This document shows, piece after piece, positions 1 to 64,000 of a stretch of DNA of 64,000 bases. A program made the position numbers and the translations under genes. Below the pieces are notes generated by a model. The model saw only the letters and a program-made list of their open reading frames with translations. It did not search any database and was not told where the DNA came from. Numbering within the stretch: the first letter of the stretch is position 1; each line of letters starts with the position of its first letter. Source of the DNA: Shewanella seohaensis (lineage in GTDB: Bacteria > Pseudomonadota > Gammaproteobacteria > Enterobacterales > Shewanellaceae); contig NZ_CP104900.1 of assembly GCF_025449215.1 (NCBI RefSeq), forward strand, positions 3,968,001 to 4,032,000, given 5' to 3'.

Positions 1-2815
1 TGCCCAGCGCCGCCTGCCTGAAGATGCCAACGATCCAGTGGTCTCTAAGGACAATGGCTCTGGCGAACCCTCTGTCTATGTCAACTTAAGCTCCAGCGTA
101 ATGGACAGAACTCAGCTGACCGATTACGCCCAGCGCGTATTAGAAGACAGATTTAGCCTCATCAGCGGCGTGAGTTCCATCAGCATCTCGGGCGGTTTGT
201 ACAAGGTGATGTACGTTAAGCTCAGACCCGAGCAAATGGCGGGACGCAATGTCACAGTCACCGACATTATTAACGCACTGCGTAAAGAAAACGTCGAAAC
301 CCCAGGCGGTCAAGTACGTAACGATACCACTGTGATGTCGGTGCGCACTAAGCGACTCTATTACACCCCGAAGGATTTTGACTATTTAGTGGTTCGCACC
401 GCCAGCGATGGCACGCCTATCTATCTAAAGGATGTGGCGGATGTGGCCGTTGGTGCCCAGAACGAAAACTCCACCTTTAAGAGCGATGGTATCGTTAACT
501 TAAGCTTAGGCGTTATCACTCAGTCCGATGCGAACCCTTTGATTGTGGCGCAGGAAGTCCATAAAGAAGTCGATAGAATTCAAGATTTTCTCCCCGAAGG
601 CACAAGCCTTGTGGTGGACTTTGACTCGACCGTCTTTATCGACCGCTCAATTAACGAGGTATACAACACCCTCTATGTGACTGGCGCCCTTGTGGTATTA
701 GTGCTGTACATCTTTATCGGCCAAGCCAGAGCGACCCTCATCCCTGCGGTGACAGTACCTGTGTCGCTCATTTCGGCCTTTATTGCCGCCAACATGTTCG
801 GCTACTCGATTAACCTATTGACGCTGATGGCATTAATTCTCGCCATCGGTCTTGTCGTTGACGATGCCATCGTCGTGGTAGAGAACATCTTCCACCATAT
901 TGAGCGCGGTGAAGAGCCACTACTCGCCGCTTACAAAGGCACGCGGGAAGTGGGCTTTGCGGTTGTGGCCACCACAGCCGTGTTAGTCATGGTGTTCCTG
1001 CCGATTTCCTTTATGGAGGGCATGGTCGGTTTACTCTTTACCGAGTTCTCGGTGATGCTGGCAGTATCCGTGCTGTTTTCTTCACTTATCGCCCTGACGC
1101 TGACGCCAGTACTGAGTAGCAAACTGCTTAAAGCCAATGTTAAACCGAACCGTTTTAACCGTTTCGTCGACAGTGGTTTTGCCCGCATGGAAAAGGTTTA
1201 CCGTGTTGGCGTGACTCAGGCGATCCGTTTTAAATGGTTGGCGCCACTGGTGATCCTCGCCTGCGTTGGCGGCAGTGCCTGGTTAATGCAACAAGTGCCC
1301 TCACAGTTAGCACCGCAGGAAGACCGCGGCGTACTGTTCGCCTTCGTAAAAGGCGCCGAAGGCACCAGCTATAACCGTATGACGGCGAACATGGACATAG
1401 TCGAAGACCGACTGATGCCCCTGCTCGGCCAAGGCGTGTTACGTTCTTTTAGCGTTCAAGCCCCAGCCTTCGGTGGCCGCGCTGGCGATCAAACTGGCTT
1501 TGTGATCATGCAGTTAGAGGACTGGGAACATCGCCATGTCACGGCGCAGCAAGCCCTTGGCATTATCAGCAACGCCTTAAAAGATATTCCCGACGTGATG
1601 GTTCGCCCTATGATGCCAGGCTTTAGGGGCCAATCGAGTGAGCCAGTACAATTCGTCCTCGGCGGCTCAGATTACGCCGAGCTGTTTAAATGGGCGCAGG
1701 TATTAAAAGAAGAAGCCAATGCCAGTCCTATGATGGAAGGCGCGGACTTAGATTATGCCGAAACCACGCCAGAGCTTATCGTCACCGTCGATAAAGAACG
1801 GGCGGCGGAGCTTGGGATCAGCGTCGATGAAGTCTCGCAAACCTTAGAAGTGATGCTCGGCGGTCGTAAAGAAACAACCTATGTCGACCGAGGTGAAGAG
1901 TACGATGTGTATCTGCGCGGCGATGAAAACAGCTTTAACAACGTCGGCGATTTAAGCCAAATCTATATGCGCTCGGCCAAGGGCGAATTAGTGACGCTCG
2001 ATACCCTAACCCATATCGAAGAAGTCGCATCGGCACAAAAACTTAGCCATACCAATAAGCAAAAATCGATCACCCTTAAGGCCAACATCAGTAAAGGCTA
2101 CACTTTGGGTGAAGCCTTGAAGTTTTTAGATAATAAGGCGATTGAGCTATTACCTAAGGATATTTCCATCGGTTATACCGGCGAATCTAAGGACTTTAAA
2201 GAAAACCAGAGCAGCATCTTAATCGTGTTCGGTTTAGCGCTCCTAGTGGCTTATCTGGTTTTGGCGGCGCAATTTGAAAGCTTTATCAACCCCTTAGTGG
2301 TGATGTTTACCGTGCCTATGGGGGTATTCGGTGGCTTCCTTGGCCTGTTGATTACCAGTCAAGGCATTAACATCTATAGCCAGATTGGGATGATCATGTT
2401 GATTGGTATGGTGACTAAAAACGGTATCTTAATCGTCGAGTTTGCCAACCAATTGCGTGACCGAGGTTTAGCCTTAGACAAAGCCATTATCGACGCTTCG
2501 ACTCGTCGCTTACGCCCCATTCTGATGACAGCTTTCACCACCTTAGTAGGTGCTGTGCCGCTGATCTTCTCATCGGGCGCAGGCTCTGAAAGCCGGATTG
2601 CCGTAGGTACTGTAGTGTTCTTCGGTATGGCCTTTGCCACCTTTGTGACCCTGTTCGTGATCCCGGCTATGTACCGCTTAATCTCGGCCGCGACCCATTC
2701 ACCGGGTTATGTTGAGGCGAAACTCGAGGCGGCCATCAAAGCGCAAGAATTAGCGGCTCAAGAATTAGCAGCGCAAGAGGCGGCTAAACAACAGGAACAA
2801 ACAGCCAAAGCCTAG
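1..2815 (+). CDS. RND efflux transporter permease (HAE1 family), 5' end outside window
   Basis: Inner-membrane proton/drug antiporter of a tripartite pump. The reading frame is open from base 2, so the gene starts upstream of the window; the GTG at 38 is internal, and the residues before it continue an RND porter domain. About 925 residues are visible of the usual 1020-1050. The transmembrane-4 signature LVVDDAIVVVEN, with its paired Asp proton-relay residues, lies near residue 275 of the visible part. The second half repeats the first, as expected for RND proteins. The C-terminus is a short Ala/Gln/Glu-rich tail. The partner membrane fusion protein would be upstream, out of view. Substrate unknown. 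The family assignment is secure. Confidence 0.93.
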   Translation, partial: AQRRLPEDANDPVVSKDNGSGEPSVYVNLSSSVMDRTQLTDYAQRVLEDRFSLISGVSSISISGGLYKVMYVKLRPEQMAGRNVTVTDIINALRKENVETPGGQVRNDTTVMSVRTKRLYYTPKDFDYLVVRTASDGTPIYLKDVADVAVGAQNENSTFKSDGIVNLSLGVITQSDANPLIVAQEVHKEVDRIQDFLPEGTSLVVDFDSTVFIDRSINEVYNTLYVTGALVVLVLYIFIGQARATLIPAVTVPVSLISAFIAANMFGYSINLLTLMALILAIGLVVDDAIVVVENIFHHIERGEEPLLAAYKGTREVGFAVVATTAVLVMVFLPISFMEGMVGLLFTEFSVMLAVSVLFSSLIALTLTPVLSSKLLKANVKPNRFNRFVDSGFARMEKVYRVGVTQAIRFKWLAPLVILACVGGSAWLMQQVPSQLAPQEDRGVLFAFVKGAEGTSYNRMTANMDIVEDRLMPLLGQGVLRSFSVQAPAFGGRAGDQTGFVIMQLEDWEHRHVTAQQALGIISNALKDIPDVMVRPMMPGFRGQSSEPVQFVLGGSDYAELFKWAQVLKEEANASPMMEGADLDYAETTPELIVTVDKERAAELGISVDEVSQTLEVMLGGRKETTYVDRGEEYDVYLRGDENSFNNVGDLSQIYMRSAKGELVTLDTLTHIEEVASAQKLSHTNKQKSITLKANISKGYTLGEALKFLDNKAIELLPKDISIGYTGESKDFKENQSSILIVFGLALLVAYLVLAAQFESFINPLVVMFTVPMGVFGGFLGLLITSQGINIYSQIGMIMLIGMVTKNGILIVEFANQLRDRGLALDKAIIDASTRRLRPILMTAFTTLVGAVPLIFSSGAGSESRIAVGTVVFFGMAFATFVTLFVIPAMYRLISAATHSPGYVEAKLEAAIKAQELAAQELAAQEAAKQQEQTAKA

Positions 2816-2861
2816 CGCGATACAGTAAAACTAAACGGCATAGGATGTTTGTTAAAACCAT

Positions 2862-2896
2862 AAAGCCAAGGGAGTCATTGCCCCTTGGCTTTTTTA
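2862..2896 (+). terminator. Rho-independent terminator after the RND gene
   Basis: Arms AAAGCCAAGGG (2862-2872) and CCCTTGGCTTT (2882-2892) are perfect inverted repeats, followed by a T-rich stretch. The position, between convergent genes, suggests it also serves the minus-strand exporter gene. Confidence 0.85.
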
Positions 2897-2897
2897 T

Positions 2898-4094
2898 TTA
2901 AGTCTGAGAACCGCTCCCTCTGCGCCCAGTCAAGCTCGTCAAGTTAGTCAAGTTAGTCAAGCTCGTCAAACCAAGCCCCACACAAAGCAGCGCCGCGAAG
3001 CTAATCACGCCCCCAAGATGGCTTACCATGCCTGCAGCGCCTAAACCTAGCCCCAACAGAATGTAATAAAACAGTCCAAACAGCGCACCCGCAGAACCTG
3101 CATAAGCGCGGTAGTTTGCCAGCGCCGAGCTGAGTATGTTCGGAATCGCTATCCCATAAGCAATCACAATCAACAGCATGGGTAGTAAGAAGTAAACATT
3201 ATTCACGCCAATGTCAGTCGGTTGGATGAGCCAAATACCGAGTCCTCCGAATAGTGCAATAAAGCTTGCTAACCGCACTAATAGCGCACTGGAGTAACCT
3301 CTGCCTAGTAATAGTTTATTAAAATAACTGCCAAGGAATGCGCCAAAGCCCAATAACAACCCACTCATCCCGAAGGCAAGCGTCGACAACCCTTGCGCCT
3401 CAAACATAAATGGCGCTAATGAAAAGTAGCTAAACCACATCAAGTTAAATGAGGCCACCAGCAAGGTGTTTTTAATTATCCCGCTGTCGGTAAGCATCTT
3501 GATAGCTAACTCAACTATCGCGATTTTTTGGGTATGTGCAGGCCTCGTTTCGGGCAAAGACTTTAACGACAAAAACAACAACACAATTGCCGAAGCCATC
3601 AGGGCGACAAACACACCTTGATACCCCCAATAAGCACTGAGGAGACTCCCCAATAGCAATCCGATAATGGGACTGATCCCAAGAGACATGCCCATCACCG
3701 AAAAGACTTTGGCCAATTCCTCCCCGCTGTAACTGTCACGCATCATGGTTTGAGTAATGACAGACCCCACTGCCGCACCAAAGGCCGATAATACGCGCGC
3801 CAGCAACAATAGGGTAAAGTCACTAATCATCAACGCGAAGGCTGAACCAATGGCATAACAGACTAATCCCGCAAGCATGGCGTTGCGGCGACCAATGATG
3901 TCGGCTAAACGCCCCCAGCAAAATACGCCCACAGCAAAGGCGATAAAGTACACGGATAAGGTTTGCGAGGCGCTGGCAACAGACACCGCAAAGTTTTCCG
4001 CAATATTAGGCAAAGCCGGGCTATAGATGGTTTCCATAATTTGCGGAAACATCATCAACAGCACGCACAGCCAGAGTGGTGGTTTTATTTTCAT
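2898..4094 (-). CDS. MFS drug-resistance transporter, Bcr/CflA type
   Basis: A 398-residue major facilitator with about 12 hydrophobic segments. The loop after the second helix carries the MFS motif A variant GRLADIIGRRNAML (near residue 60), and the N-terminus (IYSPALPNIAENF) resembles Bcr/CflA exporters. It likely exports a small toxic compound or metabolite by proton antiport. It is divergent from the AraC-type gene at 4239, a common arrangement in which the regulator controls the exporter. The last residues are a short Leu-Thr-Asn/Ser repeat encoded by a 9-bp tandem repeat. Family call firm; substrate unknown. Confidence 0.85.
   Translation of the reverse strand: MKIKPPLWLCVLLMMFPQIMETIYSPALPNIAENFAVSVASASQTLSVYFIAFAVGVFCWGRLADIIGRRNAMLAGLVCYAIGSAFALMISDFTLLLLARVLSAFGAAVGSVITQTMMRDSYSGEELAKVFSVMGMSLGISPIIGLLLGSLLSAYWGYQGVFVALMASAIVLLFLSLKSLPETRPAHTQKIAIVELAIKMLTDSGIIKNTLLVASFNLMWFSYFSLAPFMFEAQGLSTLAFGMSGLLLGFGAFLGSYFNKLLLGRGYSSALLVRLASFIALFGGLGIWLIQPTDIGVNNVYFLLPMLLIVIAYGIAIPNILSSALANYRAYAGSAGALFGLFYYILLGLGLGAAGMVSHLGGVISFAALLCVGLGLTSLTNLTNLTSLTGRRGSGSQT
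2929..2970. repeat. 9-bp tandem repeat inside the 3' end of the MFS gene
   Basis: Units GTCAAGCTC, GTCAAGTTA, GTCAAGTTA, GTCAAGCTC and a partial GTCAAACCA follow each other from 2929. Being a multiple of 3 the repeat stays in frame and encodes an L-T-N/S-type repeat at the protein C-terminus, so copy-number change would not shift the frame. Confidence 0.85.
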
Positions 4095-4238
4095 GATTTT
4101 TAGGTACGTTTTAGCCTTTCAGTGTTAACCGATAAACCAAAACGGCGCTCCATACTTGTCAAAGAGGGCGCAGTATAGATAGGATACCTAAGTGACAATT
4201 AACGACACTTAGACAAAAAACATCAAAAATAAGACAAT

Positions 4239-5005
4239 ATGGCCTTTATTCAACCCGAGCAGCAATTTAATCCCGATGCCTTAGACAACCTAGTGATAGG
4301 CATTGCCGCCGAAATTGGCGAACATGACTCAGGCGTACATCAGCATCGCAAGGCTCAGCTGCTCTACTCATCGGCGGGATGTATGCGGTTTACCTTAGCC
4401 GATACTCAAGTCGTATTGCCGCCAACCCGTGCAGCTTGGCTGCCCGCTGGCGTCGTACACCAAGTCACAATGCGTGATGTTGTCGCCTATCGTTCACTCT
4501 ACTTTGAGCCTGAAACCGTGGCGTCTTTGCCGGATAAAGTCACGATTTTCCATGTGAATCCATTACTCAAAGCGTTAATCGACACTATGTCCTTTTGGCC
4601 TTGGGACAAACCCAGAGACAGCCAGCACAATGCCTTTGCCCTGCTGATTGAAGAGTTACTCCATGCAGATGCACAGAATTTAAGCTTACCCCTGCCCAAG
4701 GACAAACGGCTACAAACTTGGCTTAAGCAATTGCAACAACAGCAAAAAAACCTGCCAGCTTGCAGGACATGGCCATTGAAATCGGCGCCAGCGAACGCAC
4801 CATCAGCCGTATCTTTAGCAACGAAACGGGCATGGCTTATCAGGCGTGGCGGCAGCAATGGCGCTTGCTCTCAGCTATTGAGCAATTAGCTGCGGGCGCC
4901 TCGGTGGCGCAGGTAGGATTTAACTTACAGTTTTCCAGCGACAGCGCCTTTATCAGCTTTTTTAAACAATATACTGGCATCACCCCGGCGCAATACTTTA
5001 GATAA
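4239..5005 (+). pseudogene. AraC-family regulator interrupted by a -1 frameshift
   Basis: The N-terminal frame (4239 onward) encodes a cupin-like sensing domain (HQHRKAQLLYSSAG, LPPTRAAWLPAGVVHQV) typical of regulators of MFS exporters. The AraC helix-turn-helix domain (SLQDMAIEIGASERTISRIF through FFKQYTGITPAQYFR) is read in the -1 frame and ends at 5005. The two frames meet at the A7 run 4744-4750, which reads A AAA AAC in the zero frame. One extra A, or a -1 ribosomal slip there, gives a continuous protein of about 255 residues, the normal family length. Without it the protein ends at 4889 with no DNA-binding domain. Divergent from the exporter gene, so a regulator of it by inference. Confidence 0.8.
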
Positions 5006-5153
5006 TCAATCCGTTAACCTAGCTAAAAATCCATTAAGCGCAGCTACACACGGCAATTCCCGATTAGACCCATTGCAGTTTTGCCTGCTCGCGCCATTCG
5101 CCGCCTTGCTGTGCTATAGTGCGCAGAGTCACCCAACTGATAGCCATAATCCC

Positions 5154-5627
5154 TTGAAAAAAATCGCCCTGTTTGTCGACGTGCAAAACATCTACTACAC
5201 CTGCCGTGAGGCTTATCAGCGCCAGTTTAACTATCGCAAACTCTGGCAACAGTTAAGCGCGCAGGGTGAGATTGTCAGCGCCATCGCCTACGCCATTCAT
5301 CGCGGGGACGATGGTCAATTAAAGTTTCAAGATGCGCTGAGACATATTGGTTTTGAGCTAAAACTTAAGCCCTTTATTCAGCGCAGTGATGGTTCGGCAA
5401 AGGGTGATTGGGATGTGGGCATCACCATAGATGTGCTGGAGATGGCGCCCGAGGTGGATACAGTGATCTTGCTGTCTGGCGATGGGGACTTTGCCCTCTT
5501 GCTCGATAAGATAAGGCAAAAATACGCCATCGAGGCTGAGGTGTATGGCGTGCCCTCCCTCACGGCAAAATCTCTGATGGAGGCGGCTAGCTGCTTTAAT
5601 CCGATAGAAGAGTCATTGTTACGTTAA
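5154..5627 (+). CDS. NYN/LabA-like (DUF88) domain protein
   Basis: A 157-residue single-domain protein with the PIN-like NYN fold signature. FVDVQNIYY near the N-terminus supplies the first acidic residue, GDWDVGITIDVLEM the central one, and the late motif LLSGDGDFALLLDKI is diagnostic of the LabA/DUF88 branch. Such proteins are predicted metal-dependent ribonucleases; activity here is not shown. I chose the TTG at 5154 because similarity to the family begins there and a TATAGT -10-like hexamer lies at 5115-5120. An in-frame TTG at 5073 would add 27 residues without family character. Stands alone. Confidence 0.72.
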   Translation: MKKIALFVDVQNIYYTCREAYQRQFNYRKLWQQLSAQGEIVSAIAYAIHRGDDGQLKFQDALRHIGFELKLKPFIQRSDGSAKGDWDVGITIDVLEMAPEVDTVILLSGDGDFALLLDKIRQKYAIEAEVYGVPSLTAKSLMEAASCFNPIEESLLR

Positions 5628-5682
5628 TGCCAGTATATCCCCAGCCTAACTGCATCACCCACACGCACGAGTTAGCGAGCCG

Positions 5683-6174
5683 TTACTGATACGTCACCTC
5701 GGAATACATGGGCGCAAGGCGCTTCAGCAGCGCATTGCGGGTCGATGTTGAAATATGCAGTTCCTTCATCGATTCAATCAAATGCCCGACTAAAGCATCA
5801 AAATCGGCCTGAGTGATATTCAAACCTTTATGGCTGTCTGCCATATTTTCGCCTTGATAGACGCAGCCTCCATCCGTGACAGCGCACAAATGTTCGATAA
5901 GACGCTCGCGAAAGATGGCAATATCCGTTTCATCGAAGTGGTGGACAATGCGGGGATCCCGCGCGATATGCGCAAGCAAGCCATCAACGATAGCCGAAAC
6001 GCCCGAATCACCACCGAGGGCCTGATACAGGGTTGTAGGACTGGCGTTCGCACTAGATACTGGGGTGTCAGGATCAGATAGGGCGCAGCCAGCAAGTAAA
6101 ACTGTCGAGATTGGAAGTGCTGTGATTAAAAGTGCCGTGGTTAAGTGTGCGAGAAACTTGCGAAAATGACTCAT
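5683..6174 (-). CDS. Lipoprotein-anchored group 1 truncated haemoglobin
   Basis: A 163-residue protein with a lipobox-type signal (ISTVLLAGC; lipid-modified Cys near residue 30) followed by a 2/2 globin: TLYQALGGDSGVSAIVDGLLAHI, then HHFDETD, then VYQGENMADSHKGLNITQADFDALVGHLIESM with the proximal-His region (SHKGLNI). The family binds haem and O2/NO. Export and membrane anchoring are unusual for truncated globins and place it in the periplasm. Its ATG overlaps the TGA of the DUF3034 gene by four bases (ATGA), so the two are translationally coupled. Last gene of the cupredoxin / GGDEF-EAL / DUF3034 / globin run. Confidence 0.85.
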   Translation of the reverse strand: MSHFRKFLAHLTTALLITALPISTVLLAGCALSDPDTPVSSANASPTTLYQALGGDSGVSAIVDGLLAHIARDPRIVHHFDETDIAIFRERLIEHLCAVTDGGCVYQGENMADSHKGLNITQADFDALVGHLIESMKELHISTSTRNALLKRLAPMYSEVTYQ

Positions 6175-7055
6175 AGCGCGCCCTCCAACGACAGATACCA
6201 GCCCCGTTGATGCTCAAAACCCGCAATGCTGCCTAAATCGGCATAGGCTGTGACCACTGACAGATGCTTATTGATAAACCAAGCTAAAAATATGTCCTGC
6301 CAATCATCCTCTCGAGCAAATCCCAGTTCGTTCGGTTTTTGACGATATTCAATACCCAGTGCCAGATTATCGGTGAGCAGTAACGCAGCCGAGGCTTCCA
6401 ACATAAAGTGGTAATCGTTACTGGCCTCAGTGCCAAACCCTAATAAGCCAGTTTGATTGGCTTTGGTCGCGCGCACTGTGGCATTGAGTAACAAATTACG
6501 ACCCGCTACCGTATCAAAAAACACTTTACTGGCAGCGACATATATATCTAAACCCCAATCATCCCGCGCGCCAACCGCCTGAGGAAGGCTAAAGTCATCC
6601 ACTTTTTTATACTGTGCGCCCAAGGTGATTTGTGGCATGGCGGTATATAACAACTCGCCGGCAAGCTTGTATTTGAACCCGACGATATCCTGGCCAAGCT
6701 CGCCGCCAAGAGTATCCAAATCAAAGGTTTGCCTTGCCAAACTGAGCTCAAACCGATTGTCATAACTTAACGAGACGCCCATCACTTTTAGCGTAAAATC
6801 ATCGACATAAACACCCGTGGCCATGGCCGTTGCCGACCACTCTTCACTACTGCCATAACCGTTGATCACGGCCCAAGGCACTATACCACCGCCAGCACTG
6901 CCCTCAGTCATTGACGCGCCGCCAGTGGCGATCACACGGCTACCCTCAGCCACAACTGGCGCAATGCCCCCTAACCAAAGCGGGCAAAACAGACAAAGCA
7001 GCGCCCTAGTATAGCGCCGAGTCGATAAGCTCAACTTCATTGTGTTCATGGACAT
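6171..7055 (-). CDS. DUF3034 family outer-membrane-like protein
   Basis: A 294-residue exported protein with an N-terminal signal peptide (hydrophobic ALLCLFCPLWLGGIAPVVA). The rest is rich in alternating polar/aromatic strands and glycine, consistent with a beta-barrel, ending HQRGWYLSLEGAL. It matches my memory of DUF3034, a proteobacterial family without assigned function. The first ATG (7055) is preferred over the GTG six bases upstream; further in-frame ATGs follow. It lies 67 bases after the GGDEF/EAL gene and overlaps the globin gene by four bases. Function unknown. Confidence 0.75.
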   Translation of the reverse strand: MSMNTMKLSLSTRRYTRALLCLFCPLWLGGIAPVVAEGSRVIATGGASMTEGSAGGGIVPWAVINGYGSSEEWSATAMATGVYVDDFTLKVMGVSLSYDNRFELSLARQTFDLDTLGGELGQDIVGFKYKLAGELLYTAMPQITLGAQYKKVDDFSLPQAVGARDDWGLDIYVAASKVFFDTVAGRNLLLNATVRATKANQTGLLGFGTEASNDYHFMLEASAALLLTDNLALGIEYRQKPNELGFAREDDWQDIFLAWFINKHLSVVTAYADLGSIAGFEHQRGWYLSLEGAL

Positions 7056-7122
7056 ACTCACTCAATACGCGATTGATTGCATTAGAGGGCGATGATGACG
7101 CCAGACGCCATTCGGTGTTTTC

Positions 7123-9419
7123 TTATTTGCTGCTACTGTTAAATGCTTCAAACCATTGGTCAAACTCAGCCGCTTTTAACGGCTTGGAATACACATAGCC
7201 CTGGATCAGATCGCAGTTGAGATGACGAAGAATATCAACACCTTCTCGCTCTTCAACACCTTCAGCCACAACGCTAAAGCCGAGGCCATGGATCAATTGA
7301 ATGCTGGTATTGACTATCATGGCATCCTGACTGTTCAAGTGCATATTCTGGATAAAGCTACGATCAATCTTCACTTCATCAACGGGTAATAGTTTCAAAT
7401 ACGCCAGTGATGAATGTCCGGTGCCAAAATCATCAATCGCAACCGAGACGCCCATATCGCGGAATCGTTGCAAGACCCCCACAACGGTTTGCGCATCTTT
7501 CATCACGGCGCCTTCAGTGACCTCGATGCAGAGTGCGCCGGGTTGCAGATGATTGTCCTTTAACAGGTTGGCAATTTGATTTGGTAAACGTGTATCCAGT
7601 AAATCGTGGGCAGACAGGTTAATCGCCAACTTCAGCGCTAGGCCCTGCTGCTGCCATGTCACCAACTGTTTGATGGCCTGCTTCAATACCCATTGGCTGA
7701 CAATATCAATGTTGCCTGAGTTTTCAGCGAGTTGAATAAATTCATCCGGCGGGATAAAACCCAGAGTAGGATGTTGCCAGCGGATAAGTGCTTCGGCGCC
7801 AGTACATTGATTGAGCGGCAAATTAACCTTGGGCTGAAACACCAAATAGAGCTGGTCCAGCGCCAAACCGATAGGCAAATCACGGATAAGAGTGAGTTCT
7901 CGCTGGTACTTTTCATCGTCGCCCTCACGATAACTAACGATTCGCAGTTCCTGAAGGCAGGCCTGGTTGAGGGCAATTTCGGCGCGGCGCAGCAACACAT
8001 CAATGTCGGCACCATTGCCATCAATTTCGAGCAGCCCTGCTCGCACCGTCAGCGAAATATTGGAACCTTGGATAGGAAAGGGAGCTTCTAGCATATCCAA
8101 GGATTTCAGTAATTGATCGCCCCCAATCCCTTGGCGATACAAGAGCAAAAACGAATCGCCATCCAATCGCGCCAGCATATCGGCTGTGGGCGCCAGCTGC
8201 TCCAAACGGCGGGCAAACAGCAGCAATAAGCTATCGGCGTTAGCAAAACCGATAATGTCGTTGATATGGCGAAAATGCTTGATATCCAGCAATACGATAG
8301 TGCCGGAGAGATCTTGGTTAAGATCGGTTAAATGCTGTTTTGCCGCGAAACGATTCAGCAAGCCTGTCAAACTGTCGTGGCGCGACTGATACAGTAAATC
8401 CTTTTCGCGCGCCTCAATATCCTCCCGCATCAAAGACAAACTGTTGGCCAATACCCGCAATTCCGCAGGCGCCCCTGAATGCTCTCAGGCTGCAGCCCCT
8501 GACCAATTTTACGGGCATATTGCACCAATCGATGAACGGGCTCGGTCAAACTGCCCGACAACCAAATGGCAATGGCAATCGCCAATGCCAGCGTCAACGC
8601 AAAGATCAGCAGCATGTTATTGCGTAAATGCAGATAACTTTGCTGCCACTTGAGGTTTGACTGGTGCAGCAGCGCCAACTGGCGACCATTATGCTCATAC
8701 AGCTTGATTGCCATGGATAAGTAGTCCGCAGGAATATACTCGCTGGGCATAGTTAACAGGCTGGGGAATCGGTTTTTCTGCGCAAGCACACTCTGTTGTT
8801 CGGCGCTGGATAAGGTGGAGGCGATTTCAGTCCGGCCATTGGTCTTATTAACAAAGCTAACATCAATCCCAGTGATGGCTTTGGCTTGGCTAGCCACTTT
8901 TTCATCTAACAAAAAGCCCATACCAACCCAGGCTATCAGAGTTGGCGCCTTGACTGGTTGAAGGACAAACTGATAACTCGCATGGTCAAAATCGAGAATC
9001 GCCAAGGCATTGGTATTGCTGGTGGCCAGTTCAAATAGGGATTGAATATCATCCTGCGTAAGCCCTGGCAGGCTTGAGGTTAACAGTTCCCCCTTGGGTG
9101 ACAATAATATGGCTGCATCAGCACCGATACGGGCACCATGATTGGATAATACCGACTCTATCGTTTCTTGCTCTCTTGTCGCAATCGCACGCTTAAAACC
9201 AAAATCGGCGCTGAGCACAGATAAGCTTTGACTGAGTTGAGTACCGCGATTAGACAACACTTCGAGAAACACATTCGCGCCGATTTCAAGGCTCTTTTGT
9301 TGCTGTAAAAAGTTATCTCTCTGTGTTGCCGTCAACACTGAAAATGCCGTGGCTAACTGCACTAGGGTCAGCACAGTAAAGAAAACTAAAATCAGTCGAG
9401 CACGGAAACTATTTAGCAT
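7123..9419 (-). pseudogene. Membrane sensor with degenerate GGDEF and intact EAL domain, frameshifted
   Basis: Reads as one c-di-GMP phosphodiesterase split in two. The upstream frame (9419 to about 8476) has an N-terminal TM helix, a roughly 250-residue periplasmic sensor, a second TM helix (MLLIFALTLALAIAIAIWLSG) and the start of HAMP. The downstream frame carries GGDEF (ARLDGDSF, lacking the GGDEF consensus, so probably no cyclase activity) and EAL (AEALIRW, DDFGTGHSSLAYL, EGVEE), likely an active phosphodiesterase. The frames join if one C is added to the C4 run 8472-8475, restoring an APAELRVLANS linker. The ATG at 9419 overlaps the end of the cupredoxin-like gene by 11 bases. Confidence 0.8.
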
Positions 9420-10056
9420 CAAAGGATCCAAACCCCGATGGCGGAGCCGAAGGTTTTGCCTGACGCTCGACATCTAATGCCAGCGTGAGTGTTTGAGTCT
9501 CTGCAGCCAAATTGAGGTCCTTAGGCTCAGAAATGGCCTTCTGCCATGGATGCCAAAGTTTGACTTTATAATGACCGGCCGTAAGTGCCTTGAATTGGAT
9601 CTCTCCTTTTTCGTTCGCCACCGCCACAATGGGGCTATCTGCAACATAAATAAAGGCTTGCATATAATCGTGAATATTGCAGCCAAGCGCCACTAGGCCA
9701 GGTTTATCAAACATAATAGGCGCTTCGGCTTTACCCACATAGAGTTTCAACTCGAACGGTTTGGCCTCGGAAAAGGAATACACATGGTGGCGGGTACGAT
9801 CCAGATTAGGAAAATCTACTTTTGATCCTCTAGGAACTGCCAGCACAAAGGGGATAAAGGTACGGTTTTTTTGTGACATTTCATAATGATCAGTAATGGT
9901 CGTTTTATCGGGCATCACATCAGGGATAAGTTCCACAACCGCATCGGCCAGCGCCACTTGTTGCGAGTCTACCACCTGAATCTGGAGGTCTGCGGCCATA
10001 CTCATGGGCAGCACCATACAGACAAACAAGGTAAATACAGCGCGATTTAATATCAT
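9409..10056 (-). CDS. Periplasmic cupredoxin-like protein (methylamine-utilization-protein-like)
   Basis: A 215-residue protein with a signal peptide cleaved near ADLQ. The core resembles plastocyanin-type domains: a TRHHVYSFS histidine and the GLVALGCNIHDYMQAF motif with Cys, His and Met spaced as type-1 copper ligands. An Ig/carboxypeptidase-regulatory-like segment (GEIQFKALTAGHYKVKLWHPWQ) follows. It may bind copper in the periplasm; electron transfer versus sensing is not decided by sequence. First gene of a four-gene minus-strand run leading to a membrane c-di-GMP enzyme, suggesting it supplies the signal. About 270 bases upstream contain no gene and presumably its promoter. Confidence 0.78.
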   Translation of the reverse strand: MILNRAVFTLFVCMVLPMSMAADLQIQVVDSQQVALADAVVELIPDVMPDKTTITDHYEMSQKNRTFIPFVLAVPRGSKVDFPNLDRTRHHVYSFSEAKPFELKLYVGKAEAPIMFDKPGLVALGCNIHDYMQAFIYVADSPIVAVANEKGEIQFKALTAGHYKVKLWHPWQKAISEPKDLNLAAETQTLTLALDVERQAKPSAPPSGFGSFDAK

Positions 10057-10325
10057 TGGTTACCCCAAACGAAAGGTGACGGCAAGAGTGCAGCAAGACA
10101 TAGGCATATCTAGTCATACGATATCAGTATAGGATTTGGATCTGTGTGGTGTTGAAAATCATTCATTTACCGAAAATCCGCCCCAATCTAGCAGAATTAA
10201 AACAGAAGCAAGGCTTATCGCCCAACGGCCGTTGTGCTAACAGGCAGCAGAAAAATGAAAACACCACACTTAAATACTGCTGAAGCACCGACAGTGACTA
10301 ATCTAGAGTCACCATTTGCTCCGCT

Positions 10326-11603
10326 TTATAACTTAATGTCCTCATACTCTTGTGTCGAGAGTTGGTAAAAATTATCGGCATCGGCTAGCAACACATCATA
10401 AACGTTCGAGTCCAACTTACCTTGTTGAACCATAGGCAACATAATCTCCAGCACCTCACTTAAGGACATTGAACCTCGATAAGGCCGATGTTGGGTTAAG
10501 GCTTGAAATACATCGACGAGAGCAAGGATACGCGAAGGTAAATCTAACTGTTCTTGTCTTTTTCTAAAGGGATAGCCCGAGCCATCGAGACGCTCATGGT
10601 GGTTTGACGCCCACTCACCAATCACAGACTTTGGAAAAAAGCTCTTTAAGGTGTGGTCGGTATCGACGGTGTGGCGCTTCATAATCGAGTATTCCTCCCT
10701 AGTCAGCTTGCCTTCCTTATGGAGTAATAAATCGGGGGTTTTGAGCTTACCAACATCGTGTAACAGCCCAGCCACATACAATAACTCGGCATCGGTATCC
10801 GATATGCCACAATCCTTAGCAACCAGTTTTGCCAGCAGTGCAACCTTGTCCGAATGATGAAAAGTAAAGGGACTCTTGGCATCGACAATCCGCGCCAGAA
10901 ATCTTGATATCTGCTTAACGCCTTCGAGATCCAGCTGTTTGTCGTACAGTTGATTCGCCTCAAACTCGAGGGCCATTTGCTCGATATGGGCAGCCTCCAT
11001 GTTGTACCAAAAACCGTCTTTGCTGACTAATTGGCACATGGCCGCCACCATATTCGGCTCGAAGAGCACGCCACTGTGGGCTAGCAAATTATTCGCAACT
11101 AACCCCTCATGGAGGGTGATTAGCTCTTGATGACAACCATGGGTATAGCGCGCCCGCAGAAAATCGGTCCGATCGGCCAGAAACACCAACGCAGCAAGGT
11201 CACGGTCAAACTCAGAGATTGCCGCGGTTTGCAACTCTAGCCAAGGTGTATGGTGATAAAACACAGTGAGGGCAAAGACATCTAGGATAGGACACTTCAT
11301 TAATGCCTCATACCCACGGCGACTGTGGGAAGTGGCATCTTCTGGCTGCATTAATTTGAGTAGGCGTAGATGCTCCTCGGAGGAAGACACGCCGCAGTCA
11401 TGGATAAGCCCCGCAAAATAGGCAAACTGCTTCTTTTCATCTGACCAGCCCAGCACATTGGCGCATTCGTAGGCCATATAGGCCACTCGATGACCGTGGT
11501 GTAAATCATCCACGCCGACAAAATCCAATGCCGTCGCCACGGCTAACAGCGCATGCCGCACATCAATTTTGATGCTGATTTCCTGGGGCTGAAAAGCATT
11601 CAT
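10326..11603 (-). CDS. HD-GYP domain c-di-GMP phosphodiesterase
   Basis: A 425-residue soluble protein with two HD-type modules. The N-terminal one (HHGHRVAYMAYE, AGLIHDCGVSSSEEH) keeps metal-ligand residues but lacks GYP. The C-terminal HD-GYP has HHSDKVALLAK, AGLLHDVGKLKTPD and HHERLDGSGYP, the full signature of c-di-GMP hydrolases that give GMP. No transmembrane segment or receiver domain is present, so the input may be the N-terminal module. An AGGAAA ribosome-binding site precedes the ATG. A terminator at 11673-11698 separates it from the pump operon upstream, so it has its own promoter. Confidence 0.88.
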   Translation of the reverse strand: MNAFQPQEISIKIDVRHALLAVATALDFVGVDDLHHGHRVAYMAYECANVLGWSDEKKQFAYFAGLIHDCGVSSSEEHLRLLKLMQPEDATSHSRRGYEALMKCPILDVFALTVFYHHTPWLELQTAAISEFDRDLAALVFLADRTDFLRARYTHGCHQELITLHEGLVANNLLAHSGVLFEPNMVAAMCQLVSKDGFWYNMEAAHIEQMALEFEANQLYDKQLDLEGVKQISRFLARIVDAKSPFTFHHSDKVALLAKLVAKDCGISDTDAELLYVAGLLHDVGKLKTPDLLLHKEGKLTREEYSIMKRHTVDTDHTLKSFFPKSVIGEWASNHHERLDGSGYPFRKRQEQLDLPSRILALVDVFQALTQHRPYRGSMSLSEVLEIMLPMVQQGKLDSNVYDVLLADADNFYQLSTQEYEDIKL

Positions 11604-11672
11604 CGCATTTTCCTAATTTAACGCACTAATCTAACTATAGTTACTTCGTCGATATTTACCCGCAAAAATAAA

Positions 11673-11698
11673 AAAAGACCTGCATTTGCAGGTCTTTT
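11673..11698 (-). terminator. Terminator of the MexEF-like pump operon
   Basis: Arms AAAAGACCTGCA and TGCAGGTCTTTT form a perfect 12-bp inverted repeat, giving a U-run when read on the minus strand, 29 bases after the pump gene stop. Confidence 0.88.
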
Positions 11699-11726
11699 AA
11701 GGAGATAACAGATTGAACTGGTTTAA

Positions 11727-14700
11727 TTATTGTGCCGTTAGCGCTTCCGCTTTACGGCGACCGCGTTTAGCGAGGGCATAGTAAAATAGCGGTGTCAGGA
11801 TTAACCCAAACAGTGTCACCCCTATCATGCCTGCAAATACCGCAACCCCCATGGCCTGGCGCATCTCGGCGCCCGCGCCCGTTGAGAACACCATAGGTAC
11901 CACCCCCATGATGAAGGCGATAGAGGTCATCAAGATGGGGCGTAAACGTAAGCGCGCCGCCTCGAGAATCGACTCCATGACTTCCATACCATGGTCTTGT
12001 TTTTCCTTGGCAAATTCGACAATCAGAATCGCGTTCTTGGTCGCTAAGCCCACAAGGACGATAAGACCAATCTGGGTGAAAATATTATTATCGCCGCCAT
12101 AGATAAGCACACCACTGAGCGCTGAGAGTAAGGTCATTGGGATAATTAAGATAATCGCCAATGGTAAACTCAAACTCTCGTACTGCGCCGCCAGCACCAT
12201 AAACACCAGCAGTATCACCAGAGGGAACACTAACAAGCCTGTGTTACCGGCGAGGATCTGCTGATAGGTCAGCTCAGTCCACTCGTAGGTCATGCCTATC
12301 GGCAAAGTCTCGGCGAGGATTTTCTCAATCGCTGCCTGCGCTTGGCCCGAACTCACACCGGGTGCTGGGCCACCGTTAATCTCAGCCGTGGTGAAACCGT
12401 TATAGTGCATCACACGATCGGGTCCCGCGCTCTGACTCACATTAATAAAGGAGCCAAGTGGGATCATATCGCCATTCACATTAGGCACTTTTAGCTGGCT
12501 AATTTGCTGCGGGCTTTGACGGAATGCTTCGTCGGCCTGCATATTCACCTGATAGGTTCGACCGAAACGATTAAAGTCGTTGACATAGGTCGAGCCCATA
12601 TAGGTTTGTAATGTCTGGAAAATTTGATCGAGCGACACTGCCTGCTGTTTCGCTTTAGTCCGATCGATATCCAGTTCAAGTTGTGGCACGTTCACTTGAT
12701 AGCTAGAGAAAATCCCCGCTAATTGTGGATCGGCCCACGCCTTGTACATTACTTGTTGGGTCACCTGATACAAGGCCTCATAACCAAGGTTGGCTCTGTC
12801 TTGAATTTGCAGACGGAACCCTCCAATAGTGCCGAGGCCTTGCACAGGTGGCGGCGGGAAGATGGCAATAAACGCATCCTGAATACCAGCAAATTGCTGA
12901 TTTAATTGGCCGGCAATCGCATTCGCCGACAGTTCAGGACTCTTACGTAACTCAAAATCATCTAGGGCAACAAACACCACGCCCGAGTTAGGACTATTGG
13001 TAAAACCGTTGATACTCAGACCGGGGAAGGCAATAGAGTGCGCCACACCGGGGTGATTCAAGGCGATGTCGGACATTTTCTTGATCACCGCATCGGTACG
13101 CTCGAGTGAGGCCGCATCCGGTAATTGGGCAAATGCCACTAAATACTGCTTATCCTGTCCTGGCACATAGCCCGTTGGGGTATTTACAAATTGCACGCCC
13201 GTCAGCGCAACCATGCCCAGATACACCAGTCCGATAATGCCGCCAAAACGGATCACTTTACGCACTAAATAGCCATAACCCTCTGATGCACGGTTGAATA
13301 AGCGATTGAATGGCGTAAATAACCAACCACCAAACAGCTTATCCATTAACCGAGTGAGCGCATCTTTAGGCGCATCATGGCCCTTGAGTAACAACGCCGA
13401 TAACGCTGGGCTCAAGGTGAGCGAGTTAATGGCCGAAATAAAGGTCGAAATCGTGATAGTCAGTGCAAACTGCTTATAAAACTGCCCCGTTAATCCGCTC
13501 ATAAAGGCGGTCGGAATAAACACCGCGGCCAACACTAAGGTGGTTGCCACAATCGGCCCAGTCACTTCCTTCATGGCTTTTTGTGTTGCGGCAATGGGGC
13601 TTAAACCCGAGGCGATATTTCGCTCCACGTTTTCTACCACTACGATGGCATCGTCCACCACAATCCCGATGGCCAGCACCAAACCAAACAGCGACAACGC
13701 ATTGAGCGAGAAGCCCATCAAGTGCATAAAGGCGAAGGTACCCACCAAAGACACAGGCACGGCCACCAGCGGAATAATCGAGGCGCGCCAAGTCTGCAGG
13801 AATAGCACCACCACGAGCACCACTAAGAGCACGGCTTCGAGCAGGGTTTTCACCACCGCATGGATAGAGCCACGCACAAACACGGTCGGATCGTACACAA
13901 TCTCGTATTGCAGCCCTTCGGGGAAAGACTTCGCCAGTCTTGCCATTTCGGCGCGCACATCGTCGGAGATTTGAATCGCATTCGAGCCTGATGCTTGGAA
14001 CACTGGAATTGCTACCGCGTCCTTGTTATCCAGCAATGAACGCAGCGCATAGCTGGTTGCACCGAGTTCAACACGCGCCACATCCTTAAGACGGATAACC
14101 TCACCGTTTTGACCAACCTTGATGATAATGTCTTCGAATTCTGACAGTTCAGTCAGACGACCCTTAACGTTGATCAAGAGTTGGAAGTCGGCATTACCAC
14201 TAGGCTGCGCCCCTAAACTGCCCGCTGCCGCTTGCTGATTTTGCTCACGTACCGCGGCGATAATCTCAGCTGGTGACATGCCAAGCGCCGAGACTTTATT
14301 GGGGTCAAGCCAGATCCGCAGACTATATTCGCCCGCACCGAATAAACGCACCGCGCCCACGCCTTTGATGCGTGCTAACTCATCTTTTACGTTGAGCGCC
14401 GCGTAGTTAGACAAATACAGCATGTCATAACGGTTATCCGGCGACAGTAAATGCACCACCATGGTTAAGTCTGGCGAGGATTTTTCGGTCACAATCCCAA
14501 GGCGTTGAACCTCCTGCGGCAAACGTGGCATAGCACGGTCAACCCGGCTCTGTACTTGGGTTTGCGCCCTGTCCACATCGGTGCCAATGGCGAAGGTGAT
14601 GGTCAAGGTCATGCGTCCATCGGACGTCGCCTGCGATGACATATACAGCATGTCTTCGACGCCGTTGATTTCCTGCTCTAAGGGCGAGGCAACCGTTTCG

Positions 14701-14876
14701 GCGATGACTTTAGGGTTAGCGCCAGGGTAGTTGGCGGTTACCACGACCGTCGGAGGCACCACTTCTGGGTATTCGGTAATGGGTAATTGCCAGACGGCAA
14801 TCGCCCCTGTGATAAAAAACAGCAGCGAGAGAACGGCTGCAAATATCGGTCTTTTAATAAAAAACTGCGACAACAT
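11727..14876 (-). CDS. RND multidrug efflux permease, MexF-like
   Basis: A full-length 1049-residue HAE1 pump. The N-terminus MLSQFFIKRPIFAAVLSLLF and the following YPEVVPPTVVV / YPGANPKVIAETVASPLEQ blocks closely resemble MexF/OqxB-type pumps. TM4 carries GIVVDDAIVVVENVERNI with the two proton-relay Asp residues. It exports hydrophobic and amphiphilic compounds from the inner membrane and periplasm. It lies 13 bases after the membrane-fusion gene, so the two are one operon; no outer-membrane channel gene follows, implying a shared TolC. The promoter carries two candidate TetR operators. Family certain; substrate range inferred from relatives. Confidence 0.92.
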   Translation of the reverse strand: MLSQFFIKRPIFAAVLSLLFFITGAIAVWQLPITEYPEVVPPTVVVTANYPGANPKVIAETVASPLEQEINGVEDMLYMSSQATSDGRMTLTITFAIGTDVDRAQTQVQSRVDRAMPRLPQEVQRLGIVTEKSSPDLTMVVHLLSPDNRYDMLYLSNYAALNVKDELARIKGVGAVRLFGAGEYSLRIWLDPNKVSALGMSPAEIIAAVREQNQQAAAGSLGAQPSGNADFQLLINVKGRLTELSEFEDIIIKVGQNGEVIRLKDVARVELGATSYALRSLLDNKDAVAIPVFQASGSNAIQISDDVRAEMARLAKSFPEGLQYEIVYDPTVFVRGSIHAVVKTLLEAVLLVVLVVVLFLQTWRASIIPLVAVPVSLVGTFAFMHLMGFSLNALSLFGLVLAIGIVVDDAIVVVENVERNIASGLSPIAATQKAMKEVTGPIVATTLVLAAVFIPTAFMSGLTGQFYKQFALTITISTFISAINSLTLSPALSALLLKGHDAPKDALTRLMDKLFGGWLFTPFNRLFNRASEGYGYLVRKVIRFGGIIGLVYLGMVALTGVQFVNTPTGYVPGQDKQYLVAFAQLPDAASLERTDAVIKKMSDIALNHPGVAHSIAFPGLSINGFTNSPNSGVVFVALDDFELRKSPELSANAIAGQLNQQFAGIQDAFIAIFPPPPVQGLGTIGGFRLQIQDRANLGYEALYQVTQQVMYKAWADPQLAGIFSSYQVNVPQLELDIDRTKAKQQAVSLDQIFQTLQTYMGSTYVNDFNRFGRTYQVNMQADEAFRQSPQQISQLKVPNVNGDMIPLGSFINVSQSAGPDRVMHYNGFTTAEINGGPAPGVSSGQAQAAIEKILAETLPIGMTYEWTELTYQQILAGNTGLLVFPLVILLVFMVLAAQYESLSLPLAIILIIPMTLLSALSGVLIYGGDNNIFTQIGLIVLVGLATKNAILIVEFAKEKQDHGMEVMESILEAARLRLRPILMTSIAFIMGVVPMVFSTGAGAEMRQAMGVAVFAGMIGVTLFGLILTPLFYYALAKRGRRKAEALTAQ

Positions 14877-14889
14877 TCTGTTGGATTCC

Positions 14890-16128
14890 TTAACCGCGGC
14901 TCGCTACTTCAACGTCTGGGGTGGTGATATTTTCTTGATGTTTATCAAGCAGTAATTGAGCTTGACGAAGCGCCTCTAGCTGTTCGCTGTCGGCCATATC
15001 AACCAGATGTGGCTCAATTTGCATCTTAGGACGAACCCTTTGCATGCCATTGACGACGATTTTGTCGTCTGCCGCTAAACCTTGCTTAACAATGCGTAAA
15101 CCTTGAACTTTTTCACCTAGGGTGACGCCGCGATACTCAACAGTGCCATCGTTTGCCACCACTAAGACGAACTTGTTGTTCAGATCCGTGCCCACGGCTT
15201 TATCGTCAATTAAGATGCCGTCATAGGCGCCGCTACCAGCGGTACGTAATCTGGCGAACAGACCAGGGAGCAAGCTGTTGTCTTCATTGCTAAACGTGGC
15301 GCGTACTCGAATAGTGCCCGTCTGTCTGTCCATAGAATTATCGACAAAGTCCACTAGACCTATGTGTTGATATTCGCGCTCGTTAGCCAGCGCCATATAC
15401 ACGGGATTGTCGCCGGCACGAGGGTCTTTACGCTTTTTCTCGGCGGTTAACTTGACGTATTTCAGATAGGTTTGCTCATCCACATCGAAGTAGGCATACA
15501 TGCTGGCGGTCGACACTAAGCTGGTTAATACACTCTGCCCCGCAGACACATAGTTACCCGCGGTGACATTGGCGTAGGAGGCTCGGCCATCAATCGGCGC
15601 GCGCACTTGGGTGTAATCTAAGTCCAACTCGGCGCGCAGCAGCGCCGCTTTCACAGAGGCTACGGCCGCCGTGGTTTGACGTTTGTTAGACTCACGGGTA
15701 TCGAGTAATTCTGCAGATACCGCCTTTTGGGCAAAGAGTTTGCGGGCGCGTTCTAAGTCGTTAGTGGCCAGTTGCTCAGCAGAGAGCGCGCTAGCAAGAT
15801 CTGCTCTTAACCGGGCCACTTCCGCTTCGAACACACTCGCATCGATATGGAAGAGCACATCGCCTTTTTTCACTAAGGCGCCTTCTTTAAAGTTTACCGA
15901 CGCGATATAGCCAGATACGCGTGGCACTAAGGTCACACTCTCTGGCGCCTGCAAACGGCCGGTAAATTCATCCCACTCGGTAACGCGCTCATGCAATACC
16001 TGCGCAACATCGACCTTAGGTGCACCCGGTGCTTGCCCCTGCTGGGCTTCGGGTTCACCACAGGCCGAAAGGACAAAAGCCGCCACGGCAGTCAACATCA
16101 ATATCCGTAAAGGTTGGTTACTTTTCAT
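14890..16128 (-). CDS. RND membrane fusion lipoprotein, MexE-like
   Basis: A 412-residue periplasmic adaptor. An N-terminal lipoprotein signal ends in FVLSACGEPE (lipidated Cys near residue 23), followed by the barrel-sandwich half-motif VSGYIASVNFKEGALVKKGDVLFHID, a coiled-coil hairpin (EVARLRADLASALSAEQLATNDLERARKL in pieces) and LDLDYTQVRAPIDGRAS. I chose the ATG at 16128 because it has a GAGGA box seven bases upstream and begins the signal peptide; the longer frame to 16188 adds 20 residues of no signal character. Couples the pump at 11727 to an outer-membrane channel. Confidence 0.9.
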   Translation of the reverse strand: MKSNQPLRILMLTAVAAFVLSACGEPEAQQGQAPGAPKVDVAQVLHERVTEWDEFTGRLQAPESVTLVPRVSGYIASVNFKEGALVKKGDVLFHIDASVFEAEVARLRADLASALSAEQLATNDLERARKLFAQKAVSAELLDTRESNKRQTTAAVASVKAALLRAELDLDYTQVRAPIDGRASYANVTAGNYVSAGQSVLTSLVSTASMYAYFDVDEQTYLKYVKLTAEKKRKDPRAGDNPVYMALANEREYQHIGLVDFVDNSMDRQTGTIRVRATFSNEDNSLLPGLFARLRTAGSGAYDGILIDDKAVGTDLNNKFVLVVANDGTVEYRGVTLGEKVQGLRIVKQGLAADDKIVVNGMQRVRPKMQIEPHLVDMADSEQLEALRQAQLLLDKHQENITTPDVEVASRG

Positions 16129-16206
16129 CTTACAATCCTCATGTGGCAGGCATTTATCTCGTTTAAGACAGACATCAGTGATGGGCACTCAGTCAAAATC
16201 AATAAA

Positions 16207-16242
16207 TACCGATTGGTAAAAAATATTATGTACTGAGCGGTA
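16207..16242. promoter_or_regulatory. Twin palindromic operator candidates for the divergent TetR regulator
   Basis: TACCGATTGGTA (16207-16218) and TACTGAGCGGTA (16231-16242) share the pattern TACYGAKYGGTA and start 24 bp apart, so both sit on one face of the helix. The second abuts the predicted -10 of the pump promoter. Position between the pump operon and the TetR gene supports repression by that TetR protein; binding is inferred. Confidence 0.5.
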
Positions 16243-16269
16243 ATATATAGTGTAAAATGACCCTGTCAA
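16242..16269 (-). promoter_or_regulatory. Promoter of the MexEF-like operon
   Basis: On the minus strand, TTGACA (16269-16264) is separated by 16 bases from TATATT (16247-16242). The -35 is a perfect consensus and the -10 matches 5/6. Transcription would begin near 16235, about 105 bases before the membrane-fusion start codon, inside the candidate operator. Confidence 0.65.
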
Positions 16270-16491
16270 CAGCTTTTTGTACCGATGAGTATTTAATTTT
16301 TGTGACAGCTTAATAAATAGCTAGTTAAGCCTTTGAGGTGATTAGCCGCCGATAGCGTGCTATGTGGGCTTGAATGGACGATATATTTTGGTGAGTTACT
16401 CACCTAACCCGCAGACAGCAGGCAAGAGTGGCTGGACATGAACTAAACCCATGTCTATCCTAGGGGCAATTGAGAATTGAGGAGCCTAATG

Positions 16492-17109
16492 ATGTCAACC
16501 GTCACCCAGACGCCCTGCGTAGGTCGCCCACGAGCCTTCGACGCCGACGATGCATTAGCTAAAGCCTTGGAAGTCTTCTGGCAAAAAGGTTTTGAAGGTA
16601 CATCGTTAACCGATCTGACTCAGGCCATGGGCATCAACAAACCCAGCCTATATGCCGCCTTTGGTAACAAAGAGCAGCTGTTTCTGAAAGCGATCGAGTT
16701 ATACGAGCAGCGACCCTGTGCATTTTTCTATCCTTCGCTTGAAAAAGAAACCGCCTATCAAGTGGTTGAGGCCATGCTCTATGGCGCAGCATCATCTTTA
16801 GTGGATGAGAGTCACCCCCAAGGCTGCTTGATTGTTCAAGGCGCCCTCGCCTGTAGCGAAGCCGGACAAGCGATCAAAGATACTTTAATTACCCGCCGCC
16901 GTGATGGTGAACAGGCACTATGCCAACGCCTGCAACGGGCAAAGGATGAAGGCGATTTACCCGCAGATGCCGATCCGCTGCTGCTGTCTCGATATATAGG
17001 CACAGTGCTGCAAGGCATGGCAGTGCAAGCCACCAATGGCATATGCCCCGGAGAATTACGCAAAGTCGCCGAGCTAGTGTTAGCCAACTTTCCGAAAAAT
17101 AATGCGTGA
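16492..17109 (+). CDS. TetR/AcrR family transcriptional regulator
   Basis: A 205-residue regulator. Its helix-turn-helix lies at about residues 30-60 (FEGTSLTDLTQAMGINKPSLYAAFGNKEQLF), followed by an all-helical ligand domain with LIVQGALACSEAG. The start ATG at 16492 (second of two adjacent ATGs) has AGGAG seven bases upstream; 16489 would be only four away. Transcribed divergently from the MexEF-like operon, with about 360 bases between the start codons holding a strong pump promoter and twin palindromes. Best reading: a local repressor relieved by a pump substrate. Confidence 0.88.
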   Translation: MSTVTQTPCVGRPRAFDADDALAKALEVFWQKGFEGTSLTDLTQAMGINKPSLYAAFGNKEQLFLKAIELYEQRPCAFFYPSLEKETAYQVVEAMLYGAASSLVDESHPQGCLIVQGALACSEAGQAIKDTLITRRRDGEQALCQRLQRAKDEGDLPADADPLLLSRYIGTVLQGMAVQATNGICPGELRKVAELVLANFPKNNA

Positions 17110-17135
17110 TAGTGCGACTAGCTGATACCCATTGA

Positions 17136-17171
17136 CATAAACCCCAGCAAACACTGGGGTTTATGCTTTTA
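17136..17171 (+). terminator. Terminator after the TetR gene
   Basis: CATAAACCCCAG (17136-17147) pairs with CTGGGGTTTATG (17154-17165) around a six-base loop, followed by CTTTT. Lies between convergent genes and may act in both directions. Confidence 0.82.
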
Positions 17172-17197
17172 AGCCGCTATCGAAATTAATCTTGAGA

Positions 17198-17626
17198 TTA
17201 GTGCTGAACTTGGTGAGTGACTAAGCTTGGACGCAGCAGATTGTCGTGGACAGGACAACGGTTACACACAGTATCTAAAAACTCGCTCTTTTGTGCATCG
17301 GTTAAGTCAGCATCAATGCTGGCATTGATGGCAATTTCTTTAAATCCCACAGGATCATCCGAAGGCTGGCCTAGTAATCCCGCCGAATTCATCACGGCTC
17401 TGACATGCACATCAAACTGGTGAATGGTGATATTGCGTTCACGCGCAACCATCTTAGCAATCGCCGAAATACAGCCTCCGAGCGAAAATAAAAAGGTCTC
17501 TAAGGGATTAGCGCCTTCATTGGACGCGCTGGGTTGATCGATAATCAGCAAATGCTCACGTACCTGCGCCGTAACCTTCCAACCGCTTCCCATATGTGTG
17601 GTGACTTCAACGACTTTATCCGCCAT
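17198..17626 (-). CDS. OsmC/Ohr family protein
   Basis: A 142-residue protein with the two redox cysteines of the OsmC fold: FSLGGCISAIAKM near residue 53 and CNRCPVHDNLL near residue 125, after the family block NPLETFLFSLGGC. OsmC/Ohr proteins reduce organic hydroperoxides through these cysteines; this one resembles the general OsmC-like branch rather than Ohr. A single gene with an AT-rich 200-base upstream region shared with the divergent solute-binding gene. Confidence 0.87.
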   Translation of the reverse strand: MADKVVEVTTHMGSGWKVTAQVREHLLIIDQPSASNEGANPLETFLFSLGGCISAIAKMVARERNITIHQFDVHVRAVMNSAGLLGQPSDDPVGFKEIAINASIDADLTDAQKSEFLDTVCNRCPVHDNLLRPSLVTHQVQH

Positions 17627-17828
17627 GACTTACTCCATTAGTTTTTTTCAATCAGATTATTCTAATAATTAAAAAACCAAAAGTCACAACTTAAGATCAC
17701 AGTTTTATGGCCTAACTCGTTTTGTCATAAACAATCTCGGCCACATCACAAATCGCAAAATCATTAGGTTCGTTATAGGCACTTATGATATAAATTTCCG
17801 ATTAGGAATAGGATGATACGGAAATAAG

Positions 17829-18647
17829 ATGCGTGTTTGCAGCCCAACAAGGAATGAATTTCAGCGAGTAATAAATAACCCGTTGACGTTGTTGACTGCG
17901 GCTTGCTTATTTTTGTTCTCTGCCACAAGCCACTCCTCCTTTGCCCAAGAAAGCCAAAGTAGCCCACAAGCCGTAGGCCATAGCATCACCTTAGCCGCCG
18001 AAGACAGCTGGCCGCCGTTTGCCAATCAGTTTGGCCAAGGGATCTCCCATCGCCTTATCGCAGCGGCATTCAAACAATCTCGAGTGGAAGTCAACAGCCT
18101 AGTCGTACCCTATAGCCGCGCCCTTATGATGGCCGAAAAAGGTGCCGTCGATGGAGTCTTTAACGTGACCCGCGAAGCGAGTACCGAGCAACGTTTTGTG
18201 TTTGGTAACACGCCGCTATTTGTGGCGAAAGCCTCTTTTTATCAACGTAAACAACGCCCGCTCATCGCCGCCAATAAATGGGAAATTCCCAAAGGCAGCA
18301 TAGTCGGGGTCATAAAAAGTTATGAGTATGGCGATGAGTTTCCCGAACTGGTGAAACAGCGCCAACTGAATGTCATCACGGTCGCCAACCAACAGCAACT
18401 GATTAATCTGTTGATGATTGGCCGAGTCGATGCGGCGGTCATGTTCGATTTAGTCGCACAGGAAAACCTGCAAAAAATGGGCGTCAGTGACGATGTGATC
18501 CCCGCATTTAACAACCACAGCAGCGAGATTTATCTAGCCTTTTCGAAGGAAAACCCCAAAGCCGCACAACTCGCTAAAGAGCTGGATCTGGGCTTAACCC
18601 AGTTAAAAGCCAATGGACAGTATCAACAACTGCTTAGCACTAAGTAA
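17829..18647 (+). CDS. Periplasmic solute-binding protein, SBP_bac_3 type
   Basis: A 272-residue protein with a signal peptide (LTLLTAACLFLFSATSHSSFA) and the amino-acid-binding type fold: SITLAAEDSWPPFANQ at the start of the mature chain, YSRALMMAEKGAVDGVFNVTREAS, and LINLLMIGRVDAAVMFDLVAQENL in the second lobe. No ABC permease or ATPase gene is adjacent, so it may be one of the orphan family-3 proteins common in Shewanella, possibly a scavenger or signal receptor. Ligand unknown. The ATG at 17829 has only a weak upstream purine box. Confidence 0.78.
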   Translation: MRVCSPTRNEFQRVINNPLTLLTAACLFLFSATSHSSFAQESQSSPQAVGHSITLAAEDSWPPFANQFGQGISHRLIAAAFKQSRVEVNSLVVPYSRALMMAEKGAVDGVFNVTREASTEQRFVFGNTPLFVAKASFYQRKQRPLIAANKWEIPKGSIVGVIKSYEYGDEFPELVKQRQLNVITVANQQQLINLLMIGRVDAAVMFDLVAQENLQKMGVSDDVIPAFNNHSSEIYLAFSKENPKAAQLAKELDLGLTQLKANGQYQQLLSTK

Positions 18648-18662
18648 CCCTTCAAACCGCCA

Positions 18663-19556
18663 TTAGCTGCCTTGGGTACGGATAATCTCTTGGTTCACCC
18701 AATGTAGCAGCTGCTTAATCGCTTTCGATAGGATCTGATTTTGCCGCACTATGTAACCCAAACTGGTGCTCGGAAACTGTGGCAATGGCGTGACTTTACT
18801 CTTTAAGTGCGTCTTAGTGTAAATCGAAAACTCAGGCACAATCGCCACCCCAAAGCCCGCCTCGGCCCAATCGATTTGCGCATCCACACTGCCGACTTCC
18901 ATGATCCGATAACGGGGTAAATTTAAGGTCGGTAATGCGGGATCGAGCAACTCACGGGTACGGGTATCATGGCCGAGCAGAATCAAAGTCGGCCGCTCCG
19001 CGTGGGGCATATCATGGCTGGCTTGGCTTTGCTGCCACAGCTGCAAATTATCCCCAAGGGCACACCATTTGATTTGCTGTAACTCGGTAAAATGCAGCGG
19101 CTGACTCTCCTTTTGCGCGATCACAAAGCCTAAATCCGCCTCGGCATTAGTCACCAATTCAGAGGCTTGGGAAGACGTAGTATTAAGTAGGGAAAAATCA
19201 ATCCCGGGGAATTCCGCTTTAAATAACTGAAATGGCTGAATAAGCAGCAAACGCGAAATGATATCGCTGGCCGCTATGGTCAAGGTGCCTTGACTGAGAT
19301 CGTTGATAGCATTGAGATCCGCCTGACACACTTGCAGTTCCATCAAGGTCTTCTGGCTGCTCTCGAGCAAACGAAACCCCGCCTGAGTTAGCCTAAACGG
19401 ATTGCGCTCAATCAACTTAACTCGAGTATTCTGCTCCAGTTGTTTGATATGCAAGCTGACATTGGGCTGCGTCATATGCAGCGCCGCTGCCGCCTTTCCG
19501 AAGTGCTTACACTCGGCTAAGGTTACGAAGGTCTTTAACCAATGAAGTTCCAGCAT
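18663..19556 (-). CDS. LysR family transcriptional regulator
   Basis: A 297-residue LysR protein. The N-terminal winged helix reads LHWLKTFVTLAECKHFGKAAAALHMTQPNVSLHIKQLEQ in overlapping pieces, with effector-binding lobes after residue 90. I set the start at the ATG 19556, where family similarity begins; GGAG lies nine bases upstream. Two in-frame ATGs add up to five residues. Transcribed away from the adenylosuccinate synthetase paralogue with 132 bases between, containing a TATC-N5-GATA palindrome of T-N11-A type. By LysR convention it controls itself and that neighbour. Confidence 0.88.
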   Translation of the reverse strand: MLELHWLKTFVTLAECKHFGKAAAALHMTQPNVSLHIKQLEQNTRVKLIERNPFRLTQAGFRLLESSQKTLMELQVCQADLNAINDLSQGTLTIAASDIISRLLLIQPFQLFKAEFPGIDFSLLNTTSSQASELVTNAEADLGFVIAQKESQPLHFTELQQIKWCALGDNLQLWQQSQASHDMPHAERPTLILLGHDTRTRELLDPALPTLNLPRYRIMEVGSVDAQIDWAEAGFGVAIVPEFSIYTKTHLKSKVTPLPQFPSTSLGYIVRQNQILSKAIKQLLHWVNQEIIRTQGS

Positions 19557-19604
19557 CGCATTCATCTCCATCCATATCAGCTCGCCCTATGATATATGAT
19601 TTCC

Positions 19605-19619
19605 TTATCACGACGATAA
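19605..19619. promoter_or_regulatory. Candidate LysR operator (T-N11-A) in the divergent region
   Basis: TTATCACGACGATAA is a TTATC-N5-GATAA dyad containing the T-N11-A core TATCACGACGATA (19606-19618). It lies about midway between the divergent start codons of the LysR gene and the synthetase gene. Confidence 0.5.
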
Positions 19620-19688
19620 CTATAATTAATTTCTCTTATTCATTAAGCAGGTCTAGCATAATCGCTTAATTCCTGTGGAGATGATGTT

Positions 19689-20945
19689 ATGCCGTCTATC
19701 GTAGTTGTTGGTGCAAATTGGGGTGATGAAGGCAAAGGCCGAATCGTAGATTATTTAGCCGCAGATGCTGCAGCGAGTGTCCGCTTCCAAGGCGGTAACA
19801 ACGCAGGCCATACGGTCGTTAACGACTTTGGCACCTTTAAATTACACCAATTACCTAGCGGTATTTTCAATCCAAACTGCGTTGCAGTACTTGGCCCTGG
19901 CATGGTGATCAGCCCTGAAAAACTCAGTGTTGAAATCGCTGAAGTCGAAGCGGCAGGCATTGAAGTTAAACTGTGCATTTCTGACCGTGCGACCCTGTGC
20001 TTACCTATCCATGCACTGGAAGATACCTTAGAAGAACAACGTTTAGGCGATCTGGCCTATGGTTCAACCCGTCAAGGGATTGCCCCAGCCTATGGCGACC
20101 GCGTGATGAAGAAAGGTATTCTGGTTGGCTGGTTAAACCAACCCGAAGTGCTGCAAGAACGCATTCAATTTATGCTCGACTGGAAACTGCCCCAGTTAAA
20201 AGCACTGTACCCAAGCTGTGACTTTAGCCAAACGGCTGCCGAAATGACCCAATGGTTGTTGGATGTGACCGCCCCATGGCGTCCATTTATTTGCAACGTG
20301 ACAGAGCCATTAAAAGCCTTACAAAAACAAGATGCTAACTTGTTATTTGAAGCGCAATTAGGCGCGGGTCGTGACTTGATTTACGGTGAGTATCCTTACA
20401 CAACCTCTTCTAACGTGACGGCGGCTTTCGCAGGTCTGGGTAGTGGTTTACCAGCTCTGCGCCCAGAGCGTGTGATTGCGGTAGCGAAAGCCTTCAGCTC
20501 ATCTGTCGGTACTGGCACCTTAGTGACTGCGATGGAAGAGCAGGATGATTTCCGTAAAAACGCCAACGAGTTTGGTGCTACTACGGGTCGTCCACGTGAT
20601 ATGGGTTACTTCGATGCGGTTGCAACTCGTAACGGTGTTGAACTGCAAGCAGCGACTGAAATCGCCCTGACCAAGATTGACTGCCTGACTGGCATGAAAG
20701 ATCTTAAGATTTGTGTTGCCTACGAAGGTGAGCACACTGAAAACCCCATTTGGCCTCAAACTGCGGCATTAAGCCCAGTGTATGAACAAATGGAAAGCTG
20801 GAGCGAAGACATCACTGGCTGTCGCACCTTCGAAAGCCTGCCAAAGGCGGCGCAACATTATGTTGAGCGCATCGAAGCCTTAATGGGCGTGCGTGTGAGC
20901 ATGGTGTCTGTGGGACCTGAACGCGACCAGATGATCATTCGCTAA
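19689..20945 (+). CDS. purA: Divergent adenylosuccinate synthetase paralogue
   Basis: A 418-residue PurA-family GTPase-like ligase; the canonical enzyme joins IMP and aspartate using GTP to form adenylosuccinate. The P-loop region GANWGDEGKG places Asp13 and GGNNAGH places His41 exactly as the catalytic pair of E. coli PurA. The guanine-recognition motif is TKID, and the aspartate loop is GATTGRPRD with both key Arg kept. It differs from ordinary PurA where IMP is held: FEAQLGAGRDLIYGEYPY replaces FEGAQG...HGTYPY, and SVGTGTLVTAM replaces RVGAGPFPTE. Preceded by TGGAG and controlled by a divergent LysR gene, not in a purine operon. Likely an extra copy with altered substrate or regulation. 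Confidence 0.82.
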   Translation: MPSIVVVGANWGDEGKGRIVDYLAADAAASVRFQGGNNAGHTVVNDFGTFKLHQLPSGIFNPNCVAVLGPGMVISPEKLSVEIAEVEAAGIEVKLCISDRATLCLPIHALEDTLEEQRLGDLAYGSTRQGIAPAYGDRVMKKGILVGWLNQPEVLQERIQFMLDWKLPQLKALYPSCDFSQTAAEMTQWLLDVTAPWRPFICNVTEPLKALQKQDANLLFEAQLGAGRDLIYGEYPYTTSSNVTAAFAGLGSGLPALRPERVIAVAKAFSSSVGTGTLVTAMEEQDDFRKNANEFGATTGRPRDMGYFDAVATRNGVELQAATEIALTKIDCLTGMKDLKICVAYEGEHTENPIWPQTAALSPVYEQMESWSEDITGCRTFESLPKAAQHYVERIEALMGVRVSMVSVGPERDQMIIR

Positions 20946-20976
20946 GCGCTAGGCTTTAGCCACCGATTACCCTACA

Positions 20977-21012
20977 AAAAAGCCATATTCGTTTCGGCGA
21001 ATATGGCTTTTT
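20977..21012 (+). terminator. Terminator after the synthetase gene
   Basis: AAAAAGCCATATTCG and CGAATATGGCTTTTT form a 15-bp perfect stem with a six-base loop and terminal T-run, 31 bases after the stop codon. Confidence 0.9.
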
Positions 21013-21132
21013 ACTTTGTGTCGTCTAGATATTCTCAATCCTAACCACCGAATTTACCCGCACCTTGGGTTTTGTTTAGCCCGATAAACCGCTAGACTGC
21101 GCTCACTCAACACACTTCATATCGACAATGCC

Positions 21133-21546
21133 ATGCCGCAATTTAGCCCAAGCTATTCTTTCCCTGTGCAAATTTACTATGAAGATACCGATTTTTCTGG
21201 CGTGGTGTATCACCCGAACTTTTTGAAATACTTCGAGCGCGCCCGTGAGCATGTGATTGGCGCCGAGCGCTTACGCGACCTCTGGCAACAGCAGCAATTG
21301 GGTTTTGCGGTGTATCGCAGCGACATGTTGTGCCACGAAGGGGTGGAGTTTGCCGATATCATCGATATCCGCACTAAGTTCTACTTTGAGAGTAAATATC
21401 GTACCGTCTGGCATCAGGAAATTTGGCGCCCAAATGGTAAAAAACCCGCGGTCACCGCCACCATTGAAATGGTGTGCATGAATCAGGCGCGCCAACTTGC
21501 GCCCATGCCCGCCGACTTAATCGCCCAATTAAGCCTAGGGATGTGA
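21133..21546 (+). CDS. Acyl-CoA thioesterase, YbgC/4-hydroxybenzoyl-CoA hot-dog type
   Basis: A 137-residue single hot-dog domain. YYEDTDFSGVVYHPNFLKYFERARE (residues 15-39) holds the family's catalytic Asp in the DxxGVVYHxxY-like signature. Likely hydrolyses short- or medium-chain acyl-CoA. It is not in a tol-pal cluster, so it is a stand-alone paralogue rather than YbgC itself. The stop codon lies within the first copy of a 20-bp tandem repeat. Confidence 0.85.
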   Translation: MPQFSPSYSFPVQIYYEDTDFSGVVYHPNFLKYFERAREHVIGAERLRDLWQQQQLGFAVYRSDMLCHEGVEFADIIDIRTKFYFESKYRTVWHQEIWRPNGKKPAVTATIEMVCMNQARQLAPMPADLIAQLSLGM

Positions 21547-21618
21547 AGCTAAGCCAAGGGATGTAAAGCCAAGCCTAAGGATGTAAAGCCAAGCCTAAGG
21601 ATGTAAAGCCAAGTCTAA
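21539..21618. repeat. 20-bp tandem repeat, four copies, starting in the thioesterase stop region
   Basis: Unit consensus GGATGTAAAGCCAAGCCTAA; copies begin at 21539, 21559, 21579 and 21599, the first slightly diverged (GGATGTGAAGCTAAGCCAAG), and a degenerate fifth follows (GAATGTGAACC). The repeat includes the last codons of the thioesterase and runs to the stop of the convergent GGDEF/EAL gene. Confidence 0.88.
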
Positions 21619-23139
21619 GAATGTGAACCATTAACGCAGAGCATTTCGGGTCTGGGTCTTAGCTGGTTCCAGTTCATTTCAAGCTCTGCGGCCCGCATCG
21701 GCTTGGCATAAAAAATCCCTTGAATACGGTCGACGCCCATCTTCACTAACATTTCGTGGATATTTACAGTCTCAACACCTTCGACCGTCACCTCATAGCC
21801 GAGCTTTTTCGCAATATTAATGCTGGCCTCAAGGATATATTCTGAAGGCTGATTCGGCTCTAGATCCCGAAGAAAGGCTTTATCGATTTTGACTTCATTG
21901 GCGGGTAAATGCTTTAAATACGCCAGCGATGAATGGCCCGTACCAAAGTCATCGATTGCCAATTTCACCCCAAGACGACGGATCTGTTCTAAGGTATCCA
22001 CGGCCTTGTTTAAATCGGCCATCAGAGTGCTCTCGGTGATCTCAATCATCAAGCATTCTGGCGGTAATTTATAATGCTCGAGGCGAGCCGCGATATCATG
22101 GGGCAAGGTTTCACTGTCGAGATCTCGAGTCGAGAGATTAAGCGCCACGCACACAGACACGCCCGCCGCACGCCACTTTACCTGCTGCTGTAACACTTGC
22201 TCCAGCGCCCAATGGCTCACTAAATCGATCATCCCGGCGCACTCTGCCAGTGGGATAAATTCTCCGGGGAAATAAACCCGAGCTCCTCATGCTCCCAACG
22301 GATCAAGGCTTCGACTTGGGTGCAGGCGCCCGTATGAATATCCTGCTTAGGCTGATACACCATATACAGATGATTTCGCTGCAAACCACTGGGAAGGCTG
22401 TCGATAATCTTAAGCTCCCTCAATTGGCGGATATCGTCATTCTCGCTATAACAGGCGATGGCGCTACGGGTCGCGCGGGCTTTTTAAGGGCAAGATCCAG
22501 CCTTCTGAGCATATGGCTGACATCGGCATGGTGCTTAGCAAGTTGCAGACAACCAATCTGCATCCGCACACTGACGGGGGTATCTTTAATTTTAAAGGGC
22601 ACCTGTAGTCGACCGCGTAAATGCAGCAGTTGCTCCTCGGACAGACTTTGCTCGTAATAGAGGAAAAACTCATCGCCGTTTAGGCGCGCAATCAACTTAG
22701 GTTTAAGGCTTAGACTGGTTAAGCGCTCGGCAAACTGTTTAAGCAGAATATCGCCAAACACAAAACCAAAGAGATCATTTACATAGCGAAAGCGATAAAT
22801 ATCGATAAGCACTAAAGTGCCTTGGGTGATGGGCATCAATGCGGTCAGTGAACGTTTAAGCCCGACACGGTTATTCAATCCTGTGAGTTTATCCTTACCC
22901 ATGCCCGCAGGCAGCGCCGTGAGCATCTCGTTTAAGGAATGGTAAAGCGGTGCAAACTCCTGCGGCACCACAGGCACATTCAAAGGACGGCGTTCAATCT
23001 TTTGCTGATCGAGCTGCGGGCATAATTGCGCCAAAAATCGCTGCTGTAACCGCAGCGCTTGGTATCTAGCGAGTAATATATAAAGCACGGCTATCAAGAT
23101 GATACCCAGTGCTAAACCGATAAATCCCAGAATAACCAT
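21615..23139 (-). pseudogene. GGDEF/EAL c-di-GMP protein with two frameshifts
   Basis: One TM helix at the N-terminus (LGFIGLALGIILIAVLYILLA), then GGDEF (RLNGDEF, first Gly replaced by Asn) and EAL (VEALIRWEHEELGF, AIDDFGTGHSSLAYL, VEGVET, QGIFYAKPM). The protein is spread over three frames. The first break is at the T5 run 22482-22486, where one extra base joins LALKK to ARATRSAIACYSEND. The second is at 22264-22265, where one extra C joins FISP to GEFIPLAECAGMIDLV. The repaired protein would be about 508 residues and probably an active phosphodiesterase. Both breaks are single-base losses, as in the other broken genes here. Confidence 0.8.
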
Positions 23140-23224
23140 AATTTGGCCTCAATCTTACCACGTAAGCTTAACCACCATTCTCCCCTGACTCAGGGCAAGA
23201 ATGGCTTCCCTATAGGCCCTACGA

Positions 23225-24064
23225 CTACTGGTAACTCTCTCTGATTGAATGGAATTTATCCATAAATTCGTCACTAGCTAAATCATTCGCCGAGACGGGT
23301 AAACCACGACTAACAAAGACTTCCATCCGTTGCTCGAAATCGGCTCCGGCACGTAACTCACCGGTGTAAAATGCTGCGGCACGGATAAAATCTAAGTAGG
23401 TCACATGGTCAGGCAGATAAGGTAAATCCGCCCAGCGCTCAACCACTTCCATCACCTCTGGCGCAAAATCCCAACTCTTTAATACTGCGCGTCCTAATGG
23501 GCCTTGCATTTTACGTACTAAAGAGCGCAATTGATCAATACTGGTGAATAACTCTGGATGGGCTTCGGCTTCGGTCAAAACCGGTAATGCACCGATATTA
23601 TGGACTAAACCCGCCAGTGTTAAGGTATCTAAATTGAGCTGACCAGGGTGACGTCTATTATACATTTGCAACATGGCGCAGGCGGCCGCTGTTACTTCAA
23701 TCGAGGTGCGCCACACTTCATCCATCACTTCCCAAACCATTTCATTGGTGGAAATAAATAGCTGCTCCATCGCCACTGAGGTCGCAATACTCTTGATTTG
23801 AATGAGGCCAATTCGAGACACTGCGCTACTAATGCTCTCGGCGGGAATGCCGCGGCTATATAAGGCACTGTTGGCCACTTTAATGATACGCGCCGAAATC
23901 GCCGCGTCTTGACCTATCACCTCACCCACTTGCTTTAGGCTCGCATCGGAGCGACTCACCACTTCTTGTACCCGCATGGCCACTTCGGGCAGGGTTGGCA
24001 ACACTAAAGCATCATCTTTTAATTTTTTGAGTAATCCGACTAACAGTAGATGTTCAGTAGACAT
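23225..24064 (-). CDS. HDOD domain signalling protein
   Basis: A 279-residue protein with an HDOD fold: LPTLPEVAMRVQEVVSRSDASLKQVGEVIGQDAAISARIIKVANSA (read in parts) and AGLVHNIGALPVL, where the HD pair of true phosphohydrolases is replaced by HN, so enzymatic activity is unlikely. HDOD proteins act as regulators, often beside c-di-GMP proteins. The ATG at 24064 has GGGAG five bases upstream; the longer frame to 24148 has no such site. Follows the direction of the GGDEF/EAL gene with an 85-base gap, so they may share a transcript. Confidence 0.85.
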   Translation of the reverse strand: MSTEHLLLVGLLKKLKDDALVLPTLPEVAMRVQEVVSRSDASLKQVGEVIGQDAAISARIIKVANSALYSRGIPAESISSAVSRIGLIQIKSIATSVAMEQLFISTNEMVWEVMDEVWRTSIEVTAAACAMLQMYNRRHPGQLNLDTLTLAGLVHNIGALPVLTEAEAHPELFTSIDQLRSLVRKMQGPLGRAVLKSWDFAPEVMEVVERWADLPYLPDHVTYLDFIRAAAFYTGELRAGADFEQRMEVFVSRGLPVSANDLASDEFMDKFHSIRESYQ

Positions 24065-24356
24065 CTTCGCTCCCATCAATCTGCAAACATAAATCTTCAA
24101 TAGTTGGAGTATATCAGTTGCCCACCGATTGATGGGCAGAAAAAGCAACAGACGTTAATTATTTGTATGACGCTGTTATCAATTTCACCCAGAACGGCAT
24201 ACGAAACTTCTTGGCTATCCCTTGATTCGCTTAAGCGAAATCGCGCTAAGCAGACGAGACATCGTCAATCCACAGACAAGCGTCATCGCCCGCCATCACC
24301 TAGCTTAGGGGTATATTCGTAAAATGCGAACTATACCTAATCTTAGACGAGGTGAT

Positions 24357-24386
24357 TTGCATAACCCTACTTTGATTGTGTAAAAT
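24357..24386 (+). promoter_or_regulatory. Promoter of trhP-yfhL
   Basis: TTGCAT (24357-24362), an 18-base spacer and TAAAAT (24381-24386) lie about 50 bases before the trhP ATG. Both hexamers match sigma-70 consensus at 4-5 of 6 positions. Confidence 0.5.
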
Positions 24387-24436
24387 GCCGCCCCCGCGCA
24401 CTGCGCCTCCATCTACCAACCAATTCGAGAGTCATT

Positions 24437-25801
24437 ATGTTTAAACCTGAGTTGTTATCTCCCGCTGGGACGCTGAAAAACATGCGTTACGCTTTTGCCT
24501 ATGGTGCAGATGCCGTGTATGCCGGTCAGCCGAGATACAGCCTGAGGGTTCGTAATAACGACTTTAAAATGGAAAACCTCGCAACGGGTATCGAAGAAGC
24601 CCATGCGCTGGGTAAAAAGCTTTATGTGGTGAGTAACATTGCTCCCCACAACGCCAAGCTCAAAACCTATATCAAAGATATGGAACCGGTAGTGGCGATG
24701 AAGCCCGATGCGCTGATCATGTCAGATCCTGGCCTTATCATGATGGTGCGTGAGGCTTTCCCTGAGCAGGTGGTGCATTTATCGGTGCAAGCCAACGCCA
24801 TTAACTGGGCGTCGGTCAAGTTCTGGCAGACCCAAGGCATTAAACGGGTGATTTTATCCCGTGAATTGTCCTTAGATGAAATTGAAGAAATCCGTCAACG
24901 CTGCCCCGATATCGAGCTAGAAGTGTTTGTCCACGGCGCCCTGTGTATGGCTTACTCGGGCCGTTGTTTGCTGTCGGGTTATATCAATAAGCGCGATCCA
25001 AACCAAGGCACTTGCACAAACGCCTGCCGCTGGAAATACGACGTGCACGAAGCGCAGCAAACTGACTCTGGCGATATCATTGCCACCCCCAATGCGGTGC
25101 AAATCGAGACGCCAACCTTAGGCGCGGGTCCTGCGACCGACCAAATCTTCCTGCTGCAAGAAGCCAATCGCCCCGGCGAATACATGCCAGCGTTTGAAGA
25201 TGAGCATGGCACTTATATCATGAACTCTAAAGACTTGCGCGCAATCCAACACGTTGAGCGTTTGGCGAAAATGGGCATCGACTCGCTGAAGATCGAAGGC
25301 CGTACTAAGTCGTTCTACTATGTGGCCCGTACCGCCCAGCTATACCGTCAGGCCATCGACGATGCCGCCTCAGGCAAGAGCTTCGATCGCAGCTTGATGA
25401 ACCAACTCGAAGGCTTAGCACACCGCGGCTATACCGAAGGTTTCTTACGTCGCCACGTACATGATGAATATCAAAACTACGACTATGGTTACTCGGTCAG
25501 CGATACCCAACAATTTGTGGGTGAATTAACCGGTAAACGCAATCTGGCTGGCCTTGCCGAAATCGAAGTGAAGAACAAATTCTCTGTCGGTGATAGTGTT
25601 GAACTAATGACGCCACAGGGCAATATCAGCCTCACCATCGAGCAACTCGAAAACCGCAAAGCCGAATCGGTTGAAGCGGGATTAGGTTCGGGCCATACCG
25701 TTTACTTGCCCGTGCCGAAAGAGGTTGATCTGAACCACGGCATTTTACTGCGTAACCTGCCCCAAGGTCAGGATACCCGCAACCCACACGAAGCAGGCTA
25801 A
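24437..25801 (+). CDS. trhP: TrhP (YegQ), peptidase U32 family tRNA hydroxylation protein
   Basis: A 454-residue U32-family protein beginning MFKPELLSPAGTLKNMRYAFAYGADAVYAG. The cluster-binding cysteine region reads HGALCMAYSGRCLLSGY ... GTCTNACRWKY, and the C-terminal beta-barrel starts after YVARTAQLYRQAID. In E. coli TrhP makes 5-hydroxyuridine at tRNA position 34 in a prephenate-dependent, Fe-S-dependent reaction. Followed four bases later by a YfhL-type ferredoxin, a pairing that supports the assignment because YfhL supplies Fe-S or electron function to the same modification. The U32 family also includes UbiU and UbiV, encoded nearby. Confidence 0.9.
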   Translation: MFKPELLSPAGTLKNMRYAFAYGADAVYAGQPRYSLRVRNNDFKMENLATGIEEAHALGKKLYVVSNIAPHNAKLKTYIKDMEPVVAMKPDALIMSDPGLIMMVREAFPEQVVHLSVQANAINWASVKFWQTQGIKRVILSRELSLDEIEEIRQRCPDIELEVFVHGALCMAYSGRCLLSGYINKRDPNQGTCTNACRWKYDVHEAQQTDSGDIIATPNAVQIETPTLGAGPATDQIFLLQEANRPGEYMPAFEDEHGTYIMNSKDLRAIQHVERLAKMGIDSLKIEGRTKSFYYVARTAQLYRQAIDDAASGKSFDRSLMNQLEGLAHRGYTEGFLRRHVHDEYQNYDYGYSVSDTQQFVGELTGKRNLAGLAEIEVKNKFSVGDSVELMTPQGNISLTIEQLENRKAESVEAGLGSGHTVYLPVPKEVDLNHGILLRNLPQGQDTRNPHEAG

Positions 25802-25804
25802 GGC

Positions 25805-26056
25805 ATGGCATTACTGATCGACGACAGCTGCATCAATTGCGACATGTGTGAACCTGAATGTCCGAATCAGGCCATCACCATGGGGGAAGAAATCTACGAA
25901 ATCGACCCAGACCGCTGCACCGAATGCGTAGGCCATTACGATAAGCCTACCTGCGTCTCCGTCTGTCCGATTGATTGTATTGACCCCGACCCTAACCGCG
26001 TCGAGTCTCATGACGAGCTGTTGGTCAAATTCGCCATACTCACGCAAAAAATTTAA
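25805..26056 (+). CDS. yfhL: YfhL-type 4Fe-4S ferredoxin
   Basis: An 83-residue ferredoxin with two clusters: CINCDMCEPECPNQAI and CTECVGHY...CVSVCPIDCI, where the second motif carries the insertion typical of YfhL. Three bases separate the trhP stop and this ATG, so they are one operon. Likely the electron donor or Fe-S partner for TrhP. Confidence 0.9.
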   Translation: MALLIDDSCINCDMCEPECPNQAITMGEEIYEIDPDRCTECVGHYDKPTCVSVCPIDCIDPDPNRVESHDELLVKFAILTQKI

Positions 26057-26081
26057 GTGAATATCGGCCATCCAAGCTAAA

Positions 26082-26110
26082 AAAAGCCCCGCAATGTCAG
26101 CGGGGCTTTT
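26082..26110 (+). terminator. Terminator of trhP-yfhL
   Basis: AAAAGCCCCGC and GCGGGGCTTTT form an 11-bp perfect stem around a seven-base loop; the position also suits the convergent ubiT gene. Confidence 0.9.
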
Positions 26111-26140
26111 GTTTATCACTTGATTACAGCCAAGTTCGCA

Positions 26141-26677
26141 TCAGCTTAAGCTTGGGGATTTAGCCAAAATCACCGTCGGTTTTGCCTCAAGCTGCAATCG
26201 CACAATGGCATCGGCCAGCTTTTCAACGCTTAAGCGAATGGGTGTTGGCAGGCTGGCAAACTCGATACTCAGCAGTAGGTTTTTCACCTCAAGCCCTAAC
26301 TCGGTATCGCCTTCGATGCTCAGTTTGCGTTGGAAAAACAGCGTATCAGGGTCTTCTTTTGCCGCTGCGACCAATAACAGCTCGGCGGAATTGGCACTAA
26401 AGCTGACCTGGGCATCGGTCAGCTCACGCACCTGCCAGCGGCCATCGAAACTCACTTCAAAATACAGATTTAAATCTTCAACCCGAATCGCAACCCATTT
26501 ATCCGCCAAGAAATCTAACTCGCCATCTTCGGCCTGCGGCGCCAGCAGCTGCGTTAAGAGTTGGCTAAGTACCTTGGCCTTAAGGCTAAAGGGCACTTTG
26601 GAGAGTGGCAAACGGATCAGTTTTGGGGTGAGTTCGAGCAGTTGTTTTGCAAGATTAGCTGAAAAAACAGCGGACAT
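26141..26677 (-). CDS. ubiT: UbiT, SCP2-domain accessory factor for anaerobic ubiquinone synthesis
   Basis: A 178-residue SCP2/sterol-carrier fold protein (VPFSLKAKVLSQLLTQLLAP, DGELDFLADKWVAIRVEDL, SIEGDTELGLEVKNLLLSIE). In E. coli UbiT (YhbT) supports O2-independent ubiquinone synthesis, probably by binding lipid intermediates. Its position divergent from ubiUV, with a 138-base shared control region, is the conserved arrangement and fixes the identity. Confidence 0.9.
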   Translation of the reverse strand: MSAVFSANLAKQLLELTPKLIRLPLSKVPFSLKAKVLSQLLTQLLAPQAEDGELDFLADKWVAIRVEDLNLYFEVSFDGRWQVRELTDAQVSFSANSAELLLVAAAKEDPDTLFFQRKLSIEGDTELGLEVKNLLLSIEFASLPTPIRLSVEKLADAIVRLQLEAKPTVILAKSPSLS

Positions 26678-26742
26678 AAGCGGTTACCTAAGGCTAAAAA
26701 ACACTATATCTCCCAGTTTACCGAGATTTTATGATCTTAAAC

Positions 26743-26784
26743 CTGTTTTAAATCAATTCACCGCCATTCAATCTTCCCTACACT
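26743..26784 (+). promoter_or_regulatory. Candidate Fnr/EtrA-dependent promoter for ubiUV
   Basis: CTGTTTTAAATCAA (26743-26756) matches the TTGAT-N4-ATCAA Fnr box at 8 of 10 specified bases. TACACT (26779-26784) is a -10-like hexamer. If transcription starts at 26791, the box is centred at -41.5, the class II Fnr position. The arrangement fits anaerobic use of UbiUV but is a prediction. Confidence 0.42.
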
Positions 26785-26815
26785 CTGCCCCTGTTATTTT
26801 ATCGGGAGCACCATT

Positions 26816-27817
26816 ATGGAGTTGTTGTGTCCAGCAGGAAACCTGGCCTCGCTAAAGTCGGCGCTGCAGGCCGGAGCCGATGCTGTCTACCTTGGGTTAA
26901 AGGATGATACCAATGCACGTTCATTCGCGGGCTTAAACTTCACCCCCGCAAAATTACAGGAAGCCGCCGATTTGACCCATCAGCGGGGCAAGAAGATCTT
27001 CCTCACTTTAAATACCTTTCCTAAGCCGAATGAGGAACACCGCTGGTATCAAGCCATCGACTTGGCGGCCAGCATTGGCGTCGATGCCTTAATCATTGCC
27101 GATCTGTCGTTGCTCGACTATGCCCACAGGCAATATCCGCATATTCCGCTGCATTTATCGGTACAGGCCAGCGCCACCAACTTGGGCGCACTGAGCTTTT
27201 ATAAAGAGGCTTTTAATATCGCGCGGGTGGTATTACCCAGAGTGCTGTCGATGAAACAAGTGCGCGACCTCGCCAAGGTCAGCCCAGTCGATTTAGAGGT
27301 TTTTGCCTTTGGCAGTCTGTGCATTATGGCCGAAGGCCGCTGCCACTTATCCTCCTATGTCACCGGTCAATCGCCAAACACTGGTGGCTCTTGTTCGCCA
27401 GCGAAACACGTGCGCTGGCAGGAACAGGGCCAAGACAGATTGACTCGCCTCAACGAGGTCTTAATTGATAAGTCAGGGCTCGATGAGCAAATGGGTTACC
27501 CTGTGGTCTGTAAAGGCCGCTATCTCACCCAAGACGATGATAAACCGCAATATCTGCTCGAGTCTCCCACCAGTTTAAATACCCTTAGCTTGCTGCCTGA
27601 GCTTGCCAAGGCGGGCATAGTGTCACTCAAGATTGAGGGGCGTCAGCGCAGCCCTGCCTATGTAGAACAGGTGACCAAGGTTTGGCGTCAAGCGATTGAT
27701 ACTTATTTTAATAATCCAGATAAATTCCAGACTCAGGCCCATTGGGAACAAGCCCTCGCGAAAGTCTCCGAAGGCCAAATTACCACCTTAGGCGCCTACG
27801 AGCGTGACTGGCAATAG
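26816..27817 (+). CDS. ubiU: UbiU, O2-independent ubiquinone hydroxylation protein
   Basis: A 333-residue U32-family protein, MELLCPAGNLASLKSALQAGADAVYLG at its start. Four cysteines for a 4Fe-4S cluster are visible in FAFGSLCIMAEGRCHLSSY, GGSCSPAKH and later VVCKGRY. With UbiV it forms a heterodimer that hydroxylates ubiquinone precursors without oxygen, using prephenate as oxygen donor in E. coli. GGGAG lies ten bases before the ATG. ubiV follows 31 bases downstream. A candidate Fnr/EtrA promoter precedes it. Confidence 0.93.
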   Translation: MELLCPAGNLASLKSALQAGADAVYLGLKDDTNARSFAGLNFTPAKLQEAADLTHQRGKKIFLTLNTFPKPNEEHRWYQAIDLAASIGVDALIIADLSLLDYAHRQYPHIPLHLSVQASATNLGALSFYKEAFNIARVVLPRVLSMKQVRDLAKVSPVDLEVFAFGSLCIMAEGRCHLSSYVTGQSPNTGGSCSPAKHVRWQEQGQDRLTRLNEVLIDKSGLDEQMGYPVVCKGRYLTQDDDKPQYLLESPTSLNTLSLLPELAKAGIVSLKIEGRQRSPAYVEQVTKVWRQAIDTYFNNPDKFQTQAHWEQALAKVSEGQITTLGAYERDWQ

Positions 27818-27848
27818 CCCTAGCGATAACCACAAAGAAGAAACGATT

Positions 27849-28718
27849 ATGAAAATTTCCCTCGGCCCACTGCTCTATTGCTGGGAAAAACAACAGGTCA
27901 TCGACTTTTACCAGCAAGTGGCCAACAGTCAGCTCCCGTTAGTCTATTTGGGTGAAGCCGTTTGTAGCCGTCGACGCGAACTCAAGTTTGGCGACTATCT
28001 CGAACTGGCCAAAATGCTTAAATCTGCGGGTAAAGAGGTGGTGCTGTCGACGCTCGCCCTTATCGAAGCGCCCTCTGAATACACAGAGCTTAAACGTCAG
28101 GTCGACAATGGCGAATTTAGCATCGAGGCCAACGACATGGCGGCCGTGTATCTTGCTAAGGAGCACAAGTTGCCCTTTGTCTGCGGCGCTAGTATCAACA
28201 ACTACAACCGCGCCAGTTTAGATATTTTGCAGCGCTTTGGTATGCAGCGCTTTGTAATGCCGGTAGAACTGTCGAAGACTTGGCTTAGCCAAGTGGTCGC
28301 GCACAAGCCCGCATTCGAAGTCGAAGTGCTCGGCCATGGCTATTTGCCACTCGCCCACTCGGCGCGCTGCTTTACGGCAAGGCATCAACACTTGTCGAAG
28401 GACAGCTGTGAAACCGTTTGCCGCCAATATAGCAAGGGCTTACTGGCACAGACGCAAGAGGCGCAGCCCTTGCTCAGGTTAAACGGCATCCAAACCCAGT
28501 CGGCCAACTGTGTCGATTTGCGCAGCGAAATCAATGAAATGATAAAGATGGGCGTCGATGTGTTTCGGGTTTCGCCCAGCAGCTTAGCCTGTATCACTAA
28601 GGCCGATGCGCTGGTCGAGGCGTTAAAGACTGGGGCAACGGACGCTAAGTACCCTCTTAGCGATGAGCACTGTAACGGTTATTGGTTTGGCGAGGCGGGA
28701 CTGAAATCCTTAAGCTGA
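27849..28718 (+). CDS. ubiV: UbiV, partner of UbiU
   Basis: A 289-residue U32-family protein starting MKISLGPLLYCWEKQQVIDFY. Cysteines in YLGEAVCSRRRELKF, HSARCFTARH, KDSCETVCRQYSK fit the UbiV 4Fe-4S cluster set. The ATG at 27849 follows a GAAGAAA purine stretch; the longer frame overlaps ubiU. Works with UbiU in anaerobic ubiquinone synthesis, which matters for an organism that respires without oxygen such as TMAO-respiring Shewanella. Confidence 0.92.
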   Translation: MKISLGPLLYCWEKQQVIDFYQQVANSQLPLVYLGEAVCSRRRELKFGDYLELAKMLKSAGKEVVLSTLALIEAPSEYTELKRQVDNGEFSIEANDMAAVYLAKEHKLPFVCGASINNYNRASLDILQRFGMQRFVMPVELSKTWLSQVVAHKPAFEVEVLGHGYLPLAHSARCFTARHQHLSKDSCETVCRQYSKGLLAQTQEAQPLLRLNGIQTQSANCVDLRSEINEMIKMGVDVFRVSPSSLACITKADALVEALKTGATDAKYPLSDEHCNGYWFGEAGLKSLS

Positions 28719-28747
28719 TAGCTTTATGGGTTAACCATTAAAATCAC

Positions 28748-29455
28748 TCACTCGGGAGCTTGCTCCAGAGCGAGTGATTGTGGTGTGAACAGCAGCGCCG
28801 CCGTCCAACTTAATAAACTCCCAAGCCCAATCCACTCCAGCAATGCTGGCCACCACAAATCGGGCCTAGGCAGTTGCAACACCATTTCTTGATAGAAGGG
28901 TCTGTCCCCCTCGGTTAAACCCAGCTCTAATAAGGGCGCGTAGAGAAAGGTCATCATGCTCAGCAACACCACCAGCGCCAACAATAGCGTTAAGGGTTGC
29001 CGCCTCTGTGAATTAAGCCCAGCCCACAGCAGATAACAGATTGCACTCGAACTACCGAAATAGAAAAACCATTTCAGGGCAAGGATATGCAGATGATACA
29101 CATTGACCGGAAACAAACCGACGCAGGCCAAGGCTAAAAACGTCAGCGCCAGCGCGCAGTAGAAGGGATAGCCCCAAAAACCACTTACGGTTTGCAAGGA
29201 TGAAAGGCAATAAAACACAATGCTTAAACTGCCAAAAAATAACCCACCATTAAGCACCACCGCTAAGGATGAATGCCCATAGGTGCCCAATTCACTCAAG
29301 GTATGATTCAAAAAGTTGAAGGCTCGAGTCTCGGTATGATCGAAGCCTAACACCGCCACCGCTATCCCAAGCAATAATCCAAAAATACCAATAAAACCAA
29401 ACTTAGTGGCGAGCGCAAAACCTCTTGTCGCGACATTCATTTTTGTAACAGTCAT
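28748..29455 (-). CDS. DUF998-like integral membrane protein
   Basis: A 235-residue protein with about six hydrophobic helices (FGFIGIFGLLLGIAVAVLGF; VVLNGGLFFGSLSIVFYCL; ALALTFLALACVGLFP; LTLLLALVVLLSMMTFLYAP). The NHTLSELGTYGHS...LNGGLF block resembles DUF998 membrane proteins. No enzymatic motif. Converges on ubiV with 29 bases between, and stands alone. Function unknown. Confidence 0.65.
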   Translation of the reverse strand: MTVTKMNVATRGFALATKFGFIGIFGLLLGIAVAVLGFDHTETRAFNFLNHTLSELGTYGHSSLAVVLNGGLFFGSLSIVFYCLSSLQTVSGFWGYPFYCALALTFLALACVGLFPVNVYHLHILALKWFFYFGSSSAICYLLWAGLNSQRRQPLTLLLALVVLLSMMTFLYAPLLELGLTEGDRPFYQEMVLQLPRPDLWWPALLEWIGLGSLLSWTAALLFTPQSLALEQAPE

Positions 29456-30159
29456 GGATAATTTAGCTAAACAAAAGTAGTACTAACTTACATGGAATTG
29501 AAAATAATTAAAGCGGCGTCCATCCTCTTTAGGAGAAATATTTTATTTCACCACTATTTACGCTTATTTAGTCACTCGCGCGCAGTTCCCGCCCTTAGTC
29601 AATATTCAATTTAAAATATGCAAATACCGAGTCAAAACCGCATAAAAATGCACAACCCATTCAGCAAGGCCGAGCTTATTGTCAGCGATAACCTCGCCAT
29701 TACAATTTGGGTTAACTATTTAACATTGTATGGTGAGCGACTGAAGCCCTAATCGCATTAACGGATAAAAAAACCGCAAAAGCGGAATATTCGAAGAATC
29801 TAAGGGAAAAATTTGTACAAAATCACCCTCGACCGCTAACAACATCAAGAATAAAACAACTCGATAAACACGCTGCAACACACAGATTTAATTGCATGAT
29901 TTAGTTAATCAAATACCTTATCAGCACGCAATATTCGCCAAGATAAGCATGCAGAAATGGCCCAAATAACTATGCTATTTTGCTGCTTATCTCAAACAAA
30001 TTTCCGAATCGTTTTACATAGCGCCGCTAAGCGAGTAATCTTCCCCCTTCTCGATTTTGAGTTGAATGAAAATGCACCTAACATCCGCCTAACATGCGGC
30101 TTTGAGGGGCAATTTGTTCAAGTTTATTTGTGCGACTCGTACTTTTAAGGTGTACACCA
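29456..30159. other. 704-base AT-rich intergenic region, with a terminator-like hairpin
   Basis: No convincing gene. AT-rich and lacking the codon character of its neighbours. A possible minus-strand terminator, CCGC-TTTT-GCGG followed by seven T, lies at 29767-29784 although no minus-strand gene ends there. The segment before 30160 presumably holds the promoter of the YjiH-type gene. Confidence 0.5.
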
Positions 30160-31518
30160 TTGGCTACTGAACATAAAAACCGCAACATTAAGACGATACT
30201 CACCTTTATCGTCCCTTCGCTGATCGGTCTGCTGCTGTTTATGACCCCTATCAGCTACAACGATGCGATTACTATTCCTATCGCAATCATCTCTAAAGCA
30301 TTGCAAAGCGTGTTAAGCGATGTATTAACCTTAATCGTGACTGTGATTGTTGTCGCCATGGCCTTGTCTTCGTTGCTGACTAAGTTACTCAAACCTAAGT
30401 TTGTGCTGAACAATCACTTCCTCAATGGGTTACTCAACATCAGCCCGCTCTGGCTTGCGACGCGCGTCGTCGGCGCCATCTTTATCGTGCTAACCTATTT
30501 AGGCATTGGCCCCGAAGCCATTAACTCTTCAAGCACTGGCGCCTTAGTACTGAACGACCTGTTACCTGTACTCTTCTCGGTGTTTATCTTCGCCGGTATG
30601 TTACTGCCGCTGCTGTTAAACTTCGGTCTATTAGAGCTATTTGGCACCCTGCTGACCAAAGTCATGCGCCCCGTGTTTAACCTACCAGGTCGCAGCGCCA
30701 TCGACTGTATGGCCTCTTGGTTAGGTGATGGTAGCGTTGGTATTTTGCTGACTAGCAAGCAATACGAAGCGCGTTTTTACACCCAAAGGGAAGCCGCGGT
30801 TATCGGTACCACCTTCTCGGCGGTGTCAATTACCTTCAGCTTAGTGGTGATCTCTCAGGTGAAGTTGGAGCAAATGTTTGTGCCCTTCTACCTGACCGTA
30901 TGTTTAGCGGGTTTTGCGGCGGCCGTGATTGTGCCTAAGCTGCCACCACTGTCGTGGAAAAAAGATAACTATATCGACGATACGCCACGTCAACCCGACG
31001 ATGAGATGATCCCCGCAGGACACGGCGCACTCTCATGGGGCTTTGATAAAGCACTCGAAAAAGCCGCTAGTGCTGGTGGTGTCAAAGCCGTTCTAAATGA
31101 AGGGATTAAAAACGTTATCGATATGGTATTTGGCATTATCCCAGTGGTAATGGCCATTGGTACCACGGCGCTGATCATCGCCGAGCATACGCCTATCTTC
31201 AATTACTTAGGTATGCCATTCATTCCGTTATTGGAACTGCTGCATATCCCAGAAGCGACCGAAGCCTCTAAAACAATCGTTGTCGGCTTTGCCGATATGT
31301 TTATCCCGTCGATTTTAGCCAGCTCTATCGAATCGGATATGACCCGCTTTGTGATTGCCGCCTTATCGGTAACGCAGCTGATTTACATGAGTGAAGTGGG
31401 CGCACTGCTGATTGGCAGTAAGATCCCAGTGAATTTTGTTGAGCTTTTTGTCGTGTTCGTACTGCGTACCTTAGTCACTCTGCCAGTCATTGCAGGCGTG
31501 GCTCACCTGCTGTTCTAA
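30160..31518 (+). CDS. YjiH family membrane protein (nucleoside-recognition/Gate domain)
   Basis: A 452-residue polytopic membrane protein with about ten hydrophobic segments and a Gate-like core (GRSAIDCMASWLGDGSVGILLTSKQY in parts; VVGFADMFIPSILASSI). It resembles the YjiH branch of the nucleoside-recognition family, thought to be transporters of unknown substrate. The start is TTG at 30160, with TAAGGTG at 30146-30152 as ribosome-binding site; the frame extends to 30130 without a better site. Single gene with its own terminator. Confidence 0.78.
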   Translation: MATEHKNRNIKTILTFIVPSLIGLLLFMTPISYNDAITIPIAIISKALQSVLSDVLTLIVTVIVVAMALSSLLTKLLKPKFVLNNHFLNGLLNISPLWLATRVVGAIFIVLTYLGIGPEAINSSSTGALVLNDLLPVLFSVFIFAGMLLPLLLNFGLLELFGTLLTKVMRPVFNLPGRSAIDCMASWLGDGSVGILLTSKQYEARFYTQREAAVIGTTFSAVSITFSLVVISQVKLEQMFVPFYLTVCLAGFAAAVIVPKLPPLSWKKDNYIDDTPRQPDDEMIPAGHGALSWGFDKALEKAASAGGVKAVLNEGIKNVIDMVFGIIPVVMAIGTTALIIAEHTPIFNYLGMPFIPLLELLHIPEATEASKTIVVGFADMFIPSILASSIESDMTRFVIAALSVTQLIYMSEVGALLIGSKIPVNFVELFVVFVLRTLVTLPVIAGVAHLLF

Positions 31519-31540
31519 GCGCAACATCACCTTAAATATC

Positions 31541-31573
31541 AAGGGGAGTCAGATTAACTGACTCCCCTTTTTA
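31541..31573 (+). terminator. Terminator of the YjiH-type gene
   Basis: AAGGGGAGTCAG (31541-31552) and CTGACTCCCCTT (31558-31569) form a 12-bp perfect stem with loop ATTAA and trailing T-run. Confidence 0.9.
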
Positions 31574-31653
31574 TACTGTACAAACTCCACTCGTAACCAC
31601 ACTACTCAGTTTAAGAATAAAAGCAAAATAGCCATATGATCTGCTCAACGAAT

Positions 31654-31763
31654 TTATTGCCATTGTTTCCCCAGTGACACGCCGTGAATATATCCCTATA
31701 GGCTCGACGGCGACATCCATGTCGCCAACGGTCACTGGTGCCCCAATGCCAATTTTAACTACC
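31654..31763 (+). repeat. 110-bp structured repeat, copy A
   Basis: Aligns without gaps to the reverse complement of 34265-34374 (about 80% identity by hand count). Predicted elements: an outer stem CAGTGAC (31672-31678) with GTCACTG (31731-31737); hairpin 1 TATA-TCCC-TATA (31689-31700); hairpin 2 GGCGACAT-CC-ATGTCGCC (31709-31726). All three are kept in copy B by compensatory changes. It lies just inside the left edge of the accessory island. An ORF could be drawn through it, but the conserved property is the pairing. Confidence 0.82.
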
Positions 31764-31856
31764 CATTTACTGTATGTACGCAAAAAGCAAAGGGACAAAA
31801 ATCGGTTAGGTTATTAACTCTAACTTATGAGTTTCGGATTACAATTTCTATGGAGA

Positions 31857-31979
31857 TAACGCCCTGTTAAGGTGTGAGCAACGCAATACCAATGCTCCCG
31901 CATACCACCTTAACCGCTAAAACCAACGCATAGTAAAAATGCCACGCGTTGCGAATCACTCTTAAACAGTTTGTTAGGC
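31857..31979 (-). repeat. attC recombination site, Vibrio (VCR-like) type
   Basis: Read on the minus strand it begins GCCTAAC (31979-31973), continues AAACTGTTTAAGAGTGATT, CGCAACGCGTGGCATTTTT and ACTATGCGTTGG, and ends CACACCTTAACAGGGCGTT near 31858. The ends pair with each other (CTGTTTAAGAGTGA against TCACACCTTAACAG), as an attC must, and the length of about 123 bases is typical of Vibrio cassettes. It lies directly downstream of the GIY-YIG ORF in the same orientation. Confidence 0.85.
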
Positions 31980-32527
31980 ATTTAATACCACGTGAGCTAT
32001 GCCTTGTTAAACATTGGCCTTAATTTATAAATTAACTCATGCTCTAAAAACATTAATTCGCGCAAATCATTTTCCAGCCAAATCGCGATTTTAATGTCAA
32101 AGCTTGGAATTAGCTTACCCAAATGGTATTCACCGATATATCCGAGGTCTATTTCATATTCTCCGTCTTGAAAAAGGACATCTTCAGAATACTTATCGAT
32201 ATGATTACCGCTGGTTTTCCAATGACGATATAAACGTTTATTCAGTTGCTTAGTTTTACCAACGTATAATGGTGCAAAATCTACAACATCACCGTCAAGT
32301 CGGTAGCTATCAAAAAAGAAATAACAACCTATATTTGATCGCAATTTTTCACCAGAAAACGGATAAGAAAAAATTTCCAGAAACCTATCCATATGATCTA
32401 ATGAGCTTGCTCTGATAAAACAATCTGGAAGTTTTACTAACTTTGACAGAAAGTAATCTTTTTCATCTTCAAAAAACTCTTCTTGATAACAAACCGAATT
32501 TTCCATACATCTCCAATATATGCCTAA
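31858..32527 (-). mobile_element. Lone integron gene cassette (GIY-YIG ORF plus attC)
   Basis: The cassette runs from the recombination point in G/TTAGGC (minus strand, 32528-32522) through the ORF to the attC end. It has the standard form: boundary heptamer, 15-20 bases, one ORF, attC. No integrase gene or second attC is present, so it is an orphan cassette. The sequence beyond the attC (TTATCTCC) is not the TTRRRY expected in an array, suggesting insertion at a secondary site. Confidence 0.8.
31997..32506 (-). CDS. GIY-YIG-like nuclease-fold protein carried by an integron cassette
   Basis: A 169-residue protein. The GIY-YIG core appears as GCYFFFDSYRL ... APLYVGKTKQLNKRLYRHWKTSG, where the YVGKT strand and the Arg/His helix match the family, and the C-terminal LEHELIYKLRPMFN supplies the conserved Glu and final Asn region. 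The first GIY is degenerate (GCY), so catalysis is uncertain. The N-terminal 60 residues match nothing I recognise. Start ATG at 32506 with GGAG just upstream. Its AT-rich composition contrasts with the host genes. It could be a defence or DNA-processing protein, a common cassette cargo; that is a guess. Confidence 0.68.
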   Translation of the reverse strand: MENSVCYQEEFFEDEKDYFLSKLVKLPDCFIRASSLDHMDRFLEIFSYPFSGEKLRSNIGCYFFFDSYRLDGDVVDFAPLYVGKTKQLNKRLYRHWKTSGNHIDKYSEDVLFQDGEYEIDLGYIGEYHLGKLIPSFDIKIAIWLENDLRELMFLEHELIYKLRPMFNKA

Positions 32528-32559
32528 CATCTATGGACACCCCATTTTTTGCAAGAAAA

Positions 32560-32760
32560 ATCAACCGATAACAAATGTGGTTTTGCAGCCATCTATTCGG
32601 ATTCCTTGTAAGAGACTCGCTCTTGATCCCCGATGAACTTCGCTGACTTGGCTCTAATCATTTTATCGTTTTCTAAGAAACGATGTTAGGCACAGAGTTT
32701 CCAAGTCACGGTCTAACCTGTCTTGTCATCACTTGCTTTCACTTAGCAAAACTGGATGTA
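32560..32760 (-). ncRNA. Predicted bridge RNA (seekRNA) in the 3' end of the IS1111 element
   Basis: The minus-strand transcript can fold as GACUUGG (32707-32701) with CCAAGUC (32651-32645), then CUCU with AGAG, then an internal loop, closed by hairpin AUCGUUU-CUUAGA-AAACGAU (32684-32665). The 5' side of the loop contains UGCCUAACAUC (32692-32682), complementary to 11 bases of the transposase-orientation strand at the right flank (GATGTTAGGCA). The 3' side contains AAAAUGAU (32664-32657), 7/8 identical to the reconstructed left target ATAATGAT. This matches the two-guide target loop known for IS110-family bridge RNAs. RNA boundaries are approximate, and the donor loop was not resolved. Confidence 0.62.
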
Positions 32761-32771
32761 CTTTTATTTAC

Positions 32772-33794
32772 TTAATAGGTTCGTCCTACGCTAAAACTTT
32801 CTTCTTTGGCTAATATGGCCCAAGAGATACGAACCAGTTTATTTGCTAATGCCACTATCACTTTGTTTTTATGCATTCTCTTGAGCAACGAGGTTACCCA
32901 TTCAAAGAACGGTTTTCCTTCTTTTAAATGCCTAATCACCGCTCTAGCTCCATGGATAAACATGCGTCTTAAGTAGGTATCTCCTCGCTTACTGATACCT
33001 AGCAGTAGTGACTTACCTCCGCTAGAGTGCTGGCTTGGTACTAACCCCATCCAAGCGGATAACTGACGCCCTGATGAAAACGCTTTTGCATCACCAATAC
33101 TGGCAATTAATGCGGATGATGTTAAGCGACCAACACCTGGGATCTGTCTTACTTTCTGACACTCATCACTGACTTCACTCGTGAGATCTATCTGCTTATC
33201 CAAATATTCTGCATACTGTTCGAGCTCCCTCAAACGTGTTTGCATTAAACTAATGTGCTCAACTAGCAGCTTTGGCAACTTATGCTCGACCAAGCTAAAA
33301 CCTTCTCTAAACCATTTTCTTAGCTGAAATCTTCCTGCAGGAACACTAACACCAAATTCTTGAAGGCTTGCCCTGATTCTATTGATTAATGCGGTACGGT
33401 CTCTGATTACGCCTTCTCTTTCTCGATGAAGCAGCAATAAAGCTTGTTGCTCTTCACTTTTAACAGAAACAAATCGCATCGTGGGGCGGCGAACCGCTTC
33501 GCAAATCGCTTCAGCATCAGCCATATCGTTCTTATTTGTTTTTACATAAGGCTTAACATACTGAGGTGGCATGAGTTTGACTTCATGACCCAGCTTTTTT
33601 ATTTCTCGTGCCCAATAATGAGAACTAGAACATGCTTCCATTCCAATCAGACAAGGAGCAATATTGCTCAAAAATTTAATGACTTGATTTCTTTTTAGTG
33701 ATCTATTAATCAGTTTTTTCCCTGTCTTATCAAACGCACATAATTGAAAAACAGACTTTACTAGATCAATTCCGATTGTATAAATATCACTCAT
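32772..33794 (-). CDS. IS1111-type transposase (DEDD recombinase)
   Basis: A 340-residue intact transposase. The N-terminal RuvC-like DEDD domain has YTIGIDLVKSVFQ (first Asp), LIGMEACSSSHYWA (Glu) and TNKNDMADAEAI (paired Asp). The C-terminal Tnp_20 domain has IPGVGRLTSSALIASIGD and GLVPSQHSSGGKSLLLGISKRGDTYLRRM (in parts) with the conserved serine region, then HGARAVI. No frameshift or stop, so the element may be active. It acts with a structured RNA from the element's non-coding end. The downstream position of that end is the IS1111 arrangement. Confidence 0.93.
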   Translation of the reverse strand: MSDIYTIGIDLVKSVFQLCAFDKTGKKLINRSLKRNQVIKFLSNIAPCLIGMEACSSSHYWAREIKKLGHEVKLMPPQYVKPYVKTNKNDMADAEAICEAVRRPTMRFVSVKSEEQQALLLLHREREGVIRDRTALINRIRASLQEFGVSVPAGRFQLRKWFREGFSLVEHKLPKLLVEHISLMQTRLRELEQYAEYLDKQIDLTSEVSDECQKVRQIPGVGRLTSSALIASIGDAKAFSSGRQLSAWMGLVPSQHSSGGKSLLLGISKRGDTYLRRMFIHGARAVIRHLKEGKPFFEWVTSLLKRMHKNKVIVALANKLVRISWAILAKEESFSVGRTY

Positions 33795-33843
33795 GACGGT
33801 CTCCTTTTAAACTGACTTCCTCAGTATAGAAGGGGTGTCCATT

Positions 33844-34264
33844 TCATTATTTTATTAGTGCGCATGCGCGCTTATCACGTTAGACCAGTGAAAACGAGCA
33901 CGGTTAACTATCTGTATGCAAAGAACTTATCAGCTTTCTGCCAAATACACCATCTGGAAAAACGCGCATGCGCGTTTTCCAGACCTATTAACTAAAATTC
34001 AGTTACTATATTCACCTGATTTTATAGGGTTTTATTTATTGCTGATGGAATTAGTGCGCACTGATTTTGTCTAAAAATCATACCAAAACACCTAAATTTA
34101 AATATGACTGTATAGCCATACATTATTAGCCGTTTAGCGGTAGGGCCAAACATAGGTAACTAGATGAAAATTTGTATGGCAACAAGAGTAGGTATTTTCG
34201 ATTGAGATAACGAGCTGAAACACGAAAAGGGATAAAAAGCTTTTAGCCAAATGAACAGTTCAAT
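33844..34264. other. AT-rich non-coding segment with GCGCATGCGC palindromes
   Basis: No gene recognised. GCGCATGCGC occurs at 33860-33869 and again within a hairpin at 33954-33982, whose core AAAACGCGCATGCGCGTTTT (33959-33978) is flanked by CTGG and CCAG. ATTAGTGCGCA is directly repeated at 33854-33864 and 34050-34060. These may mark the remains of a small inserted element. The left end joins the insertion sequence. Confidence 0.5.
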
Positions 34265-34374
34265 GGTCGTTAAGATTGCCATTGTTGCAACTGTGACCGT
34301 TGGCGGCATGGATGCCGCCGTCGAGCCCTCAAGGATGAGTTCATGGCGTGTCACAGGGGAAACAATGACAATTC
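34265..34374 (-). repeat. 110-bp structured repeat, copy B
   Basis: Reverse-oriented partner of 31654-31763. On the plus strand the stems are CTGTGAC (34291-34297) with GTCACAG (34350-34356), GGCGGCAT (34302-34309) with ATGCCGCC (34312-34319), and CTCA (34328-34331) with TGAG (34336-34339). Compared with copy A, the differences inside stems come in complementary pairs. It marks the right edge of the accessory island, 213 bases before the metallophosphoesterase gene. The 34375-34587 remainder holds nothing recognised. Confidence 0.82.
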
Positions 34375-34587
34375 ATCCAGCACACCAAGCGATAATACAA
34401 TCTAGCTTTAGGCAAAAGTAAGTTAAATCCTCCAGCCAGTTCTCATTGCATCCAGATCCAAATCTTGATGGTTAAGTTCAAGTTAATCCAACTTACTGTC
34501 ATCTGCATGTCACTTAAGCTTCATCATTCAGTCAAAGCCCGTCACTAATCTCTAAGGCAGTCAACAGCCGCATAGGGTGAATATGAG

Positions 34588-35670
34588 ATGACTGGAGCTA
34601 ATTACAGGGGACTTGATCGCACGCTTATCGACGCACTCAAGACTCCCCGCAACTCTTCCCGTAACACTCCCTCCAACTCTTCCGACAATGCTCCATCCAG
34701 TGTTTACGACACTTCCTTCTCAACCCCACATATTGCCAACGCCAGCAACGCCGCAAATAGCCAAACCATCACAGTCAACGCCCTCTGGCTATCGGATATC
34801 CATCTCGGTTGTAAGGATTGCAAAGCCGACTATCTGTTAAGCCTATTAAATACCGTGCGTTGTCAGCACTTGTATCTGGTCGGCGATATTGTGGATTTAT
34901 GGGCGCTCAAACGCCGCCTGCACTGGCCCGAGAGTCACAATAAGGTATTGCAAAAACTGATTGAACTGGCACAAAACGGCACTCAGGTGATATATCTGCC
35001 GGGTAATCACGATGAGTTAATCAAGCCCTATGCCGAACTGACGCTACTGAACATCAAGATTGCTCGCCAACATATTCATCAGGGGATTGGCGGCCACAAA
35101 CTATTAATGCTGCATGGCGATCAGTTCGATGCCGATGTTTGCGTTGGCCGCTTCTACGCCATCTTGGGAGATCATCTCTACGACTTGTTGCTGTTCCTCA
35201 ACCGCAATCTCCATCGCCTGCGTGAGCGTTTAGGCTACCCGTATTGGTCACTCGCCAGCTATATCAAATCCCGCGTGGGCAAGGCGCAGACGGCTATCGC
35301 CCGTTTTCGCCAAGCCGTAGTGAATTATGCCCAGCACTATGATGTGGACGGCGTGATCTGCGGCCATATCCACCAGCCAGAGCTATCGGTTCACGCTCGA
35401 GATAACCAATACAGCACGCCGGATAAGCGCCAGATAATCTATGCCAATGATGGCGACTGGGTCGAAAACTGCAGCCTGATCACCGAAACCTTAAACGGGG
35501 AATTACAGCTCTGCCGCTGGAACGAGCAAAGCGTAAACCTCGATATTCTGAGCAGTATTGTGCTGGCGCAAACGCCACCCACAGCGCCTGTTAACGCCCC
35601 AAAACCTATTCCACAAACGGCCACACACAGCCCCAAACAAGCAGAAATCCAACCAAGGGATGTTGCCTAA
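34588..35670 (+). CDS. LpxH-like calcineurin-type metallophosphoesterase
   Basis: A 360-residue protein. After a Ser/Asn/Thr-rich, probably disordered N-terminus (to about residue 62), the dimetal phosphoesterase motifs come in order: LWLSDIHLGC, LVGDIVDLWAL, LPGNHDE, LMLHGDQFD and CGHIHQPE. The spacing resembles UDP-2,3-diacylglucosamine hydrolase relatives rather than LpxH itself, which is shorter. The tail after residue 325 is Pro/Thr-rich. The stop is two bases before the acyltransferase ATG, so both are one operon, suggesting a joint role in envelope lipid modification. AGGGTG upstream is a plausible ribosome-binding site. Confidence 0.83.
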   Translation: MTGANYRGLDRTLIDALKTPRNSSRNTPSNSSDNAPSSVYDTSFSTPHIANASNAANSQTITVNALWLSDIHLGCKDCKADYLLSLLNTVRCQHLYLVGDIVDLWALKRRLHWPESHNKVLQKLIELAQNGTQVIYLPGNHDELIKPYAELTLLNIKIARQHIHQGIGGHKLLMLHGDQFDADVCVGRFYAILGDHLYDLLLFLNRNLHRLRERLGYPYWSLASYIKSRVGKAQTAIARFRQAVVNYAQHYDVDGVICGHIHQPELSVHARDNQYSTPDKRQIIYANDGDWVENCSLITETLNGELQLCRWNEQSVNLDILSSIVLAQTPPTAPVNAPKPIPQTATHSPKQAEIQPRDVA

Positions 35671-35672
35671 TC

Positions 35673-37562
35673 ATGAACCCATTAACTCCTCATACCCCAA
35701 ACGCTGATTCATTAAGCCCTAACACATTAAGCGCCAACGCATTAACGCAGGACGCAGCCATGCCACTGCCCGCCTTAAAAGCCAGTTCGATGATCTTTAC
35801 TGTCGATAATGTGGTGGAGCAAAACCTGCCCGCCCTCAAGGACAAACCTTGGTTAGCCAAGCCGACTAAGGCCATGCTGCGCTACCTGTTGAATGAAAAA
35901 CAATGTAACGAGATAGCCAATCAATTTGCCTATCTGCAAGGGGTCGATTTTGTCGAGCAAGTGCTCGCCAGCTTCGATTTTAGCTTTACCGTGCCCGCCA
36001 ACGAGGTCGAAAATATTCCCTGTGAGGGCCGCGTGGTGATCTTCGCCAATCATCCGATTGGCTCCCTCGATGCCCTAGCTCTGATTAAACTCGTCAGCGA
36101 AATTCGCCCCGATATCAAGGTTGTGGCGAACGAGCTCCTGATGGCGCTCGAACCTTTGCATTCTATCCTACTGCCAGTGCGCAATATGACGGGCGGCACG
36201 CCGAAACAGCACCTCGAAAAAATCCACCAGCATCTGCGCAATGAAGGCGCGGTACTGATTTTCCCGTCGGGAGAAGTCTCTCGCCTGCGTCCGAGCGGCG
36301 TGCGCGATACCCAGTGGCACTCGGGCTTTTTGAAGATGGCGATTTCCTGTAATGCACCGCTGCTGCCAATCTTTTTGGATGCTAAAAACTCGGCCACCTT
36401 CTACGGCGCCTCGATGATTTACAAACCCTTAGCCACATTGCTATTGGTCAAGGAGATGTTTAAACAGGCCAAACGCAATATGCCCATTCGTATCGGCGAG
36501 CTTATCCCGAACGAAGCCGTACGCTCGATGGACTTTCCGCTAAAGACCAAGATAAAACTGCTTAAAAATCATCTGTATCGTATCGGTAAAGATAAAGACC
36601 CACTGTTTATCACCCAAAGCGCCATCGCCCACCCTGAGTCGCGCCGAGAGCTACAGGCCGCGCTGCAACAATGTGAACTCCTCGGCGAAACCCAAGATAA
36701 CAAGCTGATTTATTTGTATCAGCATCAGGACAGTAACCCCATCATGCGCGAAATTGGTCGCCTACGGGAAATCGCCTTTCGCGCCGTTGGCGAAGGCACG
36801 GGCAAACGCCGCGATATCGATAAATATGATTCCTACTACCAACATCTGGTGTTGTGGGATAAAGAACAGTTTGAAATTGTCGGCGCCTATCGTTTCGCCA
36901 GCGGCGAGCAAGTGCTGAATCGCTACGGCGACAACGCCCTCTACAGCCAATCCCTGTTCCAATATGCCGACGGTTTTATGCCCTTCGTCAAACAAGGCTT
37001 AGAACTTGGCCGCAGCTTTGTGCAGCCCAAATATTGGGGCAAACGCAGTCTCGACTACCTCTGGTTTGGTATTGGCGCCTTCCTCGCAAAACATCCCGAA
37101 TACCGCTACCTGTTTGGCCCTGTTTCTATCAGTAATCAACTGCCTGGCAGCGCGCGGGAGATGTTAGTGCATTTCTACTCCAAGGAGTTTGCGCCAGCAG
37201 AGCAGCTGGCGGTGTCCATGTCGCCCTTTGGCCTGTCCAAGCAGCGCAAGTTGCAGTTAGATGAACTCTATTCGGGCGAGGATTACCAAAGCCACTTTAA
37301 GCAACTCAAACAAATGCTGGCGAGTATGGGCGCCGCGGTGCCAACCCTGTACAAGCAGTACGGCGAGCTGTGTAAGCAGGATGGGGTGAAGTTTCTCGCC
37401 TTCGGGATCGATGCCGATTTTGGCGACTGTGTCGATGGCTTAGTCTTGGTCGATACCCATAAACTGAAAGGGAAAAAGTACCAGCGTTATATCGGCGCCC
37501 ATTTACCCGAAGACTTACGCAACCCCTTGATGGCAGAGGACGAAACCGACGAACAGGATTAG
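35673..37562 (+). CDS. Two-domain acyltransferase (PlsC-like plus GNAT/OlsB-like), OlsF-type
   Basis: A 629-residue fusion. After a 40-residue Asn/Ser/Thr-rich leader, the N-terminal lysophospholipid acyltransferase domain has FANHPIGSLDAL (near residue 128), LLPVRNMTGG and LIFPSGEVSRL. The C-terminal half (from about residue 345) is an OlsB/hemolysin-type N-acyltransferase: LREIAFRAVGEGTGKRRDIDKYD, VGAYRFASGE, LELGRSFVQPKYWGKRSLDYLW. The order matches OlsF, which makes ornithine lipids from ornithine in one protein. By analogy it makes ornithine or a related aminolipid; substrate unproven. Pairs with the metallophosphoesterase upstream. Confidence 0.8.
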   Translation: MNPLTPHTPNADSLSPNTLSANALTQDAAMPLPALKASSMIFTVDNVVEQNLPALKDKPWLAKPTKAMLRYLLNEKQCNEIANQFAYLQGVDFVEQVLASFDFSFTVPANEVENIPCEGRVVIFANHPIGSLDALALIKLVSEIRPDIKVVANELLMALEPLHSILLPVRNMTGGTPKQHLEKIHQHLRNEGAVLIFPSGEVSRLRPSGVRDTQWHSGFLKMAISCNAPLLPIFLDAKNSATFYGASMIYKPLATLLLVKEMFKQAKRNMPIRIGELIPNEAVRSMDFPLKTKIKLLKNHLYRIGKDKDPLFITQSAIAHPESRRELQAALQQCELLGETQDNKLIYLYQHQDSNPIMREIGRLREIAFRAVGEGTGKRRDIDKYDSYYQHLVLWDKEQFEIVGAYRFASGEQVLNRYGDNALYSQSLFQYADGFMPFVKQGLELGRSFVQPKYWGKRSLDYLWFGIGAFLAKHPEYRYLFGPVSISNQLPGSAREMLVHFYSKEFAPAEQLAVSMSPFGLSKQRKLQLDELYSGEDYQSHFKQLKQMLASMGAAVPTLYKQYGELCKQDGVKFLAFGIDADFGDCVDGLVLVDTHKLKGKKYQRYIGAHLPEDLRNPLMAEDETDEQD

Positions 37563-37663
37563 GCACAAATCCGCCCTAATACATTGGCTAAATAAACATC
37601 GGTCTGTTATAAGTATCTGTAATACAGTGCATTAACGATACACGTCCTAGGAAGGGGTTTATC

Positions 37664-38095
37664 ATGCCGATCATTATCGCCGATATTATGCGTACCCGAG
37701 TCGTCACGGTCGAAATGGACGATCGCTTAACCGTGGCGAAGGATATTTTCGATCAGGCAAACTTCCACCATCTGCTGGTGGTGGATGAATATAAACTCGA
37801 AGGGGTATTGTCGGAGCGCGACTTACTGCGTGCCATCAGCCCGAATCTGGGCAGCAGCGCCGAAACCGCTAAGGATCTCGAAACCCTACAAAAACGCGTT
37901 CATCAGGTGATGACCCGTAATCCCGTTACCGTTGCGCCACATGTGTCGCTCGATGCTGCGACGCACACCCTGCTAGAACACAACATTGGCTGTTTGCCCG
38001 TGCTCGATAATGGCGATTTAGTCGGGATTGTGACTTGGAAGGATTTACTGCGAGCCTATTGTGAGCACAATGAAGTCAATGAAAGCGAGTGCTAA
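37664..38095 (+). CDS. CBS-domain pair protein
   Basis: A 143-residue protein consisting only of two CBS motifs: DIMRTRVVTVEMDDRLTVAKDIF...HHLLVVDEYKLEGVLSERDLLRA and VMTRNPVTVAPHVSLDAATHTLLEHNIGCLPVLDNGDLVGIVTWKDLL (both in parts). Such Bateman modules bind adenine nucleotides and regulate partners. No partner domain is fused. AGGAAGG lies upstream of the ATG. It has no obvious operon partner and converges with the purine permease gene 25 bases later. Confidence 0.88.
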   Translation: MPIIIADIMRTRVVTVEMDDRLTVAKDIFDQANFHHLLVVDEYKLEGVLSERDLLRAISPNLGSSAETAKDLETLQKRVHQVMTRNPVTVAPHVSLDAATHTLLEHNIGCLPVLDNGDLVGIVTWKDLLRAYCEHNEVNESEC

Positions 38096-38120
38096 CGACA
38101 CTCGCTTTCGACTTTATAAA

Positions 38121-39473
38121 CTAGATCGCCCAGCCGCCCATATAGAAGGCCACAAGGCCCAGCGTAATGGCGAGCACGCCTAACTTAAGCTGACGGATTT
38201 CACCGCTAAAAATGCGGCCAACCACTAAAGTCACAAAGCCAAGCATAATACCGGTCACAATGTTACAGCTGAGGATGATGAATACGGCGCAGGTTAATCC
38301 CGCCATCGCATCGACCTTGTCATTAAAGTCCAGCTTAGTCACATTGCTGAGCATCAATAGCCCCACATACATCAGCGCAGGCGCCGTAGCATAGGCAGGC
38401 ACTAAATAGCTGAGCGGCGCTAAAAACACCATCAGCAGGAATAATCCACCGACTATAGTCGCGGTTAAACCCGTCTTACCGCCCGCCGCCGTACCCGCCG
38501 CCGATTCGATATACACGGCAGCAGGGGCGCCACCAACGATACCCGCAAACATGCTGCTGACCGAATCCGAGGTCAGCGCCTTGCCACCGCCGACGATATT
38601 ATCGTCTTTATCCAGCAGATTGGCTTGCCCTGCCACCGCGCGGATGGTGCCCGTGGCATCAAAAATCGCCGTCATCACCAGCGCCAGCACAATCGGTAAT
38701 ACCACAGGATTCAAGGCGCCCATAATATCCATTTGGCCAATCAGCGAGTGCTCAGAGGTAAAATCAGGCACGGCGAAGAAACCTTGGAATGTCACGCTTG
38801 GATCAAACACTAAACCAAACAGGGATAGGCCAATAATCACCAATAAAATCCCGCCGGGTACACCGCGACGCTCTAAACCGATAGTGGCCGCTAACCCCAG
38901 TACGGTGGCGATAACGGGCAGGCTGTTAATGTCGCCTAGCTTCACTGGCAGACCCGCGTCGTTGGCCACAATCAACTGCACACTGTTAGTGGCAATTAAG
39001 AGTAAAAACAAGCCAATACCTATACCTGTACCATGGGCAATCCCCTTGGGTAGGTTAGCCAGCACCCATTGACGCACGCCCGTGACACTCACAACGGTAA
39101 AAATCACGCCCATCCAAAAGATGGCGCCCAAGGTCACAGGGATACTCATGCCCTGACCTAACACTAAACCGAAGGCGGTAAAGGCGGTGAGTGAAATAGC
39201 ACAACCAATAGCCATGGGCAGATTCGCCCAGAGTCCCATCAGCAGCGAGCCAAAGGAGGCAATTAAACAGGTGGCGACGAACACGGCGCCGGGATCGAAT
39301 CCCGCTTTGCCTAACATATTGGGTACCACAATCACTGAGTACACCATAGCGAGGAAGGTGGTTAACCCTGCAATCACTTCTTGGCGTACTGTGCTACCAC
39401 GTTGTTGAATTGAAAAATAACGGTCCAGAAACGAACCAGAGGGTACGGCTGTTGAACTCAATTGCTCAGACAT
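38121..39473 (-). CDS. NCS2/AzgA-type purine permease
   Basis: A 450-residue transporter with about 12-14 membrane segments. Key family motifs: [21 protein letters not shown] near the N-terminus, [10 protein letters not shown] with the substrate-site Asp, and [17 protein letters not shown] in the second half. It resembles the AdeP/YicO/YjcD adenine, guanine and hypoxanthine symporters. Predicted to import purine bases with protons. The 5' leader contains a 37-codon ORF ending six bases before this ATG. Confidence 0.87.
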
Positions 39474-39479
39474 ATCTTG

Positions 39480-39593
39480 TTATACCTTGTGATCTCTTAA
39501 AATAGGGTCGATACCAATTGGCTTAACCATTGGCGACGCTGGCTGCGGCAGATTAGAGCCCCAAATCCAATGACTTGGGTGAGAGATCCACAT
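39480..39593 (-). CDS. Possible 37-residue leader ORF before the purine permease
   Basis: MWISHPSHWIWGSNLPQPAS begins an open frame that ends six bases before the permease start. An AGGAG box lies four bases before the ATG at 39593. It is rich in Trp and Pro with two closely spaced Trp near the start. It could be a coupled leader peptide or a small protein; equally it may be chance. I do not recognise it. Confidence 0.35.
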   Translation of the reverse strand: MWISHPSHWIWGSNLPQPASPMVKPIGIDPILRDHKV

Positions 39594-39877
39594 CATTCTC
39601 CTACATCGGGAAAAATCCATGATCTGCAAGCAGTGACGCTTTGCATCGTTAAAATGGCTTTAACGAGACAAACGCAGCCTTTGTTGGGCGCGGATAATAC
39701 TGTAAACGCCGCCAGATAGCTAAGACCTCGCCTGCACTTCAGTAAATAATTAGCGAAAAAATTCAAAATCAGTGTTTAAAAAAACGCCTAAACCGCACAG
39801 CAAACTGCCGAGTTCGATCACAGAAATTAGATTAACTCTCTGTCAGTAAAACAAAAAGTCATCGGCTTTTTAAAATT

Positions 39878-39893
39878 TTCATAATTTTTCATA
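39878..39893 (+). promoter_or_regulatory. TorR operator of torECAD
   Basis: TTCATA-ATTT-TTCATA (39878-39893) is an exact TTCATA-N4-TTCATA direct repeat, the TorR operator described for S. oneidensis torECAD. A TATAGT -10 lies at 39946-39951 with no good -35, as expected for an activator-dependent promoter. Transcription should start near 39958, putting the operator at about -72. Confidence 0.85.
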
Positions 39894-39990
39894 TATTGTC
39901 AAAGCCCATTCATCCCTACAGGCAAGTCCATTCACATCTCCCCTTTATAGTGCTCCCATCAAAAATCGCTTTCGAACGGAGCTCTTCCCA

Positions 39991-40161
39991 ATGACAAAGC
40001 CCACCATGCAAACATCGGATAAGTCCTCACGCAGCAATGAGTTAAAGGCGCTGGGATTCATCATTTTCATACTCTTTCCCGCACTGACTGTCGCGGGGAT
40101 CAGTCTCTACGGTTTCATCATTTGGATGATCCAAGCCTTCGGCGGCGTTGTCGGCCACTAA
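39991..40161 (+). CDS. torE: TorE, small NapE-like membrane protein
   Basis: A 56-residue protein, too short for many ORF cut-offs. A polar N-terminus (TKPTMQTSDKSSRSNELKAL) is followed by one transmembrane helix (LGFIIFILFPALTVAGISLYG) and IIWMIQAFGGVVGH. This resembles TorE/NapE of Shewanella torECAD, a small membrane protein of unclear role. GGAG is nine bases upstream, and torC begins 26 bases downstream. Confidence 0.88.
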   Translation: MTKPTMQTSDKSSRSNELKALGFIIFILFPALTVAGISLYGFIIWMIQAFGGVVGH

Positions 40162-40187
40162 TTCACTGATACTTTGAGGACGCTATT

Positions 40188-41366
40188 ATGAAGTGGTTAA
40201 CCAACCTCTGGCGCACACTAAACAAACCCACAAAAGCTCTCACCTTAGGCGCTGTCAGCATCAGTGCTTTTATCATGGGCATCATCTTCTGGGGCGGCTT
40301 CAACACCGCGCTGGAGGCAACCAACACAGAAGCCTTCTGCATCAGCTGCCACAGCATGGAGAGTAAGCCCTACCAGGAGCTGCAGGAAACGGTGCATTGG
40401 TCGAATCACTCCGGCGTACGTGCCACCTGCCCCGACTGTCACGTTCCCCACAACTGGAGCCGTAAGATTGCCCGTAAGATGGAAGCTTCCCACGATGTTT
40501 GGGGCTGGTTATTCAACACGGTCAACACCCCTGAAAAATTTGAAGCTAAACGCCTGGAGATGGCGAGCCGCGAATGGAAACGTTTCGATCGCGATAACTC
40601 CCTCGCCTGTAAGAACTGCCATAACTACGACTCGATGAAGTGGGAAAGCATGTCACCACTGGCCCAGAAGCAGATGAAACGCGCCGCCGAAATCGATCAA
40701 AGCTGTATCGATTGTCACAAAGGTATTGCCCACCATTTACCTGAAATGGGCACGGCCCGCGCACCCGAACTCATCGCCGAAGTGGGCGCTGGCGTCAGCT
40801 CAGTCGAAACCAACCAAACCTACTACAGCGCCCTGACTAAGCCACTGTTCTTTAGTGAAAAAGGTGACGTTGAAGCCGGTACCTTAAACGTGGCCACTAA
40901 AGTCAAAGTGCTCGAAACCCAAGGTAAGCGCATCAAAATTGGCATCGATGGCTGGCGTAAAAAAATCGGCGCAGGCCGGGTGATCTACATGGACTTTGGG
41001 GTAAACATTCTGTCGGCGCAGTTAAGCAAAGATGCCGCCGAAACCGAAGGTGTTATCCAAACCTTTGAAGAGAAAGAAGACCCAATGACAGGCCTGAAAT
41101 GGCAACGGGTTGAAGCCCAAATCTGGACCGATAAGGATTACCTGCTCACCGAGCTACAACCACTCTGGGGCTATGCCCGCGATACGTTCCGCTCAAGCTG
41201 TAGCGTGTGCCACACCCAGCCCGATGAAGCGCATTTCGACGCTAATACCTGGCCAGGTATGTTTCAGGGAATGATCGCCTTCGTCAACATGGACCAAGAC
41301 ACCCAAGCGCTAGTGCAGAAATACCTGCAAGAACATTCGTCAACCTTCGTGAAAAAAGAGCACTAA
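40188..41366 (+). CDS. torC: TorC, pentahaem c-type cytochrome
   Basis: A 392-residue membrane-anchored cytochrome of the NapC/NirT/TorC family. The N-terminal signal-anchor (ALTLGAVSISAFIMGIIFWG) is followed by five CxxCH haem sites: CISCH 51-55, CPDCH 81-85, CKNCH 141-145, CIDCH 173-177, and CSVCH 338-342 in the C-terminal monohaem domain. It takes electrons from the menaquinol pool and passes them to periplasmic TorA. GAGG precedes the ATG. torA follows 15 bases later. Confidence 0.95.
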   Translation: MKWLTNLWRTLNKPTKALTLGAVSISAFIMGIIFWGGFNTALEATNTEAFCISCHSMESKPYQELQETVHWSNHSGVRATCPDCHVPHNWSRKIARKMEASHDVWGWLFNTVNTPEKFEAKRLEMASREWKRFDRDNSLACKNCHNYDSMKWESMSPLAQKQMKRAAEIDQSCIDCHKGIAHHLPEMGTARAPELIAEVGAGVSSVETNQTYYSALTKPLFFSEKGDVEAGTLNVATKVKVLETQGKRIKIGIDGWRKKIGAGRVIYMDFGVNILSAQLSKDAAETEGVIQTFEEKEDPMTGLKWQRVEAQIWTDKDYLLTELQPLWGYARDTFRSSCSVCHTQPDEAHFDANTWPGMFQGMIAFVNMDQDTQALVQKYLQEHSSTFVKKEH

Positions 41367-43871
<2,505 letters not shown>

Positions 43872-43938
43872 CCGAGCCCACAAGGCGATGCGCCTAGCCA
43901 ACTAGGCGCATTCCACTGTTAATCTTGAGGAACATGCG

Positions 43939-44568
43939 ATGAGCAACGTCGATATCAATCATGCCAGAGCCTTAGTGTATCAACTGCTGTCTTCTCTGTT
44001 TGCCCGCGAAATTGATGAGCAGCGCCTTAAGCAACTCACCAGTGAGCAAGCGCAGCAATTCTGGACACAACTGGGTTATGCGCCCGAGTTTAGTGCGCCA
44101 GTCGTCAGCATACAGAAGGTGCTGAATGGCTTAACGAGCGATGAAGCCTTGCTCGAACTTGCCGCCGATTATTGCGGTTTATTCCTTGTAGGCACAAAGC
44201 ACAGCGCCTCGCCCTATGCCAGCCTGTACTTGAGCCACGAGGAAGAACCCTTGCTATTTGGGCAGCAGCATCAACAAATGAGCGAGTTTTTACACCAGAG
44301 CCAACTGCAAGTGCAGAGTCACTTCCCTGAGCCTGCCGATCACTTAGCCGTGATACTCGCCTATATGGGACACTTAACTTGTCACAGTGAAGATGCTGCC
44401 CAGTTAAGCTTCCTAAATGCTTGTATAGACTCTTGGTTAGCCAAGTTTGTCGCCAAGGTCGTTGAGTGTGATAGCAAACACAGCAATGGCTTTTACAGCG
44501 CTCTCGCCACACTCACCCTCGCTTGGGTGCAGCAAGATAAACAGCTGTTAGAACAGGCAATGCATTGA
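43939..44568 (+). CDS. torD: TorD, cytoplasmic chaperone of TorA
   Basis: A 209-residue all-helical TorD/DmsD-family protein ([41 protein letters not shown], with the conserved Y...SPYESVY-like motif; [18 protein letters not shown]). It binds the twin-arginine signal and core of TorA, aiding molybdenum-cofactor insertion before export. GAGG lies upstream of the ATG. Last gene of torECAD; a tandem repeat and a strong terminator follow. Confidence 0.94.
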
Positions 44569-44582
44569 TCGCCATAAGCCTA

Positions 44583-44678
44583 AAACCCGAGTAGCGTTAA
44601 ACCCGAGTAGCGTTAAACCCAAGTAGCGTTAAACCCGAGTAGCGTTAAACCTGAGTAGCGTTAAACCAGAGTCGCATT
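44583..44678. repeat. 16-bp tandem repeat, six copies, after torD
   Basis: Unit AAACCCGAGTAGCGTT starting at 44583, 44599, 44615, 44631, 44647 and 44663. The first two and the fourth copies match exactly, and the last is most diverged. Lies 14 bases after the torD stop, between it and the terminator, so it is transcribed as 3' UTR. Confidence 0.9.
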
Positions 44679-44723
44679 AAGACTCAAATTGATGGCTCAT
44701 GTCTTGTTCTGAAATAAGTTAAC

Positions 44724-44751
44724 AAAAGCGGCTCCCATGGGAGCCGCTTTT
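44724..44751. terminator. Bidirectional terminator between torD and torS
   Basis: AAAAGCGGCTCCCA and TGGGAGCCGCTTTT form an uninterrupted 14-bp palindrome followed by more T. It can serve torECAD on the plus strand and torS on the minus strand. The torS-proximal bases 44752-44871 hold nothing recognised. Confidence 0.88.
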
Positions 44752-44871
44752 TTATTCCTCGATTTGCATTGGTTAGGCAGAAATACGTGCTTGTAAGAAC
44801 GACTCACTTATAGCGTTAACGTCTTTTCGCGAATCCTTAACTGCTAATCCCGTGCTGCTAATCCAGTGTTG

Positions 44872-47800
44872 CTAGCCCTGTGTTGCGAGCCACTGCTCAA
44901 GCGCTGTTATCGACGCCTGCCAGCAGGCGGTTAATTCAGCCACCGCCTTGCTATCCAATCCATTTTCCCCTGTGGTGTTGAGTGTTTTCTCCCACTGCTG
45001 ACAACACACAGTCAGTGCTTTTAGCCCCATGCTGGCACTGCTGCCCTTAAGCGCATGCAATAGTTTTGCGCCCTCGCTGAAATCCGCCACAGCGCTTAGC
45101 GCCGAGAGTCGCTCAATTTGCTCGGCACTGGAGGTTCGATAGAGCGCCAACATATCACTCACGGCTTTCACGCCTAAGACCTCAAGATCTTGCTGTAACT
45201 GGTTAAGATCTAACAAGGTTTCAGCTTGATGCTTCTGGCTGGTAGGTTCGGCCTTATTCGGCGATTGAAGTGATTGCGGCGATGACTCGCCTAGTGAAGT
45301 CGGCATTGAAGCTGGCACACGCGCAAGACCTAACCATTCGGTCAGGGTTTGCAGGCTCAAGGGTTTAGCCAACACAGTATCAAACCCTGCCTCCCGATAC
45401 AGGCTAAGATCCTCCGTCTGCATCTGCGCGGTAAAGGCGGCAAACTTCACCTTGTCATTGGCGAATAACGCCTTTAACTGGGGTAATAGCATGAGTCCCG
45501 AGCCATCACTCAGCTGAATATCGAGCATCACGGCATCGAATGCCTTATCGCCACTCACATGCGCCAGCGCCTGCTGACAACTGACGGCCAAGCTGGAGCT
45601 GTGGCCTAAATGCGCCAAAAATCCCTGCGCGACCATGGCATTGACCTTGTTGTCTTCAATCACTAACACCCTCTGGGGATTAACCCGCTTTTGCACCTGA
45701 GTTTGCGTATCCAATGCCCTATCACACTGGGTAAAGCTCAGCTCAAAACCAAACTCGCTGCCCTTGCCTGGCTCGCTCTTAACCCAAATGCCTGGCCCCT
45801 CGGCATCCATCAGTCCAACTAACTGTTTGCAGATGGCAAGCCCTAAGCCTGTCCCACGGCTGCGCCCCTGATTAGGCAATACGCAGTAAGGCATAAATAA
45901 TTGCTCGCGCACCTCGGGCGCAATCCCCACGCCGGTATCGGCCACCACAAAGGCTAACTTATCGCCTCGAACGCTAACATTGAGACTCACGCCGCCTTCG
46001 GGGGTGAATTTAATGCCGTTACCAATCAAGTTAAACAGCACTTGCCTCAACTTAGGGCCATCAATCTGAATACACGCGGGTAACTGGGGGCGATTCAGCC
46101 TTAGGCTCAATCCCGCCAAATTGGCGCCCGCCACCATGATCGCCAGCACTTCATCGAGCAGAGCGTTGATATCCGTTGGCCTAGGCTCATTGGTTAAATT
46201 ACCCTGCTCGAGGCGGGAGAAATCGAGAATATCGCTCAGCACGGTTTGCAGCAACGTGCCGCTGTATTGTGACAGCGCGAGCATCTGTTGCTGCGCGGGC
46301 GGTAACTGGCTATGGCCGAGCAGGGTAAGCGTCCCGAGTAAACCATTGAGCGGGGTGCGAATTTCATGACTCATGGTCGCCAAGAATTGGGATTTTGCCT
46401 GACTCGCCTCCTCGGCAACGATTCTTGCCTTCGCGTGGCCTTTGGCCTCCGCATCGAGACGCAGGTTGGCTTCGGCCAATTCCTGCGTGCGCGTGGCCAC
46501 GGTTTGTTCGAGGGCCTTTTTATGCTCGGTCAGCTCATCGGCGACCTGGCGTAAATCCGTCTGCAATTTCAGGTTATGGGCGGTTTTTCGCTTAAATGCC
46601 TCGATAGCATTGGCCATGGCGGTCAATTCATCGTCGCCGTGGGCATCGAGGCTCACATTGATGTCCCCTAAACTTAAGCGCGACATGGCCTCGGTCGCCT
46701 GATTTAACCTCAAGGCAATACCGCGATAGATCACCCGATAGACCACGACGGCCATGATAACCAACATTAATATGCCCGTGCCCCACAGCCCCAAGCGGGC
46801 GTAAGACAACTGCATTAAATAATCACTTCGCGCCAGCTCCGCCCGCTGTTGCTGTTGATTAAGCGCACTGTCCACCAGCGTGTTGAGGCTATAGAGTTTT
46901 TCCGCTAACTCCTGCTGCTGCCGCTGTTGGCGCTGCAGGCTTTGACTCAGTTCTCGCTGTAATTTAATGATTTTTGGGGTATGAAGAAGGAGTGCCAGCT
47001 CCGCCTTTAGCGCATTGAGCCTGCCGGGGTCGCGGATAAGCTCAGATACTGTGGTGAGCGCCATTAAATCGATACCCACCTCTGCCGCTGGCGCCTCAGT
47101 GGTTGCCAGCTCGATAGCCGTCCCTTGCTTTGGATGATCTGGATGATTTGGATGATTCTGCGCCATGGGGTGCGCTGGTGCAGTACTGGCAAAGGTTGCC
47201 AATAAACGGGGAACACTCAATTGCAGTTCGGACTGTAATTCGGATGCCTCAAATAACTGACTGAGCAGCGCAATTTGATGCACTAATTTGAGAGCGCGGT
47301 TGAGCTGCTCCTGCACATCTAACTCTCGCTCAATCACATCATCGAGCAATTGGCCACTGCGTTTATCCCCCGCCATATCCGGATAGGCTTGGCTGAGTTT
47401 TGCCAAAATCGCCGAGTCGACAACCGCCAATTCGGATTGCAATAACTCAGAGGCGCGGCCTGCGGCAACCGATAATTCGCGGGCCCTAAGCTGTAACTCA
47501 TCGCCTAAGGTAATACGCTGGCCTACACTCTTACCCAATAAGGTTAATTGCTCGATGATTTGCCCAGCTAATACGGATAGATGATTATCTTCGTTCACAT
47601 CCAGTGTTAGTAACACTTTGATGCTATTTAACATTGTGGCGCTTTCAAGGCTGAGCTTACGGCCGATAAATTCCCGCTGCCGCTCGTCCTCCACTTGGCC
47701 TAACTGGGTCACGCCATCGGATAAGGCATTAGAGGCCTGCACTAATTGGCGCGCGGCTTGAGAGGCGGGTAAGGATTCTTCATACAGATAACTGTCGGCC

Positions 47801-47925
47801 TGTTTGAGCCAATGCAAACTCAGGCTACCTAAGCTAACCAGTAGCAACAGCAATACCCCAAGCACGCCGAAGGCGAGCATGAGTCTGCCGGTTAAACTAC
47901 TTCGCGATAAAGATAAAGGCGCCAC
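44872..47925 (-). CDS. torS: TorS, unorthodox hybrid sensor kinase for TMAO
   Basis: About 1017 residues. N-terminal TM helix, large periplasmic helical sensor with an HPNHPDHPKQ insertion, second TM helix near 379-399, HAMP, HisKA (SHEIRTPLNG, His about 520), HATPase (NLIGNGIKF, ADTGVGI, GTGLGLAI), receiver (LVIEDN, Asp about 802) and HPt (LLHALKGSSASMG, His about 955). It senses TMAO through TorT and phosphorylates TorR. I chose GTG at 47925, with AAGGA five bases upstream; the frame extends to a TTG at 47982 overlapping the torT start. Divergent from torT by 56 bases. Confidence 0.94.
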   Translation of the reverse strand: MAPLSLSRSSLTGRLMLAFGVLGVLLLLLVSLGSLSLHWLKQADSYLYEESLPASQAARQLVQASNALSDGVTQLGQVEDERQREFIGRKLSLESATMLNSIKVLLTLDVNEDNHLSVLAGQIIEQLTLLGKSVGQRITLGDELQLRARELSVAAGRASELLQSELAVVDSAILAKLSQAYPDMAGDKRSGQLLDDVIERELDVQEQLNRALKLVHQIALLSQLFEASELQSELQLSVPRLLATFASTAPAHPMAQNHPNHPDHPKQGTAIELATTEAPAAEVGIDLMALTTVSELIRDPGRLNALKAELALLLHTPKIIKLQRELSQSLQRQQRQQQELAEKLYSLNTLVDSALNQQQQRAELARSDYLMQLSYARLGLWGTGILMLVIMAVVVYRVIYRGIALRLNQATEAMSRLSLGDINVSLDAHGDDELTAMANAIEAFKRKTAHNLKLQTDLRQVADELTEHKKALEQTVATRTQELAEANLRLDAEAKGHAKARIVAEEASQAKSQFLATMSHEIRTPLNGLLGTLTLLGHSQLPPAQQQMLALSQYSGTLLQTVLSDILDFSRLEQGNLTNEPRPTDINALLDEVLAIMVAGANLAGLSLRLNRPQLPACIQIDGPKLRQVLFNLIGNGIKFTPEGGVSLNVSVRGDKLAFVVADTGVGIAPEVREQLFMPYCVLPNQGRSRGTGLGLAICKQLVGLMDAEGPGIWVKSEPGKGSEFGFELSFTQCDRALDTQTQVQKRVNPQRVLVIEDNKVNAMVAQGFLAHLGHSSSLAVSCQQALAHVSGDKAFDAVMLDIQLSDGSGLMLLPQLKALFANDKVKFAAFTAQMQTEDLSLYREAGFDTVLAKPLSLQTLTEWLGLARVPASMPTSLGESSPQSLQSPNKAEPTSQKHQAETLLDLNQLQQDLEVLGVKAVSDMLALYRTSSAEQIERLSALSAVADFSEGAKLLHALKGSSASMGLKALTVCCQQWEKTLNTTGENGLDSKAVAELTACWQASITALEQWLATQG

Positions 47926-47981
47926 ACTTGTTCCTTCTGTTACAATGCCTTCGAGATAATCACAGTGGATGATACGAGACA

Positions 47982-49049
47982 ATGGGAAAATTTTGGCAAG
48001 CTTTGCTCACACTCACCACTTTTGGCCTGTTATGTTTATCTGCAACTGGCGCCAACAGCCAAACTTGGCCATTGGAGCAACGCCATCCCTTTAATGCCAA
48101 GATTCAACAGGCGCAGGCACTTAATTATCATCCCCTGAGTAAAGCACAACAGGCTTGGCGCATTTGTGCCTTAGTCCCGCACCTGAAGGATGCCTATTGG
48201 ATTGGCATCGACTACGGCCTGATCCAACAGGCGAAACACCTCGGTGTGTCGCTGGATCTGTTCGAAGCGGGCAGCTACTACCATCAAGATAAACAGCTCG
48301 AGCAATTAAGCGCCTGCATGAAGGGAGATTACGACGCGATTTTGCTTGGCGCCGTGAGTCCCAATCTGCTCGAACAGTTTTCTGAGCCGCTAACCAAACC
48401 CGTGCTCGCCCTAGTGAATAAGCTCAACGCTAAGCAAGTGCAGACCCATATCGGCGTTAACTGGTATCAAATGGGGCTCAGCGCGGGCAATTTTATTAAG
48501 GCGGATGCCAAAGCGCATACGCCCACCCAGCCGACCACCTTGGCCCTCTTAGCGGGCCCTGAAAACCTCGGTGGCACAGATTTAGTCGAACAAGGCATTC
48601 GCCATGCCCTCGAGGGCAGCAATGTCAGCATCAGTGCGATTCAGCATGCCGATAACAATCGCAATCTCTACCGCGATCAATTACAGATACTGCTTAAGGC
48701 CCAGCGCCCAGACTATATTCTCGGCAGTGCGGTGGCGATAGAAGCCGCTGTCAGTACCCTCAAACAAAAGCAGCTGACGCAAGACATCAAGCTGGTGAGT
48801 AGTTACTTATCCCCCGCGATTCTGCGCGGCTTAAAGCGACAAAAAGTGGTCTACAGCAATGATGACTTGGTCGTGTTACAGGGTAAACTCGCTATCGATG
48901 TCACGGTAAAACAACTCGAAGGCGCTGCGCCTTTTGGCGATATAGGTCCTGCTATCGTTGAGCGCACGACCTCACAAAATACCCTATCTGATCTTAGCTT
49001 TAGTCTCGCCGAAGCGGATTTTTATCCCCTGTATCAAGTGCGCCCCTAA
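47982..49049 (+). CDS. torT: TorT, periplasmic TMAO-binding protein
   Basis: A 355-residue family-1 periplasmic binding protein with signal peptide (LLTLTTFGLLCLSATGANS). Features include WRICALVPHLKDAYWIGIDYGLIQQAK, a hinge-side IGVNWYQMGLSAGNFI and LLAGPENLGGTDLVEQGI. It presents TMAO to the TorS periplasmic domain. Its position between torS and torR, in the opposite direction to both, is the Shewanella arrangement and differs from the E. coli torTRS order. Confidence 0.92.
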   Translation: MGKFWQALLTLTTFGLLCLSATGANSQTWPLEQRHPFNAKIQQAQALNYHPLSKAQQAWRICALVPHLKDAYWIGIDYGLIQQAKHLGVSLDLFEAGSYYHQDKQLEQLSACMKGDYDAILLGAVSPNLLEQFSEPLTKPVLALVNKLNAKQVQTHIGVNWYQMGLSAGNFIKADAKAHTPTQPTTLALLAGPENLGGTDLVEQGIRHALEGSNVSISAIQHADNNRNLYRDQLQILLKAQRPDYILGSAVAIEAAVSTLKQKQLTQDIKLVSSYLSPAILRGLKRQKVVYSNDDLVVLQGKLAIDVTVKQLEGAAPFGDIGPAIVERTTSQNTLSDLSFSLAEADFYPLYQVRP

Positions 49050-49127
49050 GTGCTTAACATAGCGATTAACTCTACACTTAACACAGGCCTAAAATCAGGT
49101 GTTTAAGTTAGGAACTTAAGTTAGCAA

Positions 49128-49838
49128 TTAGTCATCCACCTTAGCGGCAAACAAATAGCCCTCGCCGTGGACAGTAACAAAGAGTTCGGGATTAAGCTTA
49201 TTACGCAGGCGGCGGATGATGACATCTATGGTTCTGTCATTCACATCCTGATTGCGATGACTGGTTTGCTGCATTAAACGCTCGCGGGAAAGTACCTGCT
49301 GCGGATGTAAAGCAAAGGCGGTTAACAACTCAAATTCGGCCTTAGTGAGCTTGATAAGTTCCTCCCCTTGGCGCAGCTTACGGCTGTTTAATTCAAGCCG
49401 ATAGCCTTCAAAACTCATCACATCATCGGGCTCGGATAATTCCTGCACCAGTGCTTGTTCGGCTTGTTTTACCAGAGAAATCCGCCACAGTAGGTTTTTA
49501 ACCCTAACCAATAGCTCCCGCAGCTCGAAGGGCTTAGTCACATAATCATCGGCGCCCATCTCCAGGCCAACGATTTTATCAATCGATTCATCACGGCCCG
49601 AGACTAAGATAATCCCCACATGGGAGCGGCTACGTAACTCACGGGTTAAGCTCAAACCATCCACCCCGGGCAGGTTAATGTCTAACATAATTAAATCAAT
49701 ATGTTGACGATTAAACTCGTGCCACATCTGCTCGCCATCGGCCGCCTCGACAACGCGGTAACCTTCTTTTTCAAAATACCCTTTCAATCGAGCACGAATA
49801 ACCGCTTCATCATCGACAACGAGCACACTATAGGCCAT
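49128..49838 (-). CDS. torR: TorR, response regulator of TMAO respiration
   Basis: A 236-residue OmpR-family regulator. Receiver domain with phospho-acceptor Asp53 (LIMLDINLPGVDG), conserved Ser/Thr (ILVSGRDES) and Lys (DDYVTKPFELREL). Winged-helix domain with LNSRKLRQGEELIKLTKAEFELL and RTIDVIIRRLRNKL. Phosphorylated by TorS, it activates torECAD at TTCATA-N4-TTCATA. The same motif lies 34 bases before its own start codon, matching the known negative autoregulation in S. oneidensis. Confidence 0.94.
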   Translation of the reverse strand: MAYSVLVVDDEAVIRARLKGYFEKEGYRVVEAADGEQMWHEFNRQHIDLIMLDINLPGVDGLSLTRELRSRSHVGIILVSGRDESIDKIVGLEMGADDYVTKPFELRELLVRVKNLLWRISLVKQAEQALVQELSEPDDVMSFEGYRLELNSRKLRQGEELIKLTKAEFELLTAFALHPQQVLSRERLMQQTSHRNQDVNDRTIDVIIRRLRNKLNPELFVTVHGEGYLFAAKVDD

Positions 49839-49871
49839 GTTCTACATCTCTTATTTTGCTTAACTGAATTA

Positions 49872-49887
49872 TTCATACTTTTTCATA
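49872..49887. promoter_or_regulatory. TorR operator upstream of torR
   Basis: TTCATA (49872-49877), CTTT, TTCATA (49882-49887): exact TTCATA-N4-TTCATA. In S. oneidensis an identical repeat at torR mediates negative autoregulation. It also lies upstream of the divergent PilZ gene, which it might influence. Confidence 0.82.
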
Positions 49888-50017
49888 TTTGCATATGAGG
49901 AAAAGGTAAAATATGCGATCTCCGTTACTTTCTCGCACAAAAAACTGCCGAACTTTTACAGTAACATCAATATGACATATGCTTAGGCATATTGATTGGG
50001 GTGAGCACTAACAAACT

Positions 50018-50410
50018 ATGAACAATAAAGAAGTAGTGATTGATGAAAGACGAAAGTTCTCGCGGATCCTCTTTGCCGCTAGCGCATCGGTACACCAAGG
50101 CGATAAACAGTGGCAAACCACCATACTCGACCTCAGCCTAAATGGCGCACTAGTGGACGAACCTGCCGGATTTAGCCATTCAGGTGAGCCTATCACCCTG
50201 AGTTTTACCTTGCCGGGCTCGGATATTGAGCTGCAAATGGAAACCGAGTTAGTGCATCAACGCAACCAGCAACTGGGCCTGAAATGTAACTTTATCGATG
50301 TTGACAGCATCAGCCACCTCAAACGCATCGTTGAGCTGAACCTAGGCGATGCGTCGATACTGAATCGTGAATTAGCGCTATTTATCGAAAAACACAACAG
50401 CGCCGATTAA
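50018..50410 (+). CDS. PilZ-domain c-di-GMP effector, short
   Basis: A 130-residue single PilZ domain: ERRKFSRILFAASASVH supplies the RxxxR half of the c-di-GMP site and ILDLSLNGALVDEP the D/NxSxxG half. No other domain, so it is likely an adaptor that binds an unknown partner when c-di-GMP rises. The start ATG at 50018 follows a GTGAG purine stretch. Divergent from torR. Confidence 0.88.
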   Translation: MNNKEVVIDERRKFSRILFAASASVHQGDKQWQTTILDLSLNGALVDEPAGFSHSGEPITLSFTLPGSDIELQMETELVHQRNQQLGLKCNFIDVDSISHLKRIVELNLGDASILNRELALFIEKHNSAD

Positions 50411-50445
50411 GCGAAAAGCTCGGCGTGACGCAGATTTCACCGCCG

Positions 50446-50495
50446 ATAACACCATAAAAAACAGCGCCATCAGGCGCTGTTTTTTATGGTGTTAT
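50446..50495. terminator. Long bidirectional terminator between the PilZ gene and radA
   Basis: Arms ATAACACCATAAAAAACAGC plus GCC and the exact reverse complement (50473-50495) make a 23-bp perfect inverted repeat with a four-base loop ATCA; T-runs lie inside each arm. The radA stop codon (50492-50494) is within the right arm. Confidence 0.85.
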
Positions 50496-51855
50496 ATCGC
50501 TTCGAGGGCTTCGGATAATTTTGCCACGCCCACCACCTCCATGCCCGCTGGCGGCTTTTTCGGCACATTGGCACGGGGCACAATCGCCCGCTTAAAGCCA
50601 TGTTTGGCAGCTTCAACGAGGCGTTCTTGACCATTGGGCACGGGGCGAATTTCCCCAGATAAACCCACTTCGCCAAATACCACTAAATCGCTCGGTAAAA
50701 TATCGCCACGGAAACTCGACACCATGGCCAGCAGCAAGGTTAAGTCAGCACTGGTTTCCGTCACTTTAACCCCACCAACGACGTTGACAAACACGTCCTG
50801 ATCCGACATTTGTAACCCACCATGGCGATGCATCACTGCCAGTAACATGGCTAAACGGTTTGCATCCATGCCCACAGCAACGCGGCGTGGGTTCGACATC
50901 GCCGAATTGTCCACCAGCACCTGAAGTTCTACCAGCAGCGGACGCGTACCTTCCCACACCACCATCACTAAGGAGCCAGAGGACTCTTCCTCGCCGCGGG
51001 AGAGGAAAATCGCCGAAGGGTTAGCCACTTCCTTCAAACCACGCTCGGTCATGGCGAAGACGCCTAACTCGTTAATCGCCCCGAAACGGTTCTTGTGGGA
51101 GCGCAAGGTGCGATAACGGCTGTCGCTATCCCCTTCAAACATCACAGAACAATCGATACAGTGCTCAAGCACTTTAGGTCCGGCGAGGCTGCCGTCTTTG
51201 GTCACATGGCCGACCATGATCACGGCAATGCCATTTTGCTTGGCAAAGCGAGTTAAATAGGAGGCCGATTCACGCACCTGCGACACACTGCCAGGGCTCG
51301 ATGCCACATCACTCATATGCATGACTTGAATAGAGTCGACGACAATGACTTTTGGCGATTCTTGCAGGGCGACTTCGCAGATCTGCTCCACACTGGTCTC
51401 GGATAACATCCGCAGTTTATTGGTCGGCAACCCTAAGCGATGGGCGCGCATAGCGACTTGCTGCAGGGACTCCTCACCCGTCACATAGAGCGCAGGCATT
51501 TGCTCGGCTAAATGGCACAGGGTTTGGAGTAACAGCGTACTCTTACCGGCACCGGGATGACCGCCAATCAGAATCGCAGAGCCTGGCACTATGCCTCCCC
51601 GAGCACACGGTCGAGCTCGCCAAAATGGCTCACAATCCGTGGTAACGCATTGAGGTCAATTTGGTCTAAGGTTTTGACTTCGCTACTACCAGCACCGGCA
51701 TAACCCGCAAACTTAGTTCCCCGTCCGGGCGAGGCGGCGCCTAAGCGCACTTCGGTTATCGTATTCCACTCCTGACAAGCACTGCACTGCCCTTGCCAGC
51801 GAGGAAAATCCTGTCCACACTCATTGCACACGTACGCGGTTTTATTCTTTGCCAT
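50492..51855 (-). pseudogene. radA: RadA/Sms recombination protein, split by one missing base
   Basis: RadA processes recombination intermediates as a RecA-like DnaB-type helicase. The N-terminal frame has the C4 zinc finger CNECGQDFPRWQGQCSAC and runs to ELDRVLG. The second frame begins VPGSAILIGGHPGAGKSTLL (Walker A) and has the RadA motif KNRFGAINELGVF and the Lon-like C-terminus (LPSDLVVFGEVGLSGEIRPV). The frames join as RVLGGGIVPGSA if the C4 run 51597-51600 had five C. The repaired protein would be about 454 residues, the usual length. An error in the read is as likely as a true null, since radA is well conserved. Confidence 0.88.
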
Positions 51856-51957
51856 AACTTATTAAAATCTGTATAAAATCAATTTAAGTAACTGTGAATA
51901 CTGCCGACATTAGACTAACACAGCACGGTATAAAATCAGCATTAGAAAAGACCCTAC

Positions 51958-54330
51958 ATGAGTTTAGATAACCATAGTGCACTCATAGAACAGCTCAAGC
52001 CGCTGCTCATGGAACCGAATTTCCAAGAGATTTTTCAGCAGCTGACTGCCGATGAAAACAATTCGACCCGTTTTCTGTTGAAAATGGAGTTGAATCGTTT
52101 GGCTTCGCCCTGCACCCGGATTATCGATCTTAGGGACAAGTCTGAGTTGCCCTGCACCGAAGTCATGCTCGGCCAACAGCGCCATTTTCTCGATGAGCCC
52201 GCCAAGCATAGTCTGCAAGCGGCCATGTCTTTATACCGCAATAAGTACACTTTAGGGGTGTATGAATATGTCATCACCGCCCATCAACAGCGGCGACAAA
52301 AACTGCGTCAGGTGACACAACAAACCGATAGCGTCGAACCCGAACCCTTTATGGTCCCCGGCGTAGTGCTCGGCAGTTATTTTAACCGCGCCGAAGAGCG
52401 GATGAATTACAGTATACGCATTGCGGTGTCGCAACCCGGGCGGACGGAAATGCCGGGGATCACCGTCGATTTATCGGTTGGCGGTGCGCGCATTCGCTTG
52501 GCGGCGAATCATCCCTTCGACCTCGATAAGCCGCTTAAGGTCAAACTGCTCGAGCTGAGTGAAGAATATTACTACCCCGATTTACAACTCGGGGTCGATT
52601 ATCAGATTGTCGATAGCCAAACCAATGGTGAATTCGTTTGGTTACGCTTGCGCAGGATTGGTGGTACCGATGCTTTAGGTGAAATGCTGGGCAACTTAAT
52701 CCGTGGTTATAAACTTCGTTATAAGCTGGATGTGAATGATGTCTTAGTGACGGCCTCGGGTTTGGGGTTCGAGCGCCATTACCTACCACATCTGCCGCAT
52801 CTGCCTTTGTTTCTCAATCAGCAGTCCCAATCCATCACCCATATGTTGCTGAGCCGCGACAATCAGCAGATAGTGCATTATTTTCAGGATGAGAATGATA
52901 TCAGCCAGTTGCCCGCCATGCTGACGCCAACAAGGCTCTCTGCGCTAGTCAATCATCCCGAAAATCCCGATTACGGATTGTTTTTTAGCTTTACCTACAA
53001 CGCCCAAGGCTCACTGTATTTTTACTCGGCCACTTTAGCCGAATTAAAAGCCAAGGGCATGACGTCTTTATTCCTCGGTTTTGCCTCAACGAAACCGAGC
53101 TGGCGGATTTTCAAACTCATCCCAGATAAGATTTACCATGCTAAAGGCTATCGCCGTGCGACCTTGCCGGGGGATGATGCCAAGTACAGCCCGCTGGTGG
53201 AGCAGCAATTGTCCCAGTTCAGCCATATGCTGCAACTTATAGACCTCACCAATGACGATGAAAGGGCCAGCTACAAAGCCTGGCAGGATGATAGCAATGC
53301 CAATGCGCTCAAAGCCTTTGGCCAACAGCGCCTAACGGCACACCAAATCAAGCCGGTTTCGATGCAATTTAGTGAGCGTCGGCAGGAGGCGCGTTTTGCC
53401 TTCAAAACCTTAGTCAATGTGTCACAGGGAGCCCTAAAAGCGACGGGGATAACCTTAGATATTTCAGGCAGAGGCATGCAGCTGACGCTAGATAATCCGA
53501 CTGAGTTTGCCACCAACAAGCCAATAATGATCAGTTTGCCTAAGTTGCAGACCATTGCCGGTAAGACTCAACTGGATAATTTACCCTACCGCCTAGTGCG
53601 TACCCGTAAAAATGGCGTGACGCTCCATTTAGCTGCGGTCATGGGTCACACGCCCCACGTTGGGGTGGAGTTTTTAAATAAACTGATCGCCCATAACCGT
53701 GAAAAACTCGAGCAGCTGACCGAGAACAACAGCGAGATAAAAGAGCTCGCCGATGGTTTAAAAAACATTTTATTGCGCGAGTTGCATTCGGTCCCCTACT
53801 TTGTTGAAAAAACAACAAAATCGGCACAGGTGGCCTGTTTAGGGGTCAGCACTGAGCATGATGAAATCAGTGATATTTTTGCCGCGGGCTCCTCGGATAC
53901 CCTGCAATATAATCTCGCGCCGCTACTAAAAGATGGATTCTTTAAACGGGATATTCTCGATCCTATCCGCCAAATGAAACCGCAGCAGGATATGGATTTT
54001 ATTGAGGTATTTATCCAAATGACCCGCCAGTCCCGCGGTCAATTCCATTTAAAATGTGTTTCCGCCACCGAGCTTGGAGATGCGCAGGCCAAAATCGCCT
54101 TTATCAACCAAAGTAAACTGGCAGGACGCTTTATGGCGCTACGGATTTACCGTGGTGCAACCGAGAAACCGGATATGGGTTACCTGCGCCGCGAATTGGA
54201 ATACATCAACATCCACGCAAACCACAGGGCGAAACAACTCGAGGAACAACTCTGGCGGATTATCGGCGTAGGTGAGCTACTCGATATTACCCAAGAGGTG
54301 GAGCTGCGCTACCCTGCTCTGCAAAAATAA
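51958..54330 (+). CDS. Large double-PilZ protein
   Basis: A 790-residue soluble protein with two PilZ-type c-di-GMP sites. First, ERMNYSIRIAV followed by GITVDLSVGGARIRL (about residues 150-185). Second, SERRQEARFAFKTLVNV followed by ITLDISGRGMQLTL (about residues 468-507). The regions between and after match no family I know; there is no membrane segment or enzymatic motif. Long PilZ proteins of this kind occur in Vibrio and Shewanella and lack an assigned output. Divergent from radA by 102 bases, and converges on an alpha/beta hydrolase gene. Confidence 0.82.
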   Translation: MSLDNHSALIEQLKPLLMEPNFQEIFQQLTADENNSTRFLLKMELNRLASPCTRIIDLRDKSELPCTEVMLGQQRHFLDEPAKHSLQAAMSLYRNKYTLGVYEYVITAHQQRRQKLRQVTQQTDSVEPEPFMVPGVVLGSYFNRAEERMNYSIRIAVSQPGRTEMPGITVDLSVGGARIRLAANHPFDLDKPLKVKLLELSEEYYYPDLQLGVDYQIVDSQTNGEFVWLRLRRIGGTDALGEMLGNLIRGYKLRYKLDVNDVLVTASGLGFERHYLPHLPHLPLFLNQQSQSITHMLLSRDNQQIVHYFQDENDISQLPAMLTPTRLSALVNHPENPDYGLFFSFTYNAQGSLYFYSATLAELKAKGMTSLFLGFASTKPSWRIFKLIPDKIYHAKGYRRATLPGDDAKYSPLVEQQLSQFSHMLQLIDLTNDDERASYKAWQDDSNANALKAFGQQRLTAHQIKPVSMQFSERRQEARFAFKTLVNVSQGALKATGITLDISGRGMQLTLDNPTEFATNKPIMISLPKLQTIAGKTQLDNLPYRLVRTRKNGVTLHLAAVMGHTPHVGVEFLNKLIAHNREKLEQLTENNSEIKELADGLKNILLRELHSVPYFVEKTTKSAQVACLGVSTEHDEISDIFAAGSSDTLQYNLAPLLKDGFFKRDILDPIRQMKPQQDMDFIEVFIQMTRQSRGQFHLKCVSATELGDAQAKIAFINQSKLAGRFMALRIYRGATEKPDMGYLRRELEYINIHANHRAKQLEEQLWRIIGVGELLDITQEVELRYPALQK

Positions 54331-54346
54331 ACGAGGGTGCATCGCC

Positions 54347-55348
54347 CTAGTCTTTTAACACCGCCAATTCAAACCTGAGATACCAATCGCGGATCAGCGG
54401 AAAATGGTCACTCATCGCATCCAGATGGGTCAGCATATCCGCATGACCATAGTCGTGTTTAAAGCCATTCGCCTTTGAGAGCAGAGTGTATTTCACTTGG
54501 CGAAAACCACATTCAGAGATCATATCGGCGACATCTTCGGGATGCCCAAGCACAGTATCGTTTTGCCCAGCAATAAACCACGTAACGGGCCAGTTGGCCG
54601 CCTTCGCCGCCTTGCCATAATCGAAGCCATCGTCATGGTCACGCCACTCTCCACGCACCCAATCTATGCTTTGAGTTAACGAGGCGCGGCTCTCGTTATC
54701 CATGCCGACACGCAGTTTATCGGCGGCGAGATACCCTTGCCCAACGGCTAAACTCGGGGCGAGGCGATTCCAAAACACATCGACCATCAGCCATTTTTTA
54801 AAGGACTTCACTCGAATCGTGCGTTTACTGCCAAAGGTCAGCAATGAACGTACACTCTGCTGCAATTCGGGGTAACGCGCTAGGGCGCTCGCCATCAAGA
54901 CGCCGCCCCAAGAATGCGCGCACCAATGCAGCTGCGATGGCGCCGGCTTTCCCTGCTCCTGGCAAAGCTGTTGATGTATCTTCAAAATATGCTGCTGCAC
55001 TAATGGCAGTTGCTCGCGGATCACCTCACCTTGCCCCAGAGTAAAGCCACGCGCAATTTTGGGTAAACTCAAGCCTCTGCCCGCCGTATCCAGCACATAA
55101 ACCACAAAGCCCGCCTGAGCGAGAAAGCATCCTAAGCCTCGGCCACTCTGGCTGTAAAATACTCGGCCATTGGACATGGCGCCATGCAACATCAGGATCG
55201 GAGGCTTTGAAAAATCCGCATTAGCAGGCAACAACTGGCGCAGATGCAGCTGTCCATCTCGGTACGGAATATAGAGGGAAGTTTGTGCGGGCGTTTGCGC
55301 CGAGTGTTGGGATGAAGGGGAAGTCAAAGTCAGTCGCTGGTAGTCCAT
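54347..55348 (-). CDS. Alpha/beta hydrolase
   Basis: A 333-residue alpha/beta-hydrolase. Oxyanion-hole HG in LMLHGAMSNG (near residue 54), nucleophile elbow CAHSWGG (Ser near residue 147), acid Asp in GQNDTVLG and catalytic His in YGHADML near the end. It lacks a signal peptide, so it is cytoplasmic; substrate unknown. The first 25 residues are Ser/Thr/Gln-rich and probably disordered. Confidence 0.82.
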   Translation of the reverse strand: MDYQRLTLTSPSSQHSAQTPAQTSLYIPYRDGQLHLRQLLPANADFSKPPILMLHGAMSNGRVFYSQSGRGLGCFLAQAGFVVYVLDTAGRGLSLPKIARGFTLGQGEVIREQLPLVQQHILKIHQQLCQEQGKPAPSQLHWCAHSWGGVLMASALARYPELQQSVRSLLTFGSKRTIRVKSFKKWLMVDVFWNRLAPSLAVGQGYLAADKLRVGMDNESRASLTQSIDWVRGEWRDHDDGFDYGKAAKAANWPVTWFIAGQNDTVLGHPEDVADMISECGFRQVKYTLLSKANGFKHDYGHADMLTHLDAMSDHFPLIRDWYLRFELAVLKD

Positions 55349-55432
55349 TAATGAACACTAAACTACCAGTTAAGCCTCAAAAAACAAGAGTCATTACTCT
55401 AATGTCACCACATAATCGACTGAGACACTTAT

Positions 55433-56425
55433 TTAAAACTGCAATAGATAAGGCAATACTCTAAGGTCCAAACTACGGATCCGAGCATCTGCTGCGGCGG
55501 CAAGTTTGGGCTTGGCATGGAAGGCAATCCCAAAGTCAGCCGCCTGCACCATAGGAATATCGTTAGCACCATCACCTATCGCCACACGTTGCCCCACTGG
55601 GATTTGCCATTCTTGGCTACAACGGTTGACCACATCGGCCTTAAACTGGGCATCAACGACTTTTCCGGTGACGGCTCCCGCCAGCTTACCGTCCGTTATG
55701 ACTAATTCATTGGCAAAGGCAGCGTCTAAATTCAACAGCTGTTTTAAGTGACCAACGAACGGCGTAAAGCCGCCAGAAGCCACAACGAGGCGCCAATGGT
55801 GCGACTTAAGCTCGGTCAGCATGGCCTCAAGGCCAGGCATCAGTGGCAAAGTGTCACACAGGGTTTGAATAATCTTGGCATCGGCGCCCTCGAGCTGGGC
55901 AACCCTTTGGCGCAAACTCTGCTCGAAATCCAGCTCGCCCTGCATCGCGCGCTCGGTGATCGCCGCCACTTGCTCGCCGACCCCTGCCATCGCGGCAAGT
56001 TCATCAATACATTCAATTTGAATCGCAGTAGAATCCATGTCCATCACCAGTAAACCGGGCTCGCTCAGTTTAGGTAATGGGCCGCGAATAAGGTGTAACT
56101 CCACCTGCGATGGACAGGTGGCTAACAGCTCGGCACTCGGCTCCACGGGAAGCGCTAATTCAACGCAATGCAGCGCCACTTGACGGCGAATAGGTGCGAT
56201 GGAGAGCGAAGTTAATTTAAGGCTTTTAGCTAGAGAAACAATCCAAGCCGCTAATGAGTCTTCAATGCTTAAATCTTCGTAAATCAGACGCATAGCAAAT
56301 CCACTTGGGGATGGCCGCGTAGACGATTCCTGATAAGCCTCGAAACTGAGCCCCTGATATTCAAAGCGAGGTGAAGGGCTAGCAGCTACCCATACAAACA
56401 GCGCATTTTGGTTCAAGCTTTCCAT
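55433..56425 (-). CDS. serB: SerB, phosphoserine phosphatase
   Basis: A 330-residue HAD enzyme completing serine synthesis by dephosphorylating O-phosphoserine. HAD motifs in order: LVMDMDSTAIQIEC (nucleophile and acid Asp), VVASGGFTPF, a Lys in DAQFKADVV, and VAIGDGANDIPM. The N-terminal region resembles the extra ACT-like domain of proteobacterial SerB. I set the start at ATG 56425; a TTG six codons upstream is also possible. Divergent from the AhpA/YtjB-like gene, a pairing conserved in enterobacteria (serB-ytjB) that supports both calls. Confidence 0.93.
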   Translation of the reverse strand: MESLNQNALFVWVAASPSPRFEYQGLSFEAYQESSTRPSPSGFAMRLIYEDLSIEDSLAAWIVSLAKSLKLTSLSIAPIRRQVALHCVELALPVEPSAELLATCPSQVELHLIRGPLPKLSEPGLLVMDMDSTAIQIECIDELAAMAGVGEQVAAITERAMQGELDFEQSLRQRVAQLEGADAKIIQTLCDTLPLMPGLEAMLTELKSHHWRLVVASGGFTPFVGHLKQLLNLDAAFANELVITDGKLAGAVTGKVVDAQFKADVVNRCSQEWQIPVGQRVAIGDGANDIPMVQAADFGIAFHAKPKLAAAADARIRSLDLRVLPYLLQF

Positions 56426-56504
56426 AGGACTCGTGTTCTCCAACTATCGGGCTTACTCAGAATCAATTATGATTAGGCAAGCGCTCTAACTATTAAGGGT
56501 CAAA

Positions 56505-57680
56505 GTGTTATATCTTAAAGGGCTAAAGAAAAGCCATAAAATCAGTAGACTGCTCCAAATCGCCATCGCCCTGACCTTGATGGTCGGCTTAGTGCAATTG
56601 TGGCAGACAAGCCTACTACAAGGTCAGCTGCTTCTAAAGTCCCAAACGCAAAAGATGGCCAGATTACTGGTACAACAAACGGCCTACAGCGCGGCACCCG
56701 CCCTACAATTGCAAAACGATGAGCAGCTCCAATGGCTGGCCAGCGCCTTAGTCGAAGATCCTAAGGTAATGTCGGCGGCCATTTTCAGCGACCAAGGTAT
56801 ACGCTTAGCCTTCGCCCAAAGCCTGACCAATGAAGCCTTAGATCCCGAATCCGAAGACATGAGTTTGCTCCTAAGCAAATATCCGCCCTATGTCGAACCC
56901 GTGATCCAAGATGGAAAAAATTTAGGCTATGTCGAGGTTAGACTCGATACCAAACTATTTTTTAATGAAATCAAAGAAGCGCATAACCTAAATATGGAGC
57001 AGCAGCAAATGATGCTGCTGGTTGCCGGCCTTATCGGTATGTTGTTATCCCGCGCCTTGTCCTTTAAGCGTGCCGATTTTGACCGCCGTCGCACCCGCGC
57101 CAAATTGCGTAAAAACCCTAAGAAGAATAAAGCCATAAAAGCCCCCGAAGCGGCCGAGGAATCGAAGTCTGCGGGTCATCAGGATGAGCAGTTGGATGAA
57201 GTCATCGCGAGTGATACAGAGGCCGCTCAAAAGCCGACAGAAAATAAAGAAACCGAAGAAAATAAACAAACTACAGATACTTTGCCTTTAGGAAAAATCA
57301 CAGAAAACGCTAAAGTGCCGGATGAAAACAGTAATCAAGCCAGTATTCAGCCTAAAGTGAAGAAGGCCAAAGCCATTACAGAAACAAAAACTGAGTCTGA
57401 GCAAATGCCAGAGCAAGTGTCTGATCTGAAAACTGAGTTGAAACCAGAGATAGCACCTGAGATGGGAGCAAAGGATGAGTCATCATCCAACACTATGCCT
57501 CAGTCTAAAACGCAGTCGACGCAAGCTGTTGCATTGGCCACAGAGCCACAAACCTCAGTGTCCACACCGAATAAACCTAAGGTTAAATCGGTGCGCCGAG
57601 TGAAAACCAATGCCGCGAAATCCACCACAGAGAAAGCCCCAACTCAACCGAGCGATTTAGATACCGATTCTACGGGTTAA
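56505..57680 (+). CDS. AhpA/YtjB (Smp)-like membrane protein with long charged tail
   Basis: A 391-residue protein. Residues 1-200 resemble YtjB/Smp: a TM helix (LLQIAIALTLMVGLVQLW), a periplasmic domain (YSAAPALQLQNDEQLQWLASALVEDPKV) and a second TM helix (MMLLVAGLIGMLLSRAL). After that comes a roughly 180-residue cytoplasmic tail, rich in Lys, Glu, Thr, Gln and Pro, with no predicted fold. E. coli YtjB is only about 214 residues, so the tail is an extension. Function unknown. Confidence 0.8.
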   Translation: MLYLKGLKKSHKISRLLQIAIALTLMVGLVQLWQTSLLQGQLLLKSQTQKMARLLVQQTAYSAAPALQLQNDEQLQWLASALVEDPKVMSAAIFSDQGIRLAFAQSLTNEALDPESEDMSLLLSKYPPYVEPVIQDGKNLGYVEVRLDTKLFFNEIKEAHNLNMEQQQMMLLVAGLIGMLLSRALSFKRADFDRRRTRAKLRKNPKKNKAIKAPEAAEESKSAGHQDEQLDEVIASDTEAAQKPTENKETEENKQTTDTLPLGKITENAKVPDENSNQASIQPKVKKAKAITETKTESEQMPEQVSDLKTELKPEIAPEMGAKDESSSNTMPQSKTQSTQAVALATEPQTSVSTPNKPKVKSVRRVKTNAAKSTTEKAPTQPSDLDTDSTG

Positions 57681-57796
57681 TCGAGGCGTATCAGCTCAAA
57701 CTGAAGCATCTTGGGTCTAGAGCCGCCTTGCAAAATTATCCATCTAAGAGCCAACAACACAGCTAAACCGATTGAACTTGAAGATAACGAGGCAAT

Positions 57797-57827
57797 AAAA
57801 AAGGGTTCGCAGTGCGAACCCTTTTTT
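57797..57827 (-). terminator. Terminator of the deo operon
   Basis: GGGTTCG and CGAACCC stems flanked by A and T runs make AAAAAAGGGTTCGCA (57797-57811) pair with TGCGAACCCTTTTTT. It ends the minus-strand transcript 22 bases after deoD and can act on the plus strand too. Confidence 0.88.
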
Positions 57828-57848
57828 TATAACGAAATTAGCGACACA

Positions 57849-58559
57849 TTACAGCGTAATAGCAGCGTCTAATGTCATCACGATCATATCGTTGAACGTG
57901 GTTTGACGCTCATCAGAAGTGGTTTTTTCGCCAGTACGGATATGGTCAGATACGGTTACCACACACAGTGCACGAGCACCGAATTCATGGGCAACACCGT
58001 ATAAACCAGCGGCTTCCATCTCTACGCCTAACACGCCCATTTTTTCCATCACGTCAAACATTTGTGGATCTGGAGTGTAGAACAGGTCGGCAGAGAAAAC
58101 GTTACCAACACGGATCTTAGTGCCTTTTACTTTGGCAGATTCGATCACGGCATTCATCAGCTCGTAGTTCGCGATAGCAGCGAAATCTTGGCCTTTGAAA
58201 CGTAAACGGTTAACTTGCGAATCGGTACAAGCACCCATGCCGATGATTACATCGCGCACTTTAACGTCAGTGCTGATCGCGCCACAAGTACCCACGCGGA
58301 TCAGGTTCTTAACGCCGTAGTCTTTAATTAATTCAGTTGCATAGATTGAGCATGAAGGAATACCCATGCCTGAACCCATAACAGAAATACGTTTACCTTT
58401 GTAAGTACCGGTAAAACCTAGCATGTTTCGAACGTCAGTCACTTGCTCAACATTTTCTAAGAATGTTTCAGCAATATATTTTGCACGTAATGGATCGCCA
58501 GGAAACAGAACTGTCTCAGCGAATGCGCCCTCTACAGCATTAATGTGTGGTGTTGCCAT
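57849..58559 (-). CDS. deoD: DeoD, purine nucleoside phosphorylase
   Basis: A 236-residue hexameric-type purine nucleoside phosphorylase: [26 protein letters not shown], the phosphate site [26 protein letters not shown], and the base-site [15 protein letters not shown] with TVSDH. It cleaves purine (deoxy)nucleosides with phosphate. Last gene of the deo operon, 91 bases after deoB. Confidence 0.96.
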
Positions 58560-58650
58560 CGAAATAACCCCTGTTTATTTTATTAAGACTTAAGTCTTTG
58601 TTTACTGGCGGCCCAATGTTGGCCGCCAAATCGAGATCTTGCACGTTTAC

Positions 58651-59862
58651 TTAGATAAACGACTCTCCGTACTCCATCGGCTCAAGCTTGAAGTAGCTCG
58701 CGATAGATTGGCCGATATCGGCGAAACTGTTACGGCGACCGAGTGAACCGGCTTTTAGCCCTGCGCCATAGGCCAATACAGGCACATATTCACGGGTATG
58801 GTCAGTACCTTGCCATGTTGGGTCGCAACCATGGTCAGCGGTGAGGATTAACAGATCGTCCTCATCCAGCAGCGCAAGCATTTCAGGTAAACGCGAGTCG
58901 AAATACTCCAGCCCTTTCGCATAACCTGCCACATCACGGCGGTGACCATAGTGGGAGTCAAAATCAACAAAGTTAGTGAATACAATAGTATTTTCACCCG
59001 CTGATTTCACTTCGGCTAAAGTCGCATCAAATAGCGCTTCTAAACCGTTTGCCTTCACCTTTTTGATGCCACAGTAAGCGTAAATATCGGCAATCTTGCC
59101 CACACTCACGACTTCACCACCCGCGGCTTTTAACTTATCTAATACTGTCTTCGCTGGCGGCTCGAGGGAGTAATCCTTACGGTTGCCAGTACGAGCAAAG
59201 TCGCTTGGGCCTGTGCCATCGAATGGACGCGCAATCACGCGACCAATGTTGTAAGGCTCTAACTCTTCACGGGCGATTTCGCAAAGACGATATAAATTTT
59301 CTAAACCAAATGTGCCTTCATGGCAGGCAATCTGGAATACCGAATCCGCCGAAGTGTAAAAAATCGGCTTGCCAGAACGCATGTGCTCTTCGCCTAACTC
59401 TTCCAGAATCGTGGTACCAGAAGCATGGCAGTTACCTAAAAAGCCATCGAGTCCTGCACGGGTTAGAATCTTATCTGTCAGCTCTTTAGGGAACGAGTTT
59501 TGGTGCTCACTGAAATAGCCCCAGTCGAATAATACGGGCACACCCGCCATTTCCCAGTGACCGCTCGGAGTATCTTTTCCCGAACTTAATTCCTGAGCGT
59601 GGCCATAGGCACCAATCAGCTCAACATTGTCCGCAAAGCCTGGAGCAAACGCCCCCGTGCTTTCCATCGCCGCATGGGCCAAACCTAAACGCGCCAAGTT
59701 TGGCAGCGTTAATGGACCTTCACGGCCGATATCGGCTTTACCTTCGGCACACGCTTTAGCGATATGGCCAAAAGTGTCAGAACCTAGATCCCCAAACTTG
59801 GCGGCATCGCCAGCGGCGCCTACGCCAAAGGAATCCAACATCATTATAACTGTACGTTTCAT
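58651..59862 (-). CDS. deoB: DeoB, phosphopentomutase
   Basis: A 403-residue alkaline-phosphatase-fold metalloenzyme: [16 protein letters not shown] holds the first metal ligand, [13 protein letters not shown] the phospho-acceptor Thr, and [17 protein letters not shown] and [13 protein letters not shown] the remaining ligands. Interconverts (deoxy)ribose 1- and 5-phosphate, linking phosphorylases to DeoC. Starts nine bases after deoA. Confidence 0.96.
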
Positions 59863-59871
59863 AATTCTTCC

Positions 59872-61203
59872 TTAAAGATCCGCTGCTCGGATATAAGCAT
59901 AGATCTCAGGTGTTTTTTCTGGAGCGACTTCATCAATACGAATCGCTTTTTTAACCGCTTCTTCCGCCTGAGCAAAGGCATCTTCAGATTGCGCGTGGAT
60001 CACGGCAATCGGCGTTGAAGCATCAATCTTATCGCCAAGGGCACAGACTTGTGTCAGACCAACACTGTAGTCGAGTGCATCACCAGGCTTGCGACGACCG
60101 CCACCTAAGGTAACCACGGCTAAACCGAGTTCGCGGGTGTCCATGCTGTGGGCATAACCTTGGGTATCCGCAAAGACAGGGCGAATAATTTGCGATTGCG
60201 GTAAGTACTTACTGTAGTTTTCGACAAAATCGACTGGACCACCGAGGCCTGAAACCATCTTGCCAAAGATCTCGGCAGCGCGGCCGTTATCTAATACGCG
60301 GTTTAACTTGGCACGGGCATCCGCTTCATCGGTCGCGAGGCCACCAAGGAGTAACATCTCGGCACAAAGACCCATAGTCACAGCGTACAGACGAGGATTA
60401 CGGTAAGCCCCGGTTAAGAAATCGATGGCTTCTTTCACTTCAACCGCATTACCCGCACATGAGGCTAACACTTGGTTCATGTCAGTGAGTAAGGCTGTCG
60501 TTTTAGTACCAGCGCCATTGGCTACCGCAGCAATACTGCGAGCAAGCTCTTCAGAGGCTTCGTAGGTTGGCATAAATGCGCCGCTACCGACTTTGACGTC
60601 CATCGCCAATGCATCGAGGCTACAAGCTAATTTCTTAGAGAGAATTGAGGCGGTGATGAGGGAGATGGATTCGACAGTCGCAGTGTTGTCACGGATGGAA
60701 TAAAAACGTTTATCGGCGGGAACCAGATCGCCAGTTTGGCCGATAATCGCCACACCAACGTCTTTAACTACTTTGCGGAACAATTCACTCGAAGGTTCGG
60801 TTTGATAACCGGGAATAGCGTCGAACTTATCGAGCGTACCGCCTGTGTGTCCGAGTCCGCGCCCCGAAATCATCGGCACATAACCACCGCAGGCCGCAGC
60901 CATGGGGCCGAGCATGAGACTAATCACATCACCGACACCACCTGTACTGTGTTTATCGATGACAGGGCCATTCAGACCAAGTGATTGCCAGTTGAGTACA
61001 GTGCCAGAATCGCGCATTGCCGTGGTCAAAGCGATTCTTTCATCCATATTCATGTCATTAAAATACACAGCCATGCCTAATGCGGCGATCTGACCTTCCG
61101 ACACTGCATTAGTGGTTATGCCCTTAACGAAGAACTGGATCTCTTCTGTACTTAAGGCTAACCCATTGCGTTTCTTACGTATAATTTCCTGAGCTAGAAA
61201 CAT
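59872..61203 (-). CDS. deoA: DeoA, thymidine phosphorylase
   Basis: A 443-residue pyrimidine nucleoside phosphorylase: [20 protein letters not shown], the glycine-rich phosphate site [31 protein letters not shown], and [22 protein letters not shown]. Splits thymidine and deoxyuridine to base plus deoxyribose 1-phosphate. A GGAGGC box precedes the ATG. It is separated from deoC by 184 bases that include a long hairpin. Confidence 0.96.
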
Positions 61204-61259
61204 GATACTGCCTCCAAGCTAAATACTAATACAACATATCCGTTATTTAGCTTTGCAAT

Positions 61260-61316
61260 GAAACATCAAAACTGTAGCAATATTACAATTACATGCTATC
61301 GAAGTTTTGATGTTTC
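61260..61316 (-). other. Long hairpin between deoC and deoA
   Basis: GAAACATCAAAACT (61260-61273) and AGTTTTGATGTTTC (61303-61316) form a 14-bp perfect inverted repeat, with TAGCA/TGCTA pairing inside the loop. No U-run follows on the minus strand, so it is not a classical terminator; it may be an RNA processing or stability element, or the operator of an internal promoter for deoA. Confidence 0.6.
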
Positions 61317-61387
61317 CAACTAGATTTAGGTCACACTTAATTAGTTTCGATATACGATTTTGGTATTAATCGAGATGCAATGTTCGA

Positions 61388-62158
61388 TTAATAGCCTTGA
61401 GTCGGCTTAGGCGCATCGGCTAATTCTAATGTGTGTAACAAGCTGTTGAGTAAGCTTGAAGCACCAAATCTAAAGGTACGTGGAGAGACCCAATCCGCAC
61501 CGAGAATACGCTCAGCCACACCTAAAAACTCTGCAGCTTGAGCAGCATCACGTACGCCGCCAGCAGGCTTAAAGCCCACTTTGGTGTTCTTTTCACTGAT
61601 CACAGTCAGCATGATTTCGGCCGCTTCAAGGGTCGCGTTGACTGGTACTTTACCGGTAGAGGTCTTGATAAAATCAGCACCCGCATCGATAGACAGTTCA
61701 GAGGCGCGGCGGATAAGCGCAGGATCGGCTAATACACCAGATTCGATAATCACTTTCAGTAATACATCGCCACAGGCTTCTTTACAGGCTTTGACTAACT
61801 CATAACCGACACTTTCGTTACCTTCCATCAGCGCGCGGTAAGGGAATACCACGTCGACTTCATCGGCACCATAGGCAACGGCGGCACGGGTTTCTAATAC
61901 TGCAATAGCAATATCATCGTTACCGTGTGGGAAGTTGGTTACTGTTGCGATTTGAATGTCTTCTGCGCCCAGCTCATCGAGGGTTTTACGTGCAATAGGA
62001 ATGAAGCGAGGATAGATACAGATGGCAGCAGTATTACCCGCTGGCGTCACGGCTTTGTGACACAGGTCGATCACTTTCTGATCGGTATCGTCATCGTTTA
62101 AGGTGGTTAAATCCATAAGTTCGATGGCGCGTTGTGCTGCTTTTTTTAAATCAGTCAT
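61388..62158 (-). CDS. deoC: DeoC, deoxyribose-phosphate aldolase
   Basis: A 256-residue TIM-barrel aldolase of the enterobacterial long type: [34 protein letters not shown] with the proton-relay Lys, and [11 protein letters not shown] with the Schiff-base Lys, then [15 protein letters not shown]. Breaks deoxyribose 5-phosphate into glyceraldehyde 3-phosphate and acetaldehyde, the end of nucleoside salvage. GGAGAG lies upstream of the ATG. First enzyme of deoCABD. Confidence 0.96.
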
Positions 62159-62272
62159 AATAGCTCTCCAAAAGAAAAAACAAATAAATAGAAATCAGTC
62201 GCTTATACGCAACGCTCAGAGCTGGCATTATTTTGATTATTTTTATATGGCCGGGCCTTCAGGCGATGCCGA

Positions 62273-62295
62273 GTAATTTGTGTAGGGCAAATTAC
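62273..62295. promoter_or_regulatory. Palindromic operator candidate upstream of deoC
   Basis: GTAATTTG-TGTAGGG-CAAATTAC is a perfect 8-bp dyad with a seven-base spacer, 115-137 bases before the deoC ATG. The surrounding 62159-62523 region holds no gene and presumably the deo promoter. The binding protein is unknown; it does not match the E. coli DeoR operator. Confidence 0.45.
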
Positions 62296-62534
62296 ATTTT
62301 TATTAGGTATTCAATCTTGCCTATGCATAACACATACGCATCCTGACACTTAAATGAACTATAAGTGATCACGACTTGAATCCTTGAAGACCGGAAGAGA
62401 GGATACGAATAATGTCTTGTTCCTACTTTTCCGCGAAAAATCCGTTTTAGCGCGAGAAAAACACAAACCTTTATATAAACGCACTGCTCAAATTATAAAT
62501 GGGTTTAGATAAAGATTCATGACACATAAAAGAT

Positions 62535-62554
62535 GGAGCCGCCATCGCGGCTCC
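62535..62554 (-). terminator. Terminator after tsx
   Basis: GGAGCCGC-CATC-GCGGCTCC stem-loop, followed on the minus strand by ATCTTTTATG, 18 bases after the tsx stop. It probably separates tsx from deoC transcripts in part. Confidence 0.75.
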
Positions 62555-62572
62555 AACGGCTCTTACAAGAAA

Positions 62573-63412
62573 TTAGAACTTGTAAGTAGCTGACAGGTAG
62601 TGAGACCAACCTGTTGATTCTAGAGCCAGTGCACCAGCACCGTCTTCTAACAGGTAAACGTCTTTGAAGCCTTTCAGGCCATAGCCCAGAGCGTAACGAT
62701 CTGAGTGCCAGTATAGACCGAAGAAGATGTTACCACCGTTAGAGGTTTTTGGTACGAAAGCAGTCTTGTCTTCGTCAGCACCGAATTGGTAATCGATATA
62801 ACCTTGGAAAGATAGGAAACTCTTGTTTTCGAAGAAGTGGAAAGGCTTGAACCAGTTAGCAGAGAATTGATAACCGTTCCACTCTTTTGCGTTCAGGTCA
62901 TAGTGAGCGTATAGGTTCATGCCAGTTTTGCCTAACCAAGGCACATTTACGTCAGCACCAATACCCCAGAAAGTAGAGTTAACGCCTTCACCGTTCAGAC
63001 CGTCCCAGTTGAACAGAGTAGAGAAGTAAACTTCTTGTACTGGACCGAAAGATAAATCTTTACCAGTTAATGCATCGATAGAAACACGTGGAGCAAATTT
63101 CATGAACAGTTTGCTGGTGCCTGAACCTGGGTTCTTGTCACCGTTGCTGCTTGATTGGTTTGCTAAGTTGAATACGTCAACATAACCATACAGATCGAAA
63201 ATACCTGAACGGCCGCCGAATTCCATTTCTAAGTAGTTGTGTTGGTCGCCAGTAGCTGGGTTATCAGGCTTTTCACCGATAGAGTACATAGCGTTGAACT
63301 GCATCCACTTGTAGTCAGAACCGTGAAGGTCTGAACGGTCTGCAGCTAATGCGTTGCCAGACATTGCAGCTACGGCTGTAGCGGCTAAAGCTAAAGTTTT
63401 AACGTTTTTCAT
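62573..63412 (-). CDS. tsx: Tsx-family outer-membrane nucleoside channel
   Basis: A 279-residue beta-barrel with signal peptide (KTLALAATAVAAMSGNALA). The mature start DRSDLHGSDYKWMQFNAMYSIG and internal LEMEFGGRSGIFDLYGYVDVF follow the Tsx/OmpK pattern, and the C-terminus SHYLSATYKF ends in Phe as barrel proteins do. Admits nucleosides to the periplasm for the neighbouring NupC-type transporter. Start at ATG 63412, with a GGGG stretch six bases before; the ATG at 63415 is equally possible. The 5' UTR has a GCTACC/GGTAGC hairpin (63433-63450). Confidence 0.9.
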   Translation of the reverse strand: MKNVKTLALAATAVAAMSGNALAADRSDLHGSDYKWMQFNAMYSIGEKPDNPATGDQHNYLEMEFGGRSGIFDLYGYVDVFNLANQSSSNGDKNPGSGTSKLFMKFAPRVSIDALTGKDLSFGPVQEVYFSTLFNWDGLNGEGVNSTFWGIGADVNVPWLGKTGMNLYAHYDLNAKEWNGYQFSANWFKPFHFFENKSFLSFQGYIDYQFGADEDKTAFVPKTSNGGNIFFGLYWHSDRYALGYGLKGFKDVYLLEDGAGALALESTGWSHYLSATYKF

Positions 63413-63536
63413 CATCAACCCCATTATTTTGTTTGCTACCGTCAAGGGTAGCGTTCTTTTTGTGGCGCTCGCATTCTACCTCGATTAAAAAAATCTCAAT
63501 AATCTGGCGTAAAATCACGAACACAAAATTCTTAAT

Positions 63537-63556
63537 TGTGAACAAAGTCGCGACTT
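63537..63556. promoter_or_regulatory. Candidate CRP site overlapping a palindrome upstream of tsx
   Basis: TGTGA-ACAAAG-TCGCG (63537-63552) matches the CRP consensus fully in one half and 3/5 in the other. AAGTCGCGACTT (63545-63556) is a separate perfect 12-bp palindrome. Both lie about 125-145 bases before the tsx start codon. Either could mediate catabolite or nucleoside control; unproven. The rest of 63446-63760 holds no gene. Confidence 0.3.
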
Positions 63557-63760
63557 GTTGTTTACGACTAATTAACTTAACCGTACGTCACGACTGTTAA
63601 GACAGCATCACAGCTAACGTCTAGTTGTAATCTGGCCTATACAATCGGAGATACTATTCACTACAGGAATCACTACTGGAAAATGGTTGAATTAACTTAG
63701 GTCCCGCCCTGCATGGTCAGGACCCAGTTAGTGGGGAGCGTCTCCCCTACACATCTATGC

Positions 63761-64000
63761 TTAGATAGCTAAGAACAGACCTGCAATTGTTGCACTCATT
63801 AAGTTAGCTAAAGAACCGGCGATAACTGCACGGATACCTAACTTAGCTAAATCGTGACGACGGTTAGGAGCCATAGCACCTAAACCACCTAGCAGAATCG
63901 CAATAGAAGACAAGTTAGCGAAACCACACAGTGCAAACGAAATAATCGCTTTAGTTCTGTCAGTCATTGCTAAGCCAGTTTCAGCGACAACCATACCACC
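63761..64000 (-). CDS. nupC: NupC-family concentrative nucleoside transporter, 3' part only
   Basis: The last 79 codons of a gene that continues past the window edge; the frame is open to base 64000. [52 protein letters not shown] (in parts) is the conserved C-terminal signature of CNT transporters, which import nucleosides with protons or sodium. Its position upstream of tsx and deoCABD on the same strand forms a nucleoside uptake and breakdown unit. Confidence 0.88.

Follow-up and report, generated by a model that had tools for sequence, protein, structure and literature searches.

An insertion sequence of the IS1111 family lies on the minus strand of the window (the whole 64,000-nt stretch of Shewanella seohaensis DNA that was analysed) and carries a predicted seekRNA/bridge RNA. 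The element is positioned between an attI-like site and the core site of a gene cassette. The features, in window coordinates, are as follows.

32530..33849, minus strand: whole IS1111-type element, 1320 bp, delimited by an empty orthologous site and six empty sites of the same genome
33850..33909, minus strand: left target half, attI-like site AGTTAACC...GCGCATGCGCACTAATAAAA, the end of a dispersed repeat running to about 34376
33843..33849, minus strand: left extension TAATGAA, 7 bp, the element's own according to the repeat search and the empty site
33832..33842, minus strand: left subterminal inverted repeat ATGGACACCCC, 11 bp, perfect
32772..33794, minus strand: transposase, 340 aa, DEDD_Tnp_IS110 and Transposase_20 domains, GLVPSQHSSG motif
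32641..32712, minus strand: predicted guide RNA core, 72 nt modelled, with an outer 8-bp stem, an inner stem, a two-guide internal loop, and an apical hairpin
32683..32692, minus strand: T guide TGCCTAACAT, complementary to target positions -1..+9 (cassette start)
32659..32666, minus strand: B guide ATAAAATG, 8/8 to target positions -6..+2
32533..32543, minus strand: right subterminal inverted repeat GGGGTGTCCAT (transposase strand), 11 bp
32530..32532, minus strand: right extension AGA, 3 bp, from the empty site
32521..32529, minus strand: right target half TGTTAGGCA, the core site that opens the gene cassette
31997..32506, minus strand: cassette gene with a weak GIY-YIG match (20.8 bits; Pfam cut-off 22.6)
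31857..31979, minus strand: attC-like end of that cassette, GCCTAACAA...GGGCGTTA
31831..31853, minus strand: right border CCATAGAAATTGTAATCCGAAAC, common to dispersed arrays

The start of the cassette gene at 32506 was picked by eye from a GGAG that resembles a ribosome-binding site, and the attC-like end of the cassette presumably resembles the Vibrio VCR. One base (T) is uncertain at the junction of the element ends.

The original prediction of an IS1111 element is borne out by the protein, an IS110/IS1111-type transposase at 32772-33794 on the minus strand. Both Pfam domains are above cut-off, and the match to NF033542 (NCBIfam 'IS110 family RNA-guided transposase') scores 349.5 bits at a cut-off of 140. 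The element has the features that characterise IS1111: a transposase within the range of 330-350 aa with DEDD/Transposase_20 domains and the GL-P----S(T)G motif, subterminal inverted repeats (sTIRs) within the range of 11-13 bp with extensions of 7 bp on the left and 3 bp on the right, and non-coding DNA mostly downstream of the transposase gene (~240 bp, versus 55 bp upstream). Published IS1111 elements have extensions of 7 and 3 bp, with 6 and 3 bp in occasional cases (PMC11187229, excerpts). Residues 122-254 of the transposase also give a weak match to a TIGR-Tas RNA-guided endonuclease model, at 26.9 bits far under the cut-off of 100.

The host genome contains three near-identical copies of the element (L001, which is the window copy, L002, and L003; at most three differences in 1310 bases) and four further copies of another lineage, at 43-45%. 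The window sequence at 34302-34319, GGCGGCATGGATGCCGCC, resembles an intact target of the type occupied by L004-L007, the other IS1111 lineage of this genome (compare L094). Among named relatives of the element, the closest belong to Marinomonas (87% and 76%). An unnamed IS110-family transposase on Klebsiella plasmids (e.g. NZ_MN319465.1) is 54% identical to that of the element. The plasmid collection gave no close match to the element, and Rfam at gathering thresholds found nothing in the window.

The ends of the element are defined by an empty site. In genome G075, the site orthologous to copy L003 is without the element: 600 bp of the right side are 99.7% identical, the nearest 270 bp of the left side are 98.9% identical, and both sides abut exactly. 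Since the flanks of L003 are contiguous in G075, there is no target duplication, and the element, carried over to the window copy, measures 1320 bp (32530-33849), not 32532-33845 as originally delimited. Read in the same sense as the originally predicted target, the empty G075 site is TGCCTAACATTTTATT. A pattern scan of the host genome (≤3 mismatches) gave 11 matches, namely three filled sites, six empty sites, and two others, one of which is a more distant version near intI and the other chance-like. The six empty attI-like sites read AATAAAATGTT on the transposase strand (...AATAAAA^TGTT...), and the target of the window copy is AATAAAA^TGTTAGGCA (longer form on the transposase strand, GCGCACTAATAAAA^TGTTAGGCATATAT). 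Position -8, a base that is not read by the guide, is T in the three filled sites and G in the six empty sites of the host genome; sites with T at -8 are empty in other genomes.

The patterns used to delimit elements required an AATG-like left end; therefore, only an unprompted search for inverted repeats provides independent evidence for that end. Among 22 loci, the best match was of the ATGGAC type in 14, and TAATGRA precedes the repeat in all 14. TAATGRA adjoins the second-best repeat in L026, and L011 has TAATGGG. L020 and L032 have a GTGGACGCCC repeat without TAATGRA, and four of the 22 loci gave no such repeat.

Downstream of the transposase gene, the fold of the non-coding DNA, read on the transposase strand, agrees with the original prediction and has the stems GACUUGG/CCAAGUC, CUCU/AGAG, and AUCGUUU/AAACGAU. 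In an alignment of nine guide RNAs, from nine of the 13 members of the transposase clade, the drawn stems are paired in 98.1% of cells, compared with 25-41% in slid-partner controls. Both-side changes occur in 10 of 18 pairs, compared with a mean of 5.2 in shuffled alignments (reached in 0 of 500), and the number of pair types, 13, is not above that of the shuffles (12.1; 196 of 500). On this comparison, the outer stem, the inner stem, and the apical hairpin hold up.

The internal loop is predicted to present two guides in the published order, the T guide (10 nt) first and the B guide (8 nt) 3' of it. The six specific bases of the B guide, ATAAAA, equal target positions -6..-1, on the attI side. 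They are the informative part of the guide, because TG belongs to the conserved TGAT anchor. The original prediction had an 11/11 match of one loop side to the right flank. The match is exact (32682-32692 against 32521-32531), but one of its bases is the element's own end, leaving 10 nt against the empty target. The second guide first proposed, AAAATGAT with a 7/8 match to ATAATGAT, has to be replaced, as TAATGA is the left end of the element and the true match is ATAAAATG at 32659-32666. The idea of two guides that match the local site is supported once one guide and the target are corrected.

When the non-coding region was dinucleotide-shuffled 20,000 times, the 10-nt match arose once and the 8-nt match 208 times, and the two never arose together. 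The guides of the window copy were located by matching, and the anchor-based test came afterwards. For that test, 53 input loci yielded 37 delimited elements (35 in one pattern run, plus L007 and L009), and 30 of them entered the permutations; the seven left out have short flanks (L010, L026) or are without the anchor (L077, L079, L082, L085, L090). The B guide matches its own flank at a mean of 4.65 of 6 positions, compared with 2.44 for the flanks of other elements (17 unique pairs). The best 9-nt match of the T guide is 6.82 of 9 with its own flank, compared with 5.66 with others (28 unique pairs). Each advantage was reached in 0 of 20,000 permutations, which treat related elements as if independent, with no correction for kinship.

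Between attI lineages the sequence varies (CTAATAAAA or CTATACAAA), and the B guides vary with it: ATAAAA matches at 6/6, and TCCAAA matches at 5/6 at L069-L071 and L073. B matches are weak at L011 and L014 (2/6 each) and at L072 (3/6). The T guide is partly matched at many sites, for example 6/9 at copy L002 of the host genome and 4/9 at L084, and TGTTA is its constant part within the clade. Covariation of the guides with their own flanks supports a two-guide RNA that still matches the local site.

We propose, with a probability of about 0.85, that the element is an IS1111 insertion sequence whose downstream seekRNA/bridge RNA is programmed to the integron attI. The exact ends, the empty and filled sites, the guide–target covariation, the conserved stems, and the place beside intI, as shown by comparison, point to this reading.

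An alternative that we consider unlikely is that this is an ordinary IS1111-attC element and the attI-like repeat merely a common cassette end. The IS1111-attC group (ISKpn4, ISPst6, ISPa21), reportedly described by Tetu & Holmes (2008) and Post & Hall (2009), is likewise directed to integrons, at attC ends as opposed to the attI end of the array at which this clade sits. Two observations accord with the attC reading: the right target half, TGTTAGGC, is the core site of a cassette, and a diverged form of the left half is found beyond the host's intI, on its far side, before another ORF (L043; L046 position 11293). However, 17 of the 30 best-matching intI loci have the target motif 160-424 nt upstream of the intI frame and directed away from it (≤5 mismatches; the best-scoring 30 loci rather than all). 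These 17 loci have the arrangement of attI, that is, a site 5' of intI with cassettes leading away and a GTT crossover. Two of these 17 sites are occupied. The occupant in G121 is L070, a 61% relative, next to an open intI frame of 322 codons; the one in G102 lies at a contig end, shares that left end, and likewise adjoins a frame of 322 codons.

The motif was not seen at the attI place in the other 13 of the 30 loci, which comprise the host's own locus (where an ISL3-family gene lies), three loci near contig ends, eight with a more distant intI, and L098, which is unclear. At two intI loci, L095 and L098, the motif matches elsewhere than at the attI place. The host intI is above the cut-off of TIGR02249 (integron integrase) and has matches at E ≤1e-40 in 83 of 129 genomes of the genus. 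In the stretch L046 8287-10562, the frame of this intI is missing its beginning and adjoins a transposase of the ISL3 family; G075 has the same shortened frame.

The insertion sites of related elements also bear on the attC reading. Of the 13 insertion sites of the transposase clade, which has a support of 100/100 with L072 included, 12 have the left half of attI, if in part as a variant. L071 has a variant left half, only 11 bases are known at L073, and the flank of L072 is not attI-like; the tree, built from 12 distinct proteins, carries the attI label on all 13 members including L072. A separate IS1111 lineage of the genus (L077, L079, L082, L085), on its own branch, sits at TAAC^GCCC, which by eye looks like an attC-like end. 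The RNA region of that lineage contains TTTAACGAATGAG, which resembles its own left junction. The original prediction was right that the target is a cassette boundary, namely the junction of attI and the first cassette. Its link to the attC-targeting subgroup, which inserts at attC ends, is not upheld, as the boundary is on the attI side, with an attI-like left half and a motif found next to intI, and the other lineage sits at ends that by eye look attC-like. Scanning the arrays of the host genome at ≤4 mismatches gave a single left half, located at the head, for eight of nine stretches; the ninth, L046, has the head and the L043 site. We rejected attC as the target on the head position of the left half and the motif in the attI place beside intI. 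The window's own site and the other dispersed sites, which have no adjacent intI, are best called attI-like, by similarity.

These attI-like sites recur away from intI, at the end of a 150-500 bp repeat. Nine are dispersed in the host genome, far from its one intI match (L035-L042, L045-L053; window 31831-34376), and the right border is present at 12 places of the genome. Attachment sites resembling attC lie behind seven of the nine heads by a loose pattern that asks for ...GCGTTA, was run without a shuffle control, and may include chance matches. A strict attC scan, with two matches in 214,520 shuffled bases, found sites in only three of the nine stretches and missed that of the window. Across the genus, the attI-half pattern (≤3 mismatches) has four or more matches in 27 of 129 genomes, compared with 0-2 per genome for the reversed control, and 13 of these 27 do not belong to the 83 in which intI is matched at E ≤1e-40.

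The same chromosomal place in G134 (sides 97% and 95% identical; L170 against window 29001-36500) has no insertion sequence. It has the attI-like site followed by a different gene with its own attC-like end and border. Comparison of the two genomes thus indicates cassette exchange away from intI. In the window, inverted repeats of 118 nt with 81% complementarity (31656-31773 and 34255-34372) flank the whole unit, and parts of them recur elsewhere in the genome; the unit is possibly a MITE-like carrier. In the array near intI, three genes between attI and the right border (L046 2976-6645) resemble, as judged by eye, a type I restriction-modification set.

A further alternative, which we regard as very improbable, is that the guide matches are a by-product of shared descent, copies having moved together with their flanks by recombination between attI repeats while the choice of site is made by the protein alone. 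In the host's copies, the left flanks are homologous repeats, and guides and targets are alike within clades, as shared descent would have it. However, those left flanks carry substitutions of their own, and the right flanks of the three copies differ, two of them having in common only the first nine bases. In addition, G075 has the attI-cassette junction of L003 without the element. Finally, guides track targets despite unrelated flanks in two clear single cases, L012 (TTAATTCCA and TAGAAATG) and L087 (CAGGGATG). The original target TGCCTAACATCATTAT with a shared TC core, to which the flanks do join as they were then cut, can be dismissed, since it was not seen in any of the seven empty sites (six own, one orthologous), which read otherwise and already refute it, and TAATGRA adjoins the repeat in all 14 elements with an ATGGAC-type best repeat.

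The systems most like this element are RNA-guided ones. The IS1111 elements with a seekRNA (ISEc11, ISPa11, ISKpn4, ISPst6) described in the excerpts of PMC11187229 have the same transposase type, sTIRs with 7/3-bp extensions, the same downstream non-coding region, a top-strand match 5' of the bottom-strand match, and no target duplication. A junction promoter is reported for them and only predicted here: the joined element ends would read TTGCAA-17-GATAAT, with 9 of 12 consensus bases (no control was run). Unlike the elements described in those excerpts, this one has the integron attI as its target, and what its guides recognise is composed of attI together with the cassette core. The IS110 element IS621, with its bridge RNA, likewise has an RNA-guided DEDD recombinase; according to the excerpts of PMC11208160, the RNA of that group is upstream and the repeats are only short, as against the downstream RNA and 11-bp sTIRs found here.

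The seekRNA guide principle was published in 2024 for IS1111 elements, attC-directed ones among them, and the same excerpts of PMC11187229 report, for a relative, that an altered loop gives an altered target. The claim of new evidence in the original prediction is therefore overstated as regards the guide principle, already published for IS1111 including attC-targeting elements. IS110-family elements in attC, including ISPa21, appear in the excerpts of PMC11616780, and those of PMC9229058 report no insertion sequence in attC of Shewanella integrons. No description of attI targeting by IS110/IS1111 elements was recognised among the matches listed from openly licensed literature, in the parts of the texts available. 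The class of RNA-guided elements is known, and attI seems to be a new target for it.

We suggest the following mechanism. The RNA would be made and, as in the IS1111 elements that have been tested (PMC11187229, excerpts), the transposase would probably bind it; a circle with the junction promoter would be the intermediate. The 3' (B) guide would read ATAAAA, the last attI bases before the cassette core, and the 5' (T) guide would read TGTTAGGCA, the core site where the cassette begins. The transposase-RNA complex would then place the 1320-bp element a single base ahead of the G in G^TT, without target duplication. At that position attI loses its core, and the first cassette is moved 1.3 kb further from any upstream promoter. 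Insertion would thereby part attI from its GTT core, and cassette entry and exit there would be stopped until the element leaves.

A broader proposal, to which we give somewhat less than even odds, is that the whole IS1111 clade is dedicated to attI. One guide would follow the attI of the host lineage, the other would recognise the nearly universal core of cassettes, and the element would accordingly land between the platform and the first cassette. In this genus it would exploit the dispersed attI-like sites, and its insertion would act as a reversible, RNA-addressed lock on cassette exchange.

If the attI reading is true, attI, the entry point of the integron, joins the natural targets of RNA-guided IS1111 elements, and the clade offers a natural series of matched guide-target pairs. 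It would also open to testing the possibility that cassette capture is frozen or redirected by a mobile element.
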